DNA from: Streptomyces sp. NBC_01237
GTDB lineage: Bacteria; Actinomycetota; Actinomycetes; Streptomycetales; Streptomycetaceae
NCBI RefSeq assembly: GCF_035917275.1
Contig: NZ_CP108510.1
Location: forward strand, 248,001-312,000
Direction: 5' to 3'
DNA: 64,000 nucleotides
Positions 1-64,000 of the stretch are shown in pieces. Positions within the stretch are counted from its first letter, which is position 1. The number at the start of each line of letters is the position of its first letter. A program made the position numbers and the translations under genes. The notes beneath the pieces are model-generated. The model had not been told where the DNA came from, did not search any database, and worked only from the letters and a program-made list of their open reading frames with translations.

Positions 1-206
1 CAGGAGGACGGGCAGGGTGACGTACCCGGAGAGGAGACCGGGGAAGGCCGCCGAGGGCCGGGGAAGGCGGCGTAAGGCTGCCGAGGGTCGCGGAGGGCCC
101 CGGGGAGCCGGGCAGGGCCCGCGTATGGGCCTCACAAGCCCCCACAGGCCCCTACAGGCCCCTGCCGCAGCGCGGAGCACCTCCCGGACTCGCGGCACAC
201 GGAAAG

Positions 207-244
207 CCCTCGCCCCGGCCGGGTGAACCGGGCCGGGGCGAGGG
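207..244 (-). terminator. Strong hairpin terminator
   Basis: A perfect 14-bp inverted repeat (207-220 with 231-244) encloses a 10-base loop. It lies just beyond the stop of the minus-strand carrier-protein gene, so it most likely ends that transcript. Bases 1-206 are GC-rich, purine-biased sequence in which I could not support a gene. Confidence 0.75.
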
Positions 245-327
245 CGGGGAGCACGCGGGGAGGCGTGCGGGGAGGACCAGGAGAGGCGCAGCGGATCAGG
301 AGGGGCGCAGCGGGATCAGAAGCTGCT

Positions 328-951
328 TCAGGCGGCCCGGCGCCGGAGCAGGGGTGCCGGGCGCAGGGCCTCGGTGAGCAGGCCGCTCACCAGCCGGGTC
401 TGATCGGCCAGCGTCGTGGCGGTCAGGATGTCGCGCACCGAGACCTCGACGCCGAACTCCTTGCCGACGCGCCGTACGAGCCGGGTGACCAGGAGCGAGT
501 CGCCGCCCAGGGCGAAGAAGTCCGAACCGTCGGACGGGGTCGGGCAGTCGAGGACATCCCGCCACTGCTCGGCCAGGAAGGTCCGGATGCCGCTCGTCGT
601 GACGGCGGGCCGGGCGCGCCCGGAGATGCCGCGGGTGCGCAGCGTGTGGACGAGGTCGATCTGGTCGCCCAGATTCCGCCGCGACATGTCGTGCAGCGGG
701 ATCACGACGCCGAACTCCTTGCCGACGCGCCGTACGAGCCGGGTGAACAGCAGCGAGTCGCCGCCGCGGGTGAAGAAGTCCGCGTGTTCGGTGAGGTTGT
801 GGCAGCCGAGCAGATCGCTCCAGGCGCCGAACATGAACTCCCGCACATCCTGGGCGTGATCGACGGGTGCGTCGGATTCGGCGGGTGCTGTGGAGGCGCC
901 GGCCCGGTCGGTACCGGTGAGGGCGATGACGGCAGAGCGGTCACGGGTCAT
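328..951 (-). CDS. Tandem (two-domain) carrier protein
   Basis: A 207-residue stand-alone protein made of two phosphopantetheine-carrier domains in series. Each has a GGDSLL motif, with attachment serines near residues 66 and 152. Both motifs are followed by almost the same helix, TRLVRRVGKEFGV, which implies recent internal duplication. The GGDSL signature is of the peptidyl/aryl carrier type rather than the PKS acyl carrier type. The ATG at 951 is chosen because CAGGAG sits 8 bases upstream; an in-frame ATG at 972 is possible. A phosphopantetheinyl transferase is encoded nearby (3887-4657) and could activate it. No adenylation or condensation domain is in the window, so the tethered substrate is unknown. 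Carrier identity is secure; pathway role is inferred. Confidence 0.85.
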   Translation of the reverse strand: MTRDRSAVIALTGTDRAGASTAPAESDAPVDHAQDVREFMFGAWSDLLGCHNLTEHADFFTRGGDSLLFTRLVRRVGKEFGVVIPLHDMSRRNLGDQIDLVHTLRTRGISGRARPAVTTSGIRTFLAEQWRDVLDCPTPSDGSDFFALGGDSLLVTRLVRRVGKEFGVEVSVRDILTATTLADQTRLVSGLLTEALRPAPLLRRRAA

Positions 952-1235
952 TTTCGCCACTCCTGTGGGCATCGTCGGGCTGGCATCATCTTGCCCGTCA
1001 TCGTACGACAACCCCCACCTGGCTGGCAACAACTTTCCAAGGTTTCTGGCAACACGTGTTGCCCAAACCCTCCCTCCGGACCCCGCTATCCAGCCACCTT
1101 GCGAGGTCAGGCGTTTGCCAACCCGTACACTTCCCGGATATCCTTTGGCATAATTGGAACGAAGAGTGTGACGCGAAGACGGCAACACGGTCGGCCCGGA
1201 ATCTCTGTCATCCATCCATCCGTTGGGGTGTACAC
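952..1235. promoter_or_regulatory. Divergent promoter region with TTGCCA-type operators
   Basis: The gap between the carrier gene (minus) and the XRE-TPR regulator (plus) is richer in A/T than its flanks and carries repeats of TGGCAA/TTGCCA. Examples are TGGCAAC at 1024, the perfect 16-bp palindrome GGCAACACGTGTTGCC at 1048-1063, TTTGCCAAC at 1114 and TTTGGCATAATTGGA near 1144. The same half-site recurs downstream of the regulator at 2611-2793. They are candidate operators for that regulator; this is inference from pattern and position. Confidence 0.55.
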
Positions 1236-2471
1236 GTGCTGGAGCAGCCATCCTTCGGCCGCCGGCTGAAGCAGCTGAGGACTGAACGCGGCCTGTCGCA
1301 GGCGGTGGTCGCCGGGGACGGAATGTCCACCGGCTATCTCTCGCGCCTGGAATCGGGCGCACGCCAGCCCACCGACCGCGCCGTGGCACATCTGGCGGCG
1401 CAGCTGGGCATCAGCCCCTCGGAGTTCGAGGAATCCCGGGCCACCTCACTCGCGCAGATACTGTCGCTCGCCACCTCACTCGAATCCGACGAGACCAGCG
1501 AGCTGCTGGCCGGGGCGCTGGAGTCGGCGCACGGGCAGGAGCCGATGCTGCGCTGGCAGGCCCTGTGGCTGCTCGGCCAGTGGAAGCGCCGCCACGGCGA
1601 CCAGGCCGCCGAGCGCGTCTACCTCGACGAACTCGCCGCGCTCAGCGAGGAGATCGGCCTGGCCGAGCTGCGGGCGCGGGCACTCACCCAGCTGGCCAGG
1701 TCCCTGCGTGTCACGGGCGAGATCGTCCCCGCGGTCGAGGCCGCCGGGACGGCCTACCGGCTGGCCCGGGAGAACGACCTCTCCACCCAGGACGTGGCCG
1801 CCGCGCTGCTGGTCCTGGTGTCCGTGGAGGCGGAGGCGGGCCGGATGCCGGACGCCCGCCGGCACGCGTCCGAGCTGACCTCCCTGGTGGAAGGCCGCTC
1901 CGACACCCTGTGGGCCGAATCGCTGTGGACCGCGGGCGCCCTCAAGGTCCGTGAGGGCGAGTTCGGTGTGGCGCAGGATCTCTTCCAGCAGGCCCTGGAC
2001 GGCTTCGACAGCCGGGAGAACCTCACCATCTGGCTGCGGCTGCGGGTGGCCATGGCCGAACTGCACCTGCAGAAGTTCCCGCCGGAGCCCGATGCCGCCC
2101 AGCGGTGCATCGAGGCCGCCGAGGCGGCGCTCCCCTTCGCCCGCACACCCGCGCTCGAACAGTCGCTGACCGCTCTGCGGGCCCGCCTCGCCTTCCACGA
2201 GGGCAAGTTCGCCGATGCCCGCGCGCTGCTGGACCGGCTCGGCCGGGCCGAGCTGCGCCTGCCGTACCAGACCCGGGTACGCCTGGAGGTCCTCGGCAAT
2301 CAGCTGCGCATCCTGAACGGCGAGGAGGACGAGGGCCTGGCAGGACTGCAGACCCTCGCCCTACAGGCCCAGGAGAACTCCAACATAGATCTCGCCGCCG
2401 AGATCTGGCGGCTGGCCGCCGAGTGCCTCATGAAGGCCCGCGACAAGGCGCAGAGCGCCCCGGCCGCCTGA
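1236..2471 (+). CDS. XRE-type HTH regulator with TPR-like C-terminal region
   Basis: A 411-residue protein with a Cro/CI-type helix-turn-helix at about residues 8-60 (GRRLKQLRTERGLSQ, then STGYLSRLESGARQPT). The long C-terminal part is helical, rich in Ala, Leu and Glu, and looks like tetratricopeptide repeats. Regulators of this build are common in streptomycete secondary metabolism. The GTG at 1236 is preferred because it places the HTH near the N-terminus and follows GGGG about 7 bases away. Both flanking gaps carry repeated TTGCCA-type inverted repeats, which suggests autoregulation and control of the divergent carrier gene and the downstream proline-dehydrogenase-like gene. It ends in a strong hairpin terminator. 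The family call is firm; the targets are inferred. Confidence 0.85.
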   Translation: MLEQPSFGRRLKQLRTERGLSQAVVAGDGMSTGYLSRLESGARQPTDRAVAHLAAQLGISPSEFEESRATSLAQILSLATSLESDETSELLAGALESAHGQEPMLRWQALWLLGQWKRRHGDQAAERVYLDELAALSEEIGLAELRARALTQLARSLRVTGEIVPAVEAAGTAYRLARENDLSTQDVAAALLVLVSVEAEAGRMPDARRHASELTSLVEGRSDTLWAESLWTAGALKVREGEFGVAQDLFQQALDGFDSRENLTIWLRLRVAMAELHLQKFPPEPDAAQRCIEAAEAALPFARTPALEQSLTALRARLAFHEGKFADARALLDRLGRAELRLPYQTRVRLEVLGNQLRILNGEEDEGLAGLQTLALQAQENSNIDLAAEIWRLAAECLMKARDKAQSAPAA

Positions 2472-2480
2472 CCTACCGCC

Positions 2481-2532
2481 CCGCCGCCCGGGGCACCGAT
2501 GACCAGGAGGTCATCGGTGCCCCGGGCGGCGG
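2481..2532 (+). terminator. Hairpin terminator after XRE-TPR gene
   Basis: A perfect 24-bp inverted repeat (2481-2504 with 2509-2532) with an AGGA loop begins ten bases after the regulator stop codon. Confidence 0.85.
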
Positions 2533-2610
2533 CCGTTCACGGCCCCTCCCGCTGCCCCTCTCTCCGCGGACCGCCTTCCCGCACGCCCCCGCGCGACTGC
2601 CCCCTCGTCG

Positions 2611-2793
2611 ATATTGCCAACCCGCCCAGAACTGTGGCAATATTTTGCCTGAGAAATGGCAAGGCTGGCACATCGTGCGTATCGAGCCTTCGACCGGGGA
2701 GTGGCTGATCATGCGGATCATGAGGCCGAGCAGGTGTTTTCCCGGCGCTTCCGCATCCCTGCCCGCCCATCCGGTTGGCAACTTATTGCCAGG
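2611..2793 (+). promoter_or_regulatory. Operator cluster upstream of PRODH-like gene
   Basis: ATATTGCCA at 2611-2619 and TGGCAATAT at 2635-2643 form a perfect 9-bp inverted repeat. TGGCAA recurs at 2657, and TTGGCAACTTATTGCCAGG at 2775-2793 is another inverted pair. The half-sites match those upstream of the XRE-TPR gene. The 395-base gap from 2472 to 2865 otherwise holds only the terminator and this promoter region. Confidence 0.55.
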
Positions 2794-2865
2794 AGCCTTC
2801 ACTGCCCATCCGTACGCGCGGGGCCGGGCGCTCCCGTGTACCGACCGGAATGCCGAGGCGCTGCC

Positions 2866-3840
2866 ATGACCGACGAGCTCTCCCAGCGTGCGCTGCTGGA
2901 ATCCGCGGCCGAGGGGCTGCGCAAGCTGGCCACCGACACCCGGTGCCGGGTCGCGTTCTCCGCCCCCGGTTCGGTACTGCAGGACATCCTCTCCCCCGCC
3001 GCGCGGCGCTACGTACTGGCTCCCGACCGGGACGGGTTCCTCGAACAGGTCGGAAAGCTGCGGGCGAGGGGCTACCTGGTGTCCGCCGAGTGCGCCGCGC
3101 CCCATCAGAACGCCGACGATCCCGCGCAGATCGAGCAGGTCGTCGCGGAGTACCTGAGCCTGCTCGAAGCGGAACCGGCCCCCGACCGGGTCGGTTTCGA
3201 GCTGTCCCAGGTGGGCCTCGCCCGCTCGTCCCGCCTCGCCGTGGAGAACACCGGGCGGATCGCGGCCGCCGCGGCCCGGCACGGCAGCGAGGTCGTCCTC
3301 AGCATGGAGCGCGCGCCGGGCGTCGACGCCGTACTCGCCGTGTACCGCCCGCTCTCGGACCGGTACACGAACCTCGGGATCACGCTCCAGGCGCATCTGC
3401 ACCGCACCGAGCACGACGCGGCGACGCTGGCCCGGCCCGGCCGCACGATCCGGCTGGTCAAGGGCGCCTTCCCCGAACCGCCCCACATCGCCCTGCCGCG
3501 CGGGCCCGCCCTCGACGACCGCTTCCTGGACCTCGCGCAGAGCCTCGTGGACGGCGGGGTCCGGCTGAGCCTCGCCACCCAGGACCCCGTGGTGCTCGCC
3601 GCGGCGCAGGAGCGCGGGCTGCTGGAACGCGTCACGGAGATCGAGATGCTGCACGGGGTACGGCCGGAACTGCTGCGGCACTACCGCGAGTCCGGGCTGG
3701 TGTGCCGGATCTACGCCACGTACGGGACGAACTGGTGGCTGTACCTGCTCCAGCGACTGGCCGAGCACCCGCCGATGGTCCTCAGGGCGCTGGCCGACAT
3801 CGGCTCCGGCCGCACCGACACCGTCGGCATCGGCTACTGA
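2866..3840 (+). CDS. Proline dehydrogenase-family flavoenzyme
   Basis: A 324-residue protein of about the size of monofunctional bacterial proline dehydrogenase, a TIM-barrel FAD enzyme oxidising proline to pyrroline-5-carboxylate. Family features are the LVKGAF strand near the middle and the C-terminal signature RIYATYGTNWW followed by RLAEHP, which resembles the R-Y-x-x-YG-x-x-W block of PutA. The ATG at 2866 has GAGG eight bases upstream. The gene is transcribed away from the XRE-TPR regulator behind shared operator-like repeats. There is no adjacent pyrroline-carboxylate dehydrogenase, so a cluster-specific oxidation (for example of a carrier-bound amino acid) is as plausible as proline catabolism. 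The fold call is good; the substrate is unknown. Confidence 0.75.
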   Translation: MTDELSQRALLESAAEGLRKLATDTRCRVAFSAPGSVLQDILSPAARRYVLAPDRDGFLEQVGKLRARGYLVSAECAAPHQNADDPAQIEQVVAEYLSLLEAEPAPDRVGFELSQVGLARSSRLAVENTGRIAAAAARHGSEVVLSMERAPGVDAVLAVYRPLSDRYTNLGITLQAHLHRTEHDAATLARPGRTIRLVKGAFPEPPHIALPRGPALDDRFLDLAQSLVDGGVRLSLATQDPVVLAAAQERGLLERVTEIEMLHGVRPELLRHYRESGLVCRIYATYGTNWWLYLLQRLAEHPPMVLRALADIGSGRTDTVGIGY

Positions 3841-3844
3841 CCCC

Positions 3845-3882
3845 CGATCGGCCGCCGCCCCGGACCGGGGGGCGGCCGATCG
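3845..3882. terminator. Bidirectional terminator
   Basis: CGATCGGCCGCC (3845-3856) and its complement (3871-3882) form a 12-bp stem between two convergent genes ending at 3840 and 3887. Confidence 0.75.
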
Positions 3883-3886
3883 GCCG

Positions 3887-4657
3887 TCAGGCCGGCCGCC
3901 GCTCCTCCCGGACCGCGACGGCGGCCGCGTATCCGTACGGGACCGCGACGTCCTCCACCCGCCAGCCGGGCGGCCCGGCCACCGCCGCCGTACCGGTGCC
4001 GAGGTAGTCCAGCGCCGGGCTGCGGGCGAGACCCGTGCCGAGTCCCTTGAGGTAGGCCTCCTTGCGCACCCAGGCGCGCGCGAACGCGTCGGGGCGGTCG
4101 GCCTCGGAGCAGGCGGCCAGTTCCGCCTCCTCCCGGGGATGCAGCACCCCCTTGATCTCGTCGGCGGCCTCGGCCGAGCCCTTGGTCTGTACGTCCGCCC
4201 CGACGGGCGTCGCGGCGAAGGCGAGCAGCGCGAGATCGCCGCTGTGCGAGAGCGAGAAGTGCAGGGGCACGTCCGGGTCCTCGGGCGCCGGTCTGCCGTG
4301 CGGTTCGCCGCAGCAGGGGCAGGGCTCGCGCCGGAAGCGGACCCGGTCGGCCGCGATCCCGAGCTGGGCCCCGAGCAGCAGCCGCAGGGCCACATGAGCG
4401 GTGACGTAGCACCGGCGGTCGGCGCTGCGGCGCAGCGCGGCGGCCCGGTCCCGTTCCGTGTCGTCGAGCACGAGACGGGCGAGCTCCGCCACCTTCTCCG
4501 GGTGCGTGTTCGCGTCCGCCAGCCACAGGTGCGCGGCGCCGTCGGGCAGTCGCAGCGGACCGGGGGGAGCCCCGGGTGTCAGGACTGCGGGTATCCGCGG
4601 CGCGGGTGACGCGGGCGCCCCGCACCGCGGACTCCGGACAGCGAGGTCAGCGCGCAT
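3887..4657 (-). CDS. Sfp-type 4'-phosphopantetheinyl transferase
   Basis: A 256-residue protein with the Sfp/Gsp family motifs: FSLSHSGDLALLAF, GADVQ with the metal-binding acidic residues, and WVRKEAYLKGLGTGL (the W-KEA block). It moves phosphopantetheine from coenzyme A to carrier-protein serines. A Cys pair, CPCCGEPHG, lies just before the FSLSHS strand, as in many actinobacterial Sfp-type enzymes. The ATG at 4657 overlaps the upstream gene by 11 bases, which implies translational coupling; an in-frame ATG exists at 4723. The enediyne PKS has its own C-terminal PPT domain, so the likely client is the nearby tandem carrier protein, although broader action is possible. Confidence 0.85.
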   Translation of the reverse strand: MRADLAVRSPRCGAPASPAPRIPAVLTPGAPPGPLRLPDGAAHLWLADANTHPEKVAELARLVLDDTERDRAAALRRSADRRCYVTAHVALRLLLGAQLGIAADRVRFRREPCPCCGEPHGRPAPEDPDVPLHFSLSHSGDLALLAFAATPVGADVQTKGSAEAADEIKGVLHPREEAELAACSEADRPDAFARAWVRKEAYLKGLGTGLARSPALDYLGTGTAAVAGPPGWRVEDVAVPYGYAAAVAVREERRPA

Positions 4658-5027
4658 GGCCGGTGGCCGTCGCGGCGACGAACCGGTACACGTCGTCCAG
4701 GAGGCCGTCGGTGTGCCGGACACCGTCCGCCCCGTACGCGTGCCCCGTCAGGACCGGCAGTACGTCCGCCAGGAGCGCGGCCAGTTCGCCGCCGTTCTCC
4801 TGGACCAGGGCGACGGCCCCTTCCCACAGCGCGGTACGCACCCGCTCCGCGGTGAGCAGGCCGTCGCCCGCTGCCGCGACGGTGAGCAGGCCGGCGATGC
4901 GCCGCTCCAGCGGCGTGGGTGTCCAGGCGCCGCACCGCGCGCGCTCGGCGAGTGCGTCCAGGCCCTCGCACAGACGCGTTTCCGCCGGCCGTGGCGTACT
5001 CGGGAGCTGTGCTGTGGTGTTCGGCAT
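4647..5027 (-). CDS. Hypothetical protein, 126 residues
   Basis: I do not recognise this family. The 126-residue protein is predicted to be soluble and mostly helical, with no signal peptide, membrane segment or metal-binding motif. It is rich in Ala and Leu (for example GLLTVAAAGDGLLTAERV). It overlaps the phosphopantetheinyl transferase start by 11 bases, so the two probably form one transcript. The ATG at 5027 follows GTGAGGAGTC on the coding strand, a good ribosome-binding site. The coupling suggests a role connected to carrier-protein activation, but nothing in the sequence shows one. Confidence 0.6.
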   Translation of the reverse strand: MPNTTAQLPSTPRPAETRLCEGLDALAERARCGAWTPTPLERRIAGLLTVAAAGDGLLTAERVRTALWEGAVALVQENGGELAALLADVLPVLTGHAYGADGVRHTDGLLDDVYRFVAATATGHAR

Positions 5028-5092
5028 GGTGACTCCTCACGGAGGGACGGGTGTCGGACGGGATGCCGCGCACTGCCCCCGGCGGCGGCCTT

Positions 5093-6271
5093 TCAGGAGG
5101 AGGTGGCCGGCGCGCCGACGGCGCGGCGCAGCGCCTCGACGCGGTCGGTGCGCTCCCAGGTGAAGTCGGGGAGTTCGCGGCCGAAGTGGCCGTACGCGGC
5201 GGTCCGGGCGTAGATCGGCCGGAGCAGGTCGAGGTCGCGGATGATCGCGGCCGGGCGGAGGTCGAAGACCTCGCCGATGGCCTGCTGGATGCGGTGCGGC
5301 GGCACGGTGTGGGTGCCGAAGGTCTCGACGAACAGGCCGACCGGTTCGGCCTTGCCGATCGCGTACGCGACCTGGACCTCGCAGCGGGAGGCGAGGCCCG
5401 CCGCCACCACGTTCTTCGCGACCCAGCGCATCGCGTACGCCGCCGAACGGTCCACCTTCGAGGGGTCCTTGCCCGAGAAGGCGCCGCCACCGTGGCGGGC
5501 CATACCGCCGTACGTGTCGATGATGATCTTGCGGCCGGTCAGCCCGGCGTCGCCCATCGGGCCACCGATCTCGAAACGGCCGGTCGGGTTCACCAGGAGG
5601 CGGTAGCCCTCGGTGTCCAGCTTGATGCCGTCCTCGACGAGCTGCGCCAGGACGTGCTCGACGACGAACTCACGGATGTCGGGCGCGAGCAGCGAGTCCA
5701 GGTCGATGTCGCTCGCGTGCTGCGAGGAGACGACGACCGTGTCGAGGCGGACCGCCTTGTCACCGTCGTACTCGATGGTGACCTGCGTCTTGCCGTCCGG
5801 GCGCAGGTACGGGATGGTCCCGTTCTTGCGGACCTCGGACAGCCGGCGCGAGAGCCGGTGCGCCAAGTGGATCGGGAGCGGCATCAGCTCGGGCGTCTCG
5901 TCGCACGCGTAACCGAACATCAGGCCCTGGTCGCCCGCGCCGCCGGTGTCCACCCCCTGCGCGATGTCGGGCGACTGCCCGCCGATCGACACCGAGACAC
6001 CGCAGGAGGCACCGTCGAAGCCCTTGGCCGAGGAGTCGTAGCCGATCTCCAGGACCTTCTCGCGCACCAGCCGGGCGATGGGCACGTAGGCCGCGGTGCT
6101 CACCTCGCCCGCGACGTGCACCAGGCCGGTGGTGACCATGGTCTCCACCGCGACCCGTGCGTGCGGGTCCGCGCGCAGCAGCGCGTCGAGCACGGTGTCG
6201 CTGATCTGATCGGCGATCTTGTCCGGATGTCCTTCGGTCACGGACTCCGAGGTGAACAGTCTCCCGGCCAT
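5093..6271 (-). CDS. metK: S-adenosylmethionine synthetase
   Basis: A 392-residue methionine adenosyltransferase of about the usual length. It forms S-adenosylmethionine from ATP and methionine in the cytoplasm. Signatures are [19 protein letters not shown] at the N-terminus, the ATP-binding [12 protein letters not shown] segment, and the phosphate-binding [19 protein letters not shown] loop, all intact. The ATG at 6271 is preceded by GAGAGGA. Streptomycetes normally carry a chromosomal metK, so this is probably an additional copy that raises methyl-donor supply during antibiotic production. No methyltransferase gene is visible in the window, so its clients may lie outside. I saw no SAM riboswitch upstream. 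Confidence 0.95.
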
Positions 6272-6696
6272 GCCAGTGATTCCTCTCGGAGAATGGGAAT
6301 GCGGTGCCGTCGCGGCGTTTCCGGCACACCACGGCGCACGCATGGAGCCACTGTCCATCCAAAGGACGAACGCGCCCCGTGGACACGGCGACTTGGACAA
6401 GTGTCGGGAGGGACCGTCCGCGCAGCGCACTCAGGCAGGTCGCGGGGGCCGCGGAGCCGCACGGGCCGAAGGGCGGCGGCTCCCGCGGCTCTGCGCACAG
6501 GAGAAGACGACCCCGGCGGCGGCAGGTCCGAGAATGTTCCTTCTCCAGCTGATCACCACCGTGCTGTCCCGGGGCGACGTGCTCCCGGGAGGTCTGCCGG
6601 ATCGGAACCGTCGCCCCTCGCCGCCACGGTTCTCCCGGACACCATGCCGTGGCCGCGAGGCCGGTCCCGGCTCCCACCCGGCAAGGGAGGCAGAGC
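6272..6696. other. Intergenic region, no gene supported
   Basis: This 425-base gap separates divergent metK and the small gene at 6697. It should hold both promoters. I see no conserved reading frame, no strong hairpin and none of the operator motifs found elsewhere in the window. Confidence 0.5.
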
Positions 6697-7107
6697 ATGA
6701 GCGACATCCGCCCGGCGGCCCACGGGGCCGAGAGCGAACCATCGGCAGCGGCGGTGCTCACCGCGGCCGCCGCCGCTTCCACCGCCTACACCGCGGCGGC
6801 CGCGAAGGGCGCCGCCACGGCGCTGGTACGCATGTTCGTGGACCAGGGGGTGTTCGGCGTCGCCCTCCACGACCCGGCGCCGGACGTGCAGGCGGGCCCG
6901 GCGCCCGCGCCCGCCTCCGTGCCCGAGGACGCCGAGGCCGCCGGACCCACCGACTGGGACCGGATGTGCGCGGCCGTCGCGCAGGCCGAGGCGCGCCGTG
7001 CCACCGACAACGGCGCGGCCCTCCCCCCGCTGCGTCTGATGGGCGAGGCGGTGGCCCGGACCGCGGCCCGCAAGCCCGCGCTGCGCGCCGTGCCGCCCGC
7101 CGCTTAG
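6697..7107 (+). CDS. Hypothetical Ala-rich protein, 136 residues
   Basis: A 136-residue acidic, alanine-rich protein that I do not recognise. An N-terminal Ala/Thr stretch (TAAAAASTAYTAAAAKGAA) probably forms one long helix. A central Pro/Ala linker leads to a second helical part containing DWDRMCAAVAQAEARRATD. There is no signal peptide. The ATG at 6697 has GGGAGG about six bases upstream, which supports it as a real gene. It lies 98 bases before the AhpD-like gene on the same strand and may be co-transcribed with it. No function can be assigned. Confidence 0.55.
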   Translation: MSDIRPAAHGAESEPSAAAVLTAAAAASTAYTAAAAKGAATALVRMFVDQGVFGVALHDPAPDVQAGPAPAPASVPEDAEAAGPTDWDRMCAAVAQAEARRATDNGAALPPLRLMGEAVARTAARKPALRAVPPAA

Positions 7108-7205
7108 CAGTTCTGAGGATGCGTCATGCCGGGCCGCGGGGTCAGGATCGGGCGCACGTCGCGCCGGCCGTCGGCGGGGGTGCGGAATCGGGACCCAGGA
7201 GGTGC

Positions 7206-8252
7206 ATGACCGTGAGGCCGGTTGTCAGGGCAGTGCTGCGGGGCGCGCTCAAGGATGTGCGGTACGTGCGGGTGGTCGCGCCCGCCGAGGCGTACGGGCC
7301 GGTGGCCGAGGTGTACGCCCAGGTGGAACGGGACTTCGGGGTACTGGCCCCGCCGGTGGCCCTGCACTCCCCCGCTCCCGCCGTGCTCGCCGCGGGCTGG
7401 CTGATGCTGCGGGAGACGCTGCTGGTCGAAGGGGCGGCGGGCCGGGCGGCCAAGGAGGTCACGGCGACCGCGGTCTCCGAGGCCAACTCCTGCTCGTACT
7501 GCGTCGATGTCCACCGGGCCACGCTCCAGACCCTGGAGGCGGAGCCGGCCGGGACCGATGCCGCGCTCGTCGCGTGGGCACGCGCGACGGGCCGCCCCGT
7601 CGAGGAGGGCCGTCAGGCGCCCGTCCTGCCGTTCTCGGCCGCCGCGGCGGCCGAGATCCAGGGCGTGGCCGTCACCTTCCACTACATCAACCGGATGGTC
7701 GCCGTCTTCCTCGCCGACTCCCCCGTGCCCGACCAGGCCCCCGGCTTCCTGCGCGGCACCATCCTGCGCACGGCCGCCCGCGCCATGCGGCCGGTCGGGC
7801 CGGGACCGCTGCGGACCGGGGACTCGCTCGCCCTCCTGCCCGCCGCGCCCCTGCCGGCCGGCCTGGAGTGGGCGCGGGAGAGGCCGGCGGTGGCCGACGC
7901 GCTGGGGCGGGCGGTGGCGGCCGTGGACGACGCGGCGCGCTGGGTGCCCGAGCCGGTGCGCGAGCGGCTGCGGGAACGGCTGGCCGGCTGGGACGGCGGT
8001 CCGGTGGGCCTGAGCCGGGCCTGGCTCGGTCAGGCACTGGCCGGTCTGCCGGCGGACTGCCTGCCCACCGCGCGGCTCGCCCTGCTGACCGCGTTCGCCG
8101 CGCACCAGGTCACCGACGCCGATGTGGCCGCGTTCCGTGAGCACCGGCCCGGTGACGGCGAGTTGATCCAGCTGACCTCCTGGGCCGCCCTGACCACCGC
8201 CGTCCACATCGGCGCCCGGTCGGCCATGCCCCGTCCGGCTCCCGGACGCTGA
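7206..8252 (+). CDS. AhpD/carboxymuconolactone decarboxylase-family protein
   Basis: A 348-residue protein whose N-terminal half has the AhpD-like core: a C-x2-C-x3-H active site (CSYCVDVH, cysteines near residues 96 and 99) in a helix-rich fold. Family members act as thiol peroxidase partners, reducing oxidants through the Cys pair. The C-terminal ~180 residues extend beyond the usual single domain and include another helical block, as in longer AhpD-like proteins. The start at 7206 has AGGAGG five bases upstream. Next to an enediyne cluster it could serve in redox protection, but that is inference. Confidence 0.75.
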   Translation: MTVRPVVRAVLRGALKDVRYVRVVAPAEAYGPVAEVYAQVERDFGVLAPPVALHSPAPAVLAAGWLMLRETLLVEGAAGRAAKEVTATAVSEANSCSYCVDVHRATLQTLEAEPAGTDAALVAWARATGRPVEEGRQAPVLPFSAAAAAEIQGVAVTFHYINRMVAVFLADSPVPDQAPGFLRGTILRTAARAMRPVGPGPLRTGDSLALLPAAPLPAGLEWARERPAVADALGRAVAAVDDAARWVPEPVRERLRERLAGWDGGPVGLSRAWLGQALAGLPADCLPTARLALLTAFAAHQVTDADVAAFREHRPGDGELIQLTSWAALTTAVHIGARSAMPRPAPGR

Positions 8253-8282
8253 GGCCCGGCACACCCGCCGGTGACCGGACGG

Positions 8283-9269
8283 TCATCCGGCGAGGCGGTG
8301 GATGCGCGGCATCGGCCCGGCGGGCCTGCCCGCGCGCAGACGCGAGGAGCGGTGCTGTGCCCGGAGCGGAGTGAGGGCGGCCACCGGCAGGTCCCGCAGC
8401 CGGGCCGCCGACAGGGGGCGGGCGGCGAGGAGTGCCGCGCGGCCCCGGTTCCCCCGGGCCACCAGCTCACCCGCGGCATCCGACGGATCGGCCCCGCCCT
8501 TCCTCAACTCCGCTGCCAGCGAGGCGAGTTCACCGGCCATCCGCTCCACCGTGTCCGCCACGGACGCGGCGTTCTGGCCCAGGATGTCGGCCCACAGCCG
8601 GGGATCGCTGCCCGCGATCCGGGTGGTGTCACCCACTCCGGTGCCGGCCAGCGCCAGCACCTCGGGGCCGAGGTCGGTGAGCTGGGCGGCGAGCGCGGAG
8701 GAGATCACCTGCGGTACGTGCGAGAGGGCGGCGACCGCCCGGTCGTGCGCCGCCGGCGTCAGGTCCTTGCGACGGCCCCCGCACACGAAGACCAGCTCGT
8801 CGACGGCGGCGAGCGCCTCGGGATCGACGGTCGGGTAAGGGCAGAGGATCCAGGGCCGCCCGGTGAACAGGTCCGCCTGCGCCGCGCCGGGGCCGGAGAG
8901 TTCCCGGCCCGCCATCGGGTGTCCGGGAACGTAACCGAGCAGGTCGCTGCCGCGCAGCTCGGCCTCCGTCCAGATGTGCTCCTTGGCGCCGGCCACATCG
9001 GTGTAGGCGCGGCCGAGCCCCCGGGCCTGGGCGTCGCACAGGGTGTCCACGACGGCGGACGGCGGGGTGGCGATCACCACGAGGTCGGCGACCGGGGTGT
9101 CCTCGGTCAGTACGGTCCCCGCCCCCATCCGCCGCGCCTGGTCCAGTGCGTCGGGGTCGAGGTCGTCGAGGGCGACCTCCACGCCGGCCCGGGTCAGGGC
9201 CAGCGCGATGGACGTACCGATCAGGCCGCTGCCGATCACGATGACGCGTTCCAGGCCGGTGGTGGTCAT
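8283..9269 (-). CDS. tyrA: Prephenate dehydrogenase
   Basis: A 328-residue TyrA-type enzyme converting prephenate to 4-hydroxyphenylpyruvate with NAD(P). It begins with a Rossmann dinucleotide fold (VIVIGSGLIGTSIALAL), followed by VVIATPPSAV and the family substrate-binding block GHPMAGRELSGP. The C-terminal part is helical. The ATG at 9269 follows GGAGAGCACC. It ends the minus-strand gene group that starts at 13190 and lies 73 bases after the TIGR03084-like gene. A dedicated copy raises tyrosine or hydroxyphenylpyruvate supply, which fits enediynes such as C-1027 that carry tyrosine-derived groups. No aminomutase or hydroxylase for such a unit is seen here. Confidence 0.9.
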   Translation of the reverse strand: MTTTGLERVIVIGSGLIGTSIALALTRAGVEVALDDLDPDALDQARRMGAGTVLTEDTPVADLVVIATPPSAVVDTLCDAQARGLGRAYTDVAGAKEHIWTEAELRGSDLLGYVPGHPMAGRELSGPGAAQADLFTGRPWILCPYPTVDPEALAAVDELVFVCGGRRKDLTPAAHDRAVAALSHVPQVISSALAAQLTDLGPEVLALAGTGVGDTTRIAGSDPRLWADILGQNAASVADTVERMAGELASLAAELRKGGADPSDAAGELVARGNRGRAALLAARPLSAARLRDLPVAALTPLRAQHRSSRLRAGRPAGPMPRIHRLAG

Positions 9270-9342
9270 GGTGCTCTCCTTGGTGGGCTTCTGGCGCGGG
9301 TACGGGGATGGCGGTGCGGGCGGCGGGGCCCGACCGGGCGGC

Positions 9343-10146
9343 TCACCGGTGGTCGTCCGCGAACTGGCCCGGCTTGCGCCCCTCACCGGCCGGGCCGCGG
9401 TAGGCCTGGGCGATGTCCAGCCACTTCTCGGCGTTCGCACCGGTCGCGGTCAGCGCGAGGTCCTCGCGGTGCCGGCGCCGGGTGACCAGCAGGGCGAAGT
9501 CGTGCGCGGGGCCCTGGATCGTGTCGGTGGCGTCCTCGGGGCCTGCCGTCCACACATCGCCGGACGGGGCGGTCAGGACGAAGCGGAGGGGCTCGGCGGG
9601 CGGGGTCAGACCGTGCGACTCGTAACCGAAGTCCCGGGTCAGCCAGGCGAAGTCGACGATGTTGCGCAGCCGCTCGGTGGGCTCCCTGCGGGCTCCCAGC
9701 GCGTCGGCGATGTCCTGTCCGTGGCCGAAGAGCTCCATGATCCCGGCGCAGGCCAGCACGACCGGCGGCAGCGGGTTGACCAGCCACGGCACGACCTGAC
9801 CCGCCGGGACGGCGGCGAGCGCGTCGACCGACGCCTCGCCCTGGGCACGGAAGCGGGCGAGCAGTTCCTTGGGCGGGAAGCCGTTGAACTGCTTGAGCGC
9901 GGCGTTCACCGCGCCGTTGAAGTTCCCGGCGGCCGAGGCGGTGATGGCCTTGAACGCCTCCGCGTCGGAGGCGGCCGTCCTGGCCAGGGTGAAGATGAAG
10001 GTGAGGTGGGCGATCTGGTCGGCGACGCTCCAGCCCGGGGCGGGCGTCGGGGTGTGCCAGGCCTCGTCGTCGATGTTCTCCACCAGCCGGGCGACCTCGT
10101 CGATGTCGGCGGTCAGGTGCTTGAGAACGTCATTGAGGGTGTTCAT
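9343..10146 (-). CDS. TIGR03084 / DinB-like metal-binding protein
   Basis: A 267-residue protein of the mycothiol-dependent maleylpyruvate isomerase superfamily, closest in memory to the TIGR03084 group. The N-terminal DinB-like four-helix bundle shows the start EVARLVENIDDEAWHTPTPAPGWSV and a first metal-ligand histidine in DQIAHLTFI. A later HGQDIADALG supplies the HxxD-type ligands. Family members bind a divalent metal and often use mycothiol. The ATG at 10146 follows GAGAAGGAG. It is downstream of the second thioesterase, with a pair of 39-base direct repeats in the gap that probably hold its promoter. Its reaction in the cluster is unknown. Confidence 0.75.
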   Translation of the reverse strand: MNTLNDVLKHLTADIDEVARLVENIDDEAWHTPTPAPGWSVADQIAHLTFIFTLARTAASDAEAFKAITASAAGNFNGAVNAALKQFNGFPPKELLARFRAQGEASVDALAAVPAGQVVPWLVNPLPPVVLACAGIMELFGHGQDIADALGARREPTERLRNIVDFAWLTRDFGYESHGLTPPAEPLRFVLTAPSGDVWTAGPEDATDTIQGPAHDFALLVTRRRHREDLALTATGANAEKWLDIAQAYRGPAGEGRKPGQFADDHR

Positions 10147-10207
10147 TTCTTTCTCCTTCTCATACGGACTTCGAGGACGGGGTGGAGCCGGGACCCGGGA
10201 GGGGTCG

Positions 10208-10290
10208 GGTCCCGTGAAGCAACTCACTGGGCGTGCGAAGGGATCGGGGTCGGTCCCGTGAAGCAACTGACCTGGCGTGCAGAGGGATCG
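10208..10290. repeat. Two 39-base direct repeats carrying the GTGAAGCAACTCAC motif
   Basis: Copies at 10208-10246 and 10252-10290, with a 44-base period, each contain GGTCCCGTGAAGCAACT and GGGATCG. The core motif also appears at 10843, 13263 and (inverted) 29302, always in intergenic DNA next to enediyne genes. It is a probable operator array for a pathway-specific regulator. Confidence 0.6.
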
Positions 10291-10305
10291 CCGCGCGGTT
10301 CGCGG

Positions 10306-10776
10306 TCAGGCGGCGGCCCGGCCGGCCAGGGAACGGGTCTGGCCCGAGTAGGGCGCGAGCGCCTCGGCCAGGGCCGCGGGGATCAGGGAGGGAACGGTGG
10401 CGGTGTTCGGGCCGCGCATGCAGGCGATCCGCTGCTTGCCGCGGGCCACCAGGGTCTCGCCGCCGTCCTCGGTCACCTTCACGTAGTCGAAGGTGAACTC
10501 CAGCTGGGTCTGGCCCAGTTCGGCCAGCCGCATCCGGATCGACAGCTCGTCGAAGGCCGTGATCTCGGCGAAGAACTCGCAGTCCACCTTGAGCGTGAAG
10601 AGCTTGAGGTCGTCCTGCACCTCGGCCAGCACCGAGGGCGCCTTCTGCTTGAGGAACAGCTCCCGGCAGCGGCCCTGCCAGCGCAGGTAGTTCACGTAGT
10701 AGACGTTGCCCACGAGGTTGGTCTCCTCGAAGCCGACCGTGTGGGTGTACTCGAAGTAGTCCGTCGTCGCAGTCAT
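10306..10776 (-). CDS. Enediyne-type hot-dog thioesterase, copy with canonical motif
   Basis: A 156-residue single hot-dog domain of the enediyne thioesterase family (SgcE10/CalE7 type). These hydrolyse the polyene product from the PKS carrier domain. The segment ETNLVGNVYYVNYLRWQGR keeps the Asn and Arg that I recall as active-site residues in CalE7, and LKVDCEFFAEI and FDYVKV follow as expected. The ATG at 10776 gives a normal-length protein. It is not next to the PKS; a second thioesterase gene (17317-17781) is, and that one lacks the Asn. The gene sits between the GMC oxidoreductase and the TIGR03084-like gene, with a motif-bearing promoter gap on each side. It could instead correspond to another small E gene of C-1027-like clusters. 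Confidence 0.85.
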   Translation of the reverse strand: MTATTDYFEYTHTVGFEETNLVGNVYYVNYLRWQGRCRELFLKQKAPSVLAEVQDDLKLFTLKVDCEFFAEITAFDELSIRMRLAELGQTQLEFTFDYVKVTEDGGETLVARGKQRIACMRGPNTATVPSLIPAALAEALAPYSGQTRSLAGRAAA

Positions 10777-10837
10777 CGTCCGTAGCCCTTCGTCATGATC
10801 CGGGTGTCGTCAGGTGGTCAGGTCCGGCGTTCAGCCG

Positions 10838-10859
10838 GTTGTTTGAAACAACTCACTCG
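10838..10859. promoter_or_regulatory. Operator-like site before second thioesterase
   Basis: GTTGTTTGAAACAAC (10838-10852) is a perfect 7-bp inverted repeat around a single G. It overlaps TGAAACAACTCACTC, which matches the GTGAAGCAACTCAC repeats seen elsewhere. It lies between the GMC oxidoreductase and the thioesterase it probably controls. Confidence 0.5.
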
Positions 10860-10956
10860 CCGGACGCGTCCGCCCGAGGCGATCTCTCGCCGGTCGGACG
10901 CGTGGTGTGCCGGGTGCGCGGGGTGCGCCGGTGCGCGGGCGCTCGGGCGCGGGTGC

Positions 10957-12615
10957 TCAGGCGCGGGTCAGCGTGGGCAGCAGCGGCAGGACCTTCTTGC
11001 GGCCGCTGCGGGAGCCGTCGGGGGCGGGGGCGCCGTAGGTGACGGCGATTCCCTTGGCCTGGGCGGCCTGCACGATGCCGGGGATGGCGCGCTCGGCGAG
11101 CGCGGCGATGGTCATCGCGGGGTTGACTGTCAGCGCACCGGGCACGGCGGAGCCGTCGGTGACGAAGATCCCGGGGTGGTCGCGGAGCTCGTTGCGGTCG
11201 TCGAGCGCGGAGGTGTGCGGGTCGTCGCCCATCCGGCAGGAGGAGAGCGGGTGGACGGTGTAGGCACCGACCAGGTCGTTGGTCCAGGGCATCACCTTGG
11301 CCAGGCCGTCCTTCTCCAGGATCTCCTTGACCTCGGCGTCGGAGGCGTCCCAGGCGCCCAGGGTGTTCTTCGTGGGCTCGTACGTCAGGTTGCCCCGGCC
11401 GAGCATCTGCTGCGAGATGCGGTGGGCGTTACCGGTGGCGGGCGGCGGACCGAACACTCCTTCGTTGTCGTCCTCGATCATCGAGAAGATCGTGAGCCAG
11501 GACGTCCACTTCTTGAGGATCTCCTTCTTCTCCTTGCCGAACCAGCTCGCGCCGGTGGCGTCGGGGACCTGGGCGAGGATCGTGCCGAGGCCCGGCGGGA
11601 AGTAGAGCTGTTCCAGGGAGTAGCGGGAGTATTCGGGCAGTGAGCCGTCCAGCTTGTCCCAGCTGGCCACGGTGGGGCCCTTGCCGATCTGGTTGGCGGC
11701 GTACGCCAGTCCGTCGCCGCGGTCCAGTCCGAACAGCTCGGCGGCCTTCTCCTCGTCGATGATGGCGGTGTTGAGCCGTTCCCCGTTTCCGGAGAAGTAG
11801 CGGCCGACGGCCCGCGGCATCGTGCCGAGGTGGGGTTCGCTGCGCTGGAGGATGACCGGGGTGGCACCGGCTCCGGCGGCCATGACCACGATCTTCGCCT
11901 CGATCACGCCGCTGCCGGCCTGGAGGCGGTAGTCCTCGTCGTGGATGACGTTGTAGTGGACCTGGTAGTCGCCGTCGGAGGTGCGCGATATGTGCTGCAC
12001 CTCGTGCAGGGGGCGGATCTCCGCGCCGTGGGCGATGGCGGCCGGCAGATAGTTGACCAGCAGCGACTGCTTGGCCTCGAAGCGGCAGCCGGCCATCATC
12101 CAGTTGCAGTTGACGCACTTGGTGTTGTCGATGGCGACGGCGAGCGGGTTGGCGGTGCGGCCGGAGTGGTTGCAGGCGGCGGCCCACAGGCCACCGGCGT
12201 AGCTGACGTCCTTCCAGTCCTGCTTGGCGATCGACAGGGACTCCTCGACCCGGTCGTACCAGGGGTCGAGGGTGTCGCGGCTGACCGCGCCCGGCCACAT
12301 CCGGCGGCCGATGGAGCCCTGCCGGTCGAAGACGAAGCGCGGGGCACGCGGCATCGCGGCGAAGTAGACGACGCTGCCGCCGCCGACGCAGTTGCCGCCC
12401 AGGATGCTCATCCCGTTGCCGACCACGAAGTCGAAGGCCCGGGTGTAGGACGAGCCGAGCTTGTAGTCGTGTTCGAAGTCGTTGCTCTCCAGCCAGGGTC
12501 CGCGTTCCAGGACCGTGACCTTGGCGCCGCCGGCGGCCAGGTGGTAGGCGGCGATCGCGCCGCCGAAACCGCTGCCGATGACGAGGACGTCCGTGCGCTC
12601 GGCCGTGCTGCTCAT
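10957..12615 (-). CDS. GMC-family FAD oxidoreductase
   Basis: A 552-residue flavoprotein with an N-terminal FAD-binding fold (VLVIGSGFGGAIAAYHLAAGG) and the second GMC signature block near GGNCVGGGSVVYFA. The C-terminal catalytic part contains VHPLSSCRMGDD and the NPAMTIAALAERA segment, as in cholesterol-oxidase-like members. A Cys cluster, CVNCNWMMAGC, around residue 165 is spaced like ligands of a small iron-sulfur cluster in some FAD dehydrogenases. The start overlaps the upstream small gene by four bases (ATGA), so the two proteins are made together. It resembles the E9 oxidoreductase of C-1027-like clusters and probably oxidises an enediyne-core intermediate; the substrate is unknown. 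Confidence 0.88.
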   Translation of the reverse strand: MSSTAERTDVLVIGSGFGGAIAAYHLAAGGAKVTVLERGPWLESNDFEHDYKLGSSYTRAFDFVVGNGMSILGGNCVGGGSVVYFAAMPRAPRFVFDRQGSIGRRMWPGAVSRDTLDPWYDRVEESLSIAKQDWKDVSYAGGLWAAACNHSGRTANPLAVAIDNTKCVNCNWMMAGCRFEAKQSLLVNYLPAAIAHGAEIRPLHEVQHISRTSDGDYQVHYNVIHDEDYRLQAGSGVIEAKIVVMAAGAGATPVILQRSEPHLGTMPRAVGRYFSGNGERLNTAIIDEEKAAELFGLDRGDGLAYAANQIGKGPTVASWDKLDGSLPEYSRYSLEQLYFPPGLGTILAQVPDATGASWFGKEKKEILKKWTSWLTIFSMIEDDNEGVFGPPPATGNAHRISQQMLGRGNLTYEPTKNTLGAWDASDAEVKEILEKDGLAKVMPWTNDLVGAYTVHPLSSCRMGDDPHTSALDDRNELRDHPGIFVTDGSAVPGALTVNPAMTIAALAERAIPGIVQAAQAKGIAVTYGAPAPDGSRSGRKKVLPLLPTLTRA

Positions 12616-13190
12616 GCTGGGCTCCCGGAAGACGTGGTGTCGGGGTGGAGTCGGGCGAATTCCCGGCCGTAGCCGAAGTCCTTGAAGCGCCACAGGCCGT
12701 CCGCGTCGGGATGCGAGAGGCCCATGGCCGCGAGCCCGGGGTGACCGTCCGCCAGTGCCTGTGCGGTGTGCAGGTGCGCGGCCGAGTCGAAGGACATGTT
12801 GCAGAAGAGGGAGAGCATCACCCAGAAGTCCTTCTCCGGGTGACCCGGCTTCGTCAGCCGGAGGATCAGGGCGACGCGGTCGGGGTACTCCAGCGCCACG
12901 AAGGGCGGTACGGACGGGTCGAGGGTCAGGCCCTGCTCCCCGGCGTAGACCTCGGCGTGCTCGTTGACGAGGCGGGCCAGGTCGTCCAGGCCGTCGTGGA
13001 TGCCGGTGGCATCCCATTCGAGGAGCTCCAGGGCCCCGGCCTGGACGGCGCCGCCGCCGGTGGAGACACCGGCGATGGCGCGGTCCTCGGGCGAGCGCTT
13101 CTGTCCAGGAACGATCGTGTCGGCATAGGCCTCCAGTGTCATCGTCCGGAGTTCGCCGTCCGGCGCCACTCGCTCATTTTCGTTTCGCAA
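12612..13190 (-). CDS. Small partner protein of the GMC oxidoreductase (DUF5987-like)
   Basis: A 192-residue protein resembling the DUF5987 / gluconate dehydrogenase small-subunit type that accompanies FAD dehydrogenases. It begins with TLEAYADTIVPG, then an all-helical region including FVALEYPDRVALILRLTKPG. No twin-arginine signal is seen. The likely start is the TTG at 13190, because AGGAG lies about six to seven bases upstream; the first in-frame ATG is at 13142 and has no good site. The stop overlaps the GMC start by four bases. It may act as chaperone or electron-transfer partner and may be equivalent to E8 of C-1027-like clusters, but this is an inference from size and position. Confidence 0.75.
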   Translation of the reverse strand: MRNENERVAPDGELRTMTLEAYADTIVPGQKRSPEDRAIAGVSTGGGAVQAGALELLEWDATGIHDGLDDLARLVNEHAEVYAGEQGLTLDPSVPPFVALEYPDRVALILRLTKPGHPEKDFWVMLSLFCNMSFDSAAHLHTAQALADGHPGLAAMGLSHPDADGLWRFKDFGYGREFARLHPDTTSSGSPA

Positions 13191-13260
13191 TGCTCTCTCC
13201 TTTCGGATAGTGCGGAGTGGGGCGCCTTGCGGCGTGACAGAAAGCTAGAACCGGTCTGCT

Positions 13261-13316
13261 GGTTCAAGCAACTCGCCAAAGTAGTCGTGAGGTTGAACCC
13301 GACTCCCCTGAGTTGC
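13261..13316. promoter_or_regulatory. Operator region between GMC group and ParB-type regulator
   Basis: GGTTCAAGCAACTC (13261-13274) carries the cluster motif. GGTTCAA (13261-13267) pairs with TTGAACC (13293-13299) as an inverted repeat, and TGAGTTGC (13309-13316) is a second, inverted motif copy. The site lies in the divergent gap 13191-13460, so it may control both directions. The GTTCAA-type half-sites recall StrR operators (inference). Confidence 0.55.
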
Positions 13317-13460
13317 CCCGTCACCGCATCTGAATCAGGCCCATCGGCGGACTGCTCACTAGGCTCGGAACCTGGATGCATTCACCACCCGCACGTGACA
13401 TTTCCTTCTGCGTCGAAAACGGGATGCGGAAGTGGGCCCGGTCTCATGCTTGGGGGAAAC

Positions 13461-14558
13461 GTGAAAAGTGCAGACGCTGATCTGCGTGTACCGGAACATC
13501 CCACGCACCTCGTACGGATCGATGCACTCATTCCCGCGGACTCACCGCGCCTCAATGGCATCGACCCCTCCCATGTGCGCAGGCTGGCAGCCGTCTACAC
13601 GTCCCTGCCCCCGGTCCTCGTGCACCGGCCCACCATGCGTGTGGTCGACGGCATGCACCGCATCGGCGCCGCCACCCTCAAGGGGCTGGAAGCGGTCGAG
13701 GTGAGGTTCTTCGAGGGCGCCGAGGACCAGGTGTTCCTCCAGTCCGTGTCCGCGAACATCTCGAACGGACTGCCGCTGTCGGTGGCCGACCGCAAGACCG
13801 CCGCCCAGCGCATCCTGGCCTCGCACCCCAGCCTCTCCGACCGCGCGGTGGCCACGCACGTGGGCCTCGACGCCAAGACCGTCGCCGGTGTGCGGGTCTG
13901 TTCAGCTGCGGGTTCTCCGCTGCTGAACATACGTACGGGAGCCGACGGCCGGGCCCATCCGCTCGACCGGACCGCCGAACGCATCCACGCCGCGGCACTG
14001 CTGACCCGGGACCCCGCCCTTCCCCTGCGGGCCGTCGTCGAGCGCACCGGCCTCTCGCTGGGGACCGCGCACGACGTCCGCCGCCGGCTGCTGCGCGGCG
14101 AGGACCCGGTCCCGCAGAGCCGGCAGACCACCGGGCCCGCCGCGCGTCAGAACCCGGACCAGGAGCCCGCACAGGGCCCCGAGGCCCTCCCCGTACCGGA
14201 TCAGGCCACAGTGGCCGACCCGGCCGCGCAGGCAGCCGCACGGGCCCCCCGGGCACCGTTCTCCCCCAGGTCCCGCGCCCCGATGGACACGCTGCGCAAG
14301 CTCGCCAACGACCCGTCCCTGCGCCATACCGACTCGGGCCGCGAGTTCGTGCGCTGGCTGCACACCCGCTTCATCGTCGACGAGGCGTGGCGCAAGCGCG
14401 CGGACGCCGTACCTCCGCACTGCGTCGACTCCATGGCCGAGCTGGCCCAGCACTGCTCCGACGCCTGGCGTCGCTTCGCCGAGGACCTGGTCAGGCGCCG
14501 GCACACCGGAGCGGCGGGCATCCCGGAAATCCGTACGACTCAGCCAACTCGACGTTGA
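13461..14558 (+). CDS. ParB-domain transcriptional regulator (StrR type)
   Basis: A 365-residue protein with an N-terminal ParB/sulfiredoxin-like domain (VDGMHRIGAATLKGLEAVEVRFF is its core) followed by a helix-turn-helix region (SDRAVATHVGLDAKTVAGVR). This is the layout of StrR-type pathway activators such as SgcR1. Unlike plasmid ParB it has no partner ParA and lies inside the biosynthetic region. The C-terminal part has a Gln/Pro-rich linker then a helical domain. The GTG at 13461 is chosen because GGGGGA lies about five bases upstream; an ATG at 13446 is in frame with a weak site. It is the best candidate for binding the GAAGCAACTCAC sites. An AraC-type gene follows 25 bases later. Confidence 0.82.
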   Translation: MKSADADLRVPEHPTHLVRIDALIPADSPRLNGIDPSHVRRLAAVYTSLPPVLVHRPTMRVVDGMHRIGAATLKGLEAVEVRFFEGAEDQVFLQSVSANISNGLPLSVADRKTAAQRILASHPSLSDRAVATHVGLDAKTVAGVRVCSAAGSPLLNIRTGADGRAHPLDRTAERIHAAALLTRDPALPLRAVVERTGLSLGTAHDVRRRLLRGEDPVPQSRQTTGPAARQNPDQEPAQGPEALPVPDQATVADPAAQAAARAPRAPFSPRSRAPMDTLRKLANDPSLRHTDSGREFVRWLHTRFIVDEAWRKRADAVPPHCVDSMAELAQHCSDAWRRFAEDLVRRRHTGAAGIPEIRTTQPTRR

Positions 14559-14583
14559 CGCCACGCCTCGACAGGGAGATACG

Positions 14584-15360
14584 GTGACCACCAATACCAT
14601 CGAGCACGCTGTCCGCCGAGTCATCGGTTACATGCACGTCAACCTCGGCCAGGATCTGACGATCGACGACATGGCGCGCACGGCGATGTTCAGCAAGTTC
14701 CACTTCACGCGGATCTTCCGTGAAGTCACCGGCACGTCTCCCGGACGTTTTCTCTCCGCACTGCGGATTCAGGAAGCGAAGCGACTTCTGACGCATACGG
14801 ATTTCAGCGTCGCCGACATCAGCAGCCAGGTCGGATACAGCAGCGTCGGCACGTTCAGTTCACGATTCAAGGCGTGTGTGGGTCTCTCACCGAGTGCATT
14901 CCGGGATTTCGGCGGTGTCATGCCGAACTTCCCCGCCACCACGGTCCGTACCCCTTCCGTCGCCCACAGCCTGACGCTGCGCGGCCGTATCGTCCTCGCC
15001 CCCGGCCAGGAGCCGGGCAACATCTTCGTCGGGCTCTTCCCCAGCCGGGTCCGCCAGGGCCAGCCGGTGCGCTGGACGATGCTCGACGGACCCGGTGCCT
15101 TCGAACTGCGGGGCCTGCCCGGCGGCACCTGGTACGTCCTGGTCCACTCCGTGCCCTACGGCCATGAGCACCGCTCCTTCGGCTCCGACGGCGCCGACAT
15201 CCTGTCCGTCGGGCAGCACGGCCCGGTCTCGGTGCACCCCGGCGCGCTGCTGCGCCCGGCCGACATGGTGCTGCGCCGCCCGGACGAGCTCGATCCGCCG
15301 CTCCTGGTGGCCCGGTTCGCCGAGAACGGCGCCGTACCGCAGCGGGTGGCGACGCACTGA
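14584..15360 (+). CDS. AraC-family transcriptional regulator
   Basis: A 258-residue protein with the AraC DNA-binding domain at the N-terminus (about residues 10-105) instead of the usual C-terminus. Visible motifs are LTIDDMARTAMFSKFHFTRIF and VADISSQVGYSSVGTFSSRFK. The remaining 150 residues look beta-rich (LRGRIVLAPGQEPGNIFVGLF) and resemble a compact sensor domain. The GTG at 14584 follows AGGGAGATAC. It lies 25 bases after the ParB-type regulator, so they are probably one transcript, and it ends at a strong bidirectional terminator. Ligand and targets are unknown. Confidence 0.85.
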   Translation: MTTNTIEHAVRRVIGYMHVNLGQDLTIDDMARTAMFSKFHFTRIFREVTGTSPGRFLSALRIQEAKRLLTHTDFSVADISSQVGYSSVGTFSSRFKACVGLSPSAFRDFGGVMPNFPATTVRTPSVAHSLTLRGRIVLAPGQEPGNIFVGLFPSRVRQGQPVRWTMLDGPGAFELRGLPGGTWYVLVHSVPYGHEHRSFGSDGADILSVGQHGPVSVHPGALLRPADMVLRRPDELDPPLLVARFAENGAVPQRVATH

Positions 15361-15364
15361 CACG

Positions 15365-15410
15365 GAAGAGAGGGCCGGACGCGGATCACTCCGCGTCCGG
15401 CCCTCTCTTC
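15365..15410. terminator. Strong bidirectional terminator
   Basis: A perfect 20-bp stem (15365-15384 with 15391-15410) and a six-base loop lie between the AraC stop (15360, plus) and the P450 stop (15426, minus). This ends both the regulator transcript and the long enediyne core operon. Confidence 0.9.
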
Positions 15411-15425
15411 TGTGCCCGCGTGCCG

Positions 15426-16775
15426 TCAGCCCACCGGGTGCACCGTCATCGGGAGCCCGCCGCGCATCCGCAGCGAGAGCATGGGCTCGGCCACCGCCCG
15501 GTGGCCGGGGACGGTGCGCAGTTCGAGATCCCGGGTGACCAGGGCCGTGACGAACACCGCCTCCATCATCCCGAGGTTGCTGCCGACACAGAACCGCGGT
15601 CCGGCGCCGAACGGGATGTACGCGTACCGGGGCCGGCTGGCGACCCGCTGCGGGTCGAACCGCTCGGGGTCGAAGCGCTCCGGCTCCTCCCACAGGCTCG
15701 GATTGCGGTGCATGACGTACGGGCAGATCAGCACGTCCGCCTTGGCCGACACCCGGAAGCCGCCGACCTCGTCTGCCTGCTGGGCGACCCTGGGCAGCAC
15801 CCACACCGGCGGGAACAGCCGCATGGCCTCCTGCACCACCATCGTGGTGTACGTCAGCCGGTGCAGGTCGTCCACGTCGGGGACCCGGTCCCCCAGGACG
15901 GCGCGGGCCTCCGCGCGGACCGCGGCGCGCACCTCGGGGTGACGTTCCACCAGGTGGAGCGTCCAGCCGAGGGTGCTGGCCGTGGTCTCGTGCCCGGCGA
16001 GCAGCAGCGTGACCAGTTCCTCCCGCAGCCGTCCGCGGACCTTGGCGGGGTCGCGCTGCTGTTTGCGGGCCGCGACGATGATCCGGGACAGGGCGTCGTC
16101 GGCCGGCTCGCCGTCGGCCATCCGCGCGCTGCGGTCGGCCACCAGCAGGTCGACGACCCGGTACAGCTCCCGGCGGGCCCGGCGGAAGCGCCCCTGTGCG
16201 GGCAGCGGGAGCCACCAGGGCACCATGCCCTGGCTGACCATCTCCAGCATGGCCTGGTCCTGGACCCCCTCGAAGGCGTGCGCGACGGATTCGTGCGCGG
16301 TGAGGTCGGAGTCGAGCAGTGTGCGGCCGAGCACTCCGAGGGTGAGTCCGGTGACCTCCTGCAGGACGTCGACCGGGCCGCCGCCCTCGTGGGTGCGCAG
16401 CAGGGCGACGAGCTTGGCCGCCTCCTCGGCGACGGCGTCGGCCTGCTGGTTGATGCGGCCCGGTTTGAACGCGGGCTGCACCGCCCGGCGCTGGTTGCGC
16501 CAGACCTCGCCGTCGCTGGTGAGCAGGCCGTCGCCCAGTACCCGGCGGGCCTGCACCAGGCCGATGCCCTTGTGGTAGTTGGCGCTGTTGTCGGCCAGGA
16601 CGTGCTTGGCGTAGTCGGGCCGGTTGAAGACGTAGAGCTTCTTGGGACCCATGGAGACCCGGACGGCGTCGCCCAGGTCGGCCGCGTCCTGGATCATTCC
16701 CAGGCGGTCCACGGCGAGCTTCTTCAGCAGCCCCGGCAGGGCCCGGACCGGCGGTCCGGGCGGATCGACGCTCAT
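15426..16775 (-). CDS. Cytochrome P450
   Basis: A 449-residue P450 with all the key elements: I-helix AGHETTAS, K-helix ExxR in EAMRLFPP, and the heme-ligand loop FGAGPRFCVG. It has no membrane anchor, so it is a soluble bacterial enzyme needing ferredoxin or flavodoxin partners that are not in the window. It is the last gene of the PKS operon and its start overlaps the flavin-reductase stop by four bases (ATGA). Position and length fit the E7 P450 of C-1027-like clusters, thought to act on the enediyne core. The P450 call is certain; the substrate is inferred. Confidence 0.92.
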   Translation of the reverse strand: MSVDPPGPPVRALPGLLKKLAVDRLGMIQDAADLGDAVRVSMGPKKLYVFNRPDYAKHVLADNSANYHKGIGLVQARRVLGDGLLTSDGEVWRNQRRAVQPAFKPGRINQQADAVAEEAAKLVALLRTHEGGGPVDVLQEVTGLTLGVLGRTLLDSDLTAHESVAHAFEGVQDQAMLEMVSQGMVPWWLPLPAQGRFRRARRELYRVVDLLVADRSARMADGEPADDALSRIIVAARKQQRDPAKVRGRLREELVTLLLAGHETTASTLGWTLHLVERHPEVRAAVRAEARAVLGDRVPDVDDLHRLTYTTMVVQEAMRLFPPVWVLPRVAQQADEVGGFRVSAKADVLICPYVMHRNPSLWEEPERFDPERFDPQRVASRPRYAYIPFGAGPRFCVGSNLGMMEAVFVTALVTRDLELRTVPGHRAVAEPMLSLRMRGGLPMTVHPVG

Positions 16776-17320
16776 GCCGCCCTGCCTTCGCGTTGTTCGG
16801 GGAGGAACCGGCGGAAGCGCCCGTCGGCGAAGAGCAGGGCCTCCCGGACGGGCCAGCGCGCGGCGGTGAGGACCTGGCCCAGGAAGATCGTGTGGTCGCC
16901 CCCGTCGTACACCCGCCACTTCTCGCACTCCAGGTGGGCCACCGCCCCGTCGATCAGCGGGGCGTCGCCGGCCCGTCCCGGCAGCCAGTCGACGGTGTCG
17001 AACTGGCCCGCCCCGGCGGGGCGCGACCGGTTGGCGAAGTGCCGGGCCACCGCTTCCTGACCGGCGCCGAGCACCGACACGGAGAAGGTGGACGACTGGT
17101 CGAGGCTGCGGTGCATCACGGCGTCCTTGTTGACGCAGAACAGCACCAGCGGCGGTGCGAGGGAGACGGAGGTGAAGGAGTTGGCCGTCATGCCCCGCGA
17201 GGCCTCCCCGCCGACGGTCACCACGGTGACCCCGGTGGGGAACGCCCCGAACGTTCCTCGTAGTTGTTTGGTGTCCAGCAGGTTGACGAGCTCCGCGGGC
17301 GGAGCAGCCATCAGACTCAT
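16772..17320 (-). CDS. Flavin reductase (SgcE6-like)
   Basis: A 182-residue HpaC-type flavin reductase that supplies reduced FAD or FMN to a partner monooxygenase. Family features are FGAFPTGVTVVTV, MTANSFTSVSLAPPLVLFCV, the FSVSVL strand, and a late HTIFLGQV that helps bind flavin. The ATG at 17320 overlaps the thioesterase stop by four bases. In C-1027, SgcE6 serves the flavin-dependent halogenase and hydroxylase for the tyrosine unit. No two-component monooxygenase is visible here, so its partner lies outside the window or it serves another enzyme. Confidence 0.88.
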   Translation of the reverse strand: MSLMAAPPAELVNLLDTKQLRGTFGAFPTGVTVVTVGGEASRGMTANSFTSVSLAPPLVLFCVNKDAVMHRSLDQSSTFSVSVLGAGQEAVARHFANRSRPAGAGQFDTVDWLPGRAGDAPLIDGAVAHLECEKWRVYDGGDHTIFLGQVLTAARWPVREALLFADGRFRRFLPEQREGRAA

Positions 17321-17781
17321 ATCTGCCTCCCAGCCGACGGCCGCGAACCGGCCGCGTAGAGGGCCAGCGCTCGCGCCAGCACGTCGGGGATCAGTGCGGG
17401 AACAGGGGCGGTGGGTGGACCGCTCATGACGGCGACGCGCTGGCGGCCACGGGCCACCAGCACCTCACCGTCCTCCTTGACGTACTCGAAGACGAGGTCG
17501 AACTCGGTGTGGCCGATGTCCGCCACCCGCATCCGGATGGACAGCTGATCGAGTGCCTTGACCACTTCCAGCAGTTCGCAGTCCACCTGGAGGGTGAACA
17601 GCCGCGTGCCGTCGGCCCCTTCCTCCGCGAGGCCGAACGCCTCGCGGAGGAACTCCCGGCGGCAGCGCCCCTGCCAGTTCATGTACGTCACGTAGTCGGC
17701 GGTGCCGCAGAGATCGGTCTCGGCGAAGGCCACCGTGTGCCGGTACGCGAAGTGGTCGCCCGGGTCCGTCGTCGCCGTCAT
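17317..17781 (-). CDS. Enediyne PKS-associated thioesterase (E10 type)
   Basis: A 154-residue single hot-dog thioesterase immediately downstream of the enediyne PKS, the invariant place of the E10/TEBC gene. It is expected to release the polyene from the PKS carrier domain. The motif region reads ETDLCGTADYVTYMNWQGR: the Arg block WQGRCR is kept, but the Asn in the usual GN-V-YY is Thr. This may alter activity and is notable because a second copy (10306-10776) keeps the Asn. The ATG at 17781 has GGAAGG nine bases upstream; a GTG at 17790 would overlap the PKS stop as GTGA and is an alternative. Confidence 0.88.
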   Translation of the reverse strand: MTATTDPGDHFAYRHTVAFAETDLCGTADYVTYMNWQGRCRREFLREAFGLAEEGADGTRLFTLQVDCELLEVVKALDQLSIRMRVADIGHTEFDLVFEYVKEDGEVLVARGRQRVAVMSGPPTAPVPALIPDVLARALALYAAGSRPSAGRQI

Positions 17782-17786
17782 GGCGC

Positions 17787-20700
17787 TCACCCTTCCGCCC
17801 CCGGAGCCCGCGCGGTGTCCCCGCCGTCCGTGAGGAAGGCGAACACCGCCGGTTCCAGCGCGTTGCGCAGCGACGTGACGAAGGTGGCGATGCGCAGTCC
17901 GCCCGCGGTGAGGACGACCCAGTTGTCCCGGGTCTGCGGGACCAGGGTCAGGGGCACCCCGCCGAGCAGTCCGGCCTTGCGCAGGCACTCGACGGCGCCC
18001 CATACACGGGTCGCCGCGGTGTCGGGGGTCTCCCCCGTCTCCCTGGCCACCAGGGCGGCCAGCTCGCCGTGTTCGCCGAGCAGTCCCTCCCAGTCGGCGG
18101 CGCTGCGGATGTTGACCGCTTCGACGTCACAGGCCACCGTCGACGCGGCGACGACCCCGAGGGTCACCCCCAGGCCGTGGGCCGCCGAGAGGTGGCTCCC
18201 GCCGTCGAGCTCGGGGCGGCCGTCGGGGCGGTAGCGCACCTCGGCGCTCTCGCCCAGGGCCCGTTGGACGGCCCGCGCGGTGGCCGCGCGGCGCTCGGCC
18301 GTGGAGTCTCCGGTGCCGGGCAGGTCCGGTTCGACGGCGACGTCGATGTGGGTGCCGAGCACCTCCTCCAGGGTCCGCTCCAGGTAGGAGCCGAGCAGCG
18401 GGGCGACCCACGGTCCGGAACCGTCCGTCTTGCGGACGGCGTGCAGGGTGAGTCCCTCCCACCGTTCGACGACGGTGCCGTCGGGGGTGCGTACCGCGAT
18501 GTCGTACACATAGGTGTCGCCGTCCCGGTAGCGCTCGGTGGCGCAGTAGCGCACCTCCTCCGGCAGATCGGCGCCGGCGGCCATCGGGTAGAGCCGCTCG
18601 ATGCCGGACGGCAGCAGGGTCGCGTCGGGGACGCACACCTGGTTGCCGTGCATCAGCGCGTCCCGCATGCCGGGGTCGGCCAGCAGCAGCGTGCCCGGCA
18701 GGAAGCCGGCGAACCAGCCGGACGGCGCCCCGATCGCCACATCGGCGTCGACGTGCCGGGCGGCGGCCCGGTGGAAGCGGCGCAGCCGCTGGAAGCGCTC
18801 GCCCTGGAAGAGGACGCCGCCGTACAGGTCGGCCGCCGGGTCCAGCGGGGCGGCCGGGACGTCCGGGCCCACCTGGGCCGGGGGCCCGTCCGGGATGGGC
18901 GTACCGGAGTAGTCCAGCCTGGCGCGGAAGTGTTCGGCGACGAAGCCGGTGTCCTCCGCGTGGATGGCCACGTCCACCGTGTCGGTGTCGGTGACGGTGG
19001 CCGCGATCCTGATCCGGGTGGTCCCGGCGGGCGGCACCACGATGGGCCGCAGGAACTGCGCCCCCTCGATGACCGGTACGTCGGTGCGGCCGGTGACCGC
19101 GGACGCGACCTGGACCATGGCCTCCATGCCGAACACGGCGGGCAGCAGCAGGTTGCCGTCGAGCAGGTGATCGGCGAGGTAGAGGTCGGTACCGGCGTTC
19201 AGTTCGACCTCGGTGACCAGCTCGACCCCGTGGTAGCGCACGAGCGGGGCGCCGGTGAACCGCAGCAGCGGCAGCGGCGGCAGGTCCCGGCGTACGGTCT
19301 CGATGCCTTCCGTACGTCCGCTGATCACCGTCACCACGGGCGCGTCCGGGTCCGAGATCAGCCGGAGCAGGATCTCGACGCCCTGGTCGGGCGAGACCGG
19401 GACGATGCCCTCGCGGGACAGCGACTCGACGACGGAGAGCTTCTCGCCCATGCCGATGCCGGACCACACGGACCATTCCATGCACAGGGCACGGCAGTCC
19501 GGATTGTCACGGGCGACCTGCTCGGTGAGGTCGGCCAGCCATTCGTTGGCGGTGGCGTAGTGCGCCTCACCGCGCAGTCCGGCCCGGCCGATGATGCTGC
19601 CGAAGGTGACGAGGAGCTTCAGGTTCTCCTCGCCGACGACATCCAGGACGGTGCGCAGCCCGTCGACCTTGGGGGCGAACGTGCTGTGGACGGTGTCCAT
19701 GCCGAGGCCGGTGAGCGCGGCGGGTTCGTTGCGGCCCGCCCCGTGCAGTACGGCGGTGACGGGGCCGAGCGCGTCGGTGAGTTCGGCGACGGCCTCGGCG
19801 ACGCGTGCCGGGTCGGTGACGTCGGCGGCGGCGTAGCGCACCGTCGCCCCGCTGTCCGCCATCCGCCGCAGGTTCGCGGCGAGGTCCTCGTCCCGGGCGG
19901 GGTCGGACCGGCCGAGGACGGCCAGCTTGACGCCGGTCCGCCGGGCCACGGCGAGCGCGCACTCGGCGGTGATGCCCTTGCCGCCGCCGGTGACGAGCAG
20001 GACGTCGGAGTCGTCGAGGATCTGGTCGCTGTGCTCGGCGCGGACGGGCAGGGCGCGCAGTACCGGGACGCGGCGGCTGCCGTCGGCGGCTAGGTGGACC
20101 TCGCTGAAGCGGCCGGTCGCGGCGACCTCGGCGGCCACCCGTTCCGCGGCACCGGGGGCCACCGGGGTGTGGACGACGGTGGTCCGCAGGTGGGGTGCCT
20201 CCAGATGCAGGGTCTTGGCCAGTCCGGCCGCGCCCCGGCCGTGCTGCACCAGGACGAAGCGGCGTTCGCGGTCGCCCGCGAGGGCGGCCTTGGCACCGTT
20301 CAGCGCGTGTGCGATCTGTTCGCGTGAACAGGCGGGCGGCAGGCAGACCAGGACCCCGGAGCCCACCTCGGCGTTCTCCAGGGCGCGTCGCACGTCCTGG
20401 GCGAAGGGGTGGTCCTGGGCGGTGAACAGCTCCCAGGTCCCCTTCTCCCCACCCGGTACGGCGGCGGGCAGCGCGATCTCGTCGAGGTCGACGGCGAAGG
20501 GGCGGGCCCAGGCTGCGGAGCCCGCCACGACGGCCGCGGTGCCCGCGCCGTCGCCGCCGGTCTCGGCCAGGGTGGTGAGCGCCTCGGCCAGTTCGGCCAC
20601 CGTCGCGGTGGCGAAGTTGGTCGGTACGTGGGCGGCGGTGAGGCCGAGCTGGACGGCGGCCTGGTTGACGATCTGGCCGACCGTGATCGAGCTCATGTGC

Positions 20701-23600
20701 AGGTCGTCCAGGAGGCTGCTGTTCTCGTCGACCAGCTCGGGCGGGAGCTCCGCCCGTTCGGCGACCAGCGCGCGCAGGACGTCGAGTGCCGACTCCCCCG
20801 CCGAGCTGCCGGCCGGTGCGGGGGCGCCGCCGCCGGAGCTCTCCGTACGGGGGGCGCGGGCGGCGGGCAGGGCGACATCGGGCGCCTGCTCGCAGGGGTT
20901 GGTCAGGAAGCTGAACTCGGCGCCGATCTCCAGCGGCCGCGTCAGCCGGTCGTTGAAGAGCCGCTCGTGGATGAGCGGGGCGCCCAGCACATAGGCGGCG
21001 CCGACGACCTGGAGCAGTCCGCGCAGGGACTCGTCGTCGGTGTTCAGGGCGACGGCCGGTACGTCGGAGGTGGCCGCGGCCATGCCGGAGAGCACCCGGC
21101 CGGGGCCGACCTCGATGAACAGGTCGACGTCGGCGGCGGCCGACCGTACCGCCTGGGTGAACAGCACCGGGTCGGTGATCTGCTGCCGCAGCAGCTTGGC
21201 GAGGTCGGCGTCGCTCTCCAGTTCCTCGCCGGTGACGGTGGAGACGACCCGGCGCTCCACCTCGTCCAGGCGCGCTTCGTCGAGCCAGTCGCCGAAGGAG
21301 TCGGCGGCCGGGGCGACGAGGGGCGAGTGGAAGGCGTGCGAGACCGGCAGGCGGGTGCAGGTGACACCGGCCTGTCCGGCCCGTTCGGCGACGGTGGCGA
21401 TGTCGTCGACGGGTCCGGCGACGACGGTCTGCTGGGGGCCGTTGTACCCGGAGATGACGACGGGGAGCGCTTCGATGAGCGCCCCCGCCTGTTCGGGGGT
21501 GGTGGCCAGGGAGGCCATCGTGCCCGAGGCGCTGTGCTCGGCCATGGCCGCACCGCGGACCCGGGCCGCCTCCAGCAGGGTGGTGGCGTCCAGGGCGCCC
21601 GCCCAGTGCAGGGCGGAGAGTTCGCCGAGGCTGTGGCCGACGGCGACGTCGGCCTCGATGCCGAGTGCGTCCAGGACGCGCAGTGCGGCGGTGGAGCCGG
21701 TGACGATGCGGGGCTGGGCCACGTCGGTGGCGACCATGTCGCCGGTGGTGGGCAGCTTGGCCCGGGTGTACACCTCGGCGGCCTCGGTGAAGCGGCGGGC
21801 GAGTGCGCCGCCGCCGGTCGAGGTGCCGGAGCCCTGGCCCGGGAAGAGGAAGCCGATGCGGGCCTCCTCGGTGGCCCGGCCGAGGAAGGTGCGGCCGTCC
21901 GGGGAAAGCGTGATGGGTGAGCCGGCGCCCGTGTCCGTCGCGTCGGCCAGCCTGCGCAGCCGCAGTTCGGCGTCCTCCGGCGAGGTGACGACGACGGCCG
22001 CCCGGTGGGGCAGTTCACGCAGTTCGCGCTGGAGGGTGGCGGCCAGGTCGCCGAGCTGGGCGTAGGAGACCTGGGCGGCGAAGTCCGCGACCCGGGTGAG
22101 GCGTTCCTTGAGCGCCTGCGGTGATTCGGCGTCCAGGAGCAGCAGTTCGGCGTCCTGGAGGGAGTTGGCCAGGGTGGTGGCGCGGCGGCTGACGGCCGGC
22201 CGTTTGGCGGGGACCGCCTTGTCGAGGACGACATGGGTGTTGATGCCGCCGAATCCCATGGCGGTGATCCCGGCGCGCAGCGGTGCGTTCCTGGGCCATG
22301 CCTCCGCCTTGCGCAGGACCCGCAGGTTGGCCGACTCGTCGGTGAGCAGCTCGTGCGGGTCGACGCAGCCGATGGCGGGCGGCAGCATCGCGGCGTCCAG
22401 GGCCATCGCGGCCTTGATCAGTCCGGCGATTCCGGCGGCGGCCTTGGTGTGGCCGATCATGCCCTTGATGGAGCTGATCACGGCGGTGGGGGCGTTCGGG
22501 TCGGCCTTCGCACGGGCGCCCATGATCGCCGTGAGTTCGGTCGCGTCGCCGACGGCGGTGCCGGTGCCGTGGCCCTCGAAGAGCGGGACGGTGTCGATGC
22601 CGAAGCCGGCCCGCTCGTAGGCCCGGTCCATGGCGAGCTGGTATCCGCTGACCTCGGGGCGGGTGATGCCGCCCTGGCCGTCGGAGGAGATGCCCCAGCC
22701 GGCGATGGACGCGTAGACGCGGTGTCCCGCGGCGAGTGCGTCCTCCTCACGCATCAGGACGATCATTCCGCAGCCCTCGCCCGGCCAGAAGCCGTTGGAG
22801 CCGCGGTCGTAGAGCCGCATCTCCTTCTTGGCGAGTGCTCCGGTCTTGGCGAAGCCGATGATCTCGAAGGGGTCGATGGACAGGTCGACGCCACCGGCGA
22901 CCGCGACGTCGAGGTCGCCGTTCAGCAGCGAGGTGGAGGCGGTGGTGACCGACAGGAGCGAGGAGGAGCAGGCGCCGTCGACGGTGTAGCCGCCGCCGTT
23001 GAGGTCGAAGTGGTTGCAGATCCGTCCGGCGATGGTGTTCGACAGGCCGCCCGCGAGGGTGTCCTCGTCGATGGCGGGGAACGGCTTCTTGTAGGCGTCC
23101 TCCACCCCTTCGAGGAATTCGCCGAGGCGGTCGTCGCTCCAGTCCTGTCCCTTGAGGGCGTCGGCGAGCACCCGGCGTACGTACGGCCAGCGCAGCCGCA
23201 TCACGTTGGCGCGGGAGAACTCACCGGTGAGGGTGTTGCCGACGATGACGCCGGTGCGCTCCTTGGGCAGCCCCTCCCCGACCGGGAAGCCCGCGTCGGC
23301 CAGTGCCCGGGTGGCGGTGTCCAGGGCGAGCCAGTGCGTCAGGTCGGTGGAGCGGTAGGTGCTGCCCGCGATGCGGTGGGCGATCCGGTCGAACTCGTAC
23401 CCTTCGAGGACCGCGGCGTTCCGGGCGTAGAACTTGTCCGGGACCGTGGGGTCCGGGTCGTAGTAGTCGTCCAGGCGCATGCGTACGTCGGGCAGCTTGC
23501 GGAAGGCGCGCCGTCCGGCGACCGCGTTCTCCCACAGTTCGCGTGGGGTGGTGGCATCGGGGTAGCTGCACGCCACCCCGACTATCGCGATCCTGCTCAT
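17787..23600 (-). CDS. pksE: Enediyne iterative type I polyketide synthase
   Basis: A 1937-residue PKSE, the enzyme that builds the linear polyene precursor of all enediyne cores from malonyl-CoA. Domains in order: KS (catalytic Cys at 211 in DGACSSSLL; His in EGHGTGTAVGD), AT (GHSLGEL near 653), ACP with the PKSE-type site DLHMSSI near 967, KR (VTGGGKGI near 1203), DH (HLLDGNLLLPAVFG near 1480) and a C-terminal phosphopantetheinyl transferase (CDVEAVNIRS near 1827, WGAVECLRKAG near 1870). All signatures are intact, so it should be functional and self-activating. The start overlaps the unbU stop by four bases. Whether the core is nine- or ten-membered cannot be read from this gene alone without phylogeny. 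Confidence 0.98.
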   Translation of the reverse strand: MSRIAIVGVACSYPDATTPRELWENAVAGRRAFRKLPDVRMRLDDYYDPDPTVPDKFYARNAAVLEGYEFDRIAHRIAGSTYRSTDLTHWLALDTATRALADAGFPVGEGLPKERTGVIVGNTLTGEFSRANVMRLRWPYVRRVLADALKGQDWSDDRLGEFLEGVEDAYKKPFPAIDEDTLAGGLSNTIAGRICNHFDLNGGGYTVDGACSSSLLSVTTASTSLLNGDLDVAVAGGVDLSIDPFEIIGFAKTGALAKKEMRLYDRGSNGFWPGEGCGMIVLMREEDALAAGHRVYASIAGWGISSDGQGGITRPEVSGYQLAMDRAYERAGFGIDTVPLFEGHGTGTAVGDATELTAIMGARAKADPNAPTAVISSIKGMIGHTKAAAGIAGLIKAAMALDAAMLPPAIGCVDPHELLTDESANLRVLRKAEAWPRNAPLRAGITAMGFGGINTHVVLDKAVPAKRPAVSRRATTLANSLQDAELLLLDAESPQALKERLTRVADFAAQVSYAQLGDLAATLQRELRELPHRAAVVVTSPEDAELRLRRLADATDTGAGSPITLSPDGRTFLGRATEEARIGFLFPGQGSGTSTGGGALARRFTEAAEVYTRAKLPTTGDMVATDVAQPRIVTGSTAALRVLDALGIEADVAVGHSLGELSALHWAGALDATTLLEAARVRGAAMAEHSASGTMASLATTPEQAGALIEALPVVISGYNGPQQTVVAGPVDDIATVAERAGQAGVTCTRLPVSHAFHSPLVAPAADSFGDWLDEARLDEVERRVVSTVTGEELESDADLAKLLRQQITDPVLFTQAVRSAAADVDLFIEVGPGRVLSGMAAATSDVPAVALNTDDESLRGLLQVVGAAYVLGAPLIHERLFNDRLTRPLEIGAEFSFLTNPCEQAPDVALPAARAPRTESSGGGAPAPAGSSAGESALDVLRALVAERAELPPELVDENSSLLDDLHMSSITVGQIVNQAAVQLGLTAAHVPTNFATATVAELAEALTTLAETGGDGAGTAAVVAGSAAWARPFAVDLDEIALPAAVPGGEKGTWELFTAQDHPFAQDVRRALENAEVGSGVLVCLPPACSREQIAHALNGAKAALAGDRERRFVLVQHGRGAAGLAKTLHLEAPHLRTTVVHTPVAPGAAERVAAEVAATGRFSEVHLAADGSRRVPVLRALPVRAEHSDQILDDSDVLLVTGGGKGITAECALAVARRTGVKLAVLGRSDPARDEDLAANLRRMADSGATVRYAAADVTDPARVAEAVAELTDALGPVTAVLHGAGRNEPAALTGLGMDTVHSTFAPKVDGLRTVLDVVGEENLKLLVTFGSIIGRAGLRGEAHYATANEWLADLTEQVARDNPDCRALCMEWSVWSGIGMGEKLSVVESLSREGIVPVSPDQGVEILLRLISDPDAPVVTVISGRTEGIETVRRDLPPLPLLRFTGAPLVRYHGVELVTEVELNAGTDLYLADHLLDGNLLLPAVFGMEAMVQVASAVTGRTDVPVIEGAQFLRPIVVPPAGTTRIRIAATVTDTDTVDVAIHAEDTGFVAEHFRARLDYSGTPIPDGPPAQVGPDVPAAPLDPAADLYGGVLFQGERFQRLRRFHRAAARHVDADVAIGAPSGWFAGFLPGTLLLADPGMRDALMHGNQVCVPDATLLPSGIERLYPMAAGADLPEEVRYCATERYRDGDTYVYDIAVRTPDGTVVERWEGLTLHAVRKTDGSGPWVAPLLGSYLERTLEEVLGTHIDVAVEPDLPGTGDSTAERRAATARAVQRALGESAEVRYRPDGRPELDGGSHLSAAHGLGVTLGVVAASTVACDVEAVNIRSAADWEGLLGEHGELAALVARETGETPDTAATRVWGAVECLRKAGLLGGVPLTLVPQTRDNWVVLTAGGLRIATFVTSLRNALEPAVFAFLTDGGDTARAPGAEG

Positions 23601-24709
23601 ACGGGCATCGCCACCTTTTTGTCGTTCTGCGCCCGTGCTGCCGCGCACTTGCCGTGGAAGCAGGTGCCGTCCTTGCACGGGTCACCGGAGGGGACCGCCG
23701 CGACGACGGGTACGGGGGCGTGCGCCGGTACATGAGCGGGTACGGCGGCGAGCTGCTCGGCCGGTTTCGCCGGAGCCTGCTCGGCCTGCTGTGCCTGCTT
23801 GGCCTCCGCGGCGCGCTGCTTGGCCAGGAAGTGCAGGGCCCACAGGTAGCCGCCGCGGATCAGGCAGACGAGTGCGGTGGCGAAGAAGATGCCGTACGCG
23901 ATGCCGAGCCCGGTCAGCACGCCGTACATCGCGGCGACGCCGCCGCCGAAGGCGATCTGGGAGGAGCGCTTGGAGGGCGAGGTACCGGGGTCGGTGACCA
24001 TGTAGTTGGTGAAGAGGATGAAGGCCACCCCGGTCATCATGCCGAGCGCCGAGGGGATGGAGGTCCCCATGACGAGGCCGCGGATGACGGCCTGGAGGGC
24101 GAAGCCGACCAGCCAGGCGCTGATCAGCCACATACGGCCCGTCAGCTTCGCGTTCAGCATGGTGCCCAGGGTCAGGATGATCGCCGGGAGGACCCAGTCG
24201 GCGGGGCCGTACAGGTACTCGGTGAAGTGGTACGGCGGGGCGATGCTGGCCCACGGGAAGAGCAGCAGGATCATCGCGATGCCGAAGTTCGACGGGTTCA
24301 TGTAGTGCCGCATGCGGCCCTTGAGCGGGGCGCGGAGCACCCACTTGGTGCCGACGGCGACGATGACGCCGAACATCATGACCCAGACGCGGTCGTTGAC
24401 GTACGTGAGCATGTTCACCGCGAGTCCGGTGATGTGCGCGGGGAAGAGGAACTCCACCATCCCCTTGAAGCCGCCGCCCGCGTAGCGGGGTGCGCGCTTC
24501 TCGCCGCGGGCGCTGAGCGCCTCCAGGCCGATCTCCACCGTGTAGGCGGTGATGACCGCGATGAAGGGCCACAGCCAGGGCTGCTCGAAGCCGAGGAAGG
24601 TGTACCCGGCGATGTTGAGGATGGAGATGGAGATCGCGAACCGGCGGAGCGCGGTGACGACTTTGACGTTGTGCCGTGGGGCGGCAGCGGTGGTCTGTTC
24701 GGCAGGCAC
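23597..24709 (-). CDS. unbU: UnbU-type integral membrane protein (E5)
   Basis: A 370-residue polytopic membrane protein of the conserved enediyne cassette, related to RnfD/NqrB-like proteins. Several hydrophobic helices are visible (for example FGIAMILLLFPWASIAPPY and LISAWLVGFALQAVI). The motif MNPSNFGI and FILFTNYMVTDPGTSPSKR resemble the flavin-attachment region of RnfD/NqrB. The C-terminus carries an Ala/Pro-rich tail ending in a Cys-rich segment, PCKDGTCFHGKC. Its role in enediyne formation is unknown; redox work at the membrane is a reasonable guess. The GTG at 24709 has AGGAG eight bases upstream; GTG 24715 would overlap the unbV stop exactly as GTGA. Confidence 0.9.
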   Translation of the reverse strand: MPAEQTTAAAPRHNVKVVTALRRFAISISILNIAGYTFLGFEQPWLWPFIAVITAYTVEIGLEALSARGEKRAPRYAGGGFKGMVEFLFPAHITGLAVNMLTYVNDRVWVMMFGVIVAVGTKWVLRAPLKGRMRHYMNPSNFGIAMILLLFPWASIAPPYHFTEYLYGPADWVLPAIILTLGTMLNAKLTGRMWLISAWLVGFALQAVIRGLVMGTSIPSALGMMTGVAFILFTNYMVTDPGTSPSKRSSQIAFGGGVAAMYGVLTGLGIAYGIFFATALVCLIRGGYLWALHFLAKQRAAEAKQAQQAEQAPAKPAEQLAAVPAHVPAHAPVPVVAAVPSGDPCKDGTCFHGKCAAARAQNDKKVAMPV

Positions 24710-24711
24710 GG

Positions 24712-26640
24712 TCACTTCTCCTTGGCATCGGTGCCGAGCTGGAGGGAGTGCCAGCCGGGGCTCAACTGGAGTTCCTTGTTGCGCACCTGTCCGGTGCGGT
24801 CGCGCCAGGTCAGGTGGGTCTGCACCGGTCCGTCGGCCTCCTTGCCGAGGCCGATGTGCACGTCCTGACTGCGCTTGCCGGAGTGGCCGCTGCCGCCGTC
24901 GACGCGGCCGATCCGGGTGCTGCCGTCGGAGAGGGTGACGGTGACCTGTGCGCCGATCACGGGCGAGCCGGCCTCGTCGGTGAGGTTGAGGCCCAGGAAG
25001 TCCCCGGCGTTCTCGCTCATGTTGCAGTAGAAGACCGGGTCCTCCCACTGGCGGGCCACGACCAGGTCGAGGCGGCCGTCGCCGTCGGCGTCACCGGTGG
25101 CGATGCCGCGGGTGGGCACGGGCACGGCCAGGCCGAGCTGCTTGGACAGGTCGCTGTAGGCTTCGCCGTCCTTGTTCTTGACGTAGAAGCGGATGTGCTG
25201 GTCACCGGCGAGGTCGTCGCCCTCTTCCACGTTGGGCCAGAAGTAGGGGTGCTTGACCAGACCGTCGTTGGCGGTGGCGAGCTCCTGGAGCTGGGCCCAG
25301 CGGTTGCGCTTGCCCTTGACGAAGCCGACGGCCTGGGTGATCTCCTGGATGCCGTTGTTGTCGAAGTCGCCCATCTTCACGTCCCAGCCCCAGCCGGACC
25401 AGGCGAGGTTGAGCGGGGCGCTCTCGTCCTTGTACGGGGCGACGCCGTCGCGGAACTTGGCCCGCAGGTCGGCCTTGTCCTTGGCCGTGCCGATGAAGGC
25501 GAAGTTCGACTCCTGGATACCGAAGGACGTGGTGATGTTGGAGACGAACGCGTCGTACACGCCGTCGTTGTCCAGGTCACCGAAGTCGACGCCCATGCCC
25601 TTGAAGGAGCTGCGGCCGATCTCCTTGGACTTCGGGGTGGTCGCGGTGTGCTTGGCCTTGACCTGGCTGAACTTGAACTTCCCGGGCGTCGACTTGTTGT
25701 AGAGGAGCGCCGAGGTCCCGAAGTCGTGCGCGAGGTAGATCTCGGGGCGCTGGTCGCCGTCGAGGTCGGTGGCGGAGACGGCGAGTGTCCAGCCCTTGTC
25801 GATGGAGTCCGGCAGGACGTTCTTGATCTCCTGGTAGCCGGACGCGGTCCAGCGGAAGAAGTGACCGCCGCCGCCGTTCTGGGCGTGCGACAGCGAGTCG
25901 TTCATCGTCACACCGCCGTCCTTGGTGTCGTCCAGGACGGGGCTGTCGGGGAAGTAGTTGCCGATGTAGATGTCGTTGTGTCCGTCGCCGTCGAAGTCGG
26001 CGACGGCCGCGGCGTTGGAGTTCCACAGCGGGCCGGTGTAGACGTTGCCGCCGTTGCCGGGCACCAGCTCGACGGGCTCGAAGCGCTCGGCGCTCACCGG
26101 TGTCCCGGCCTCCACGGCGTCCTTCTTCGCCTGGAAGATGACGGGGGTGCGGCCCCAGTAGTAGACGAGGAGGTCGGTGGCGCCGTCCTCGTTGTAGTCG
26201 CCGGGGACACAGCCGATCGGGGCCGTGATGTCGCTCTTGGGCAGCGGCGACGGGTCGAGTGCGAACGGGGCGTACGTCGGGCTCTTGCGGCCGGGCACCG
26301 GGGCGGGCGTGACCACGGCCTGGTCGATCTGCGGGTCGGTGATGCAGAGGTCGTTGGGCAGCCCGTCGCCGTCGATGTCGTTCATCGCGACACCCGCGCC
26401 GACCGAGGAGATCCAGGCCTCGATGTGCTTGTACGCCTTGTTCACCTTGCGGACGGTCTGCTGCTTGAATCCGCCCGGCATGGCTATCGCCATCGGCTCG
26501 AAGGCGAAATTCTGGGCCAGTTCCGCTTTTTCCGATGCACTCGACTCATGCGGTTTCACCGCATAAAAGGTGCTGACCATAAGAGCCAGTGCCACGACTC
26601 CGGGCGCCTGCTTTCGCAGCCAGGAAATTGGGTGTGTCAT
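24712..26640 (-). CDS. unbV: UnbV-type FG-GAP/ASPIC protein (E4)
   Basis: A 642-residue protein of the conserved enediyne cassette. One hydrophobic segment at about residues 10-28 (VVALALMVSTFYAV) is a signal anchor, so the bulk is probably outside the membrane. The main body is a beta-propeller of FG-GAP/VCBS type with repeated calcium-loop motifs: DIDGDG, DFDGDG, DLDGD, DLDNDG, DFDNNG and DADGDG. The C-terminal ~100 residues form the ASPIC/UnbV domain (GAQVTVTLSDG, then HIGLG). The start overlaps the unbL stop by four bases (ATGA). Function is unknown; the propeller suggests binding of the PKS product or a protein partner. Confidence 0.92.
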   Translation of the reverse strand: MTHPISWLRKQAPGVVALALMVSTFYAVKPHESSASEKAELAQNFAFEPMAIAMPGGFKQQTVRKVNKAYKHIEAWISSVGAGVAMNDIDGDGLPNDLCITDPQIDQAVVTPAPVPGRKSPTYAPFALDPSPLPKSDITAPIGCVPGDYNEDGATDLLVYYWGRTPVIFQAKKDAVEAGTPVSAERFEPVELVPGNGGNVYTGPLWNSNAAAVADFDGDGHNDIYIGNYFPDSPVLDDTKDGGVTMNDSLSHAQNGGGGHFFRWTASGYQEIKNVLPDSIDKGWTLAVSATDLDGDQRPEIYLAHDFGTSALLYNKSTPGKFKFSQVKAKHTATTPKSKEIGRSSFKGMGVDFGDLDNDGVYDAFVSNITTSFGIQESNFAFIGTAKDKADLRAKFRDGVAPYKDESAPLNLAWSGWGWDVKMGDFDNNGIQEITQAVGFVKGKRNRWAQLQELATANDGLVKHPYFWPNVEEGDDLAGDQHIRFYVKNKDGEAYSDLSKQLGLAVPVPTRGIATGDADGDGRLDLVVARQWEDPVFYCNMSENAGDFLGLNLTDEAGSPVIGAQVTVTLSDGSTRIGRVDGGSGHSGKRSQDVHIGLGKEADGPVQTHLTWRDRTGQVRNKELQLSPGWHSLQLGTDAKEK

Positions 26641-27623
26641 GCGACGGCGCCTTTCTGCGCGTGCGGAACGGAGGTGATCGCGGCGGCGATGTGCTGCCGC
26701 CAGGTCTCGAAGGCCGGGATGTCGCCGCCGTCGCAGCCCGCGGGCGCCGAGTCGGTGCACACCCGCGCGGCTTCCTCGGGGGTACGGCCGCCGCACAGGA
26801 CGCGGGCCGCCACATGCGTATGGGCGATCGTCGTGCCCGCCCGCTCGCGCGCCTCGCAGGCGAACGCGGAGCCCTGCGCCAGGTTCGGCCGGTGCACGCC
26901 CGCGTGCTCGGCGAAGCGCAGCAGCTCGTCCGCGTCGGCGCTGCCCGCGTAGGTGCAGGCGAGTCCGGCACCGGCGTACATGTCGCCGTGACGGTGGGCG
27001 GGGTAGGCGCCGATGAGTCCGGCGACGACGTCGGGGTCGGTGCCGCCGACGAACCACAGGGCGCGGCCGATGCCCTGGTCGATGACGCGGGCGCTGTAGG
27101 CGTCCGGGCCGCCCTTCCAGCTGAAGGGGTGGTCCTGGCCGGGGTCGCGGACGTAGGCGTCGGTCTTGAAGTACGCCTGGTGGAAGCCGTATCCGTCCAG
27201 GATCAGCCAGCGCAGCACCGGGTCGGTCCCGGTCACGTCGGGCCACAGGAACTTCGGCAGCCTGGCCATCGCCCAGCCGACGCCGACGTAGATCATGTAG
27301 TTGTGGTGCCGGCCCTCGCCCTCCAGGATTCCGGTCAGCCGCTTGCTGCTGCCCGTCAGCGAGTCGAGCATGACGGCGCCCATACCGGCGCCCTCGTAGG
27401 CGAACCCGCGGAAGGCCCGGGGAACGGTCTCCAGCCATTCGACGGCCTGGTCCGCGGAACGCGCCTCGACCGCATAGGCGTACCCCTGGAGGAAACTCGC
27501 CCCGACGGATTCCAGCTGCTGTTTGGCCTCCGCGTTCTTGACGTGGAATCCGCGTGTTTCCAGCTGCGTTTCCCGGACATTGGGTGTGAGGACTCGGCGC
27601 CTCAGCGCACGCAAGATGGACAC
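26637..27623 (-). CDS. unbL: UnbL-type DUF1702 protein (E3)
   Basis: A 328-residue DUF1702 protein, first gene of the core enediyne operon. Recognisable family blocks are RGFAYEGAGMGAVMLDSL, YMIYVGVGWAMARLP, LILDGYGFHQAYF and VIDQGIGRALWFVGG. It has no membrane segment and several C-terminal cysteines. The start is the GTG at 27623, with GAGGGG about 12 bases upstream, which is a long spacing. An AT-rich 95-base gap with an inverted repeat precedes it and probably holds the operon promoter. A second DUF1702 gene lies just upstream (27719-28702). The family's biochemical role is not known, but it is almost always found with an enediyne PKS. Confidence 0.93.
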   Translation of the reverse strand: MSILRALRRRVLTPNVRETQLETRGFHVKNAEAKQQLESVGASFLQGYAYAVEARSADQAVEWLETVPRAFRGFAYEGAGMGAVMLDSLTGSSKRLTGILEGEGRHHNYMIYVGVGWAMARLPKFLWPDVTGTDPVLRWLILDGYGFHQAYFKTDAYVRDPGQDHPFSWKGGPDAYSARVIDQGIGRALWFVGGTDPDVVAGLIGAYPAHRHGDMYAGAGLACTYAGSADADELLRFAEHAGVHRPNLAQGSAFACEARERAGTTIAHTHVAARVLCGGRTPEEAARVCTDSAPAGCDGGDIPAFETWRQHIAAAITSVPHAQKGAVA

Positions 27624-27662
27624 CTAAAAGACCGCCCCTCGATTCCTTTACCTGAATTTCCC

Positions 27663-27695
27663 GTACACTTAATCGAACATATTCAATCGGTGTAC
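27663..27695 (-). promoter_or_regulatory. Promoter/operator of the core enediyne operon
   Basis: GTACAC (27663-27668) and GTGTAC (27690-27695) form an inverted repeat around an AT-rich centre (TTAATCGAACATATTCAATC), unusual in this GC-rich DNA. It sits 40 bases upstream of the unbL start. Promoter function is inferred from position and composition. Confidence 0.45.
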
Positions 27696-27718
27696 CCGGC
27701 CGTCTACTCCAGAAATGC

Positions 27719-28702
27719 TCAACGGGCATTCACGAGCAGTTGTTCACGCACCGCGCGACGCCAGAGTTCGTACGTGGGGACCTCGCCGTCCGCGCTCGGC
27801 TCGGGTGCGGCGTCGTCCGCGAGCGCGGCCGCCGCCTCGACGGTGATCCCGGCCAGCGCGTGCAGCGCGGTCCGGGTGTGCTCGGGGATGGTGGAGGAGA
27901 AGTGACGGGCCTTCGCCGCGAAGACGGAGCCCTGCGCCACATGGCCGCGCAGTTCGCCGGCCTCGGAGCGCAGCGCGGCCAGGTCGTCGGCCGTGGAGCA
28001 GCCCGCGAAGGTGGCGGCCAGTCCGACGCCCGCCCACAGATCCGGCCGGCGTTCGGAGGCGAACCTGCGCACGGCGGCGCAGACATGCTCGACCTGCGCG
28101 CCGTGGATGAACCACAGGGCGCGCCCGATGCCCTGGTCCACCGCCCGCTGGAAGTAGTCCGGGTGCCCGTCCCAGGCGTACGGGGTGTCCAGGCGCTGCT
28201 CGTCGACCCAGCGGGCGGGGTCGAAGTAGGCGCGGTCGAAGCCGTAGCCGTCGACGGCGAGCCAGGTCATCGGCGGGTAGAACTCCTCGCCGTCGAGCTC
28301 GTCGGGCATGACCTTCTTCCACAGCGGTCTCGGCAGCTTCGCCATGGCGAAGCCGATGCCGATGTAGTTGAGGAAGATGTGCCGCCGACCGGCGCCCTGG
28401 AGGAGTTCCCGGGTGCGCCCGCCGCGGCCGGGCATCGAGTCCCGGATGACCGAGGCCATGGTCGCGCCCTCGTAGGCGAAGCCCTGCACCTCCAGGTCGA
28501 CCAGCGACAGCCGCCGCTCGATCTCCCACAGGTCCTTCGACTCGATGCCCCACTCGAAACCGGTCACCACCGCCTGTGGGATGCTCTCCAGCTCTGTGGT
28601 GGCGGCGGTTTCGACGACCGGAAAACCACGGCCCGCGAAGCTCACGTCGCGCAGGGACGGAGCCATGATCAGTCTTCGCAGAGAGCCCATTGCCGTTGCC
28701 AC
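27719..28702 (-). CDS. Second DUF1702 (UnbL-like) protein
   Basis: A 327-residue paralogue of UnbL. It keeps the family blocks GFAYEGATMASVIRDSM, FLNYIGIGFAMAKLP, VDGYGFDRAYF and VDQGIGRALWFIHG, but differs widely elsewhere. The GTG at 28702 is chosen because GAGGAGG sits six bases upstream; an ATG at 28690 would be too far from it. It lies upstream of unbL on the same strand, separated by an AT-rich gap, so it may have its own transcript or feed into the core operon. C-1027-like clusters have an E2 gene of similar size, and this may be its counterpart, which I could not verify. Function unknown. Confidence 0.88.
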   Translation of the reverse strand: MATAMGSLRRLIMAPSLRDVSFAGRGFPVVETAATTELESIPQAVVTGFEWGIESKDLWEIERRLSLVDLEVQGFAYEGATMASVIRDSMPGRGGRTRELLQGAGRRHIFLNYIGIGFAMAKLPRPLWKKVMPDELDGEEFYPPMTWLAVDGYGFDRAYFDPARWVDEQRLDTPYAWDGHPDYFQRAVDQGIGRALWFIHGAQVEHVCAAVRRFASERRPDLWAGVGLAATFAGCSTADDLAALRSEAGELRGHVAQGSVFAAKARHFSSTIPEHTRTALHALAGITVEAAAALADDAAPEPSADGEVPTYELWRRAVREQLLVNAR

Positions 28703-28841
28703 GCGGTGCCTCCTCGACCGGCCACCAGGGGGGTGGCGACGGGCCTCATGGTCGGGCGGCGGCAAAGATCAGGGCATCTTCGCAAATGCGCAACACCTGT
28801 GTGCTGAAAGGGGTTTGAGGGCACCGGAAGGGCGTGTCAAC

Positions 28842-29285
28842 TCAGCGCGTGCGGCGCACCGCGACCTCTTCGTCATGGATGTCCCGGCCGCACGAGACAC
28901 ACCCCATCCGCACCTGTACATCGCCGTCGCAGCCGATGTGTTCGGCGCGCCGCGGCGGGCCCAGCTCGGTGGGAAGGTTCCGGTCGCCCCACTGCATCAG
29001 GGCGACCACGGCCACGGTCAGGTCCCGTCCCATGGGGGTGAGCGGATACTCGTGGCGCACCGGCTTGTCCTGGTACGGCACCCGTTCCATGATGCCGAGA
29101 TCGACGAGGCGGGCGAGCCGGTTGGTCAGTACGTTGCGGGCGATCGGGAGGTGGCCGAGGAACCCGTCGAACCGTTTGACCCCCAGGAGGGCCGAACGGA
29201 CGATCAGCAGGGTCCAGCGCTCCCCGATCACTTCGAGGGCACGGGCAAGCGAGCAGTCCTGTCCTTCATATGTCCGTGGCAGCAT
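28842..29285 (-). CDS. HxlR-family transcriptional regulator
   Basis: A 147-residue winged-helix protein of the HxlR family. Motifs are CSLARALEVIGERWTLLIVR, FDGFLGHLPIARNVLTNRL and the wing region RHEYPLTPMGRDL. A Cys in the N-terminal CSLARAL is the typical redox-sensing position of HxlR proteins. The C-terminal extension adds CDGDVQVRMGCVSCGRDI, a likely zinc-ribbon-like Cys set. It is divergent from the membrane-protein gene at 29428, and the gap carries an inverted copy of the GAAGCAACTCAC motif. It may sense oxidants or enediyne-related stress and control that gene (inference). Confidence 0.88.
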   Translation of the reverse strand: MLPRTYEGQDCSLARALEVIGERWTLLIVRSALLGVKRFDGFLGHLPIARNVLTNRLARLVDLGIMERVPYQDKPVRHEYPLTPMGRDLTVAVVALMQWGDRNLPTELGPPRRAEHIGCDGDVQVRMGCVSCGRDIHDEEVAVRRTR

Positions 29286-29301
29286 GCCCAGACCGTAACG
29301 C

Positions 29302-29316
29302 GTGAGTTGCGTGAAA
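29302..29316. promoter_or_regulatory. Inverted copy of the cluster motif
   Basis: GTGAGTTGCGTGAAA begins at 29302; its first nine bases are the reverse complement of the GCAACTCAC core at 10219 and resemble those at 10848 and 13268. It lies 17 bases upstream of the HxlR start and 112 bases before the membrane gene. Confidence 0.45.
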
Positions 29317-29427
29317 GGACTCGATCGAGTGCCCGCGCGGGCGGATTCGGCAAGCAGGAAGAAGCCCGTACAGGCGCGCGGCTGCTGTGCTGTGATGAGC
29401 CACCGTCCCGGATCATGGAGGTTCAGC

Positions 29428-29991
29428 ATGGCAACGAGTACCGCAGCGCCGCCGCACGGAGTGCGGGGTCAGATCGACTTGCTCAACAGCAGGCACCACC
29501 AACTCGGCCTGCGCGTCTTCATGTTCATCGTGGTCGCGCACTGGGCGGAGCACCTCGTCCAGGCGATCCAGATCTACGTCATGGGCTGGCCGATACCGGA
29601 GGCGCGCGGCGTCCTCGGGGTGCCGTTCCCGTGGCTGGTCACCTCGGAGTGGATGCACTACGGCTACGCCCTGGTGATGATGGTGGCCCTCTTCCTCCTG
29701 CGCTCGGGCTTCACCGGCCGCTCGGGCACCTGGTGGAAGACCTCGCTCGGCATCCAGGTGTGGCACCACTTCGAGCACCTGCTGCTCCTGGTCCAGGCGC
29801 TCGCCGGCTCGTACCTGATGGGCAAGGCCGCCCCGACGAGCATCATCCAGCTCATCGCGCCGCGCGTGGAACTGCACCTCTTCTACAACACGCTGGTCAC
29901 CATCCCCATGATCGTGGCGATGTACTACCACACCCGTGCGGGGCGGGCCGACAACGCCGCCGCGCGCTGTGCCTGCGCCCCGAAGGACTGA
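29428..29991 (+). CDS. Histidine-rich integral membrane protein
   Basis: A 187-residue protein with about four hydrophobic segments (such as LRVFMFIVVAHWAEHLVQ and ALVMMVALFLLRSGF). I do not recognise a named family. Histidines cluster at segment edges in repeating patterns: RHHQ, HWAEH, WHHFEH, ELHLFYN and YYHTR. Paired His and Glu within helices resemble ligands of membrane di-iron or heme enzymes, so a membrane metalloenzyme is possible. The C-terminus ends in RCACAPKD. The ATG at 29428 follows ATGGAGGTTCAG, with GGAGG close by. It is divergent from the HxlR gene and 10 bases before another membrane protein gene. Confidence 0.7.
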   Translation: MATSTAAPPHGVRGQIDLLNSRHHQLGLRVFMFIVVAHWAEHLVQAIQIYVMGWPIPEARGVLGVPFPWLVTSEWMHYGYALVMMVALFLLRSGFTGRSGTWWKTSLGIQVWHHFEHLLLLVQALAGSYLMGKAAPTSIIQLIAPRVELHLFYNTLVTIPMIVAMYYHTRAGRADNAAARCACAPKD

Positions 29992-30001
29992 AACGGCGGC
30001 C

Positions 30002-30472
30002 ATGAGCACGAGCGGGAAGAAGAGGAAACCCTCGGGGTTCGTGTCCCTGCTGCTCCTGCTGACGGGAGTGCTGCTGCTGTACGTGGCGCTGCCCAATCTG
30101 GGCAACGCCGCCAGGGCGGCGACCGCCGACGGGCCCGAAGGCACCTTCACCGCGACCCGGCTCACCTGCATGAGCCACCCCGGGCACGAGACGTGCGAGT
30201 GGTCGGGGTCGTTCCGGTCCACCGACGGAGCGGTGGAGCTGCGGGGCGTCAAGCTGTACGGCAGCGGCCGGGACACGTTCGAGGCCGGACAGCAGGCGTC
30301 GGCCGTGGACGTGGGCAACGCGGGGCGGGTCTACAACCCGTCCGGTTCCAACGAGTGGATCTTCACAGTGCTGCTGCTGATCGCCGGATACGTCCTGCTC
30401 GCGGTCGTGGCCGGCCGGCATCTGATGCCGCCTCCGCCGACCGGGCGGACAGCACGGCCGGTGTCCGCCTAG
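30002..30472 (+). CDS. Small two-helix membrane protein
   Basis: A 156-residue protein with an N-terminal membrane helix (SLLLLLTGVLLLYVALP, after positive residues KKRK) and a C-terminal one (IFTVLLLIAGYVLLAVVAG). The loop between them, about 80 residues, contains two Cys (RLTCMSHPGHETCEW) that could form a disulfide outside the cell. No family is recognised. It starts 10 bases after the His-rich membrane protein, so the two are probably co-transcribed and may work together in the membrane. A long hairpin terminator follows directly. Confidence 0.65.
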   Translation: MSTSGKKRKPSGFVSLLLLLTGVLLLYVALPNLGNAARAATADGPEGTFTATRLTCMSHPGHETCEWSGSFRSTDGAVELRGVKLYGSGRDTFEAGQQASAVDVGNAGRVYNPSGSNEWIFTVLLLIAGYVLLAVVAGRHLMPPPPTGRTARPVSA

Positions 30473-30480
30473 GCGCACCG

Positions 30481-30542
30481 GAGCGGACGGACAGCGGGTG
30501 TGCCCGGCGAAATGGCCGGGCACACCCGCTGTTCGTCCGCTC
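30481..30542 (+). terminator. Long hairpin terminator
   Basis: A 28-bp stem (30481-30508 with 30515-30542) with one mismatch and a six-base loop starts nine bases after the membrane-protein stop. It marks the right edge of the enediyne block. Confidence 0.85.
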
Positions 30543-30604
30543 CCCCGTCCGGCCCGCGCCCCGGACGGACACGCGCGCCGGACGGCGGTACGGCGGTACG
30601 GCGG

Positions 30605-31846
30605 TCAGGCGGGTACGGCGGTCAGCGCGGGCGCCGCCGCCGACATGACGGGCATCGGCGGCAGCGCCGGCAGCGCGGCACGCGCGTTGTCCAGTTCGAG
30701 CCGGCTGTAGGCGCCCGCGGCGGACACCAGCGTCATGTGGTGGTGCCAGCCCGGGTAGGAACGCCCCTCGAAGTCGAGCAGGCCGAAGTCGTCCTCCAGT
30801 CCCTGCACCGTGGCGCCCGCCCGGCGCTGGAGCCTGGTGAGCGCGGCCAGTTCGTCGGTGCGCCGGTGCACCATGTTGGTCAGCCACATCCGGGTGGAGC
30901 GGCGTCCCGCGTAGGAGCGGACGGCGAAGAGCCGGTAGGTGTGGTGCGGAGCGTGGCGGGCGAGCCGCACCTCGGGCAGGCGCACCAGGGCGGTCATCAC
31001 CGAGGTGCGGTCCGTCCGGCCGCCGAGGCCGTCATGGGTGTCGAGCCGGAGGTGGCCGCCGTGCTTGAGCTCGAACAGGCGCTGCGCCTCGACGGCCGCG
31101 GGCAGTTCGGAGGCGTACGTCTGCGGGGGCATCGACCGGCCGACGGGGACCACCGGGGTCCGGCCGGGCAGGGCGATGACGAAGTCACGGCCCCGGGTGC
31201 TGAGTCCGCGCACCAGCGAGGTCACACCGGTGTAGTAGCTGAGGTCGGCGACGACCGGCGGGGCGCTGAGGTGGGTGCTGTCGCTCAGCGAGTCGACGAG
31301 GTCGAGCGCGTGCTGCTCGATGGTGCGGTGACCGGCGTCGTCGGGAATGCGGGCGCGGGAGCGGCGCTGCTCGTCGTTGACCCAGGCTCCGGGCAGCAGC
31401 AGGCCCCAGTGGACCGGTACCGCTTCCCTCTCGGTGGTCAGGAACGCGCCGATGCCGAGCTGGCAGTTGACCGATCGTCCGGTGGCCGGGACGAAGCGGC
31501 GGTGCACACCGCAGGAGTGGTCGCCCCGCTTGCGCAGGACCGCCACGTCGAGGGTCCAGGCGCGGGGGGTCAGCCGCTGCTCGACCCACCGCATCAGCTC
31601 GGCCCGCGCCGGGGCCCACTCCCAGGGGCTGGCGTTGACGAACTGGTGCATGGACTGTGAGGCGGTCGGCGATCCGGAGACCGTGGCGGCGATCCGCCGT
31701 ACCGACTTCTTTCCCTCGGTGGTGAGCAGGCCCGTCAGATACGCCTGGGCCCACGCCCGCTGATCGGCCCTCGGCAGGTGCCCGAAGATCTGTTCGGTGA
31801 ACGCGGAGACCGGCAGGTGCGCGCGGTCCAAGTCCTGTGCCGCCAT
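30605..31846 (-). CDS. IS701-family transposase-like protein, altered catalytic motif
   Basis: A 413-residue protein of the IS701/DDE_5 type. Conserved features are SVRRIAATVSGSPTASQSMHQF at the start, VVADLSYYTG (second acidic residue), and FEGRSYPGWHHHMTLV (the Glu and His region). The first motif, usually an Asp pair as in DDTG-x-KKG, reads LDVAVLRKRGDHSCGV, so one Asp is replaced by Val. The frame is complete and normal in length. I see no terminal inverted repeats or target duplications around it. IS701-like genes often sit beside butyrolactone regulators in streptomycetes, and this one may be a domesticated, non-mobile copy. Its present role is unknown. Confidence 0.8.
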   Translation of the reverse strand: MAAQDLDRAHLPVSAFTEQIFGHLPRADQRAWAQAYLTGLLTTEGKKSVRRIAATVSGSPTASQSMHQFVNASPWEWAPARAELMRWVEQRLTPRAWTLDVAVLRKRGDHSCGVHRRFVPATGRSVNCQLGIGAFLTTEREAVPVHWGLLLPGAWVNDEQRRSRARIPDDAGHRTIEQHALDLVDSLSDSTHLSAPPVVADLSYYTGVTSLVRGLSTRGRDFVIALPGRTPVVPVGRSMPPQTYASELPAAVEAQRLFELKHGGHLRLDTHDGLGGRTDRTSVMTALVRLPEVRLARHAPHHTYRLFAVRSYAGRRSTRMWLTNMVHRRTDELAALTRLQRRAGATVQGLEDDFGLLDFEGRSYPGWHHHMTLVSAAGAYSRLELDNARAALPALPPMPVMSAAAPALTAVPA

Positions 31847-31888
31847 GGCTGGTTCCTTCCGGCTTCGGTCATCCGATCGACTACCACT

Positions 31889-31916
31889 ATAGAATAGCGA
31901 ACGTTATCTTTTTTTC
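31889..31916. promoter_or_regulatory. AT-rich promoter/ARE-like element
   Basis: ATAGAATAGCGAACGTTAT (31889-31907) followed by a run of seven T is the only AT-rich stretch in the 320-base gap 31847-32166 between divergent transposase and receptor genes. AGA-TA-CG and CG-TA-TCT form an imperfect palindrome, as in butyrolactone-receptor targets. The rest of the gap shows no gene. Confidence 0.4.
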
Positions 31917-32166
31917 CAACGGAGGAGCGGCCCTCCTCCTCGGCGGAAGGAGAAAAGATGCGGCCAGGAGCGCGGTACCAGGACGCTGATCACCACGCTG
32001 ACCAAGGGTTTTCCCTACTTCGGCAACTCCGCGTTGCCCTCGCACGGCCGGTCCGCCCAAGCTGGGCCGGTTCATGTCGTCCGGCCGAAGGGAACACCGG
32101 AACACCGCATCGGCAGTCAGGTACCGCGCCAGGGGCGCCGTACCCGCCGGCGCTTTCGGAGACACC

Positions 32167-32772
32167 ATGGTGAAACAGGAGAGGGCCGCGAGGACCCGCG
32201 AGGGCCTGGTACGGGCGGCGGCCGCACAGTTCGACCGGGACGGCTACGCGGGGGCCTCACTGGCCAAGATCAGCCGGGCGGCGGGCATCTCCCTGGGCGC
32301 GGTGACCTTCCACTTCCGGTCCAAGGCGGAACTCGCCGAAGCCGTCGAGGAGGAGGGCCGGGCCGAGGTCACGGGCGCCCTGCGACGGATGGCGGACTCC
32401 TCCACCACCCCCTTGCAGCAGCTGGCCGACCTGACCCTGGAGCTCGCCCGGCTCATCGAGCAGGAGGACACCGTCCGGGCCCTGCTGCGGCTGGAACGGG
32501 AGCGGGCGGCCACCGACCACTGGACGGAGATCTGGCTCCCCACGGCCGACGAACTGCTGCGGCGCGCCTACGACAGCGGCGACCTGCGCGCCTCGGCGCA
32601 CCCCGAGGCCATGACGACCCTGGTCGTGCACCTGGTGGCCGGATCCGAGATCGTGCTCCGGCGCCACCGCACCGCCGGGGCCCCGTCGCACGAGAGCGCC
32701 GTGGACCTGCTGGCCGGTGTCTGGCAGCTCGTCCTGACGGGAATCTCGGCGAGCGAGGCGGCACGCCTGTGA
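32167..32772 (+). CDS. TetR-family butyrolactone receptor homologue
   Basis: A 201-residue TetR-family regulator of the ArpA/ScbR type. The DNA-binding domain spans about residues 8-55 (LVRAAAAQFDRDGYAGASL, then ISLGAVTFHFRSKAELAEAV), and the KQERAARTRE start is typical of gamma-butyrolactone receptors. The C-terminal helical part would bind the ligand. The ATG at 32167 is preceded by CGGAGACACC. It is divergent from the transposase-like gene and lies near a second receptor (33746-34420), an SDR and AfsA. Of the two it is the more diverged from ScbR, so it may be a pseudo-receptor that answers to another ligand. Confidence 0.82.
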   Translation: MVKQERAARTREGLVRAAAAQFDRDGYAGASLAKISRAAGISLGAVTFHFRSKAELAEAVEEEGRAEVTGALRRMADSSTTPLQQLADLTLELARLIEQEDTVRALLRLERERAATDHWTEIWLPTADELLRRAYDSGDLRASAHPEAMTTLVVHLVAGSEIVLRRHRTAGAPSHESAVDLLAGVWQLVLTGISASEAARL

Positions 32773-32804
32773 GGCCGTGGTCCCGCCGGAGCCGGACCAC
32801 GGCC
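32773..32804. terminator. Hairpin terminator between convergent genes
   Basis: GGCCGTGGTCC (32773-32783) and its complement (32794-32804) form an 11-bp stem between the receptor stop and the SDR stop. Confidence 0.7.
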
Positions 32805-32850
32805 GGACACGGGCCGGCCCCCGAGCGCGTCGCGGGGACCCGCCGACGGG

Positions 32851-33615
32851 TCAGACCGCGCTGCACCCGCCGTCCACCGGAACAGCGCCACCGGTGACGA
32901 AGGACGAACGGTCACTGCACAACCAGGCCGCGGCCTGGGCGATCTCGGTCGGATCGGCCAGCCGGTGCTGGATGGCTCGCGCGGCCACGGGCCGCCCCGA
33001 TCCGGTGCTCCCCTCCGTCAGTTCGGTACGGGTGCTGCCCACCATCAGGGCGTTGACCCTGATCCCCCGGCCCCCGTACTCGGCGGCCGCGGCCTTCGTC
33101 AGCCCGAGCACGGCGTGCTTGGCGGCGACATAGGGGGCCAGCGCACCGGTGGCGAAGAGCCCCGCGGTGCTGGAGGTGTTGACGATCGTCCCGCCCGTCC
33201 GCTGGTCCAGCATGAGCGGGATCTGACGGCGCAGACAGTTCCACACCCCTCGTACGTTGACGTCCATGATCTGGTCGTACGCGGCGTCCTCCGTCTGGTG
33301 CAGATCGGTTCCCCTGGCCCCCCAGCCCGCGTTGTTGAACGCCGCGTCCAGCCCTCCGAAACGCTCCACCGCCACCGCGACGACCCGCGCGACGTCCTCG
33401 GAGCAGATGACGTCCCCGGCGACCGCGACGGCCCGGCCCCCCGCGGCGTGGATCTCGTCCACCAGATCGCACAAAGGTTTCTGCCGCCGCGCCATCAGGA
33501 TGACCGACGCCCCTTCCGCGGCGAAGAGACGGGCCGCCGCGGCCCCTATCCCACTGGACGCGCCCGTGATCATGACTCTCTTGCCGTGCAGTAATCCACT
33601 CGACATCGCGTTCAT
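32851..33615 (-). CDS. Short-chain dehydrogenase/reductase
   Basis: A 254-residue classical SDR. It has the nucleotide-binding TGASSGIG, the NNAG motif in AFNNAGWG, a catalytic Ser region in NTSSTAG, and YVAAKHA with the Tyr-x3-Lys pair. The Arg in MARRQ after the second strand suggests NADPH. The ATG at 33615 follows GGAGG five bases away. It sits between two butyrolactone-receptor genes and close to afsA. In streptomycete butyrolactone cassettes a reductase of this fold makes the final ketone reduction of the signal, so that role is likely, but direct evidence is only the context. Confidence 0.88.
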   Translation of the reverse strand: MNAMSSGLLHGKRVMITGASSGIGAAAARLFAAEGASVILMARRQKPLCDLVDEIHAAGGRAVAVAGDVICSEDVARVVAVAVERFGGLDAAFNNAGWGARGTDLHQTEDAAYDQIMDVNVRGVWNCLRRQIPLMLDQRTGGTIVNTSSTAGLFATGALAPYVAAKHAVLGLTKAAAAEYGGRGIRVNALMVGSTRTELTEGSTGSGRPVAARAIQHRLADPTEIAQAAAWLCSDRSSFVTGGAVPVDGGCSAV

Positions 33616-33745
33616 CGACCCCTCCCCCGGACACCCCGCCGACGGCCGGGTGTCATAGCGGTCACCGCATTCCCTGGGGGCATGACCATAGCGGGCAGTG
33701 GATGAACCCCCGGGGCCTGTCGGCAGAAAATTTGTGGCGGCCGGA

Positions 33746-34420
33746 TCACCCGGCCACGGACGCGCTCTTCTTCCGGCGGGCCGCCGGGCGTCCCCGCGCC
33801 TCGCCGAACTCCAGCTGCTCGGCGACGCCCGGCACCGCGATGGCGGGAAGCATGCAGTGCCAGATCTCCTCGACCCGGTCCGGGAGGTCCCGCCGTCCCG
33901 ATTCCATCTGCGCGTGCATCTGCGCCCCGGTACAGGCGCTCACCAGCATCCGCGCGAGAGCCGGGATGTTGACCCCGTCCCGGAGCTGCCCCATCTCGTT
34001 CGCTTCCGTGAACGTCGACATGGCCACCATGGTCCACTGCTGATGCGAGTTCTCCTCGCTGGAGATGAAGAGCTCCTGATCCGTCACCAGTCGCGCACCG
34101 GCCAGCAGCAGCGGCTCGTCGAGCATCTGATAGGACCAGGTGAGCGTGATGTCGACGAGCTTCTGCAGGCCGTCCGACGGGATCGGCGGCGAGACGATGT
34201 CCGGCTGACTGCGGACGATCTCGCGCGCCAGTGCCTCCTTGTTCTTGAAGTGGAAGTACATCGCGCCCAGCGTCACGCCGGCCCGGTCCGCAATTCGCGA
34301 GACGCTTGCACCAGCGAAGCCACTCTCGGCGAACACCTCTGCGGCGGCTCTGATGAGACTCGCCCGCGTCCGAAGTGCGCGCTCCTGCTTCACGGGACGT
34401 TTGTCAGGCAATTCGGACAC
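33746..34420 (-). CDS. Gamma-butyrolactone receptor (ScbR/ArpA type)
   Basis: A 224-residue TetR-family repressor very like ScbR/ArpA. The DNA-binding part reads SLIRAAAEVFAESGFAGASV then RIADRAGVTLGAMYFHF, with KNKEALA after. The ligand domain includes TWSYQMLDEPLLLAGARL and WTMVAMSTFTEANEMGQL, and the ligand-contact Trp of this family is kept. The GTG at 34420 follows GGGAGAGG. It is divergent from afsA with an AT-rich palindrome between, so it probably represses afsA and itself until the butyrolactone binds. This is the standard quorum-like switch for antibiotic onset and likely controls the enediyne genes. Confidence 0.9.
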   Translation of the reverse strand: MSELPDKRPVKQERALRTRASLIRAAAEVFAESGFAGASVSRIADRAGVTLGAMYFHFKNKEALAREIVRSQPDIVSPPIPSDGLQKLVDITLTWSYQMLDEPLLLAGARLVTDQELFISSEENSHQQWTMVAMSTFTEANEMGQLRDGVNIPALARMLVSACTGAQMHAQMESGRRDLPDRVEEIWHCMLPAIAVPGVAEQLEFGEARGRPAARRKKSASVAG

Positions 34421-34555
34421 GAAGCCTCTCCCTCGTAGACAAAAAAAAGAATAATCCTTATTTTACAGCACAGGTGCCTGACGTCACGTTCAAGCATCTG
34501 CACATCCAGGCACCCAAGCACGGTCAGCTTCGATGATCCATGGGGAGTGCACGTG
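34421..34555. promoter_or_regulatory. Divergent promoter with ARE-like element
   Basis: AAAAAAAAGAATAATCC followed by TTATTTTAC (about 34440-34466) gives an AATAA/TTATT inverted pair in the gap between the ScbR-type receptor and afsA. Its A-run plus short palindrome resembles the element at 31889. Binding by the receptor is inferred from layout. Confidence 0.5.
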
Positions 34556-35473
34556 ATGACTTCATTCAGCGGCCACGGCTCGACCACCCTTCACCCGCAG
34601 CGGTCCACCGTAGCCAATCACCTCGTTCGCAAGACCGACCCCACCGAAGTGCTCGTCACTGCGTGGCACGGCGTCTCGGACACCGAGCACGTCGTCACCA
34701 CCGAATGGCCCTGCTCTCACCCGTTCTATACCCCGCAGCAGGAGACCCACAGCCCGCTGCTCTTCACCGAGAGCACACGGCAGGCCCTGGCGCTCCTGTC
34801 CCACACCGAGTTCGGCATCCCCCTGGACCACCGTCTGGGCTGGGAGTACATCAGCTGCTCCACCACCCCCGAGGGGCTGCGTACGGCGGGGTCCCCGGCC
34901 CAGGTAGAACTTCACATCACCCACACCTCCGTGAGCCGGCGCCGCCTCGGATGCGCCCGTCTGACCGCGGAGATCGAGGCCACCCGCGACGGGGTGCGGA
35001 TGGGCAGCGCCCAGATCAGGTACACCGCCTACCCGGAGGCGGTCTACCGCCGGCTGCGCGGGCGGTACGCCGGTGCGGCCGAGTCCTGCGCGAGAGCGCT
35101 GCCACCCGGCCGCCCGGTGTCCCCCGCCCTGGTCGGCCGCGAGTCCGACAGCGATGTGGTCCTCAGCCCGACGACCCGCGCCGATCTGTGGTTCCTGCGG
35201 GCCGACCTCACCCATTCCGTGCTGTTCGACCACCCGCACGACCACATCCCGGGCATGGTGCTCCTGGAGGCGTTCAGCCAGGCCACCACATCGCTCTGCG
35301 CACCGCGGCGGGTCCGGCCCCTGTCCTTCGACGCGGTCTTCAAGCGGTACGTGGAACTCGACCAGCCCTGCCTGATCGAGGCGGAGGCGCTCACCCGTTC
35401 CAGCATCAAACTGGTCGCCACGCAGGGCGACACGGTCACCGCCTCGGCGATGGTCACCACCGCACCCGCGTAG
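34556..35473 (+). CDS. afsA: AfsA-family butyrolactone synthase
   Basis: A 305-residue protein of the AfsA/ScbA/BarX family, which joins a beta-ketoacyl chain to dihydroxyacetone phosphate in gamma-butyrolactone signal synthesis. Two hot-dog repeats are visible: an N-terminal one around TEWPCSHPFYTP and TEFGIPLDHRLGWEY, and a C-terminal one around LFDHPHDHIPGMVLLEAFSQA, the family hallmark. Length is normal. ATG 34556 is preferred because GGGGAG lies eight bases upstream; GTG codons at 34547 and 34553 are in frame. With the SDR and two receptors it forms a complete signalling cassette next to the replication genes. Confidence 0.93.
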   Translation: MTSFSGHGSTTLHPQRSTVANHLVRKTDPTEVLVTAWHGVSDTEHVVTTEWPCSHPFYTPQQETHSPLLFTESTRQALALLSHTEFGIPLDHRLGWEYISCSTTPEGLRTAGSPAQVELHITHTSVSRRRLGCARLTAEIEATRDGVRMGSAQIRYTAYPEAVYRRLRGRYAGAAESCARALPPGRPVSPALVGRESDSDVVLSPTTRADLWFLRADLTHSVLFDHPHDHIPGMVLLEAFSQATTSLCAPRRVRPLSFDAVFKRYVELDQPCLIEAEALTRSSIKLVATQGDTVTASAMVTTAPA

Positions 35474-35882
35474 CCGGCTCCGCAGCAACCGCGCGGCACC
35501 CACGGCACCCGCACCGGCCGTTCCCCGTCCGCCGACGCACACCGTCCGAACACATTTCTCACACACATATGGGGACAGGCGTCGACAACTAAACCGAGTA
35601 CCCGTTACGTTATTTCCGTTCCGCAGCCTCACGCGGTGGGAACGGCCACCGTGGTACTCGCGCCTTGCTCGGCACATGGTCTGGCCCTTGAGTCGCTTCG
35701 GTCGCTGAGAGGAAGCGCATTGCCCCTTCACCTGGCATTTCACGGAAGTGGGTCGGGACCGCGCACCTCTCACCCCTGTCATGGAAAACCCGCCGTGAAC
35801 CGTGGGCCCGCCGAAAAGGCGCGGAGCCCACGGACCACACGATTACGGCGGACGCCTGCTCGGCCGACGGCGGGGAGAGACC
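35474..35882 (+). other. Intergenic region with a relict origin iteron
   Basis: This 409-base gap before the orphan helicase holds TTGAGTCGCTTCGGTCGCT at 35688-35706. That 19-mer is identical to the one just upstream of the prim-pol start (43152-43170, opposite strand). Here no prim-pol gene follows, so the site looks like the residue of a third replication module that lost its primase gene. No gene is supported in the gap. Confidence 0.6.
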
Positions 35883-37547
35883 GTGGCTGAGGGCATCAGA
35901 CACGAGGCGGAAACTGCCCTCTCCCGGCAGAACGCCGCCAAGGAGCCCGGACGTGAGAACCGGCTCCTCCAGATCGTGCACAGTGCCCCCGCCGATCCGG
36001 CCGCCCCGGCCGACCGTCCACGGACGGCCGGTATCCGGCAGTCGTCCACCCGCAGGACCAAGAAACGCCTCACCACTCCCCCGGACTCCGTCCGCACGGG
36101 CCTGTTCGGCCAGGCCGGGGCGCACTCGCACCCCGCGGCACCCGAACAGGCCGATACGGCAGGGCTGTTACCGGACACGCTGACGGACCGGGGCAGCGCG
36201 AAGCTCTTCGCCTCCCTGCACAGCAACCGGTTCCGCCATGTACCGGGCCTGGGCTGGTACCAGTGGTCGGGCAGTCGCTGGCAGCTCGACGAGAACGAGT
36301 GCGTGCTCTGGGCGGCCGGGGAGATGGCCGAGTCCCTGGCCCTGTCCGACCCCTCCGGGGCACACACGGCCGCGGCCCTGCGCCTCCACCGCCGACGGGC
36401 CCTGTCGACATCCGGCATCAGAGCCATGCTGGTGCAGGCGAGGTCGGCGCCGGGGATGGTGTTGAGTGCGGGGGTGCTGGACGCGGATCCGTATGTGCTG
36501 TGCACTCCCGCGGGGGTGGTGGATCTGCGGTCGGGGGTGCTGCGGGTCCCGGACCCGGACCGGGACTTCCACTCACGGTCGACGTCGATCGGACCGCGGC
36601 GGATGCCGACCCCCCGCTGGGACCGGTTCCTGACCGACACGTTCGGCGACGACGACCAGGGCGCGGAAATGATCCGCTTCCTCCACCTCCTCCTGGGCTA
36701 CTCCCTCACCGGCGACGTCGGAGCCCAGGTCATGCCGTTCCTCTTCGGCTCCGGAAAGAACGGCAAATCGGTCCTCCTCGACGTCCTCATCAAACTCCTC
36801 GGCGACTACGCCGACGCCGCACCACCCGGCTTCCTCATGGCCCGCCCCTTCGAAGGCCACCCCACCGACCTCGCCGAACTCCACGGCCGCCGCGTCATCG
36901 TCTGCTCCGAAGTCAAACCCGGCGACCGCTTCGACGAAGCCCGCGTCAAACTCCTCACCGGCGGCGACCGCATCAAAGCCCGACGCATGCGCCAGGACTT
37001 CTTCTCCTTCGCCCCCACCCACAAACTCTGGCTCCTGGGCAACCACCGCCCCGAAGTCGGCACCGGCGGCTACGCCTTCTGGCGACGCATGCGCCTCATC
37101 CCCTTCGAACGCGTCGTCTCCGACCACCGCAAAATCGACAACCTCGCCGACATCCTCGTCACCGAAGAAGGACCCGGCATCCTCAACTGGCTCATCACCG
37201 GAGCCCACCACTACCTCAACAGCCCCCGCGACCTCACCGGACCCGAAACCGTCCGCATCGCCACCACCGCCTACGCCGAAACCGAAGACCACACCGGCCG
37301 ATTCCTCAACGAATGCTGCACCCACCAACCCCACCACCGCGTCGAACAAGCCCACCTCTACAACGCCTACAAAACCTGGTGCAGGCTGGAGGACACGAGC
37401 CCCGTCTCGTCGAGGGCCTTCGCCGGCCGGGTACGCGAGTCGGTCGGCCTCGCCGATCACCGCGTGATGCTGCTGTCGAACCAGCGCAAGTACTACCCCG
37501 GCATCGGCCTTCTGACGGACAGTGAGTTCCTGCCCGAGCCGCAGTGA
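35883..37547 (+). CDS. D5/P4-type replication helicase, orphan copy
   Basis: A 554-residue plasmid/phage primase-helicase of the D5-N/P4 type. The SF3-like ATPase has Walker A GSGKNGKS near residue 290, Walker B-like RRVIVCSEV, and sensor block LWLLGNHRPE. The N-terminal ~110 residues are basic and unlike the other two copies. The middle, encoded by 36432-37381, is identical to that of the helicase at 40474-42027, while both ends differ. The GTG at 35883 follows GGGGAGAG. There is no prim-pol gene upstream, only an iteron relic, so this looks like a converted or duplicated orphan. Whether it is active cannot be told; the frame is intact. Confidence 0.85.
   Translation: MAEGIRHEAETALSRQNAAKEPGRENRLLQIVHSAPADPAAPADRPRTAGIRQSSTRRTKKRLTTPPDSVRTGLFGQAGAHSHPAAPEQADTAGLLPDTLTDRGSAKLFASLHSNRFRHVPGLGWYQWSGSRWQLDENECVLWAAGEMAESLALSDPSGAHTAAALRLHRRRALSTSGIRAMLVQARSAPGMVLSAGVLDADPYVLCTPAGVVDLRSGVLRVPDPDRDFHSRSTSIGPRRMPTPRWDRFLTDTFGDDDQGAEMIRFLHLLLGYSLTGDVGAQVMPFLFGSGKNGKSVLLDVLIKLLGDYADAAPPGFLMARPFEGHPTDLAELHGRRVIVCSEVKPGDRFDEARVKLLTGGDRIKARRMRQDFFSFAPTHKLWLLGNHRPEVGTGGYAFWRRMRLIPFERVVSDHRKIDNLADILVTEEGPGILNWLITGAHHYLNSPRDLTGPETVRIATTAYAETEDHTGRFLNECCTHQPHHRVEQAHLYNAYKTWCRLEDTSPVSSRAFAGRVRESVGLADHRVMLLSNQRKYYPGIGLLTDSEFLPEPQ
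36432..37381 (+). repeat. 950-bp inverted repeat, left copy
   Basis: This block appears identical to the reverse complement of 40628-41577 wherever I compared it, including the matching antisense reading frames. The edges are sharp: the next base differs at both ends and the flanking helicase parts are only similar. It lies wholly inside the orphan helicase gene. See the partner copy. Confidence 0.85.
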
Positions 37548-37605
37548 ACGGCGGCCCCGGGCCTCGGCGTTCGCGCCACCGGCTCCCGGCCGGCACCCCT
37601 CGCGC

Positions 37606-37658
37606 ATTATCACGGCGTGATAATTCACCGCCGGTCCGGATTATCACGCCGTGATAAT
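37606..37658. repeat. Two parS-like palindromes
   Basis: ATTATCACGGCGTGATAAT (37606-37624) and ATTATCACGCCGTGATAAT (37640-37658) are 9+1+9 perfect palindromes, differing only in the central base. They lie in the gap after the orphan helicase. Six more copies occur at 43.8 kb and in parB, so they are the probable ParB binding sites. Confidence 0.8.
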
Positions 37659-37682
37659 CGGCGGTTGGCCCCGCCCAGGCGT

Positions 37683-38084
37683 CTACTTCGGCCGGGTGAT
37701 GCCCAGTTCACGCATGGCGGTGGAGGGCGGCCCGCCCTCGGAACGCTCCGTCTTGTAGCCCTTCGTCCCCGTGGCCAGGGTCCGGGGATCGACCGACTCG
37801 GACGGCGCGCCGGTCGCGTACAGGCCCTCGGGGTCGATGTCCCGGTCGTGCGGCAGCAGCCAGAACACCCGCCGCCGGAACGTCCCCGACGAACGCGACG
37901 CCTTGGCCTCCGGTCCCAGGACCGCGTATCCGACCATGCGTCCGTCACGGTGGTAGGCGGGCCTGCCGCGCCGGGTGGGCAGCCGGTCCAGGCTCTGCCG
38001 TACGTAGTCCAGCACGGACACATCCTCCAGCCAGACCAGCTCCGCCTCGTCGCTGATCTCTTCCTCGTCGATCAGAGCACTCAC
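37683..38084 (-). CDS. Replication-module small protein, copy 1
   Basis: A 133-residue acidic-start protein I do not recognise. Two relatives occur here (40076-40477, about 88% identical; 56286-56672, more distant), each after a replication helicase. Shared blocks are IVWLE/LVWLE-D, LDYVRQ-LD, GRPAYHRDGRMVGY and RRRVF-LLPHDRD, ending in a basic tail. This copy starts at GTG 38084, and upstream of it is only a scrap of a helicase 3' end, so it is detached from its partner. It has no signal or membrane segment. A helicase-partner or regulatory role is inferred from linkage alone. Confidence 0.7.
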   Translation of the reverse strand: MSALIDEEEISDEAELVWLEDVSVLDYVRQSLDRLPTRRGRPAYHRDGRMVGYAVLGPEAKASRSSGTFRRRVFWLLPHDRDIDPEGLYATGAPSESVDPRTLATGTKGYKTERSEGGPPSTAMRELGITRPK

Positions 38085-38130
38085 TCTGCCTCCTCCTCGA
38101 CGAGCCGTCGCACAGGGTCATTCTGACACC
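38081..38130 (-). pseudogene. Relict 3' end of a replication helicase
   Basis: Bases 38085-38104 match 40478-40497, the code for the C-terminal VEEEAE of the helicase at 40474-42027, with the same stop-start overlap to the small gene. TCATTCTGACACC (38118-38130) matches 40619-40631, but about 108 bases between the two matches are missing and nothing further upstream is helicase. It is a deletion remnant of a helicase-small protein pair. Confidence 0.55.
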
Positions 38131-38265
38131 CGGCACCCGCCGGGGGCAGCCCGGCGGCACCTGCCTCACCCGGACGGGGCCGAGAGGCAGGGGCGGACGT
38201 GGCACCGGTGCCGGGGCCGGACATCGTCACGGCACCGGCACCGGCCGGTCAGATCCCCCTTCCGG

Positions 38266-39225
38266 TCACGCCGCCCACGGCGCGATCGGGTACCAGGGGA
38301 TGATCTCGCGGCGCGCGAGCATCCTGACGTCCCAGTAGAGGAAGGTGAAGACGCCCGCGACGATCAGGGTCACCGCCGTCACGGCGGCCATCCGCCCCGG
38401 CTTCGCGATCATCCAGGCTGCCAGCCGGCCACCGGCGAAGTACGCCATCAGGAAGAAGAGCACCGCGATGATCACGACGTTGCCGACCGACTGGAGCACG
38501 AAGACCGCCGCCCCGTAGAACGGGTTGCCGCTCTCGGCCGCATCGCGGAAGAGCTGCCGGAAGAGCGGATACGGGCGGCCGACGAGGAAGCCGCCGACCA
38601 GCACACCCATGAACACCGTCTGGGCGTGGGGGAAGCGACGGGCCGCCTTCGCGAACGGATCACGGACGTACCCCAGCGAGCTCAGCCCCAGGTAGAGCAT
38701 CGCCAGCCCGATGACCCCGAACGTGATCATCGACTGGAGGGAACGCCCCGACAGCACCCCCGGCGCGGCCTGCGCCTCGGAGAACTGCGGCATCGACGTG
38801 CCCACCAGGCCGACCACCGCGCCGTACACGGCGGAGACCACGGCCATTCCGAGGAAGAGCCAGCCAAGCGGCTTGAGCGCCTGGACGGCCCGGCCCGTAC
38901 GGCTGTTCATGGTGCCCAGCATCGGGGCGACCGTGCCGAACACCGCGATGTTGCACGCGGTGAACGTCCCGGCGAGACCCGAGGTGAAGGCGAAGGCCGT
39001 CCCGGCCGCCACCGAGGCGAGCGAGGACGTCTCCGGATCATGTCCGAGGATCGAACCGGCTATGTTGCCGCCCACGGTCTTGTCGACGAACTCGGCGGAC
39101 CAGATCACGGTCAGGAGGAAGCCGGCGACCGTACTGAGGATCAGCAGAAGTCCGCGCCGCCGCACCTCGTCCTCTCCCCCGAGGGCCGCACGTTCACGAA
39201 CCGGTAATTCATCGACACGTGCCAC
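38266..39225 (-). CDS. Multi-pass membrane protein
   Basis: A 319-residue protein with about seven membrane helices, such as LLLILSTVAGFLLTVIWSA, FLGMAVVSAVYGAVVGLVG, VFMGVLVGGFLVGRPYPLF and ALFFLMAYFAGG-like stretches. The segment SGLAGTFTACNIAVFGTVAPML has a Cys placed as in DsbD/CcdA-type membrane proteins, but only one Cys is seen there, so that family is only a guess. The GTG at 39225 has AAGGAG seven bases upstream. It is divergent from the AhpD-like gene at 39457, and the pair may cooperate in redox work. Substrate unknown. Confidence 0.7.
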   Translation of the reverse strand: MARVDELPVRERAALGGEDEVRRRGLLLILSTVAGFLLTVIWSAEFVDKTVGGNIAGSILGHDPETSSLASVAAGTAFAFTSGLAGTFTACNIAVFGTVAPMLGTMNSRTGRAVQALKPLGWLFLGMAVVSAVYGAVVGLVGTSMPQFSEAQAAPGVLSGRSLQSMITFGVIGLAMLYLGLSSLGYVRDPFAKAARRFPHAQTVFMGVLVGGFLVGRPYPLFRQLFRDAAESGNPFYGAAVFVLQSVGNVVIIAVLFFLMAYFAGGRLAAWMIAKPGRMAAVTAVTLIVAGVFTFLYWDVRMLARREIIPWYPIAPWAA

Positions 39226-39456
39226 AGCGGGACTCCTTGTCAGCTGTCGGACGGGTGACAGCGTAGAGAGGGCGGAAGGCCGTTCGGTTCTTCGAGGGTG
39301 CCGAATACCCGTACGCCGTCCGGAAAGAACCCGGAGCGGCGGAGGAAGAATGCCGACGGCCGGCCGAACTCCCTTCATCAACAGAGGGGTTGCGCGCAAA
39401 CGCCGTAGTCAGGAGCATGAGCGTCTCCCGCTCGTGCGACTCATGAGGATGTCTCT

Positions 39457-40047
39457 GTGCCACACATCACGATCACCAACGACCTGCCCGGCATCCGCGG
39501 TCTGATGGCCCACCGCCGGGACACCGCCGCGCCGCTCAACCACCTCGCCAACACGCTGCTGCGGGAACCGGCCTCCCTGAGCCCCGGAGAGCGCGAGCTG
39601 ATCGCGGCGTACGTCTCCCACCTGAACAGCACGCCCTTCTGCTCGGGGACGCACGGTGCGGCGGCCGCCGCCCAGCTCGACGGTGGTCAGGCCACGGTGG
39701 ATGCCGTGTTCACCGGCCCGGACAGCGCACCGGTCACGCCCCGGCTGCGGGCCCTGCTGCGGATCGCGGCCGAGGTGCAGCGGCAGGCCCGTCCGGTGTC
39801 CGACGACGCGGTGGCCGCCGCCCGCGCCGAAGGTGCCGAGGACGACGACATCCACGACACCGTGCTGATCGCCGCGGCCTTCTGCATGTACAACCGCTAC
39901 GTCAGCTGCCTGGCCACCGAACTCCCGGCCGAGGACAGCTACTACGGCGAAGCTGCCGACCGCATCGTGGGACAGGGCTACGGCACGGGCTACCCGCCGG
40001 CCGGCTCCCGGGACGCCGCTCCGGCAGCCGCGGCCCTCACCACCTGA
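39457..40047 (+). CDS. Carboxymuconolactone decarboxylase-like protein with one active-site Cys
   Basis: A 196-residue helical protein of the peroxidase-related CMD/AhpD type. The family site, normally C-x2-C-x3-H, reads STPFCSGTHG: Cys62 and His66 are present but the first Cys is Thr, so thiol-disulfide exchange as in AhpD is not expected. The remaining core (LSPGERELIAAYVSHLN before it and DDIHDTVLIAAAFCMYNRYV after) is normal. The GTG at 39457 follows GAGGA. It lies between rep-module relics and is divergent from a membrane protein. Possible roles are a peroxidase-like or decarboxylase function. Confidence 0.78.
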   Translation: MPHITITNDLPGIRGLMAHRRDTAAPLNHLANTLLREPASLSPGERELIAAYVSHLNSTPFCSGTHGAAAAAQLDGGQATVDAVFTGPDSAPVTPRLRALLRIAAEVQRQARPVSDDAVAAARAEGAEDDDIHDTVLIAAAFCMYNRYVSCLATELPAEDSYYGEAADRIVGQGYGTGYPPAGSRDAAPAAAALTT

Positions 40048-40075
40048 CCGGAGCGCACCGCCGCCCCTCCCCCGC

Positions 40076-40477
40076 TCACAGCGGAAGCGTTATGCCCAGT
40101 TCGCGCATGGCGGTGGAGGGCGGCCCGCCCTCGGAACGCTCCGTCTTGTAGCCCTTGGTACGGGCGGTCAGGGTCCCCGGGTCCACGGCTTCGGCGGGTG
40201 CCCCGGTCGCGTACAGGCCCTCGGGGTCGGTGTCCCGGTCGTGCGGCAGGAGCCAGAAGACGCGGCGGCGGAAGGTGCCGGAGGACCTCGACGACTTGGC
40301 CTGCGGGCTGAGCAGGGCGTATCCGACCATGCGTCCGTCGCGGTGGTAGGCGGGCCTGCCGCGCCGGGTGGGCAGCCGGTCCAGGCTCTGCCGTACGTAG
40401 TCCAGCACGGACACATCCTCCAGCCAGACCAGCTCCGCCTCGTCGCTGATCTCTTCCTCGTCGATCAGAGCACTCAC
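40076..40477 (-). CDS. Replication-module small protein, copy 2
   Basis: A 133-residue protein of the same unnamed family as 37683-38084 and 56286-56672. Here the arrangement is intact: its GTG start overlaps the helicase stop by four bases (GTGA), so it is translationally coupled to the helicase. Conserved features are DEAELVWLEDVSVLDYVRQSL, the basic patch RRGRPAYHRDGRMVGY and FRRRVFWLLPHDRD. No known domain is recognised. The linkage in all three copies suggests a protein that works with the primase-helicase at the origin, for example in loading or copy control; that is inference. Confidence 0.75.
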   Translation of the reverse strand: MSALIDEEEISDEAELVWLEDVSVLDYVRQSLDRLPTRRGRPAYHRDGRMVGYALLSPQAKSSRSSGTFRRRVFWLLPHDRDTDPEGLYATGAPAEAVDPGTLTARTKGYKTERSEGGPPSTAMRELGITLPL

Positions 40478-42027
40478 TCTGCCTCCTCCTCGACGAGCAG
40501 ACCCACGCCCGGGTAGTACTTGCGCTGGTTCGACAGGATCATCTCCTTCGGCGACGAGAGCCCTGCCAGCTCTCGCACCCGAGCGGCGAACGCCCGGGAG
40601 GAGACAGCGGAAACGCCTTCATTCTGACACCAGGTTTTGTAGGCGTTGTAGAGGTGGGCTTGTTCGACGCGGTGGTGGGGTTGGTGGGTGCAGCATTCGT
40701 TGAGGAATCGGCCGGTGTGGTCTTCGGTTTCGGCGTAGGCGGTGGTGGCGATGCGGACGGTTTCGGGTCCGGTGAGGTCGCGGGGGCTGTTGAGGTAGTG
40801 GTGGGCTCCGGTGATGAGCCAGTTGAGGATGCCGGGTCCTTCTTCGGTGACGAGGATGTCGGCGAGGTTGTCGATTTTGCGGTGGTCGGAGACGACGCGT
40901 TCGAAGGGGATGAGGCGCATGCGTCGCCAGAAGGCGTAGCCGCCGGTGCCGACTTCGGGGCGGTGGTTGCCCAGGAGCCAGAGTTTGTGGGTGGGGGCGA
41001 AGGAGAAGAAGTCCTGGCGCATGCGTCGGGCTTTGATGCGGTCGCCGCCGGTGAGGAGTTTGACGCGGGCTTCGTCGAAGCGGTCGCCGGGTTTGACTTC
41101 GGAGCAGACGATGACGCGGCGGCCGTGGAGTTCGGCGAGGTCGGTGGGGTGGCCTTCGAAGGGGCGGGCCATGAGGAAGCCGGGTGGTGCGGCGTCGGCG
41201 TAGTCGCCGAGGAGTTTGATGAGGACGTCGAGGAGGACCGATTTGCCGTTCTTTCCGGAGCCGAAGAGGAACGGCATGACCTGGGCTCCGACGTCGCCGG
41301 TGAGGGAGTAGCCCAGGAGGAGGTGGAGGAAGCGGATCATTTCCGCGCCCTGGTCGTCGTCGCCGAACGTGTCGGTCAGGAACCGGTCCCAGCGGGGGGT
41401 CGGCATCCGCCGCGGTCCGATCGACGTCGACCGTGAGTGGAAGTCCCGGTCCGGGTCCGGGACCCGCAGCACCCCCGACCGCAGATCCACCACCCCCGCG
41501 GGAGTGCACAGCACATACGGATCCGCGTCCAGCACCCCCGCACTCAACACCATCCCCGGCGCCGACCTCGCCTGCACGAGGAGTGCGTTCATCCCCGACG
41601 TGCTCAGGGCGCGGCGGCGGTGCTTGCGCAGGGCGGCGTCGGAATGGATGCCCCGGGGGTCGGTGGTGGCGATGCTCTCCGCCATCTCCCCCGCGGCCCA
41701 CAGCACGGTGTCGTCGTCGTCGCTCTGCCAGCGGGTGTTGTCCCAGCGGTACCAGCCCAGGCCCGTGACATGCCGGTAGTCGTGCGCGTAGAGCTTCACG
41801 AAGAGCTTCGCGTTTCCCCGGTCCGTCAGGGTGTCCGGCATCAGTCCGGCGGCCGAGACCTGTTCGGGGAGGAGGGACGTCCCGGACTGCGCGGGTACGG
41901 GTACGGTCCCCGGCCCTGCGGACGCGCCCGGGGACATGGTCGCGCGGGCCGTCGTCTGGGCGATGATCTGCGCGGCCACGGCCTGGGCGTCGAAGTCGAA
42001 CAGCGAACCGTCACCGGTCGATGTCAT
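40474..42027 (-). CDS. D5/P4-type replication helicase
   Basis: A 517-residue SF3-like replicative helicase. The N-terminal part has the DRGNAKLF motif and a D5-N-like region (LVQARSAPGM). Walker A is GSGKNGKS, followed by RRVIVCSEV and LWLLGNHRPE. The C-terminal region NQRKYYPGVGLL is a winged-helix-like tail. It overlaps the prim-pol stop and the small-protein start by four bases each, so three genes form one coupled operon reading away from the iteron region. The 950-bp centre is identical to the orphan helicase at 35883-37547. This is very likely the active helicase of origin 1. Confidence 0.9.
   Translation of the reverse strand: MTSTGDGSLFDFDAQAVAAQIIAQTTARATMSPGASAGPGTVPVPAQSGTSLLPEQVSAAGLMPDTLTDRGNAKLFVKLYAHDYRHVTGLGWYRWDNTRWQSDDDDTVLWAAGEMAESIATTDPRGIHSDAALRKHRRRALSTSGMNALLVQARSAPGMVLSAGVLDADPYVLCTPAGVVDLRSGVLRVPDPDRDFHSRSTSIGPRRMPTPRWDRFLTDTFGDDDQGAEMIRFLHLLLGYSLTGDVGAQVMPFLFGSGKNGKSVLLDVLIKLLGDYADAAPPGFLMARPFEGHPTDLAELHGRRVIVCSEVKPGDRFDEARVKLLTGGDRIKARRMRQDFFSFAPTHKLWLLGNHRPEVGTGGYAFWRRMRLIPFERVVSDHRKIDNLADILVTEEGPGILNWLITGAHHYLNSPRDLTGPETVRIATTAYAETEDHTGRFLNECCTHQPHHRVEQAHLYNAYKTWCQNEGVSAVSSRAFAARVRELAGLSSPKEMILSNQRKYYPGVGLLVEEEAE
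40628..41577 (-). repeat. 950-bp inverted repeat, right copy
   Basis: Partner of 36432-37381 in opposite orientation. The 3.2-kb interval between the copies contains two parS-like sites, a small protein gene, a membrane protein gene and an AhpD-like gene. Recombination between the copies would invert it. The abrupt edges inside both genes fit recent gene conversion. Confidence 0.85.
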
Positions 42028-43136
42028 CCGTTCCTCCCCAGGTACAGCGGCCGGCGCGAACCGGCGCTCATTCCACTACGGATGATCTGGGCGGCGCGCC
42101 GGTCCTGCCCCGGACGGGCGACAGCGGCAGCTGACTGAAGGATCTGTTCGGCCTGTTCATGAGTGAGGTGTCCGGCCGTGACCAGTCCACCGGCGGTGTA
42201 CGAGGCACGGTTGAGCTTCTCCGAGAATCCGGCACCCTCGGCAACGGCCGCGCAGGCGGTCACTTCGGCCAGCACGGCGCTCAGCGCGCCGGCGGTGCGT
42301 TCCCGCCCGCCCCCGGCGGCGATGACCGCCTGACGGGCCCTGGAGGGGACGGGCCTCGGGCCGGGAAGCGGCTCCTGGGGCAGGTGTCCCGTGCGTTCGA
42401 GCTCCTGGGCGAGCCAGCCGGGGAGCAGCGCCGGACGCCTGGTCGTCCCGAGTGCCGTGTAGCGGCCCGCCGCGGTGGTGGTGCCGGGCGCGATGATGTA
42501 GCCGCCGTGCGCGCGGACGTCCACCTGCCAGGCCAGGGCGCGCCCGTTCCCGGACCCGGTGGAGCACTGCCAGGCGCGGGCGTCGGGAGCCCGGTACCAG
42601 ACATGGAGGCCGCCCGAGGGGGTCCGTACCCGCAACGTCGATGTGTCGGCGGCGGGGTCGGGGGCGCCCCGCAGGGCGGCCAGGACGGCCAGCGTGTGGA
42701 AACCGTGGGTCAGGCCGGTGAGGTCGACCTGTTCGGGGATCAGGATGCCCGGCAGCAGGCGGTCCCGTTCGGGCAGGCCCTGCGGGTGGGCGTCGATGTC
42801 GATGACCACCAGCCCTGCGGGACCGCAGGAGACTCCCACCCCGAACTCCGGGTTGCTCCCCCACCATTGAGCGATCCTGTCGGGGTCACAAGTGGCGGCG
42901 TGGAAGCCGTGGCACCAGCGGCCTTCGGCGGCGCAGCCACAGCCCCGGTGGGTGTGACCGGGCCGGCGGCAGGCGTCGCAGTTCCCGGCGGGCGTCTTGC
43001 GTCCGGCGGCGAGCGGGTGCACCGGCCAGCCCTGCTCGGCACACCACCGGGCAGTGGTCACGGCGGAGGGAAGGGCCGGGGGCACCGGGGCGGGCCGCGA
43101 GGAGTCGAGGTCTGCAACACGCAGCTCAGAAGCCAT
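42024..43136 (-). CDS. Bifunctional DNA primase/polymerase (prim-pol), module 1
   Basis: A 370-residue prim-pol domain protein that would make primers at the plasmid origin. It starts with ARWCAEQGWPVHPLAAGRKTP, then a Cys/His cluster (CDACRRPGHTHRGCGC) that may bind zinc. The catalytic acidic pair is in VVIDIDAHP, and later blocks are RTPSGGLHVWY and VDVRAHGGYIIAPG. The C-terminal part (AGFSEKLNRASYTAGGLV) is shared with module 2. ATG 43136 is chosen because GAGGGGGG lies upstream; ATG 43151 has no site. The stop overlaps the helicase start (ATGA). An iteron pair lies directly upstream. Confidence 0.92.
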   Translation of the reverse strand: MASELRVADLDSSRPAPVPPALPSAVTTARWCAEQGWPVHPLAAGRKTPAGNCDACRRPGHTHRGCGCAAEGRWCHGFHAATCDPDRIAQWWGSNPEFGVGVSCGPAGLVVIDIDAHPQGLPERDRLLPGILIPEQVDLTGLTHGFHTLAVLAALRGAPDPAADTSTLRVRTPSGGLHVWYRAPDARAWQCSTGSGNGRALAWQVDVRAHGGYIIAPGTTTAAGRYTALGTTRRPALLPGWLAQELERTGHLPQEPLPGPRPVPSRARQAVIAAGGGRERTAGALSAVLAEVTACAAVAEGAGFSEKLNRASYTAGGLVTAGHLTHEQAEQILQSAAAVARPGQDRRAAQIIRSGMSAGSRRPLYLGRNG

Positions 43137-43151
43137 GTGCACCCCCCTCAT

Positions 43152-43448
43152 AGCGACCGAAGCGACTCAACGACGAACATAGATTAGCGAAGACATGCCC
43201 TGGGCACGGAACGCAGCTGCCCGAATCTTGCATCGTGTCGAACATGGGACTGTCCACCTGCGGACGACGGGCACTCCAGCGACCGGAACGGTTGAGTCGC
43301 TTCCTCTCGCGGATCAGTAAAACACCAGGTCAAGGCATGTGCTCGGACTTCAACAGCGACTGAAGCGACTCAACTCACCTATATATGACGCACACGCGCA
43401 CACAGGAATGTCTTCATATACCTACACCTTCGGTCGCTTCAGTCGCTG
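43152..43448. other. Replication origin 1: iterons around an AT-rich core
   Basis: Paired iterons of the type TTCRGTCGCT occur at 43152-43170 (AGCGACCGAAGCGACTCAA), 43278-43304, 43355-43373 (AGCGACTGAAGCGACTCAA) and 43429-43448 (TTCGGTCGCTTCAGTCGCTG), with looser copies to about 43645. An AT-rich stretch, CTATATATGACG and TTCATATACC, lies at 43378-43422. The region directly precedes the prim-pol-helicase operon, the normal place of an iteron origin in streptomycete plasmids. From 43449 to 43817 no gene is supported. Confidence 0.7.
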
Positions 43449-43817
43449 TCCAGTCGTGGACACGCCTCTGACCTGGTGTTTCTTTGCCCTGATGGGCAGC
43501 GACCGAGGAAGCGTCCGGTCGCTGGACCTTCGGTCGCTGCGACCGGGGAAGCCGTCGGTGCCGGGCGCGGGGCAGCGACCGAGCGACCCGCCCGTCGGGT
43601 CGCTGCCGTGGGAGGGTTCCGAACGGGCCCGGAACAGCGACCCAAACCGTCACGCCCCCTGAGGGCAGGTCACCTCCAGGCCCCCTGCCCCCACCTCTCC
43701 CCCGCCTCTCCCCCGGCCTCCGACCCCCCGCCAGCCCCCCGCCCCCTCGGGTCCTTTGGGACTCCCCCGCCCCCTCGGGACTCCCCCGGTCCCCGCACCG
43801 GCGGACCAAGATCACGA

Positions 43818-43887
43818 ATTATCACGCCGTGATAATCGCCCCCGTCCCGTCTCCCGGCCCGGCTGCTGACTATCACGGCGTGATAAT
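43818..43887. repeat. Two parS-like palindromes upstream of parA
   Basis: ATTATCACGCCGTGATAAT at 43818-43836 is perfect; ACTATCACGGCGTGATAAT at 43869-43887 has one mismatch. They lie 72-141 bases before the parA start and are likely ParB sites for segregation and possibly for autoregulation of parAB. Confidence 0.8.
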
Positions 43888-43898
43888 TCCCCATCTGG

Positions 43899-43956
43899 GC
43901 AGTGAAAACTAACGTGTCGCGTCCCCAACAGCGCCACTTCGTTAGTAAAGTTCACT
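43899..43956 (+). promoter_or_regulatory. parA promoter inverted repeat
   Basis: AGTGAAAACTAACG (43899-43912) and CGTTAGTAAAGTTCACT (43940-43956) are near-complementary arms around a GC-rich centre. The second arm ends two bases before the parA ATG, leaving no clear ribosome-binding site. This could be an operator or an mRNA fold that limits parA translation. Confidence 0.45.
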
Positions 43957-43958
43957 GC

Positions 43959-45197
43959 ATGGCTTCCCCCGCTACCCCCGGCGACCGCGAGAAGGTCGTC
44001 TCCAAACTGCCCGGACAGCTCCGGCAGGACCTCAAGGTCCGCGCCGCTCAGCTCCGTATCGAGATCCAGACGGCCGTCGAGCAGTCCGTCGACATCTGGT
44101 GCGGTCTCGCCTCGACGTCGGCCGCGGTCGACACCTCGGGCGCCGACTCCTTCTCCACCTGGCTGCCCGTCGGCCAGTGGGACACCTTCAAGTCCACGGC
44201 GGCCGACCGCAAGGTCTCCCTCATCCAAGGTCTCGCGCAGGCGGTCCAGGTCTGGCTCCGGGCCAACCCGGCCCCGACCGTGGAACGCCCCGAGATCCCC
44301 CGCCGCATCATCGTCTGCAACCAGAAGGGCGGCGTCGGCAAGACCGCGATCACCGCCGGGACCGGCGAAGCCCTGGCCGAGGACTCCGGTGCCCTCTATC
44401 CCGTACGGGTCTCCAAGCACTTCGCCGCACTCCTCGACGAGAACGGCTCCGACCCGCTGACCCTCGAAGACCTCCCCGGCATGGGCCTGCGGGTCCTCCT
44501 GGTCGACTTCGACCCGCAGTGCCACCTCACCAAGCAGCTCGGCTACACCCCGCTGCCGATGGACGGCGACAGCCTCACCAAGCACATGGCGGGCGACGCC
44601 ACCGGTGAGCTCCGCGATCTGATCGTGCCCATCGAGGAAGAACGCTTCGGGCAGCGGCTCCACTTGCTGCCGAGCTGCAACGACGCCTTCCTCCTCGACG
44701 TACGCCTTTCCGGTGTACGAGCGAGGGAAGCGGCGCTGGAGCGGGCCCTCGCCCCCGTGGAGGCGGACTTCGACGTCATCATCGTTGACTGCCCGCCCAG
44801 CCTGGGCCTGAGCATGGACGCCGCCGTGCACTACGGCCGCCGCCGGGGCAATGAGGCACCGGGCTCCTCCGGCGCACTCATCGTGGTCCAGGCGGAGGAC
44901 AGTTCGGCCGATGCCTATGACCTGCTCACCACACAGATCGAGGACCTCCGGGGCGACCTGGCCCTGGAGCTCGACTACCTCGGAATCGTCGTCAATCACT
45001 ACGACGCCCGCCGCGGCTACATCGCCACGTCCTCGCTCCAGGCGTGGATGGACATAAAGGAACCCCGTGTCGTCGGTGTCATCGGGGACCTGAAGGAACA
45101 GAAGGAAGCAGTACGGCTCAAGCGGCCCCTGCTCGCGTACGCCCCCAAGTCCGACCAGGCGGTCGGCATGCGTGCCCTCGCACGGGAGATCTCATGA
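43959..45197 (+). CDS. parA: ParA-type partition ATPase
   Basis: A 412-residue ParA. The deviant Walker A motif is KGGVGKTAI near residue 127, Walker A' is LLVDFDPQCHL and Walker B is VIIVDCPPSLG. The N-terminal 115 residues form an extra region typical of type Ia partition ATPases. An insert between the A and A' motifs (DENGSDPLTLEDLPGMG) is longer than usual. It drives plasmid segregation with ParB. The ATG at 43959 is preferred, although no good ribosome-binding site precedes it. The stop overlaps parB by four bases (ATGA). Two parS-like sites lie just upstream. Confidence 0.95.
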   Translation: MASPATPGDREKVVSKLPGQLRQDLKVRAAQLRIEIQTAVEQSVDIWCGLASTSAAVDTSGADSFSTWLPVGQWDTFKSTAADRKVSLIQGLAQAVQVWLRANPAPTVERPEIPRRIIVCNQKGGVGKTAITAGTGEALAEDSGALYPVRVSKHFAALLDENGSDPLTLEDLPGMGLRVLLVDFDPQCHLTKQLGYTPLPMDGDSLTKHMAGDATGELRDLIVPIEEERFGQRLHLLPSCNDAFLLDVRLSGVRAREAALERALAPVEADFDVIIVDCPPSLGLSMDAAVHYGRRRGNEAPGSSGALIVVQAEDSSADAYDLLTTQIEDLRGDLALELDYLGIVVNHYDARRGYIATSSLQAWMDIKEPRVVGVIGDLKEQKEAVRLKRPLLAYAPKSDQAVGMRALAREIS

Positions 45198-46372
45198 GCA
45201 AGGCCGACAAGCTCGGGGCCGGCGCGTCGTTCGGCCAGGCCCGTGCCGTCAGTGCCCGGCGCGCCGCGATCGGAGCCGCCACCGGTGCGCCCACGACAGG
45301 TGTTCCGAACCCCACGGAACTGCCCGTCGGTGTCATCAGCCAGAACCCGGACAACCCCCGCGACCACCTCCGGGACCTCGAAGGGATGGCCGAGAGCGTC
45401 CAGGAGCTCGGTGTCGTCAACGCCATCACCGTCGCCGCCGTCGACGCCTACCTCCGTGAGCGCCCCGACCGCGCGGCCGATCTGGACGAAGGCGCCACCT
45501 ATATCGTCATCGACGGCCACCGCCGTCTCGAAGGCGCTCGCCGCGCCGGGCTGAAGACCATCAAGGTCCAGGTCGACAACGCACGGGTCGCGACCGACGA
45601 GGCACTGCTCGAAGCCGCCTTCGTCTCCAATGTGCAGCGCGACAACATGACCGATCTGGAACAGGCCCACGCCCTCGACGCCCTGGTGACGTTCTACGGG
45701 AGCCAGACCAAGGCGTCCAAGCGCCTCGGGCTCTCCCAGGCGTCGATCTCCTCCAAGCTCTCCCTGCTGAAGCTTGCACCGGATCTGCAGGCCGAACTGG
45801 TGACGGGGGAGCGCCAGGTGGAACACGTACGCAACCTCGGCAAGCTGAGCGCGGAGGAACAGCGCGCCGCCGCCGACGCACGAGCCTCGGACGCGGCGCG
45901 GCGCCGACGCCGGTCGAAGCCCGCGAGCACGGCGGAACCTGTTGCGGATTATCACGCCGTGATAATCCGAGACGATCAGCCGACGGGGGAGTCCGCCCCC
46001 TCGGGCGATTATCACGGCGTGATAATCGCTGATGCCGGCCCGACGGGCGAGTCCGACCGGTCCGGGGATTATCACGCCGTGATAATCCGCGACGAGGAGT
46101 CGACGGGGGAGCCGGACAGCGCCGACGATTATCACGCCGTGATAATCGCTGAGGCCGACGCGACCGACGCCGAACCGGGCGCCCCCGCGCTGCCGTCCCA
46201 GTCGGGCGGCCACGAGGCCCCGGGGGCAAGCGATGCCGCAGCCGGCGGGGGAGTGCCCTGGCACGACCCGGTCGCTCTCGCCGCGATGATCTGCGCCCAC
46301 ATGCCCTACCAGGAGCGCACCCGGCTGACCCTGCTCCTGGCCGAGAAGAACCGCGCCGAGCTCAAGGGCTGA
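45194..46372 (+). CDS. parB: ParB partition protein with parS-like sites in its own coding sequence
   Basis: A 392-residue ParB. The N-terminal nuclease-like domain has IDGHRRLEGARRAGLKTIKV, followed by VSNVQRDNMTDLEQAHAL and the HTH TKASKRLGLSQASISSKLSLLK. After a basic linker, residues about 252-320 hold four 20-residue repeats each starting DYH[A/G]VII. These seven residues are the in-frame reading of the 19-bp palindrome ATTATCACGCCGTGATAAT, so four candidate binding sites lie within the gene at exact 60-base spacing. Each forces a rare ATA codon. The C-terminal part (VALAAMICAHMPYQERTRLTLL) is probably for dimerisation. The start overlaps parA. Confidence 0.95.
   Translation: MSKADKLGAGASFGQARAVSARRAAIGAATGAPTTGVPNPTELPVGVISQNPDNPRDHLRDLEGMAESVQELGVVNAITVAAVDAYLRERPDRAADLDEGATYIVIDGHRRLEGARRAGLKTIKVQVDNARVATDEALLEAAFVSNVQRDNMTDLEQAHALDALVTFYGSQTKASKRLGLSQASISSKLSLLKLAPDLQAELVTGERQVEHVRNLGKLSAEEQRAAADARASDAARRRRRSKPASTAEPVADYHAVIIRDDQPTGESAPSGDYHGVIIADAGPTGESDRSGDYHAVIIRDEESTGEPDSADDYHAVIIAEADATDAEPGAPALPSQSGGHEAPGASDAAAGGGVPWHDPVALAAMICAHMPYQERTRLTLLLAEKNRAELKG
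45948..46146 (+). repeat. Four 60-bp units with intragenic parS-like palindromes
   Basis: Palindromes at 45948-45966, 46008-46026, 46068-46086 and 46128-46146 are all perfect and spaced exactly 60 bases apart. The central base is C, G, C, C. The intervening 41 bases are only partly alike (CGACGGGGGAG recurs), so the palindrome is the conserved element. Confidence 0.92.
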
Positions 46373-46373
46373 A

Positions 46374-46390
46374 GCCCCACGGTGTGGGGC
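46374..46390 (+). terminator. Short hairpin after parB
   Basis: GCCCCAC (46374-46380) pairs with GTGGGGC (46384-46390) two bases after the parB stop. It is compact but GC-rich enough to act as a terminator. Confidence 0.55.
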
Positions 46391-46425
46391 GCATGGACCG
46401 CCCCACACCGCCCCACACCGTGCCT

Positions 46426-46453
46426 GTACGCAAGGTGTACGCCCTTAGTACGC
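46426..46453 (+). promoter_or_regulatory. Three phased GTACGC repeats before tap
   Basis: GTACGC occurs at 46426, 46437 and 46448, one DNA turn (11 bases) apart, about 45 bases upstream of the tap start. Phased direct repeats are typical of an operator; the HTH domain of Tap is one candidate binder (inference). Confidence 0.45.
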
Positions 46454-46496
46454 GGTATGTCCGCTGCCGAAGATACGATGCCGACGGGAGGTGCCC

Positions 46497-48761
46497 ATGT
46501 CCGAATTGTTCGACGCCGTCGACGCACTGATCGCCGGGCAGTCGTCGCTGCCCCCGACCGCCGAGCGGGAGCGGCTGCGCAAGGCCCACGGGCTGAGCCA
46601 GGAGCAGGTGGCGGCTGCGCTGAAGGTCCGTCGCGCCACGGTGGTCTCGTGGGAGAACGGCAGGACGGAGCCGCGTCCGCCCCAGCGCGAGGCATACGCA
46701 CGGCTGCTGACCCAACTCGCCGAGCTCTACCCCGCCGAACCGGCCGCCCCGGCTCCCGTCCCCGCCCCGGCGCCGGTGGCTCCGGCCCCGGCCGCCCAGG
46801 CTCCGGCCCCCGCGCCGGCAACTCCCGAGCCGGTCGCTCCCGAGCCGGCCGCCGAGGTCGCCGAACCGGCCCCCGTGTCTCCGGCAGCGAGGAACACCGC
46901 GGCTCGTGGTCCGGCCGGGCAGCCCCCCCGAACCGTGAAATCCACCACGTCGAGAACCACCACGTCGAGAACCACCAGAGCCAGGACCGGCACCCCCACC
47001 CCCACCACGCCGGCCGCCGCCGTGCCCCCCGACCCCCGCTTCCTGAACGGCCCGCTCGGCGTGCTCGACGGCGACGGATCGCTGTACTGCGTCGGCGGCC
47101 TGGTCCTGGACTGCCCGGCCACGACCGTCGCCTCCCTCGTCGAATGGACCCTCGCCGAGGCGCGGCTCGGCAGCCCCCGGCTCCACCGCAGCGGCAAGGA
47201 CGGCGACCCTCTCGTCGTCCTCACAGCCGCCGCCGCCGAGCGTCTCGGACTGCCCGCGACGCTGGAGGACCGCAGGGGCCTGCGGCTGCCCGAGAACCAC
47301 AAGGTGGTCCAGCAGGTGACGAAGGCGCGGTGGCAGCTCACCCGGCGCGGCTTCGGCCCCTGGACGCGGATCTACCGCCCGGTGCAGTCCGGGCAGCGCC
47401 AGTGCGTCCAGTTCGCGGTCCTGCCGTGGGGTGCGCTGGACACCCGCTCCTGGGGCGCCGCCGACCGCATGCCGCCGGAAGAACTCGCCGCGGTGCTCGG
47501 TACGTTCGCCCGGCGGGTCATCACCCCGCGCGGCTCCACCGCCGTGTCCGGACTGGAACTGATGACCGCGCTCCGTCCGCCGACCAGGGCGGTGCCGGAC
47601 GGGACCACCGGCGCATGGACGTCGGGCCCGGTCGCCGGTTCCCTGGCCGAGCCGGTCGACCCCGCGCCCCCGGAGGCCCCCGACGAACACCCGGTCGCCG
47701 CCGCCCTGTTCCCCCGGGGCCACCGGCGTACCCCGGCCGAGGTCCTCGACGAAGAGGCCTACGAGTGGGTCCGGGACCCGCAGTTGCTCACCGACGCCGA
47801 ATGCGAGCGGAAGTACGCGGTGGGCATCGACGTCAACACGGCCTTCCTCGCCGCCGCCAACCGCCTCCTCGTCGGCCTCGGCGCACCGGTCCACGTACGG
47901 GCGCCCGTCTTCGACAAGGCGGTGCCCGGTTCCTGGCTGATCGATCTGTCCGGCATCGAGCTGGACCCCCGGCTGCCGTCCCCCTTCACCCCGCACGGCG
48001 TACGCCCCGACGGCCCGGCCTGGTACGCGACTCCCACCGTGGCGTACGCGTACGAGCTCATCGCCACCTACCGGCTGCCCGTCACGGTCGCCCCGCTGGA
48101 GGCCTGGGTCCGTCCGGAGTCGGGGCCGTACCTGGACCCCTGGTACAAGCACCTCAGCGAGGCGTACAAGACGACGATGGCCGACCTCGGTGTCGGCTCC
48201 GGCGTGGGGGAGGAGGAGTTCCTCGCGGCGATGGCCACCCACAAGGAGACCGACCCGGGCATGGGCACCGTCCTGTCCGCGATCAAGTCCACGGTCAAGG
48301 GCGGCATCGGGAAGCTCCGGGAACGCCCGCAGGGAGCGTCGTACAGGTACGGGGACCGGTGGCCCGCGCTGGAACGCCCGACCTGGCGCCCGGACATCCG
48401 GGCCGCCGTCATCTCCGCCGCCCGGATCAATATGCACCGCAAGATCCTCAAGACGGCGCTGGCCACTCAGTCCTCGCCCGCCCCGGCCGGGCATCTCACG
48501 TTCGACGAGGACGCGTTGATCCCCGTGGCGCTGCTGTCCGACTGCGCGGTCTACCTCGCCGACGGCCCCTCACCGCTGGACGTCCTGCCCCGTACCCCCG
48601 AAGGAAAGCCCGCCCCCGGCAGCTTCCGCCTCGGGGTGTCCCCCGGCATGGTCAAGCACGAGGGCACCCAGGACCTCCTGTGGGCCGTGCGGATGCTCGA
48701 CGAGGGCCACAACCCGGCCCGGCACATCAAGGGCAACGACGCCGCCGACGACGGAGAGTAG
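46497..48761 (+). CDS. tap: Telomere-associated protein Tap
   Basis: A 754-residue protein of about the length of Streptomyces Tap (roughly 740 residues), which binds the 3' overhang of linear replicons and recruits the terminal protein Tpg. It begins with a helix-turn-helix (RLRKAHGLSQEQVAAALKVRR, then TVVSWENGRTEPRP), followed by a Pro/Ala-rich linker to about residue 125. The large C-terminal domain includes YAVGIDVNTAFLAAANRL and IKSTVKGGIGKLRERP. The ATG at 46497 has GGGAGG upstream. The tpg gene follows nine bases later, as in all known tap-tpg pairs. It shows the window belongs to a linear replicon with its own telomere system. Confidence 0.93.
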   Translation: MSELFDAVDALIAGQSSLPPTAERERLRKAHGLSQEQVAAALKVRRATVVSWENGRTEPRPPQREAYARLLTQLAELYPAEPAAPAPVPAPAPVAPAPAAQAPAPAPATPEPVAPEPAAEVAEPAPVSPAARNTAARGPAGQPPRTVKSTTSRTTTSRTTRARTGTPTPTTPAAAVPPDPRFLNGPLGVLDGDGSLYCVGGLVLDCPATTVASLVEWTLAEARLGSPRLHRSGKDGDPLVVLTAAAAERLGLPATLEDRRGLRLPENHKVVQQVTKARWQLTRRGFGPWTRIYRPVQSGQRQCVQFAVLPWGALDTRSWGAADRMPPEELAAVLGTFARRVITPRGSTAVSGLELMTALRPPTRAVPDGTTGAWTSGPVAGSLAEPVDPAPPEAPDEHPVAAALFPRGHRRTPAEVLDEEAYEWVRDPQLLTDAECERKYAVGIDVNTAFLAAANRLLVGLGAPVHVRAPVFDKAVPGSWLIDLSGIELDPRLPSPFTPHGVRPDGPAWYATPTVAYAYELIATYRLPVTVAPLEAWVRPESGPYLDPWYKHLSEAYKTTMADLGVGSGVGEEEFLAAMATHKETDPGMGTVLSAIKSTVKGGIGKLRERPQGASYRYGDRWPALERPTWRPDIRAAVISAARINMHRKILKTALATQSSPAPAGHLTFDEDALIPVALLSDCAVYLADGPSPLDVLPRTPEGKPAPGSFRLGVSPGMVKHEGTQDLLWAVRMLDEGHNPARHIKGNDAADDGE

Positions 48762-48770
48762 AGCACCTCG

Positions 48771-49328
48771 ATGGGCATCTTCGAAGACAGCCTCGACAAG
48801 GCCGCCGCCAACACGGCGACCCGCCCGATCCCGAAGTCGGCCGGGGCCCAGGTCCGTTTCCTGGTGAAGCAGCTCAAGAACTCCACCCGGGCGGCGGCCC
48901 AGCTCCTGAGCGTCTCGCAGCGCACCGTGGAGCGCTATCTCAAGGGCCAGATCAAGCACCCGCGCCCCGAGCTCGCCGCCCGCCTGGAGGCCGAGGTCCG
49001 CAAGCGCTGGCAGCCCCGCGTCCGCGACCGGGCGAAGAAGCAGGCCGCGACCTCGACCGGCATCGTGATCGAGACCCGGGCCCGTTTCGGCTTCACCGCC
49101 GCCCCCGGCACCACCGACGACGGACGCATCCGGCTCATCACCCAGCACCTGCCCCCGGCGTACGCGGCCCGCCTGTTCGACGCCCAGAGCGCGGGCGCCA
49201 CCGAACAGCAGCTGCGGAACATCGCCGCCGAGGGCCTCCAGGACCAGTACTTCCGGGACCGCGGCCGCCGTGCCGAGGGCCTTCAGGTCGAGTTCACCGA
49301 TATCGACTACGTGGAGCTGGACTTCTGA
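48771..49328 (+). CDS. tpg: Telomere terminal protein Tpg
   Basis: A 185-residue protein matching the length and layout of Streptomyces Tpg, which becomes covalently attached to the 5' ends and primes end patching. The N-terminal GIFEDSLDKAA, the HTH-like SVSQRTVERYLKGQIKHPRPELA and the block RDRAKKQAATSTGIVIETRARFGF are family features. The C-terminus QVEFTDIDYVELDF is acidic. It lies nine bases after tap on the same transcript. The deoxynucleotide-accepting hydroxyl residue cannot be picked out by eye with certainty. It ends one base before a convergent gene with no terminator between. Confidence 0.94.
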   Translation: MGIFEDSLDKAAANTATRPIPKSAGAQVRFLVKQLKNSTRAAAQLLSVSQRTVERYLKGQIKHPRPELAARLEAEVRKRWQPRVRDRAKKQAATSTGIVIETRARFGFTAAPGTTDDGRIRLITQHLPPAYAARLFDAQSAGATEQQLRNIAAEGLQDQYFRDRGRRAEGLQVEFTDIDYVELDF

Positions 49329-49329
49329 C

Positions 49330-49734
49330 TCAGTCCGCCACGTCCTGCGGATACCAGCGCAGCTCGACGGTGTTGCCGTCAGGATCCTGTACGTAGACCG
49401 ACTGCGCGGAGCCCCGCGCACCGTAGCGGTCCACGGGGCCCTCCAGCACGGTGAAGGCGCCCGAGTCGATGACCTGCTGCCAGTCCAACGGCTCGACGAC
49501 CAGGCAGATATGGTCCACGTTCGACTCGGAGCGCGGGCGGTCGAGCAGATCGATGATCGTCGTCGGGCTGATCCGCACCGACGGGAACGGGATCTTTCCG
49601 GCCCGCCACTCGTCCACCCGGACCGGCTCCAGGCCGAGCGGCCCGCAGTAGAACGCCAGGGCGCGCTCGACGTCCTGCACGTTGAGCACCAGGTGATCGA
49701 AATCCTTGACGCGCACGTGCGCTCGCATTCCCAT
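49330..49734 (-). CDS. VOC/glyoxalase-family protein
   Basis: A 134-residue protein of the vicinal oxygen chelate superfamily. It has the two beta-alpha-beta-beta-beta halves: DFDHLVLNVQDVERALAFY at the start and VYVQDPDGNTVELRWYP at the end. Likely metal ligands are His in DFDH, His in VDHICLVV and Glu in VELRWY, all kept, so it is probably an enzyme (dioxygenase or glyoxalase type) rather than a pure drug-binding protein. The ATG at 49734 follows GGAAAGG. It lies convergent to tpg in the replicon backbone. A resistance role is possible but not shown. Confidence 0.85.
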   Translation of the reverse strand: MGMRAHVRVKDFDHLVLNVQDVERALAFYCGPLGLEPVRVDEWRAGKIPFPSVRISPTTIIDLLDRPRSESNVDHICLVVEPLDWQQVIDSGAFTVLEGPVDRYGARGSAQSVYVQDPDGNTVELRWYPQDVAD

Positions 49735-49866
49735 GAAACAGCCTTTCCATGTTCCGGCCCGGTCCGCGGCGGACCGTACCCTCCGACCGGCCCGCCGCTT
49801 CGGACGCCGGGCCGTCGGGGCGTGACTGTCCCAGGAACCGGACAGCCACGCCCCCATCTGTCCGCG

Positions 49867-50793
49867 TCAAGCATTGCCGACGGGGGGAGCCGGAGGAGCC
49901 GGGGGCCAGGGAACATCGGTGAGGAGGGGGAGAATCGACGCTTCCTCGTAGTCGAGGTGCGCGTTGAGTTCCGCCGACATCTCCGCCAGCTCCTCACGGA
50001 AACGCCGGGGGTCGGCGATGGTGATCCCGGCGAGCAGGGACGCCAGTTCGCCCTGGATGCGCGCGACCGTACGGTGCTCCTCGCGAAGCCGGTCGAAGGT
50101 GTCGCCGAGGCCGGGGTGGTAGCGCGCGATCCCCGGGAACAGATGCGCGTCCTCGCTGGTGTGGTGGAACTCCAGCGCCTGGCAGAACGCCAGGCACCGC
50201 TGCCGGATCTGCAGCCCGAGCCCCGGGGGAGCGGGCTCACCGGGCCCCTGGTGAGCCGCGCGTACCGCGAAGTGGGCCTCGACCTCGGCGCTCACCTGAC
50301 GCAGCTGACCGCGCAGCCAGGTGTGCACCTCCCGCACCTTGTCGGCGAGGGTACGGATGTCGTGGGGCCCCTCCCAGCCGTCGGGCTCGGCCCGCTCCAG
50401 CACCACCACCGGCAGCATGCGGGAGGTCCGGTCCTGGTAGTCGCCGTACCCGGGCTCCGCCCGTACGACATGGGCGAACAGCTCGTCACGCCGCGCCCCT
50501 TCGGCGGGGACCGCGAGGGCTTGGAACGTACGGGTGCCGATCTCCACCCGTACGACGGGGTGGGCGAGCAGATTGTGGTACCAGGCGGGATGGACCGGGC
50601 CGCCGAGGTTGGACCCGACGAGCAGAAGCGCGTCGTCGTGGCGGACGTAGCCGAGGGGAGTGGTCCGCTCGGCCCCCGACCTGGCGCCGGTGGTCGTCAG
50701 CAGGAGCAGGTTCCCGCCTTCGAACGGGCCGCCGACCTTCCCTCCGTTGGCACGGAACTCCTCGATGACGGATTCATTGAAAGACATGGGCAT
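49867..50793 (-). CDS. F420-type nitroreductase fused to a hemerythrin-like domain
   Basis: A 308-residue two-domain protein. Residues 1-140 match the deazaflavin-dependent nitroreductase (Ddn) family: LLLLTTTGARSGAERTTPL, the WYHNLLAHPVVRVEIG signature, and the closing region DYQDRTSRMLPVVVLE. Residues 150-300 form a hemerythrin-like HHE bundle with candidate iron ligands in FHHTSEDAHLFPG, EEHRTV and HLDYEEASILP. Fusion couples F420-dependent reduction with an oxygen- or oxidant-binding iron site. The ATG at 50793 is chosen from the GGAG upstream. It could protect against quinones or enediyne oxidants (inference). Confidence 0.83.
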   Translation of the reverse strand: MPMSFNESVIEEFRANGGKVGGPFEGGNLLLLTTTGARSGAERTTPLGYVRHDDALLLVGSNLGGPVHPAWYHNLLAHPVVRVEIGTRTFQALAVPAEGARRDELFAHVVRAEPGYGDYQDRTSRMLPVVVLERAEPDGWEGPHDIRTLADKVREVHTWLRGQLRQVSAEVEAHFAVRAAHQGPGEPAPPGLGLQIRQRCLAFCQALEFHHTSEDAHLFPGIARYHPGLGDTFDRLREEHRTVARIQGELASLLAGITIADPRRFREELAEMSAELNAHLDYEEASILPLLTDVPWPPAPPAPPVGNA

Positions 50794-51189
50794 GCGGTGG
50801 GTGTCTCCGGAAGACGCGCGTTTCCGCAGGAGCGGCGGAAACGCGGATGGGTCCGCAAGGGCTGCGGAGATGGCCGGTGGTGACCTGCGCAGGGCGAAGC
50901 GCCGCACGGCTCCCGCACGCGGACGACCCGGGGCACACGACAGCGGTGCCGGGAAACGCGAAGGGTGAAGGAGAAGGCGCGGCTGCGCTACGTCAGATAC
51001 AGGGCGCGGAGCAGAAACTCATGACGGACCCCTTGATGAAGGGTGCTCGCCCGACCACCGGCCGGCCCACTGCTCATTGACCGGCGCCACGCGGCACCGG
51101 TTCCATTACATGGACGCGGACCTCGCCTGTCAACACGGACGATCATCCACCGGGGCGCGGCAGACCGTCAGAGGCTGGTCAGGCATCGG
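50794..51189. other. Intergenic region, no gene supported
   Basis: This 396-base gap between two minus-strand genes shows no conserved frame, strong hairpin or known motif. It should contain the promoter of the nitroreductase fusion gene. Confidence 0.45.
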
Positions 51190-51864
51190 TCAGGGACTTG
51201 TGACGGGCAGCCTGGCGCACTGACGGCAGGCACGCGCCGAGGCGGCGACGCGCGCGTGGAAGGCGAGGGTGGCCACACAGACGGCAACGCTCAGCGGCCA
51301 GTTCACCGCCGCCACGGAAGCGACGGTGAGGGTCAGCGCGCTCAGTGCGAGGGCCACCGCGGCGGCGGTGCCCGTCCACGCGACCACGAGCGGCAGCCTG
51401 CGCGGGGTGGGCAGCCGGCGCGCGAGGGAGCCCGTGACACCGAGGAGCACCGCCGCCAGCAATGCCGTGAGGACCGCTGTGCCGCCCAGAGGGGCGACCA
51501 CCGCCCGCACGGGGTCCGGCAGCCGGTGACCCGCCGTACGGGCGGAGAGCTCCACCAGGTACCAGCACAGGATCGGGAAGGGGACGATCAGCATGACCGT
51601 GCGTGCGGTGTGACGGGCCTGGGCGATGGTCAGTTCGTGCTGGAAGCCCGGCGCGAGCTCGGCCACGGTGCCGAACTGACGGACCGCCTGGCGGGCGGCG
51701 TCCCGACCCGGTTCGGCCGACAGCCCCTGCGCGGCGTCCAGGAGGCCGTCTCGCAGCTCGTCCACCATCCGGTCCTTGATCCGTGCGGGGCCGTGAAGAA
51801 CGGCCGTCAGATCGGCGATGTGGGACTCGATGGGGTCATCGGCCAGCGCCTCGGGCGTCCTCAC
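51190..51864 (-). CDS. Membrane protein with PadR-linked permease-prefix (HAAS) domain
   Basis: A 224-residue protein. The N-terminal ~75 residues are a helical HAAS/permease-prefix type domain (PIESHIADLTAVLHGPARIKDRMVDELRDGLLDAA), followed by four membrane helices, such as VMLIVPFPILCWYLVEL and ALTLTVASVAAVNWPLSVAV. Such proteins are usually encoded right after a PadR regulator, as here: the GTG at 51864 overlaps the PadR stop by four bases. The family probably transmits a membrane signal to, or is regulated by, the PadR protein. Substrate unknown. Confidence 0.78.
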   Translation of the reverse strand: MRTPEALADDPIESHIADLTAVLHGPARIKDRMVDELRDGLLDAAQGLSAEPGRDAARQAVRQFGTVAELAPGFQHELTIAQARHTARTVMLIVPFPILCWYLVELSARTAGHRLPDPVRAVVAPLGGTAVLTALLAAVLLGVTGSLARRLPTPRRLPLVVAWTGTAAAVALALSALTLTVASVAAVNWPLSVAVCVATLAFHARVAASARACRQCARLPVTSP

Positions 51865-52202
51865 GTCGCGTGCCCGGCGGCCGGGGCGGGCTCCAGCACC
51901 GAGCCGATCGCGGCGGTGAACTCCCTCCACCCCGTGCGCTCCTCGGCCAGAGTGCGCCGCCCGGCGTCGGTGAGTTCGTAACAGCGCTTCCGCCGTTCAC
52001 CCACCGACTCCCAGACGCTGCGCAGCAGTCCGAGCCGCTCCAGCCGGTTGAGCGCGGGGTAGATGGTGCCCTTGCGCAGCTCCAGCACGCCGTTGCTGCG
52101 CTCCGAGACCGCGGTGATGATCGCGTAGCCGTGCAGTGGGCCGGACTCCAGTACGGACAGCAGCAGTCCGTCCAGGTGCCCGCGTACCGCATCCGTCTTC
52201 AT
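51861..52202 (-). CDS. PadR-family transcriptional regulator
   Basis: A 113-residue winged-helix protein of the short PadR type. Core motifs are GHLDGLLLSVLESGPLHGYAI, then GTIYPALNRLERLGLL and the wing RKRCYELTDAGRRTL. The ATG at 52202 and the divergent gene at 52290 face a 13-bp perfect inverted repeat at 52247-52276 that is likely its operator. It is coupled to the downstream membrane protein gene by a four-base overlap. It probably represses both directions until it senses a toxic compound. Confidence 0.9.
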   Translation of the reverse strand: MKTDAVRGHLDGLLLSVLESGPLHGYAIITAVSERSNGVLELRKGTIYPALNRLERLGLLRSVWESVGERRKRCYELTDAGRRTLAEERTGWREFTAAIGSVLEPAPAAGHAT

Positions 52203-52246
52203 AGTCAGGCAGCCTACCCAAACGGGCCACCTCTGTGCTACCTATC

Positions 52247-52276
52247 GATAGGCAGCCAACCCATTGGCTGCCTATC
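52247..52276. promoter_or_regulatory. PadR operator
   Basis: GATAGGCAGCCAA (52247-52259) and TTGGCTGCCTATC (52264-52276) form a perfect 13-bp inverted repeat with a 4-base centre in the divergent padR gap. A partial copy, CAGGCAGCCTACC, lies at 52206. Confidence 0.65.
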
Positions 52277-52289
52277 CGAGAGGGCTCCT

Positions 52290-52778
52290 GTGACCAAGTT
52301 CCTGCTTTCCCTGCATGTCCTGGCGGCGATCCTGACGGTCGGGCCCATCACGGTCGCGGCCTCGATGTTCCCCCGCTACGCCCGGACTCCGGCCGGCGAC
52401 GGCGACGGCCCGGGGGAGGGGAACGGCAGGACCGCGGCGTTCCTGCACCGGATCTGCCGTGGCTACACGGTCGTGGGCCTCGCCGTACCGGTCTTCGGCG
52501 CCGCCACGGGGGCACAGCTGGGCGTCCTGACCGATGCCTGGCTGCTGGCCTCGGTCGGGCTGACGGCCGCCGCCGCGGCCCTGCTCCTGATAGTGATCCT
52601 CCCCGGGCAACAGCGACTGCTCGCCCTGCCCACGGACGAGGTCCCGGACGGGGGCGCCGTGGAGATGATGCGGGCGTCGGCGGCCCGGCTCTCCATGACC
52701 ACCGGGATCTTCAATCTGCTCTGGACGGCCGTGGTCGTCCTGATGATCGTCCGGCCCGGCTCCACGACGGGAGCCTGA
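52290..52778 (+). CDS. DUF2269-type membrane protein
   Basis: A 162-residue protein with four membrane helices: FLLSLHVLAAILTVGPITVAA at the start, GLAVPVFGAATGAQLG, LTAAAAALLLIVILPG and FNLLWTAVVVLMIV. This matches the DUF2269 / integral membrane family with an N-terminal His in SLHVLAA, which may bind heme or metal. The GTG at 52290 follows GAGAGGG. It is divergent from padR across an inverted-repeat operator and so is probably PadR-controlled. Function unknown. Confidence 0.8.
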   Translation: MTKFLLSLHVLAAILTVGPITVAASMFPRYARTPAGDGDGPGEGNGRTAAFLHRICRGYTVVGLAVPVFGAATGAQLGVLTDAWLLASVGLTAAAAALLLIVILPGQQRLLALPTDEVPDGGAVEMMRASAARLSMTTGIFNLLWTAVVVLMIVRPGSTTGA

Positions 52779-52794
52779 CACCAGGGGCGACCCG

Positions 52795-52818
52795 CCCCGC
52801 CTCTCCCGACAGGCGGGG
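52795..52818 (+). terminator. Hairpin terminator
   Basis: CCCCGCCT (52795-52802) pairs with AGGCGGGG (52811-52818) soon after the DUF2269 stop. Confidence 0.5.
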
Positions 52819-52865
52819 GGACTGCCAGGGCCTGACCGGGGGAGGGCCGACAGTGGCTGGGGCCC

Positions 52866-53408
52866 TTTCGGTCCCTGCCCTTCAGTCCCTGTATGAAAGT
52901 GCAGGTCAGAGACGTTCCGGTCCCCGGAAAAGGGACTGAAGGGACTCAACTTCCTAGTTATAACTCCACTAGCGCGTAGGCGCGTGTATGCGCGGGCGTA
53001 TGAATGTATGTATGTATGCCTTGTATCTAGGCTGGCTCATAATTAGGGATTTCAGTCCCTTCAGTCCCTGATCAGAGGGGTACTACCCCTCTGACCTGCG
53101 GTTTTCCCAGGGACTGAAGCACAGGGACCGAAAGGGCCCCAGCCCTGCCTCTGGCCGTTCAGACCCTCCACCGGACCCCTCCGTGCCGCCGGAGGGCGCG
53201 CCGCCCCCTCCGGGAGCCTGTTTCCCGGCAACTCGCCCGGAGGGACCCGCCAGTCCCTGCGTCCGGTCGGTCCCTGCCTCCGCCGCACGGCGGAGGCAGG
53301 GACTCAAGGGACCGGGAATCTGATAGAACGGCACGCGGGTCGAAACCGTCATTCCCTGCGGATCCACGTCATAGACTCTCTTCCGAAAGTGAGTCCCTTC
53401 GGTCCCTG
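52866..53408. other. Replication origin 2: iterons around an AT-rich core
   Basis: Iterons of type TTCRGTCCCT occur at 52866-52891, 52931-52949 (AGGGACTGAAGGGACTCAA), 53051-53070 (TTCAGTCCCTTCAGTCCCTG), 53109-53137 and 53391-53408 (GAGTCCCTTCGGTCCCTG). An AT-rich core lies at 52950-53050, with TAGTTATAACTCC, ATGTATGTATGTATG and CTCATAATTAGGG. The layout copies origin 1, but CGC in each iteron is replaced by CCC. No gene is supported between 52779 and 53428. Confidence 0.72.
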
Positions 53409-53428
53409 CCCACGGCAGGGAACCCCCT

Positions 53429-54589
53429 GTGACCAGCAGGCTTCCGGCAGGGAACCAAGGCCCGACGACCGGACCCGACGAGGACGACTGCGTGCAGCGC
53501 CACGGTGAGACGAGCTCAACCGCTCCCCCCGCCAGGTCGGTGGCCCCGCTTGCCCTTGCCCGCTGGTGCGCCGGAAACGGCTGGCCGGTCCATCCGCTGG
53601 CCGCAGGACGCAAAACGCCGGCCGCCAACTGCCCCTCCTGCAAGGACCGGCACCACGATCCCGCGACGTGCCCGTGCCTGCCCGCAGGACGCCCCTGCCA
53701 CGGCTTCCACGCGGGCACCACGGCCCCGGACAGGATCGACCGCTGGTGGGGCGACACCCCCCGCGCCGGGGTCGGTGTCGCCTGCGGTCCGGCCGGCCTG
53801 GTCGTCATCGACGTCGACGCGCACTCCGCCCCCGTCCCCGACCGGGGCCGCCTGCTCCCGGGCATCGCGATCCACGAGTCCGTCAACCTCGACGGGCTCG
53901 CCTCGGGCTTCGACACCCTGGCGCTCCTCGCGGCACTCCGGAGACAGCCGTCCCCCGCGGAGGACGAAAGCACCCTGAGGGTCCGTACGCCGTCGGGCGG
54001 GCTGCACGTCTGGTACCGGAACCCGGCCCCCGCCCCGCGGTACCGGTCCTCGGCCGGATCCAGCCCGAAGGTCGCCCTCGCCTGGCAGGTCGACGTACGG
54101 GCCCACGGCGGATACATCATCGCCCCGGCGACCCGCACCTCCCAGGGCACGTACGAAGCCGTCGGCGCCACCCGGATGCCCGCCCCGCTGCCGGAGTGGC
54201 TCGCCGTGGAACTCACCCGCACCGGACATGTCCTGACGCCCGACCGCCCGAGAACGCCCCCAGCCCCGCTCGCCGCCCCCCTTCCCCGTGCCCGCGGCGC
54301 GCGCAGCCCGAAGCGCGCCCAGCGGGTGCTCGACCCGCTCGTCGGCGCCGTCCGCGCGTGCGCGGCGACGCCCGAGGGAGCCGGGTTCACGGAGAAGCTG
54401 AACCGCGCCGCGTTCACGGCAGGGGGCCTGATCGCCGCCGGGCACCTGGACGAACGGGCCGTCCGCCCCCTCCTGGCGGACGCGGCCGATGCCGCCAGGC
54501 CCTGGCAGACGGCGCGCAACGAGAAGATCATTCATGACGGTCTCGCCGCCGGGACCGTCCGTCCGCTCCACCTCGAAGGACGTTCATGA
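53429..54589 (+). CDS. Bifunctional DNA primase/polymerase (prim-pol), module 2
   Basis: A 386-residue prim-pol related throughout to 42024-43136. Blocks in order: LARWCAGNGWPVHPLAAG, a Cys/His cluster (CPSCKDRHHDPATCPC), the catalytic VVIDVDAHS, RTPSGGLHVWY, VDVRAHGGYIIAPA and AGFTEKLNRAAFTAGGL. It begins 20 bases after an iteron pair, as in module 1. GTG 53429 is kept, with AGGGA upstream; a GTG at 53492 with GAGGA upstream is also good and would give 365 residues, closer to module 1. The stop overlaps the helicase start (ATGA). Confidence 0.9.
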   Translation: MTSRLPAGNQGPTTGPDEDDCVQRHGETSSTAPPARSVAPLALARWCAGNGWPVHPLAAGRKTPAANCPSCKDRHHDPATCPCLPAGRPCHGFHAGTTAPDRIDRWWGDTPRAGVGVACGPAGLVVIDVDAHSAPVPDRGRLLPGIAIHESVNLDGLASGFDTLALLAALRRQPSPAEDESTLRVRTPSGGLHVWYRNPAPAPRYRSSAGSSPKVALAWQVDVRAHGGYIIAPATRTSQGTYEAVGATRMPAPLPEWLAVELTRTGHVLTPDRPRTPPAPLAAPLPRARGARSPKRAQRVLDPLVGAVRACAATPEGAGFTEKLNRAAFTAGGLIAAGHLDERAVRPLLADAADAARPWQTARNEKIIHDGLAAGTVRPLHLEGRS

Positions 54590-56124
54590 GCAGCGCCGAA
54601 AGCAAGCGTTTTGACGCAACTGCCGCCGCTCAGCAGATGCTCGATCTTCAGGACGACATCCCGGCCCTGCCCGCGCAGACGTCGGCCGAGCAGCCGCCCG
54701 CACCGGCGGCCCCCGCTGCCCCTCCGGCCGGGGCCACGGACGGACAGCTGCCCACCACCCTCACCGACCGCGGCAACGCGAAACTGTTCGTCCGCCTCTA
54801 CCGCGACGCGTTCCGGCATGTCGAGGGCCTGGGCTGGTTCTGCTGGGACGGATACCGGTGGAAGCGCACCGGAGGGGAGAAGGCCGCGCTGTGGGCGGCG
54901 GGGGAGATGGCCGAGGAGATGCCGGAGGCCGACCCCCGCGGTGTGTTCAGCAACCGCGAGCTGTACCTCCACAAGAAGCGCACGCTGTCGACCACCGGCA
55001 TGAAAGCGCTCCTCGTCCAGGCCAAAGCCTCCCCGGACCTGTCCCTGGACCCCGACACCCTCGACGGCGACCCCTACGCCCTGTGCACCCCCGAAGGCGT
55101 CGTCGACCTGACCACCGGCAGGCTCCGCAAGCCGGACGCGACCCGGGACTTCCACTCCCGCGCCACCAGCGTCGCCCCCGAGGCCATGCCCACCCCGCGC
55201 TGGGACCGCTTTCTCACCGACACCTTCGGCGACGACGCCGAAGGCCGGGAAATGATCGACTTCCTGAACCTGCTCCTCGGCTACTCCGTCACCGGCGACG
55301 TCGGGGCCCAGGTCCTGCCCTTCCTCCACGGACAGGGCAAGAACGGCAAGTCCGTCCTCCTCGACGTGATGATCCAGATCCTGGGCGACTACGCGGACGC
55401 CGCCCCGCCCGGCTTCCTCATGGACCGCGGCGCGTTCTCCGAGCACTCCACCGAGCTCACCGAGCTCCACGGCCGCCGCCTCATCGTCTGCAGCGAACTC
55501 AAACCGAACGACAAGTTCGACGAAGCACGTGTCCGCCTCCTGACCGGCGGCGACAAGATCAAGGCCCGACGCATGCGGCAGGACTACTTCTCCTTCACCC
55601 CCACCCACCACCTCTGGCTCCTCGGCAACCACCGCCCCGAGGTCTCCACCGGCGGCTTCGCCTTCTGGCGCCGTATCCGCCTGCTGCCCTTCGAACGCGT
55701 CGTCCCCGACGCACACAAGATCGACAACCTGGCCGTCGAACTCGTCCGCGACGAAGGCCCCGGCATCCTGCACTGGCTCACCGAAGGCGCCCGCCGCTAC
55801 CTCGCCACCCGCGACCCCCTCACCGGCCCCGACCGGGTCCGTATCGCCACCAGCGCCTACGCCAACACCGAGGACCACATCGGTCGCTTCCTCGCCGAAT
55901 GCTGCACCCGTGACACCGAGACCCACCCCGACCTCCGCGTCGAGCAGGGTCTTCTCTACAACGCCTACAGCTCCTGGTGCACCGCCGGAGAGGGCATCCG
56001 CCCCGCCACCGCACGCACCTTCGCCACCCGGGTCCGGCAGGAACTCGCCCTCGCGTCACCCTCCGACATGATCAAATCCAACGGCAGGAAGTTCTACCCC
56101 GCCCTGGCCCTGGTGGCCGAGTAG
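54586..56124 (+). CDS. D5/P4-type replication helicase, module 2
   Basis: A 512-residue SF3-like helicase, clearly homologous to the two others over its whole length but not part of the 950-bp identical block. Walker A is GQGKNGKS, followed by RRLIVCSEL and LWLLGNHRPE. The C-terminal winged-helix-like end contains SNGRKFYPALALV. Start overlap with prim-pol is ATGA. It is followed after 161 bases by its small partner gene, rather than overlapping it as in module 1. With its own iterons it should be a functional second replication system. Confidence 0.9.
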   Translation: MSSAESKRFDATAAAQQMLDLQDDIPALPAQTSAEQPPAPAAPAAPPAGATDGQLPTTLTDRGNAKLFVRLYRDAFRHVEGLGWFCWDGYRWKRTGGEKAALWAAGEMAEEMPEADPRGVFSNRELYLHKKRTLSTTGMKALLVQAKASPDLSLDPDTLDGDPYALCTPEGVVDLTTGRLRKPDATRDFHSRATSVAPEAMPTPRWDRFLTDTFGDDAEGREMIDFLNLLLGYSVTGDVGAQVLPFLHGQGKNGKSVLLDVMIQILGDYADAAPPGFLMDRGAFSEHSTELTELHGRRLIVCSELKPNDKFDEARVRLLTGGDKIKARRMRQDYFSFTPTHHLWLLGNHRPEVSTGGFAFWRRIRLLPFERVVPDAHKIDNLAVELVRDEGPGILHWLTEGARRYLATRDPLTGPDRVRIATSAYANTEDHIGRFLAECCTRDTETHPDLRVEQGLLYNAYSSWCTAGEGIRPATARTFATRVRQELALASPSDMIKSNGRKFYPALALVAE

Positions 56125-56285
56125 ATGCCGCCCGCCGACGCATCGCCGCACCCATACCCCGGACCCCTCTACGATGAAGGGGCCCACCCCCGCGCGGACG
56201 TCCCCGCCGCGCCCCGGGCCGGGACACAACGAAAGCACCGGACGGACCACCACCGGCGCAGCCCCACACAGGAGGGAACGCGGCC

Positions 56286-56672
56286 ATGAGCTCGCTACTG
56301 ACCGAGAGCGACCTCAGCGACGAAGCCCGCATCGTGTGGCTGGAGAACCCCGACGCCCTCGACTACGTCCGCCAGGCCCTCGACAAGACGCCCCGCCGCC
56401 GCAACAAACCCCGCTACGCCCGCGACGGCAGGATGATCGGCTACACCGAACTCGACGAGACCGCGGACGCCGACCCCGACAGCGGCCTCTACCGCCGCCG
56501 GGTCTTCTTCCTGCTTCCCCACGACCGGGACACCGCCCCCGAAGGCGTCTACCGCCAGGGAGCGCCCGGCGAGGCCGTCGACCCGCGGACCGTCGAGGCC
56601 CGCAAGGTCGGAGAGAAGACCCTCCGCTCCCAGCAGGGCGCTGCCGCGTCCGTGTCTTCCGCGAGCCGCTGA
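56286..56672 (+). CDS. Replication-module small protein, copy 3
   Basis: A 128-residue member of the same unnamed family as 37683-38084 and 40076-40477. It keeps ARIVWLENPDALDYVRQALD, the basic RYARDGRMIGY, RRRVFFLLPHDRDTAPEG and GAPGEAVDPRTV. The ATG at 56286 has GGAGGG nine bases upstream and its own 161-base gap after the helicase, so expression may be separate here. Conservation of the first 90 residues across divergent modules argues for a real function at the origin. No domain is recognised. Confidence 0.72.
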   Translation: MSSLLTESDLSDEARIVWLENPDALDYVRQALDKTPRRRNKPRYARDGRMIGYTELDETADADPDSGLYRRRVFFLLPHDRDTAPEGVYRQGAPGEAVDPRTVEARKVGEKTLRSQQGAAASVSSASR

Positions 56673-56762
56673 CACACCGGGCCGCCCGGTACCGCAGCGT
56701 TGCGGACCGGCGGCGTCAACCGGGCGGCAGCCCGCGCCGGGCCGGATTCCCCGTACGGTGGA

Positions 56763-57383
56763 TCAGCGTCCGCTGCGCGCGTCGCCCAGACCCTGCCACC
56801 GCTCCGCGATGTCCGCGGTGGGTGCGGGGAGCTGGAACTGGTCGAGTATCCGCATCACGATGTGGTCCACGATGTCGCCGATACCGCGCGGGATGTCGTA
56901 GAAGGCGGGCATGGGCGGGACGATGCGCGCCCCCATCCGGGAGAGGGCGAGCATGTTCTCCAGATGGATCTCGTTCAGCGGTGTCTCCCGCGGTACGAGA
57001 ACCAGCGGGCGGCGCTCCTTGAGCGTGACGTCGGCCGCGCGGGCGATGAGATTGTCGGCGAATCCGTGGCGTACCGCCGCAAGGGTCTTCATGCTGCACG
57101 GCACGATGACCATTCCCGCGACGGGATAGGAGCCGGAGGAGATCGTGGCGCCCTGCTCACCGAACTTGTGACTCACATCGGCGAGTTCGGCGAACTGCCG
57201 GCTGGTGCGGGACGTCTCCACCTCGATGGTGGAGCGGGCCCAGGTGCTCAGGACGAGATGGGTCTCCACCTCCGGCACCTCCCGCAGGACCTCCAGCAGG
57301 CGGAGAGCGATCGGGGCCCCGGTGGCGCCGGTGACTCCGACAACGATCCGGATGGGGACGTGTGTGGGGGTGGGGGCTGTCAC
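56763..57383 (-). CDS. ubiX: Flavin prenyltransferase UbiX
   Basis: A 206-residue UbiX/Pad1-type enzyme that prenylates FMN to give the cofactor of UbiD decarboxylases. Family motifs are RIVVGVTGATGAPIALRLLE (flavin/phosphate loop), VIVPCSMKTLAAVRHGFADN and RPLVLVPRETPLNEIHLENM with the key Glu and Arg. Near the C-terminus, PPMPAFYDIP is typical. The GTG at 57383 has AGGAG six bases upstream. It follows ubiD on the same strand with an 87-base gap, so both should be made together. Confidence 0.95.
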   Translation of the reverse strand: MTAPTPTHVPIRIVVGVTGATGAPIALRLLEVLREVPEVETHLVLSTWARSTIEVETSRTSRQFAELADVSHKFGEQGATISSGSYPVAGMVIVPCSMKTLAAVRHGFADNLIARAADVTLKERRPLVLVPRETPLNEIHLENMLALSRMGARIVPPMPAFYDIPRGIGDIVDHIVMRILDQFQLPAPTADIAERWQGLGDARSGR

Positions 57384-57470
57384 AGCATGCTCCTGGTACG
57401 GGAAGGAAGGGGAGGGGGCGGACCGGCCGGGAGGGAGGCACACAGCGGCCCTCCCTCCCGTCGGTGCGGG

Positions 57471-58910
57471 CTACAGAGGCAGGACACCCGCCCAGCGCCT
57501 GCGCAGGTCCTCGCGGGTCGCGTCGTCGACGCGATTGGCCGCCGGGTACTGGTCCTTCCACGCGAACGGCTTGGTCGCGTCGATCAGCACGATGCCCATC
57601 GACAGGTCGCCGTCCACCCGCTTGGCGGGCGACAGGCGCGGATCGATCGCGGTGGTCGGTGCGCGCAGCACCTGGAGGGACTCCGACGGGTCGACGCGGG
57701 TGAACACCGCCCACAGGACGTGGTTGATGTCGGTGATGTCGATGTCCTCGTCGACCACCACGAAGTACCGCTCCATCCCGCCGGTACGCTTGCGCCCCGC
57801 CGCCGCGAGCAGCGCGTGCATGGCGTCGCCCGCGCCGGTCTGTTCGATGGAGACGACCATCATGAGCTGCCGGGCGTACGCCCACACCCCCTTGATGTTC
57901 TGCACCCCGGAGGCTTCCAGGTGGTCCCAGGTCACCGACGCCGAGTACAGCGGGACGGCCTGGTCACCGGCCGGAACGGTCGGGAGCATCGGCGGGGCGC
58001 CCAGGATGATCGGGTCGTCGCGGTGCAGGATCCGGGTCACCCGGACCACGGTCTCCTGGCCCGAGTGGGTGTAGTAGCCGGTCCACTCCCCGAACGGGCC
58101 TTCCAGTACGGACTCCTCCTCGACCGGCGGCAGTTCACCCTCGATGACGATCTCCGCGTACGCCGGGACGGGAAGGTCGCTGCCCGGTGCGTACAGCACC
58201 TCGACCCCCTGCCCGCGCAGCCCGCCCGCCAGGTCGTACTCCGACATCCCGGACGGCGCGGCGATCGCCGCCGCGGTCGAGAGGATCGGGTCCTGGCCCA
58301 CCACCACCGCGATCGGGCAGTTCAGGCCGCGCTGCCAGTACTTCTCGGCGATGGCCTTGGCGTGCCGGTTGCCGAGCATCCAGAGCGAGAGCCGGTCCCG
58401 GCCCTGGACACAGGCCCGGTACGTGCCGACGTTGACCCAGCCACTGTCGGGGTCACGGGTGATGACCATGCAGGCGGTACCGATGTAGCGGCCGCCGTCC
58501 CCGTCGTGCCACCGCGGCGCGGGGAAGACACCGAGATCCACGTCATCGCCGACCAGGACGTTCTCCAGCACCGGGCCCGTGGCGACCTCCACCGGAGGAA
58601 TCGGTTCGAGCCGCTTGCTCAGGTCCTTCCACTCCCGAACGATGTCCAGCTTCCCCGTCTCCGGCGGCAGCCCGAGGGCCACCGCCGTACGGGCGGCCGT
58701 CCCCATGAAGTTGGTGAACACCCGGTACCCCGCCGGGAAGCCGGGGATGTTGTCGAACATCAGGGCGGGGCCTTCCTTCTCCGCCATCAGTTCGGAGATG
58801 CCGCCGATGTCCAGGTCCCGGTCCGCGCCGTCGATCCGGAGGACCTCGTCCTTCCCCAGGGTCCCGGTGATGTGGTCGATGTAATGCCGAAGATCACGGA
58901 ATGCGCTCAT
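57471..58910 (-). CDS. ubiD: UbiD-family decarboxylase
   Basis: A 479-residue UbiD-type prenylated-FMN enzyme that decarboxylates (or carboxylates) aromatic or unsaturated acids. Visible features are the FMN/metal region GTACMVITRDPDSGWVNVGTYR, the catalytic E-x-R-like part in EGPFGEWTGYYT, and the HDPHxx-equivalent YFVVVDEDIDITD. The size fits the 3-octaprenyl-4-hydroxybenzoate and aryl-acid groups. The ATG at 58910 faces an Lrp-type regulator gene in the opposite direction. Substrate unknown; UbiD enzymes with dedicated ubiX occur in both catabolic and biosynthetic clusters, and either role is possible here. Confidence 0.92.
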   Translation of the reverse strand: MSAFRDLRHYIDHITGTLGKDEVLRIDGADRDLDIGGISELMAEKEGPALMFDNIPGFPAGYRVFTNFMGTAARTAVALGLPPETGKLDIVREWKDLSKRLEPIPPVEVATGPVLENVLVGDDVDLGVFPAPRWHDGDGGRYIGTACMVITRDPDSGWVNVGTYRACVQGRDRLSLWMLGNRHAKAIAEKYWQRGLNCPIAVVVGQDPILSTAAAIAAPSGMSEYDLAGGLRGQGVEVLYAPGSDLPVPAYAEIVIEGELPPVEEESVLEGPFGEWTGYYTHSGQETVVRVTRILHRDDPIILGAPPMLPTVPAGDQAVPLYSASVTWDHLEASGVQNIKGVWAYARQLMMVVSIEQTGAGDAMHALLAAAGRKRTGGMERYFVVVDEDIDITDINHVLWAVFTRVDPSESLQVLRAPTTAIDPRLSPAKRVDGDLSMGIVLIDATKPFAWKDQYPAANRVDDATREDLRRRWAGVLPL

Positions 58911-58967
58911 GTGCCGTCGGGAGCCGGGCGGCAGGCCCGGAGTCTCCCGTCCTCCTCATTCTCGAAG

Positions 58968-58998
58968 GCGGCCGGCTGCGGCTGAAGCAGCCGGCCGC
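58968..58998. repeat. Inverted repeat in ubiD/lrp gap
   Basis: GCGGCCGGCTGC (58968-58979) and its complement (58987-58998) form a 12-bp stem in the 218-base divergent gap. Its place between divergent promoters points to an operator or leader hairpin rather than a terminator. Confidence 0.5.
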
Positions 58999-59128
58999 GA
59001 AGCGTGCGGCTGCCGCCCGGGCAGGGGCCCGGGCGGGGCTCGCACACCGAGGATTCGCACCGGCCCCGACCGCGGGCAACGAGCAGGCACACGGATGCCG
59101 GTTTTCACGAGATATAGAGTCGGGATAC

Positions 59129-60154
59129 ATGGAATCCCTCGATCTGCAGCTGATCCACGCACTGAAGATCGACGGCCGCGCACCACTGCGCCGGATCGCC
59201 TCGGTGCTGGGTGTCTCCGACCAGCTGGCCGCCCGCCGCTACGCCCGGCTCTGCGAGACGGCCGGGCTCCGCGTCGTGGGACGGCTCAACCCCCGGCCGG
59301 TGGGACAGACCGTGTGGGTGCTGCGCCTCCAGTGCGTCCCCAGCGCCTCGCACGGCATCGCCCGCGCACTGGCCGAGCGGGACGACACCCGGTGGGTCCA
59401 GCTCGCCTCCGGCGGGACCGAGGTCATCTGCCACCTCGCGGTGCACGGCGACAGGGACCGGGACGCCCTGCTGCTGGACAGGATCCCCGCGAGCCGCCGG
59501 GTCACGGCGATCACCGCGCACCGGATGCTGCGGCTGTTCAAGGGCGGCCCGACCACCTGGCACGGCCCCACCTCCGCGCTGAGCCGGGAGCAGAGCGACG
59601 CCCTCGCCCCCGGGTACCCGCCTCCCGACGCCCGCTCCTCGCCGCTGCGGCTGACGGATCTCGACCAGGTCCTGCTGGCCACGCTGACCCGCGACGGCCG
59701 TACGCCGCACGCCCGGCTGGCCGCCGAGGCCCGCTGCCACGAATCGACCGTGCGCCGCCGCATCGCCCACCTGCGTACGGCCGGGGCGCTCTTCTTCGAC
59801 GTGGACGTCGACGAGAGCACGCTGGGAGACCCGGCGGCCACGGTGATGTGGATGGCCGTGCGGCCCGCACGGCTCGCAGCCGTGGCCGCCGCGCTGGCAG
59901 AGCACCCGGAAGTGGCGTACGCGGCGGCCACCACGGGGCGTACCAACCTCTTCGCCAAGGTCCTCTGCCCCGACGACGAGTACCTGTACACCTACCTCTC
60001 CGACCGCGTCGGAGCCCTTCCCGGCATCGACACGGTCGAGACCGCCCCGGTCATCCGCGTCTTCAAACGCTCGGGCGCCGTCGCCCGCGACCGGGGCCGG
60101 CCGGTGGGCGCGAGCGGCGAACGACGAAGCGCCCAGGGACATTCACCCTCATGA
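59129..60154 (+). CDS. Lrp/AsnC-family regulator with two DNA-binding domains
   Basis: A 341-residue protein in which the Lrp/AsnC unit is duplicated. The first HTH is at residues 3-55 (LDLQLIHALKIDGRAPLRRIA, LGVSDQLAARRYARL) and the second near residues 180-225 (LDQVLLATLTRDGRTPHARLA, CHESTVRRRIAHL). Each is followed by a RAM-like ligand domain. Double Lrp proteins are common in Streptomyces. It is divergent from ubiD-ubiX and likely senses an acid related to their substrate. The ATG at 59129 gives the usual N-terminus; the upstream site is weak. Confidence 0.88.
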   Translation: MESLDLQLIHALKIDGRAPLRRIASVLGVSDQLAARRYARLCETAGLRVVGRLNPRPVGQTVWVLRLQCVPSASHGIARALAERDDTRWVQLASGGTEVICHLAVHGDRDRDALLLDRIPASRRVTAITAHRMLRLFKGGPTTWHGPTSALSREQSDALAPGYPPPDARSSPLRLTDLDQVLLATLTRDGRTPHARLAAEARCHESTVRRRIAHLRTAGALFFDVDVDESTLGDPAATVMWMAVRPARLAAVAAALAEHPEVAYAAATTGRTNLFAKVLCPDDEYLYTYLSDRVGALPGIDTVETAPVIRVFKRSGAVARDRGRPVGASGERRSAQGHSPS

Positions 60155-60160
60155 GTGACG

Positions 60161-60196
60161 CACCGACCGGTGCCCCGCCCAGGACAGCGGTCGGTG
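60161..60196. terminator. Weak bidirectional hairpin
   Basis: CACCGACCG (60161-60169) pairs with CGGTCGGTG (60188-60196) between convergent genes; the loop of 18 bases makes it a modest terminator. Confidence 0.4.
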
Positions 60197-60217
60197 AACT
60201 CCGCCGCACCGCGACGG

Positions 60218-61207
60218 TCAGGACGCCTGCGGTCCGACGGTGAGCACGATCTTGCCCGTGGTCCGGTCGGTCTCTCCGAGGGCGTGCGCCGCGGCCGCTT
60301 CGGCGAGCGGGAAGACGGCCTCGATGTGGGCGCGCAGCGAGCCGGCCTCCACGAGGTCCGCGATCGCCCTCATGCCCGCGTGGTCCGCCTCCACGAGCAG
60401 GGTTTCGACGCGGACACCCAGCCCGTCCGCCCGTGCGGCCTCGTCCGGGTCCGTCCCCGGCAGGAGGGAGACGAGGACGCCGCCGGGGCGCAGGATGCCG
60501 AGCGACCGGGCGCGGGTGTCGCCGGAGAGGGGGTCGAGGACGACATCGATGTTCTGGACGGCTTCGGCGAAGTCGACGCTGCGGTAGTCGATCACCTCGT
60601 CGGCGCCGAGCGAGCGGACGAAGTCGTGCTTGGGAGCGCTGGCGGTGCCGATGACGTACGCGCCGCGGGCCTTGGCGATCTGGACGGCGAGATGACCGAC
60701 GCCACCGGCGGCCGCGTGGACGAGGACCCGCTGACCGGGGCGGACCCCGGCGGTGTCGACGAGCGCCTGGTACGCGGTCAGGGCGGCGAGCGGGAGGGCC
60801 CCGGCCTGGATGTGGTCGATACCGGCGGGCTTGTGGGCGAAGGCGCGCGCCGGGGCGGTCACGTACTCGGCGTGGGAGCCCACACCGTACGGGTAGGGGA
60901 GCATGCCGAAGACCTCGTCGCCGGGCTTGAACAGGGTGACGCCGTAGCCGACGGCTTCGACGACTCCGGAGACGTCCCAGCCGAGGACGAGCGGCAGCCG
61001 GTCGAGGAAGCCGCCGCCGGCCCGGTGCTTCCAGTCGGTGGGATTGACACCGGCCGCGCGGACGGCGACCGAGATCTGGCTCGGTCCGGGGACGGGCTTC
61101 GGCAGACGGACCTCCTTGAGGACGTCGGGGGTGCCGTTGATGTCCTGGCTGATGGCGCGCATGGTGGCGGCGGCCGGTGCGGTGTTGTCCGCTGTGCTGT
61201 GGCTCAT
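60218..61207 (-). CDS. NADPH:quinone-oxidoreductase-like MDR protein
   Basis: A 329-residue medium-chain dehydrogenase/reductase of the quinone oxidoreductase type, without the zinc-binding cysteines. Motifs are GVNPTDWKHRAG, LGWDVSGVVEAVG, and the NADPH-binding VLVHAAAGGVGHLAVQIAKARGA. The C-terminal part ends in ALGETDRTTGKIVLTV, standard for the family. The ATG at 61207 is preferred. It is divergent from a GlxA-type regulator 69 bases away, a pairing common for detoxifying reductases of this kind. Likely reduces quinones or enals with NADPH. Confidence 0.9.
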   Translation of the reverse strand: MSHSTADNTAPAAATMRAISQDINGTPDVLKEVRLPKPVPGPSQISVAVRAAGVNPTDWKHRAGGGFLDRLPLVLGWDVSGVVEAVGYGVTLFKPGDEVFGMLPYPYGVGSHAEYVTAPARAFAHKPAGIDHIQAGALPLAALTAYQALVDTAGVRPGQRVLVHAAAGGVGHLAVQIAKARGAYVIGTASAPKHDFVRSLGADEVIDYRSVDFAEAVQNIDVVLDPLSGDTRARSLGILRPGGVLVSLLPGTDPDEAARADGLGVRVETLLVEADHAGMRAIADLVEAGSLRAHIEAVFPLAEAAAAHALGETDRTTGKIVLTVGPQAS

Positions 61208-61276
61208 GGGTCCAGCGTGGCGGACCGGCCCGTTCCGTACCATGGCATGATTGCCATCTTTCGACAGGATCCTGCC

Positions 61277-62236
61277 ATGGGACATGTTCACCGCGTCGTC
61301 GTCCTCGCACTGGACGGCGTGTACCCGTTCGAACTGGGCATTCCGAGCCGGGTCTTCGGAGCCGCGGACGGCCGGTACGAGGTGGTCACCTGCACCGTCG
61401 ACGGACGCCCCGTGCGGACGAACTCCGATTTCTCGGTCCATGTCGAGCACGGCCCGGAGGTGCTGGCCACGGCCGACACCGTTGTGATCCCCCCGTTCGA
61501 CACCTCACTCATCACGCGGGAGGTGCCACCGGCCCTCGCCACAGCCCTGGCCTCCGTTCCGACGGGCGCGCGCGTCGTGTCGATCTGCACCGCCGCCTTC
61601 CTCCTCGCGGCCGCCGGACTGCTCGACGGCCGCCCGGCCACCACACACTGGGCGCTCGCCCGCGTCTTCCAGCAGTGGTTCCCGCACATCGCGCTCGATC
61701 CGGACGTGCTCTTCGTCGACGACGGTGACGTGCTGACATCGGCGGGCGCCGCCTCGGGGGTCGACGTCTGCCTGCACCTCGTACGCAAGGACCACGGCAC
61801 CGAGATCGCCAACCGTGTCGCGCGCGCCTGCGTCGTACCGCCGTGGCGGGACGGCGGGCAGGCGCAGTACATCGAGCAGCCGGTGCCCGAGACCTCGGCG
61901 AACGGAACCGCGGCCACCCGTCAGTGGGCGCTGGAGAACCTGCGCGAGCCGCTGACCCTGGCCGAACTCGCCGACCACGCCCGCATGAGCCTGCGGACCT
62001 TCGCCCGCCGCTTCGGCGAGGAGGTGGGCATGAGTCCGGGGCGGTGGCTGATCCAGCAGCGCGTCGCCAGGGCACGCCATCTGCTGGAATCCACCGACTT
62101 TCCGGTGGACGACATCGCCGCCCAGGTCGGCTTCGGCACGGGTACGTCGCTGCGCCAGCACCTGCACACGGCCATCGGCGTGACCCCGCTCGCCTACCGG
62201 CGCACCTTCCGGGGCGTACCGGCGGACATCCACTGA
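61277..62236 (+). CDS. GlxA/FtrA-family AraC regulator
   Basis: A 319-residue regulator with an N-terminal DJ-1/PfpI-like domain (VVLALDGVYPFELGIPSRVF; nucleophile-elbow region VVSICTAAFLLAAAGLLDG with a Cys) and a C-terminal AraC DNA-binding domain (LTLAELADHARMSLRTFARRF, then VDDIAAQVGFGTGTSLRQH). The ATG at 61277 follows AGGA. It is divergent from the quinone-oxidoreductase-like gene and probably controls it. A second upstream ATG at 61244 is in frame but lacks a ribosome-binding site. Confidence 0.9.
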   Translation: MGHVHRVVVLALDGVYPFELGIPSRVFGAADGRYEVVTCTVDGRPVRTNSDFSVHVEHGPEVLATADTVVIPPFDTSLITREVPPALATALASVPTGARVVSICTAAFLLAAAGLLDGRPATTHWALARVFQQWFPHIALDPDVLFVDDGDVLTSAGAASGVDVCLHLVRKDHGTEIANRVARACVVPPWRDGGQAQYIEQPVPETSANGTAATRQWALENLREPLTLAELADHARMSLRTFARRFGEEVGMSPGRWLIQQRVARARHLLESTDFPVDDIAAQVGFGTGTSLRQHLHTAIGVTPLAYRRTFRGVPADIH

Positions 62237-62239
62237 GAC

Positions 62240-62265
62240 CGAGCGGGGGAGGGAACTCCCGCTCG
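62240..62265 (+). terminator. Hairpin terminator
   Basis: CGAGCGGG (62240-62247) pairs with CCCGCTCG (62258-62265) just after the GlxA-type gene. Confidence 0.55.
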
Positions 62266-62363
62266 TGGCACCGCTCATGATGACGTGTGAGGTAATCGCG
62301 GCTCCGCCCACTCCCGGCTAGGTTCGGTCACCGCTCATGTTCCCGGAACCGAGGAGCCCGACC

Positions 62364-62726
62364 GTGCCCGCTTTCGGCTTCGCCCATCTCCGCAGCCGCC
62401 GTCATCACTCCGACATCATCGAGTACCTGGAGCGCATCCAGGCAACCCTCGACCCCTTCGAGGGCCGCTTCGTCATCCACGGCCCGCCCACCCAAGTGCT
62501 GGAGGGGAACTGGCCCGGCACCATGGTGCTGATCGAGTTCCCCGGCCTGGACGTGGCCCGCGCCTGGTACGACTCCCCGGCGTACCAGGAGATCCTGCCG
62601 CTGCGCAGCGACCACATCGAGGGGGACCTCCTGCTGATCGACGGCGTCGGTCCGGGCTACGACCCGGCCGACCGCGCACGCAGCCTGCGCGCCGAGGCCG
62701 AACAGGCGGGGGAGCGGGACTCGTAG
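62364..62726 (+). CDS. DUF1330 protein
   Basis: A 120-residue member of DUF1330, a dimeric alpha-beta barrel-like fold. The family blocks are IEYLERIQATLDPFEGRFVIHG, then MVLIEFPGLDVARAWYDSPAYQEI and LRSDHIEGDLLLIDG. The GTG at 62364 is chosen because GAGGAG lies seven bases upstream; the ATG at 62337 has no site. The C-terminal tail is highly charged and probably disordered. It lies between a regulator and a hydrolase. No reaction is known for the family. Confidence 0.85.
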   Translation: MPAFGFAHLRSRRHHSDIIEYLERIQATLDPFEGRFVIHGPPTQVLEGNWPGTMVLIEFPGLDVARAWYDSPAYQEILPLRSDHIEGDLLLIDGVGPGYDPADRARSLRAEAEQAGERDS

Positions 62727-62765
62727 GACCGAAACCGCAGGAGGAGCGCGCCGAGGAGCGCCGCG

Positions 62766-63722
62766 CTACCGGGAGGCCACGCCCATGACGCCGGCGCGCG
62801 ACGCGCTCTGCTCCGGCAGCACGCCGTTGTGCGCTGCCGTGTCATATCCCGTGCCGTTCTTCTCGGGCAGCACGTACGGCGCGTCCTTCAGCGACCGGCC
62901 GGTGAAATAGCGCAGTGCGAGGTCCGCCACGTCATGGGCCCGTTCCAGCACGACCCAGTGGTCCGAGTCGCGCACCTGAAGGAACGTGCCGTGCTCGATC
63001 GTCGAGGCGAAGGCCCGCTGCTCGTCCACGGGGGTGAGATTGTCGTGCTCGCCGCTGAACACCAGCGTCGGCACCCCGTCGAGCCCTCCCTCCAAGGAGG
63101 GGACCGCCGTGCTGAGCGCGCGTTCCAGGGAAGCCTGGGCATGCGGCGTGCGGGAGTACGTCTGGTACACGGCCCGCTTCACATACCGGTAGGCGAGGTG
63201 CCGGTGGAGCACGGGCAGCGCGGGGTCCCTGCACAGCATGGACTCGGCGAACAACGCCGCGAATTCGTGGAGACGGCCCGCCTCCAACTCGTCGGACAGC
63301 TCCTGGAGGCGGGCGTACTGGGCGTCGGAGAGCGAAGTCGGTACGCCGCCGAGGACCAGCCGGGAGACCAGCCGGGGCCGACGCTGCGCACACAGGTACG
63401 CGATGACCGCTCCGAAGGAGTAGCCGAACAGATTGACGCGGTCCACGCCTAGGTCGTCGATGATCTGCTCGGTCGCCCGGCAGAGCAGCGGGAGCGCGTC
63501 GTGCGCGGCCAGCGGGTCGGCGCTGCCGGTGCCGGGGAGGTCGGCGGTGATCACATCCGTCACCGCGCCCAGCCGGTCCTCGATCTGGGGCCACCCGTAC
63601 ATCCCCTGCAACGCGCCGCCCAGGACGAGTACCGGGTCGGTCCGGGTACGGGGCCCGGGGACCAGCCGGTAGGAGTAGGACAGGCCGTCCACGGTCAGGG
63701 TACGGACGATTTCTTCGGGCAT
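62766..63722 (-). CDS. Alpha/beta hydrolase
   Basis: A 318-residue alpha/beta-hydrolase-fold protein. The nucleophile elbow is GYSFGA (Ser near residue 101), the acid is in FSGEHDNLTPVDE, and the catalytic His in DSDHWVVLE; the oxyanion region is LGGALQGMYGW. Two extra helices form a cap domain. The ATG at 63722 is upstream-supported only by GAGGAA; the frame continues up to 63785. It follows a ketosynthase gene on the same strand with a 59-base gap, so it may act as a discrete thioesterase or hydrolase for that pathway. Confidence 0.85.
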   Translation of the reverse strand: MPEEIVRTLTVDGLSYSYRLVPGPRTRTDPVLVLGGALQGMYGWPQIEDRLGAVTDVITADLPGTGSADPLAAHDALPLLCRATEQIIDDLGVDRVNLFGYSFGAVIAYLCAQRRPRLVSRLVLGGVPTSLSDAQYARLQELSDELEAGRLHEFAALFAESMLCRDPALPVLHRHLAYRYVKRAVYQTYSRTPHAQASLERALSTAVPSLEGGLDGVPTLVFSGEHDNLTPVDEQRAFASTIEHGTFLQVRDSDHWVVLERAHDVADLALRYFTGRSLKDAPYVLPEKNGTGYDTAAHNGVLPEQSASRAGVMGVASR

Positions 63723-63781
63723 GGCTTCCTCATGTTGATGGCCCGCGCCGGGCGGAGCGGCGGCGGTCTCAGGGCGGCGGA

Positions 63782-64000
63782 TCATGCCCGCGTGAGCACC
63801 AGGGCGGCGGCGAACCCGCCGAACCCCATCGACGACTTCACCGCGCAGTCCAGACGGGCGGGCCGGGCCTCCTTGGCCACCACCTCGACCTGGACGGCGG
63901 GGTCCAGGGATGTGAGGTTCGCGGTGGGCGGGACGAGCTGATGATGGAGCGCCAGCACGGTCAGGGCGGACTCGATCCCTCCGGAGGCGCCGAGGGTGTG
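63782..64000 (-). CDS. Beta-ketoacyl synthase, 3' end only
   Basis: The last 72 codons of a ketosynthase running off the right edge. The translated end includes HTLGASGGIESALTVLAL, the LGASG block with the conserved active-site His region of FabF-type enzymes, and KSSMGFGGFAAALVL, the usual C-terminal GFGG motif. The stop is at 63782-63784. It is followed by the alpha/beta hydrolase on the same strand. Type (FabF, type II KS-alpha or chain-length factor) cannot be told without the Cys region, which lies beyond the window. Confidence 0.82.
   Translation of the reverse strand, partial: HTLGASGGIESALTVLALHHQLVPPTANLTSLDPAVQVEVVAKEARPARLDCAVKSSMGFGGFAAALVLTRA

Follow-up and report, generated by a model that had tools for sequence, protein, structure and literature searches.

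The window (the whole 64-kb stretch of DNA analysed here) contains a parAB pair whose features are collected in Table 1. The parB start codon overlaps the stop of parA, and the encoded protein scores 33.1 bits with PF02195 and 38.7 bits with PF17762, both exceeding the cut-offs. The nearest solved chain is that of Caulobacter ParB (6t1f, E 3.7e-19), and by sequence alone the window ParB can be aligned to the CTPase part of that structure, including the GHRR and NVQR segments. An AlphaFold2 model made with 32 sequences is confident in the N-terminal, HTH, and C-terminal parts; residues 252-352 have pLDDT below 50 and are without secondary structure in the model. A close relative of this genome is that of Streptomyces sp. 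TSRI0281, the ParB of which is 97% identical.

Table 1. Features of the parAB locus (positions in the window)
Feature	Position	Strand	Basis or remark
parA (ATPase)	43902..45197	+	Pfam AAA_31 1.1e-21; start uncertain, GTG 43902 or ATG 43959
parB, 392 aa, type-I HTH ParB	45194..46372	+	Pfam ParB_N and HTH_ParB above cut-off; start ATG 45194
HTH recognition segment of ParB, residues 180-191, LSQASISSKLSL	45731..45766	+	alignment to Caulobacter ParB 6t1f
Predicted ParB linker with array, residues 252-352	45947..46249	+	AlphaFold2 model
In-gene palindrome copy 1 (predicted parS)	45948..45966	+	pattern search
In-gene palindrome copy 2 (predicted parS)	46008..46026	+	pattern search
In-gene palindrome copy 3 (predicted parS)	46068..46086	+	pattern search
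In-gene palindrome copy 4 (predicted parS)	46128..46146	+	pattern search
C-terminal helical part of ParB, residues 355-392	46256..46369	+	model helices 359-369 and 372-391
Palindrome upstream of parA	43818..43836	+	exact match
Palindrome upstream of parA, one mismatch	43869..43887	+	pattern search
Distal palindrome between ORFs	37606..37624	+	exact match
Distal palindrome between ORFs	37640..37658	+	exact match

The 19-bp palindrome ATTATCACGsCGTGATAAT has eight matches in the window when up to three mismatches are allowed, and the mean over 100 shuffles was 0.00. In the complete 10.19-Mb genome (four contigs) it is found at these eight places only, all on the contig of the window and all within 9 kb that include parAB; the backwards control gave 0. 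Four copies are inside parB, and all four fall in the predicted linker. An earlier note on this DNA had described these four copies as being in one frame at a spacing of 60 bp, each reading DYH[A/G]VII, and both statements hold: the 15-bp core starts at codon position 1 in every copy, beginning at ParB residue 253 in the first. The note was also right that the spacers vary more than the palindrome and that the codon ATA is rare. Across the four 60-bp units, variation among the palindrome columns is confined to the central C/G (20 of 21 invariant), as against 10 of 39 invariant columns in the spacers. Outside the array, ATA accounts for 2 of the 123 isoleucine codons counted in ten ORF stretches of the window. 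Going by window codon usage, the chance of the exact 15-bp core, given its five residues, is 3.4e-4 per copy. The four additional copies that the note placed at 37.6 and 43.8 kb are present, but only three of them are exact.

The distal pair of palindromes sits between position 37547, on the side of a D5-type gene, and position 37683, on the side of a DUF6009 gene. The window has two largely alike genes of each type, those of the D5 type on opposite strands (35802-37547 and 40474-42027) and those of the DUF6009 type on the same strand (37683-38084 and 40076-40477); in each pair one copy was identified by Pfam and the other from the ORF list.

Two other plasmid-type parB genes of this genome also have palindromes within them. 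One, near 8.018 Mb of contig C1, holds three copies of GATAACG-N-CGTTATC. The other, near 8.168 Mb (C1:8163500-8172500), holds one copy of TTCAAAACC-N-GGTTTTGAA, which is also present twice upstream; this palindrome is quite unlike that of the window. No exact canonical parS (GTTTCACGTGAAAC) was found within the chromosomal parB ORF.

ParB matches at E <= 1e-20 were obtained in 131 of 392 genomes of the genus. The 19 genomes whose ParBs are closest (E <= 1.7e-84, a threshold chosen after seeing which loci had the core) all contain the 15-bp core, as against 11 of the 373 others, and the backwards pattern is present in 2 of 392. A few cores lie apart from any intact ParB match. L125 and L126, both in genome G310, are parB remnants with two in-frame sites each, in the SRRD frame and 81 bp apart, and L124 is an ORF end with LSRRD at the start of a contig; the core places L127, L129, L130, L131, and L132 may be chance matches.

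A de novo search revealed that more distant ParBs go with other palindromes of the same geometry. The loci were surveyed in two sets, into which 112 of at least 150 listed ParB places entered. The first set comprised 110 stretches (the window, 7 loci, 2 plasmid records, and 100 fetched regions), of which 102 had a ParB; removal of three identical ParBs, L131 (a weak match), and L096 (a run of N) left 97 loci. The second set comprised 60 loci with more varied ParBs, 40 from additional genomes and 20 from further ParB places of the first draw. The surveyed loci are related, so that the counts given here are not counts of independent events.

When a palindrome was defined from the flanks of parB only, one was obtained in 72 of the 97 loci of the first set and recurred within parB in 51 of these 72, as against 3 of 576 tests with the palindromes of other loci. 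L061, with a palindrome out of register, and L115, where a G+C-rich palindrome ranked first, were scored as misses. For the second set the corresponding numbers were 24 of 60 and 14 of 24, with other classes recurring in 2 of 264 tests. No flank-defined palindrome was obtained in 25 loci of the first set and 36 of the second. Both of these flank-only tests are free of post hoc choice of arms and of recurrence inside parB. A fixed list of eight arms, picked after seeing the de novo palindromes, placed the cognate palindrome in parB in 65 of 84 cases versus 1 of 588 for non-cognate palindromes. The broadest search, which also counts recurrence inside parB alone, identified 106 of 157 parAB loci, distributed over 16 arm classes, whose recurring palindrome has at least one copy in parB; in the other 51, parB has no recurring palindrome. 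After one synonymous permutation per parB, the 106 loci dropped to 4, and in 90 loci of the first set 130 sites were observed versus 3.0 expected under synonymous permutation. A recurring palindrome is likewise present in 86 of 1001 other open frames of at least 300 codons, on either strand.

The number of copies per parB is one in 58 of the 106 loci, two in 28, three in 8, and four in 9; six, seven, and twelve copies were found once each. Sites of the eight arms are absent from seven loci (L065, L066, L075, L077, L093, L118, and L134). Five of them form two ParB groups, L065/L066 and L075/L077/L093, which have typical recognition helices and no known-arm palindrome in the DNA examined. At the other extreme, a Streptomyces violascens contig (L006) has 21 copies of the 15-bp core over ~5.4 kb around parAB, one of them in parB. 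In 16 loci of the ATTACG class a copy lies 427 bp before the parB start, where parA is expected.

The presence of a parS inside a parB-type gene is already known, from SCP1, SCP2, and Bacillus subtilis. The two systems of SCP1 from Streptomyces coelicolor, ParABS1 and ParABS2, are described in the passages used here of a recent paper (McPhillips et al., NAR 2026, PMC13245405). ChIP-seq and binding assays reported there have ParB2 binding a 19-bp inverted repeat, of which a 15-bp core is sufficient, and ParB1 binding a 13-bp repeat; ParB-enriched areas are ~15-20 kb wide, ParB2 clamps and slides with CTP and spreads from its repeat, and parABS2 is dispensable in the laboratory. Each SCP1 parB gene has one internal parS, which was recoded synonymously for complementation (PMC13245405). 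Both systems, like that of the window, belong to a Streptomyces plasmid and have a homologous ParB with type-I HTH, inverted-repeat parS around parAB, and parS in parB. SCP1 has three sites per system, one of them within parB, whereas the window has eight, with an array of four within parB. Those passages draw no family-wide, reading-frame, or array conclusion. The window palindrome and parS2 agree in the 19-bp length and the 15-bp core and, going by length, core length, homology, and position, may be the same site; the 13-bp ATTACG-N-CGTAAT class agrees in length with the repeat of ParB1.

As stand-ins for SCP1 we used the S. anthocyanicus plasmids NZ_CP109276 and NZ_CP109103, which we take to be SCP1-like and pSV1-like. 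Over the aligned part their ParBs have 56-57% identity to the window ParB, or 64% in the best BLASTP segment, and both parB genes contain the core of the window, one copy each (L042 and L043). NZ_CP109276, which is linear and 387 kb long, has one parB locus of the window class with four 13-bp copies, one in parB, and a second of the ATTACG class with two copies, one inside the parB ORF. L043 comes from a circular record.

In SCP2, the sequence that codes for the centromere-binding protein ParT contains an 18-bp parS (PMC12260392). This resembles the window in that the site is inside the gene of its own reader, but, as far as the cited passages go, ParT is without a CTPase domain and there is one site. 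Similarly, parS-359 of B. subtilis lies in parB (PMC4442127), although that system is chromosomal and a single site is named in the passages cited. A search of 5.39 million open-access papers found the 13-bp ATCACG or ATTACG sites with C or G centre in print in none of them, and among the matches listed in a search of the same scope no title or abstract start mentioned parS arrays in parB or a frame rule. Beyond the known cases of parS in parB, new here are the family-wide recurrence in the survey of 157 loci, the arrays of up to 12 copies, the use of frames, the loci with copies in parB only, and recognition-helix residues that go with palindrome class, apart from some exceptions.

These comparisons, made at the level of sequence, make it highly probable that the four palindromes are ParB-binding parS sites in the linker-coding stretch of parB, in which case part of the centromere would reside in the gene. 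Since many related parB genes have palindromes of their own in the same stretch, parB likely doubles as a part of the centromere. The earlier note had proposed that this plasmid has placed its centromere within the partition gene. The proposal is supported by the lack of synonymous drift in homologues, the reading of one DNA site in two frames, the recurrence in parB of the flank palindromes of more distant relatives, and the published case of a homologous ParB with an internal parS, but four of the eight copies are outside parB, and the arrangement, although present here, is peculiar neither to this plasmid nor to linear plasmids.

The question then is whether the in-gene sites serve partition or act mainly as an operator. 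As an operator, ParB bound within its own gene would block or slow transcription and thereby set its own level, and partition would depend on the outside sites. Two copies are located just upstream of parA, as autoregulation predicts; a search for promoters in front of parA was negative, so that autoregulation through the outer sites stays presumptive. For SCP1, an allele of parB1 without the internal parS1 gave partial complementation, and the passages cited offer the missing site and an altered ParB1 level as equally likely causes (PMC13245405). We nevertheless consider a mainly regulatory role unlikely. In 14 of the 106 loci, or of the 157 surveyed, there is no copy outside parB in the DNA examined (up to ~4 kb on each side, some stretches ending at contig ends), and in the 11.5-Mb genome G104 the only exact 13-bp matches are the two copies inside parB. 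Arrays of up to 12 copies, moreover, seem to be beyond what a roadblock needs. Genome G082 has a single 15-bp match, located within parB, and one more 13-bp match far off.

Instead of by ParB, the palindrome could be read by the N-terminus of ParA or by the HTH protein at 46491-48761. The latter is of the HTH_3 type and adjoins parB, and neighbors of that type often bind palindromes. We regard another reader as very unlikely, because palindrome class follows the ParB tree, with 13 changes versus 43.9 when shuffled, and goes with the residues of the ParB recognition helix, and because the homologous ParB2 binds a repeat of the same size (PMC13245405, passages cited above). Clustering on the tree cannot by itself name the reader. 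The tree was made by a quick method that leaves 35 of 93 inner branches open, and counts of class and frame changes are therefore approximate. The recognition segment is [ASN][TS]ISSKLS in the ATCACG class, [PA][YF]ISQRLS in ATAACG, GW[VI]SQRL in most ATTACG loci, and AWVSQRL in TTAACG. Beyond the main ATTACG group, glycine 183 is also present in the ATTACG loci L062, L142, and L143. It is absent from three of the 49 ATTACG loci (L071, L104, and L122), and the ATTACG-type helix also occurs in L100 (ATTACC), L087 (ATTGCG), and some loci lacking sites; the recognition helix therefore does not fully fix the class. In the alignment to 6t1f, Q182, S187, and K188 of the window ParB correspond to R173, N178, and T179 of Caulobacter ParB (numbering shift of ten, counted by hand), positions that contact DNA or bear on specificity according to the passages cited (PMC7383237).

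Two loci have mixed sites. L062 has flanks of the ATTACG class, and its copies in parB (nt 778 and 826) are hybrids with an ATAACG left half and a CGTAAT right half. Relative to the sister class the right half differs only synonymously, and the left half would need a change of Asn to Tyr; the hybrids are possibly a snapshot of a switch in specificity. L087 has two related palindromes, ATTACG upstream and in parB, and ATTGCG four times downstream.

Could the array be a young tandem duplication without a function? The units are in tandem, and L049 has twelve 39-bp units that hardly differ from one another. Furthermore, a 332-aa relative (P0006) is shorter by 60 residues, or three units, and keeps one repeat, which fits recombination between copies 1 and 4. 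In the window, however, the spacers have diverged and the palindromes have not, and a single in-gene copy is retained in many lineages and classes, so we give this explanation even less credence than a different reader. The spacing of in-gene copies among relatives ranges from 33 to well over 100 bp, the sole common factor being three, as the frame requires; on these grounds we discarded helical phasing as an explanation of the 60-bp spacing.

In the linkers of the 97 ParB loci, all 19 YHxVI peptides of the ATCACG class are encoded by the exact 15-bp palindrome, including the codons TAT and ATA, and so are 41 of the 44 copies with SRRD peptides, the other three having lost the last base of the core. 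The same DNA site of this class reads DYHxVII at some loci and LSRRD at others; for 23 loci the quick tree requires at least three frame changes. Among the best 120 protein relatives (119 used, one being too short), 32 have YHxVI or NHxVI, 75 have SRRD, none has both, and 12 have neither. That the 20-residue peptide repeat was selected, with the palindrome as a by-product, is the least credible explanation of all and was rejected, for although most classes encode a peptide of the form x[YHN]x[AG]V[IN], the exact codons are kept, the LSRRD group reads the same DNA in a different frame, the observed sites far outnumber those expected under synonymous permutation, and the peptide changes along with the flank palindrome. 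The conclusion of the earlier note that selection acts on the DNA rather than on the peptide is borne out by these data, and the check that it proposed on homologues, for drift at synonymous sites, uncovered none.

All 199 in-parB copies sit in frames without stop or TTA codons. In thirteen classes there is a single such frame, which is the one used; the ATCACG class employs both of its two such frames, and in two classes one out of three is used. Stops are impossible in any open gene, so only the absence of TTA is informative. TTA, the bldA-dependent codon of Streptomyces, is in any case missing from all parB genes examined (0 of 56,851 codons).

With the palindromes as parS sites read by ParB, a mechanism can be outlined. 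ParB would most likely nucleate on the in-gene sites, close as a clamp, and slide, as published for ParB2 of SCP1. The sliding ParB would coat parAB and the DNA around it, for segregation driven by ParA, and the array in the linker would provide several loading points beside parAB. The linker is presumably the tolerant part of ParB, able to hold sites because it is predicted to be unstructured, with the reading frame being one that avoids stop and TTA codons. Sites in the gene of their own reader would keep the two linked when DNA recombines or specificity changes, and they may also dampen parB transcription. Possible gains are of three kinds: more loading, damped expression of parB, and a reader and site that cannot be parted by recombination of the sort that the passages cited propose for SCP1 and pSV1 (PMC13245405).

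More generally, partition genes of Streptomyces plasmids may be self-addressed centromeres, in which the ParB linker stores and multiplies arrays of its own site and rewrites them upon a change of specificity, so that reader and centromere form a single gene that evolves and moves as a whole, the array being the sole centromere in some plasmids. We offer this broader proposal tentatively and place it somewhat short of an even chance. If it is true, one gene records the specificity of the centromere in two forms, the recognition helix and the site read by that helix, and the 16 arm classes with their apparent switches would be a natural set of ParB-site classes for studying how protein and site change together. 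Whether in-gene parS arrays serve loading, autoregulation, or the inseparability of the parts of the partition system would also become testable. In practice, the centromere of an uncharacterized plasmid could be predicted from a palindrome in its parB linker, and parB constructs should be synonymously recoded, as was done for SCP1.
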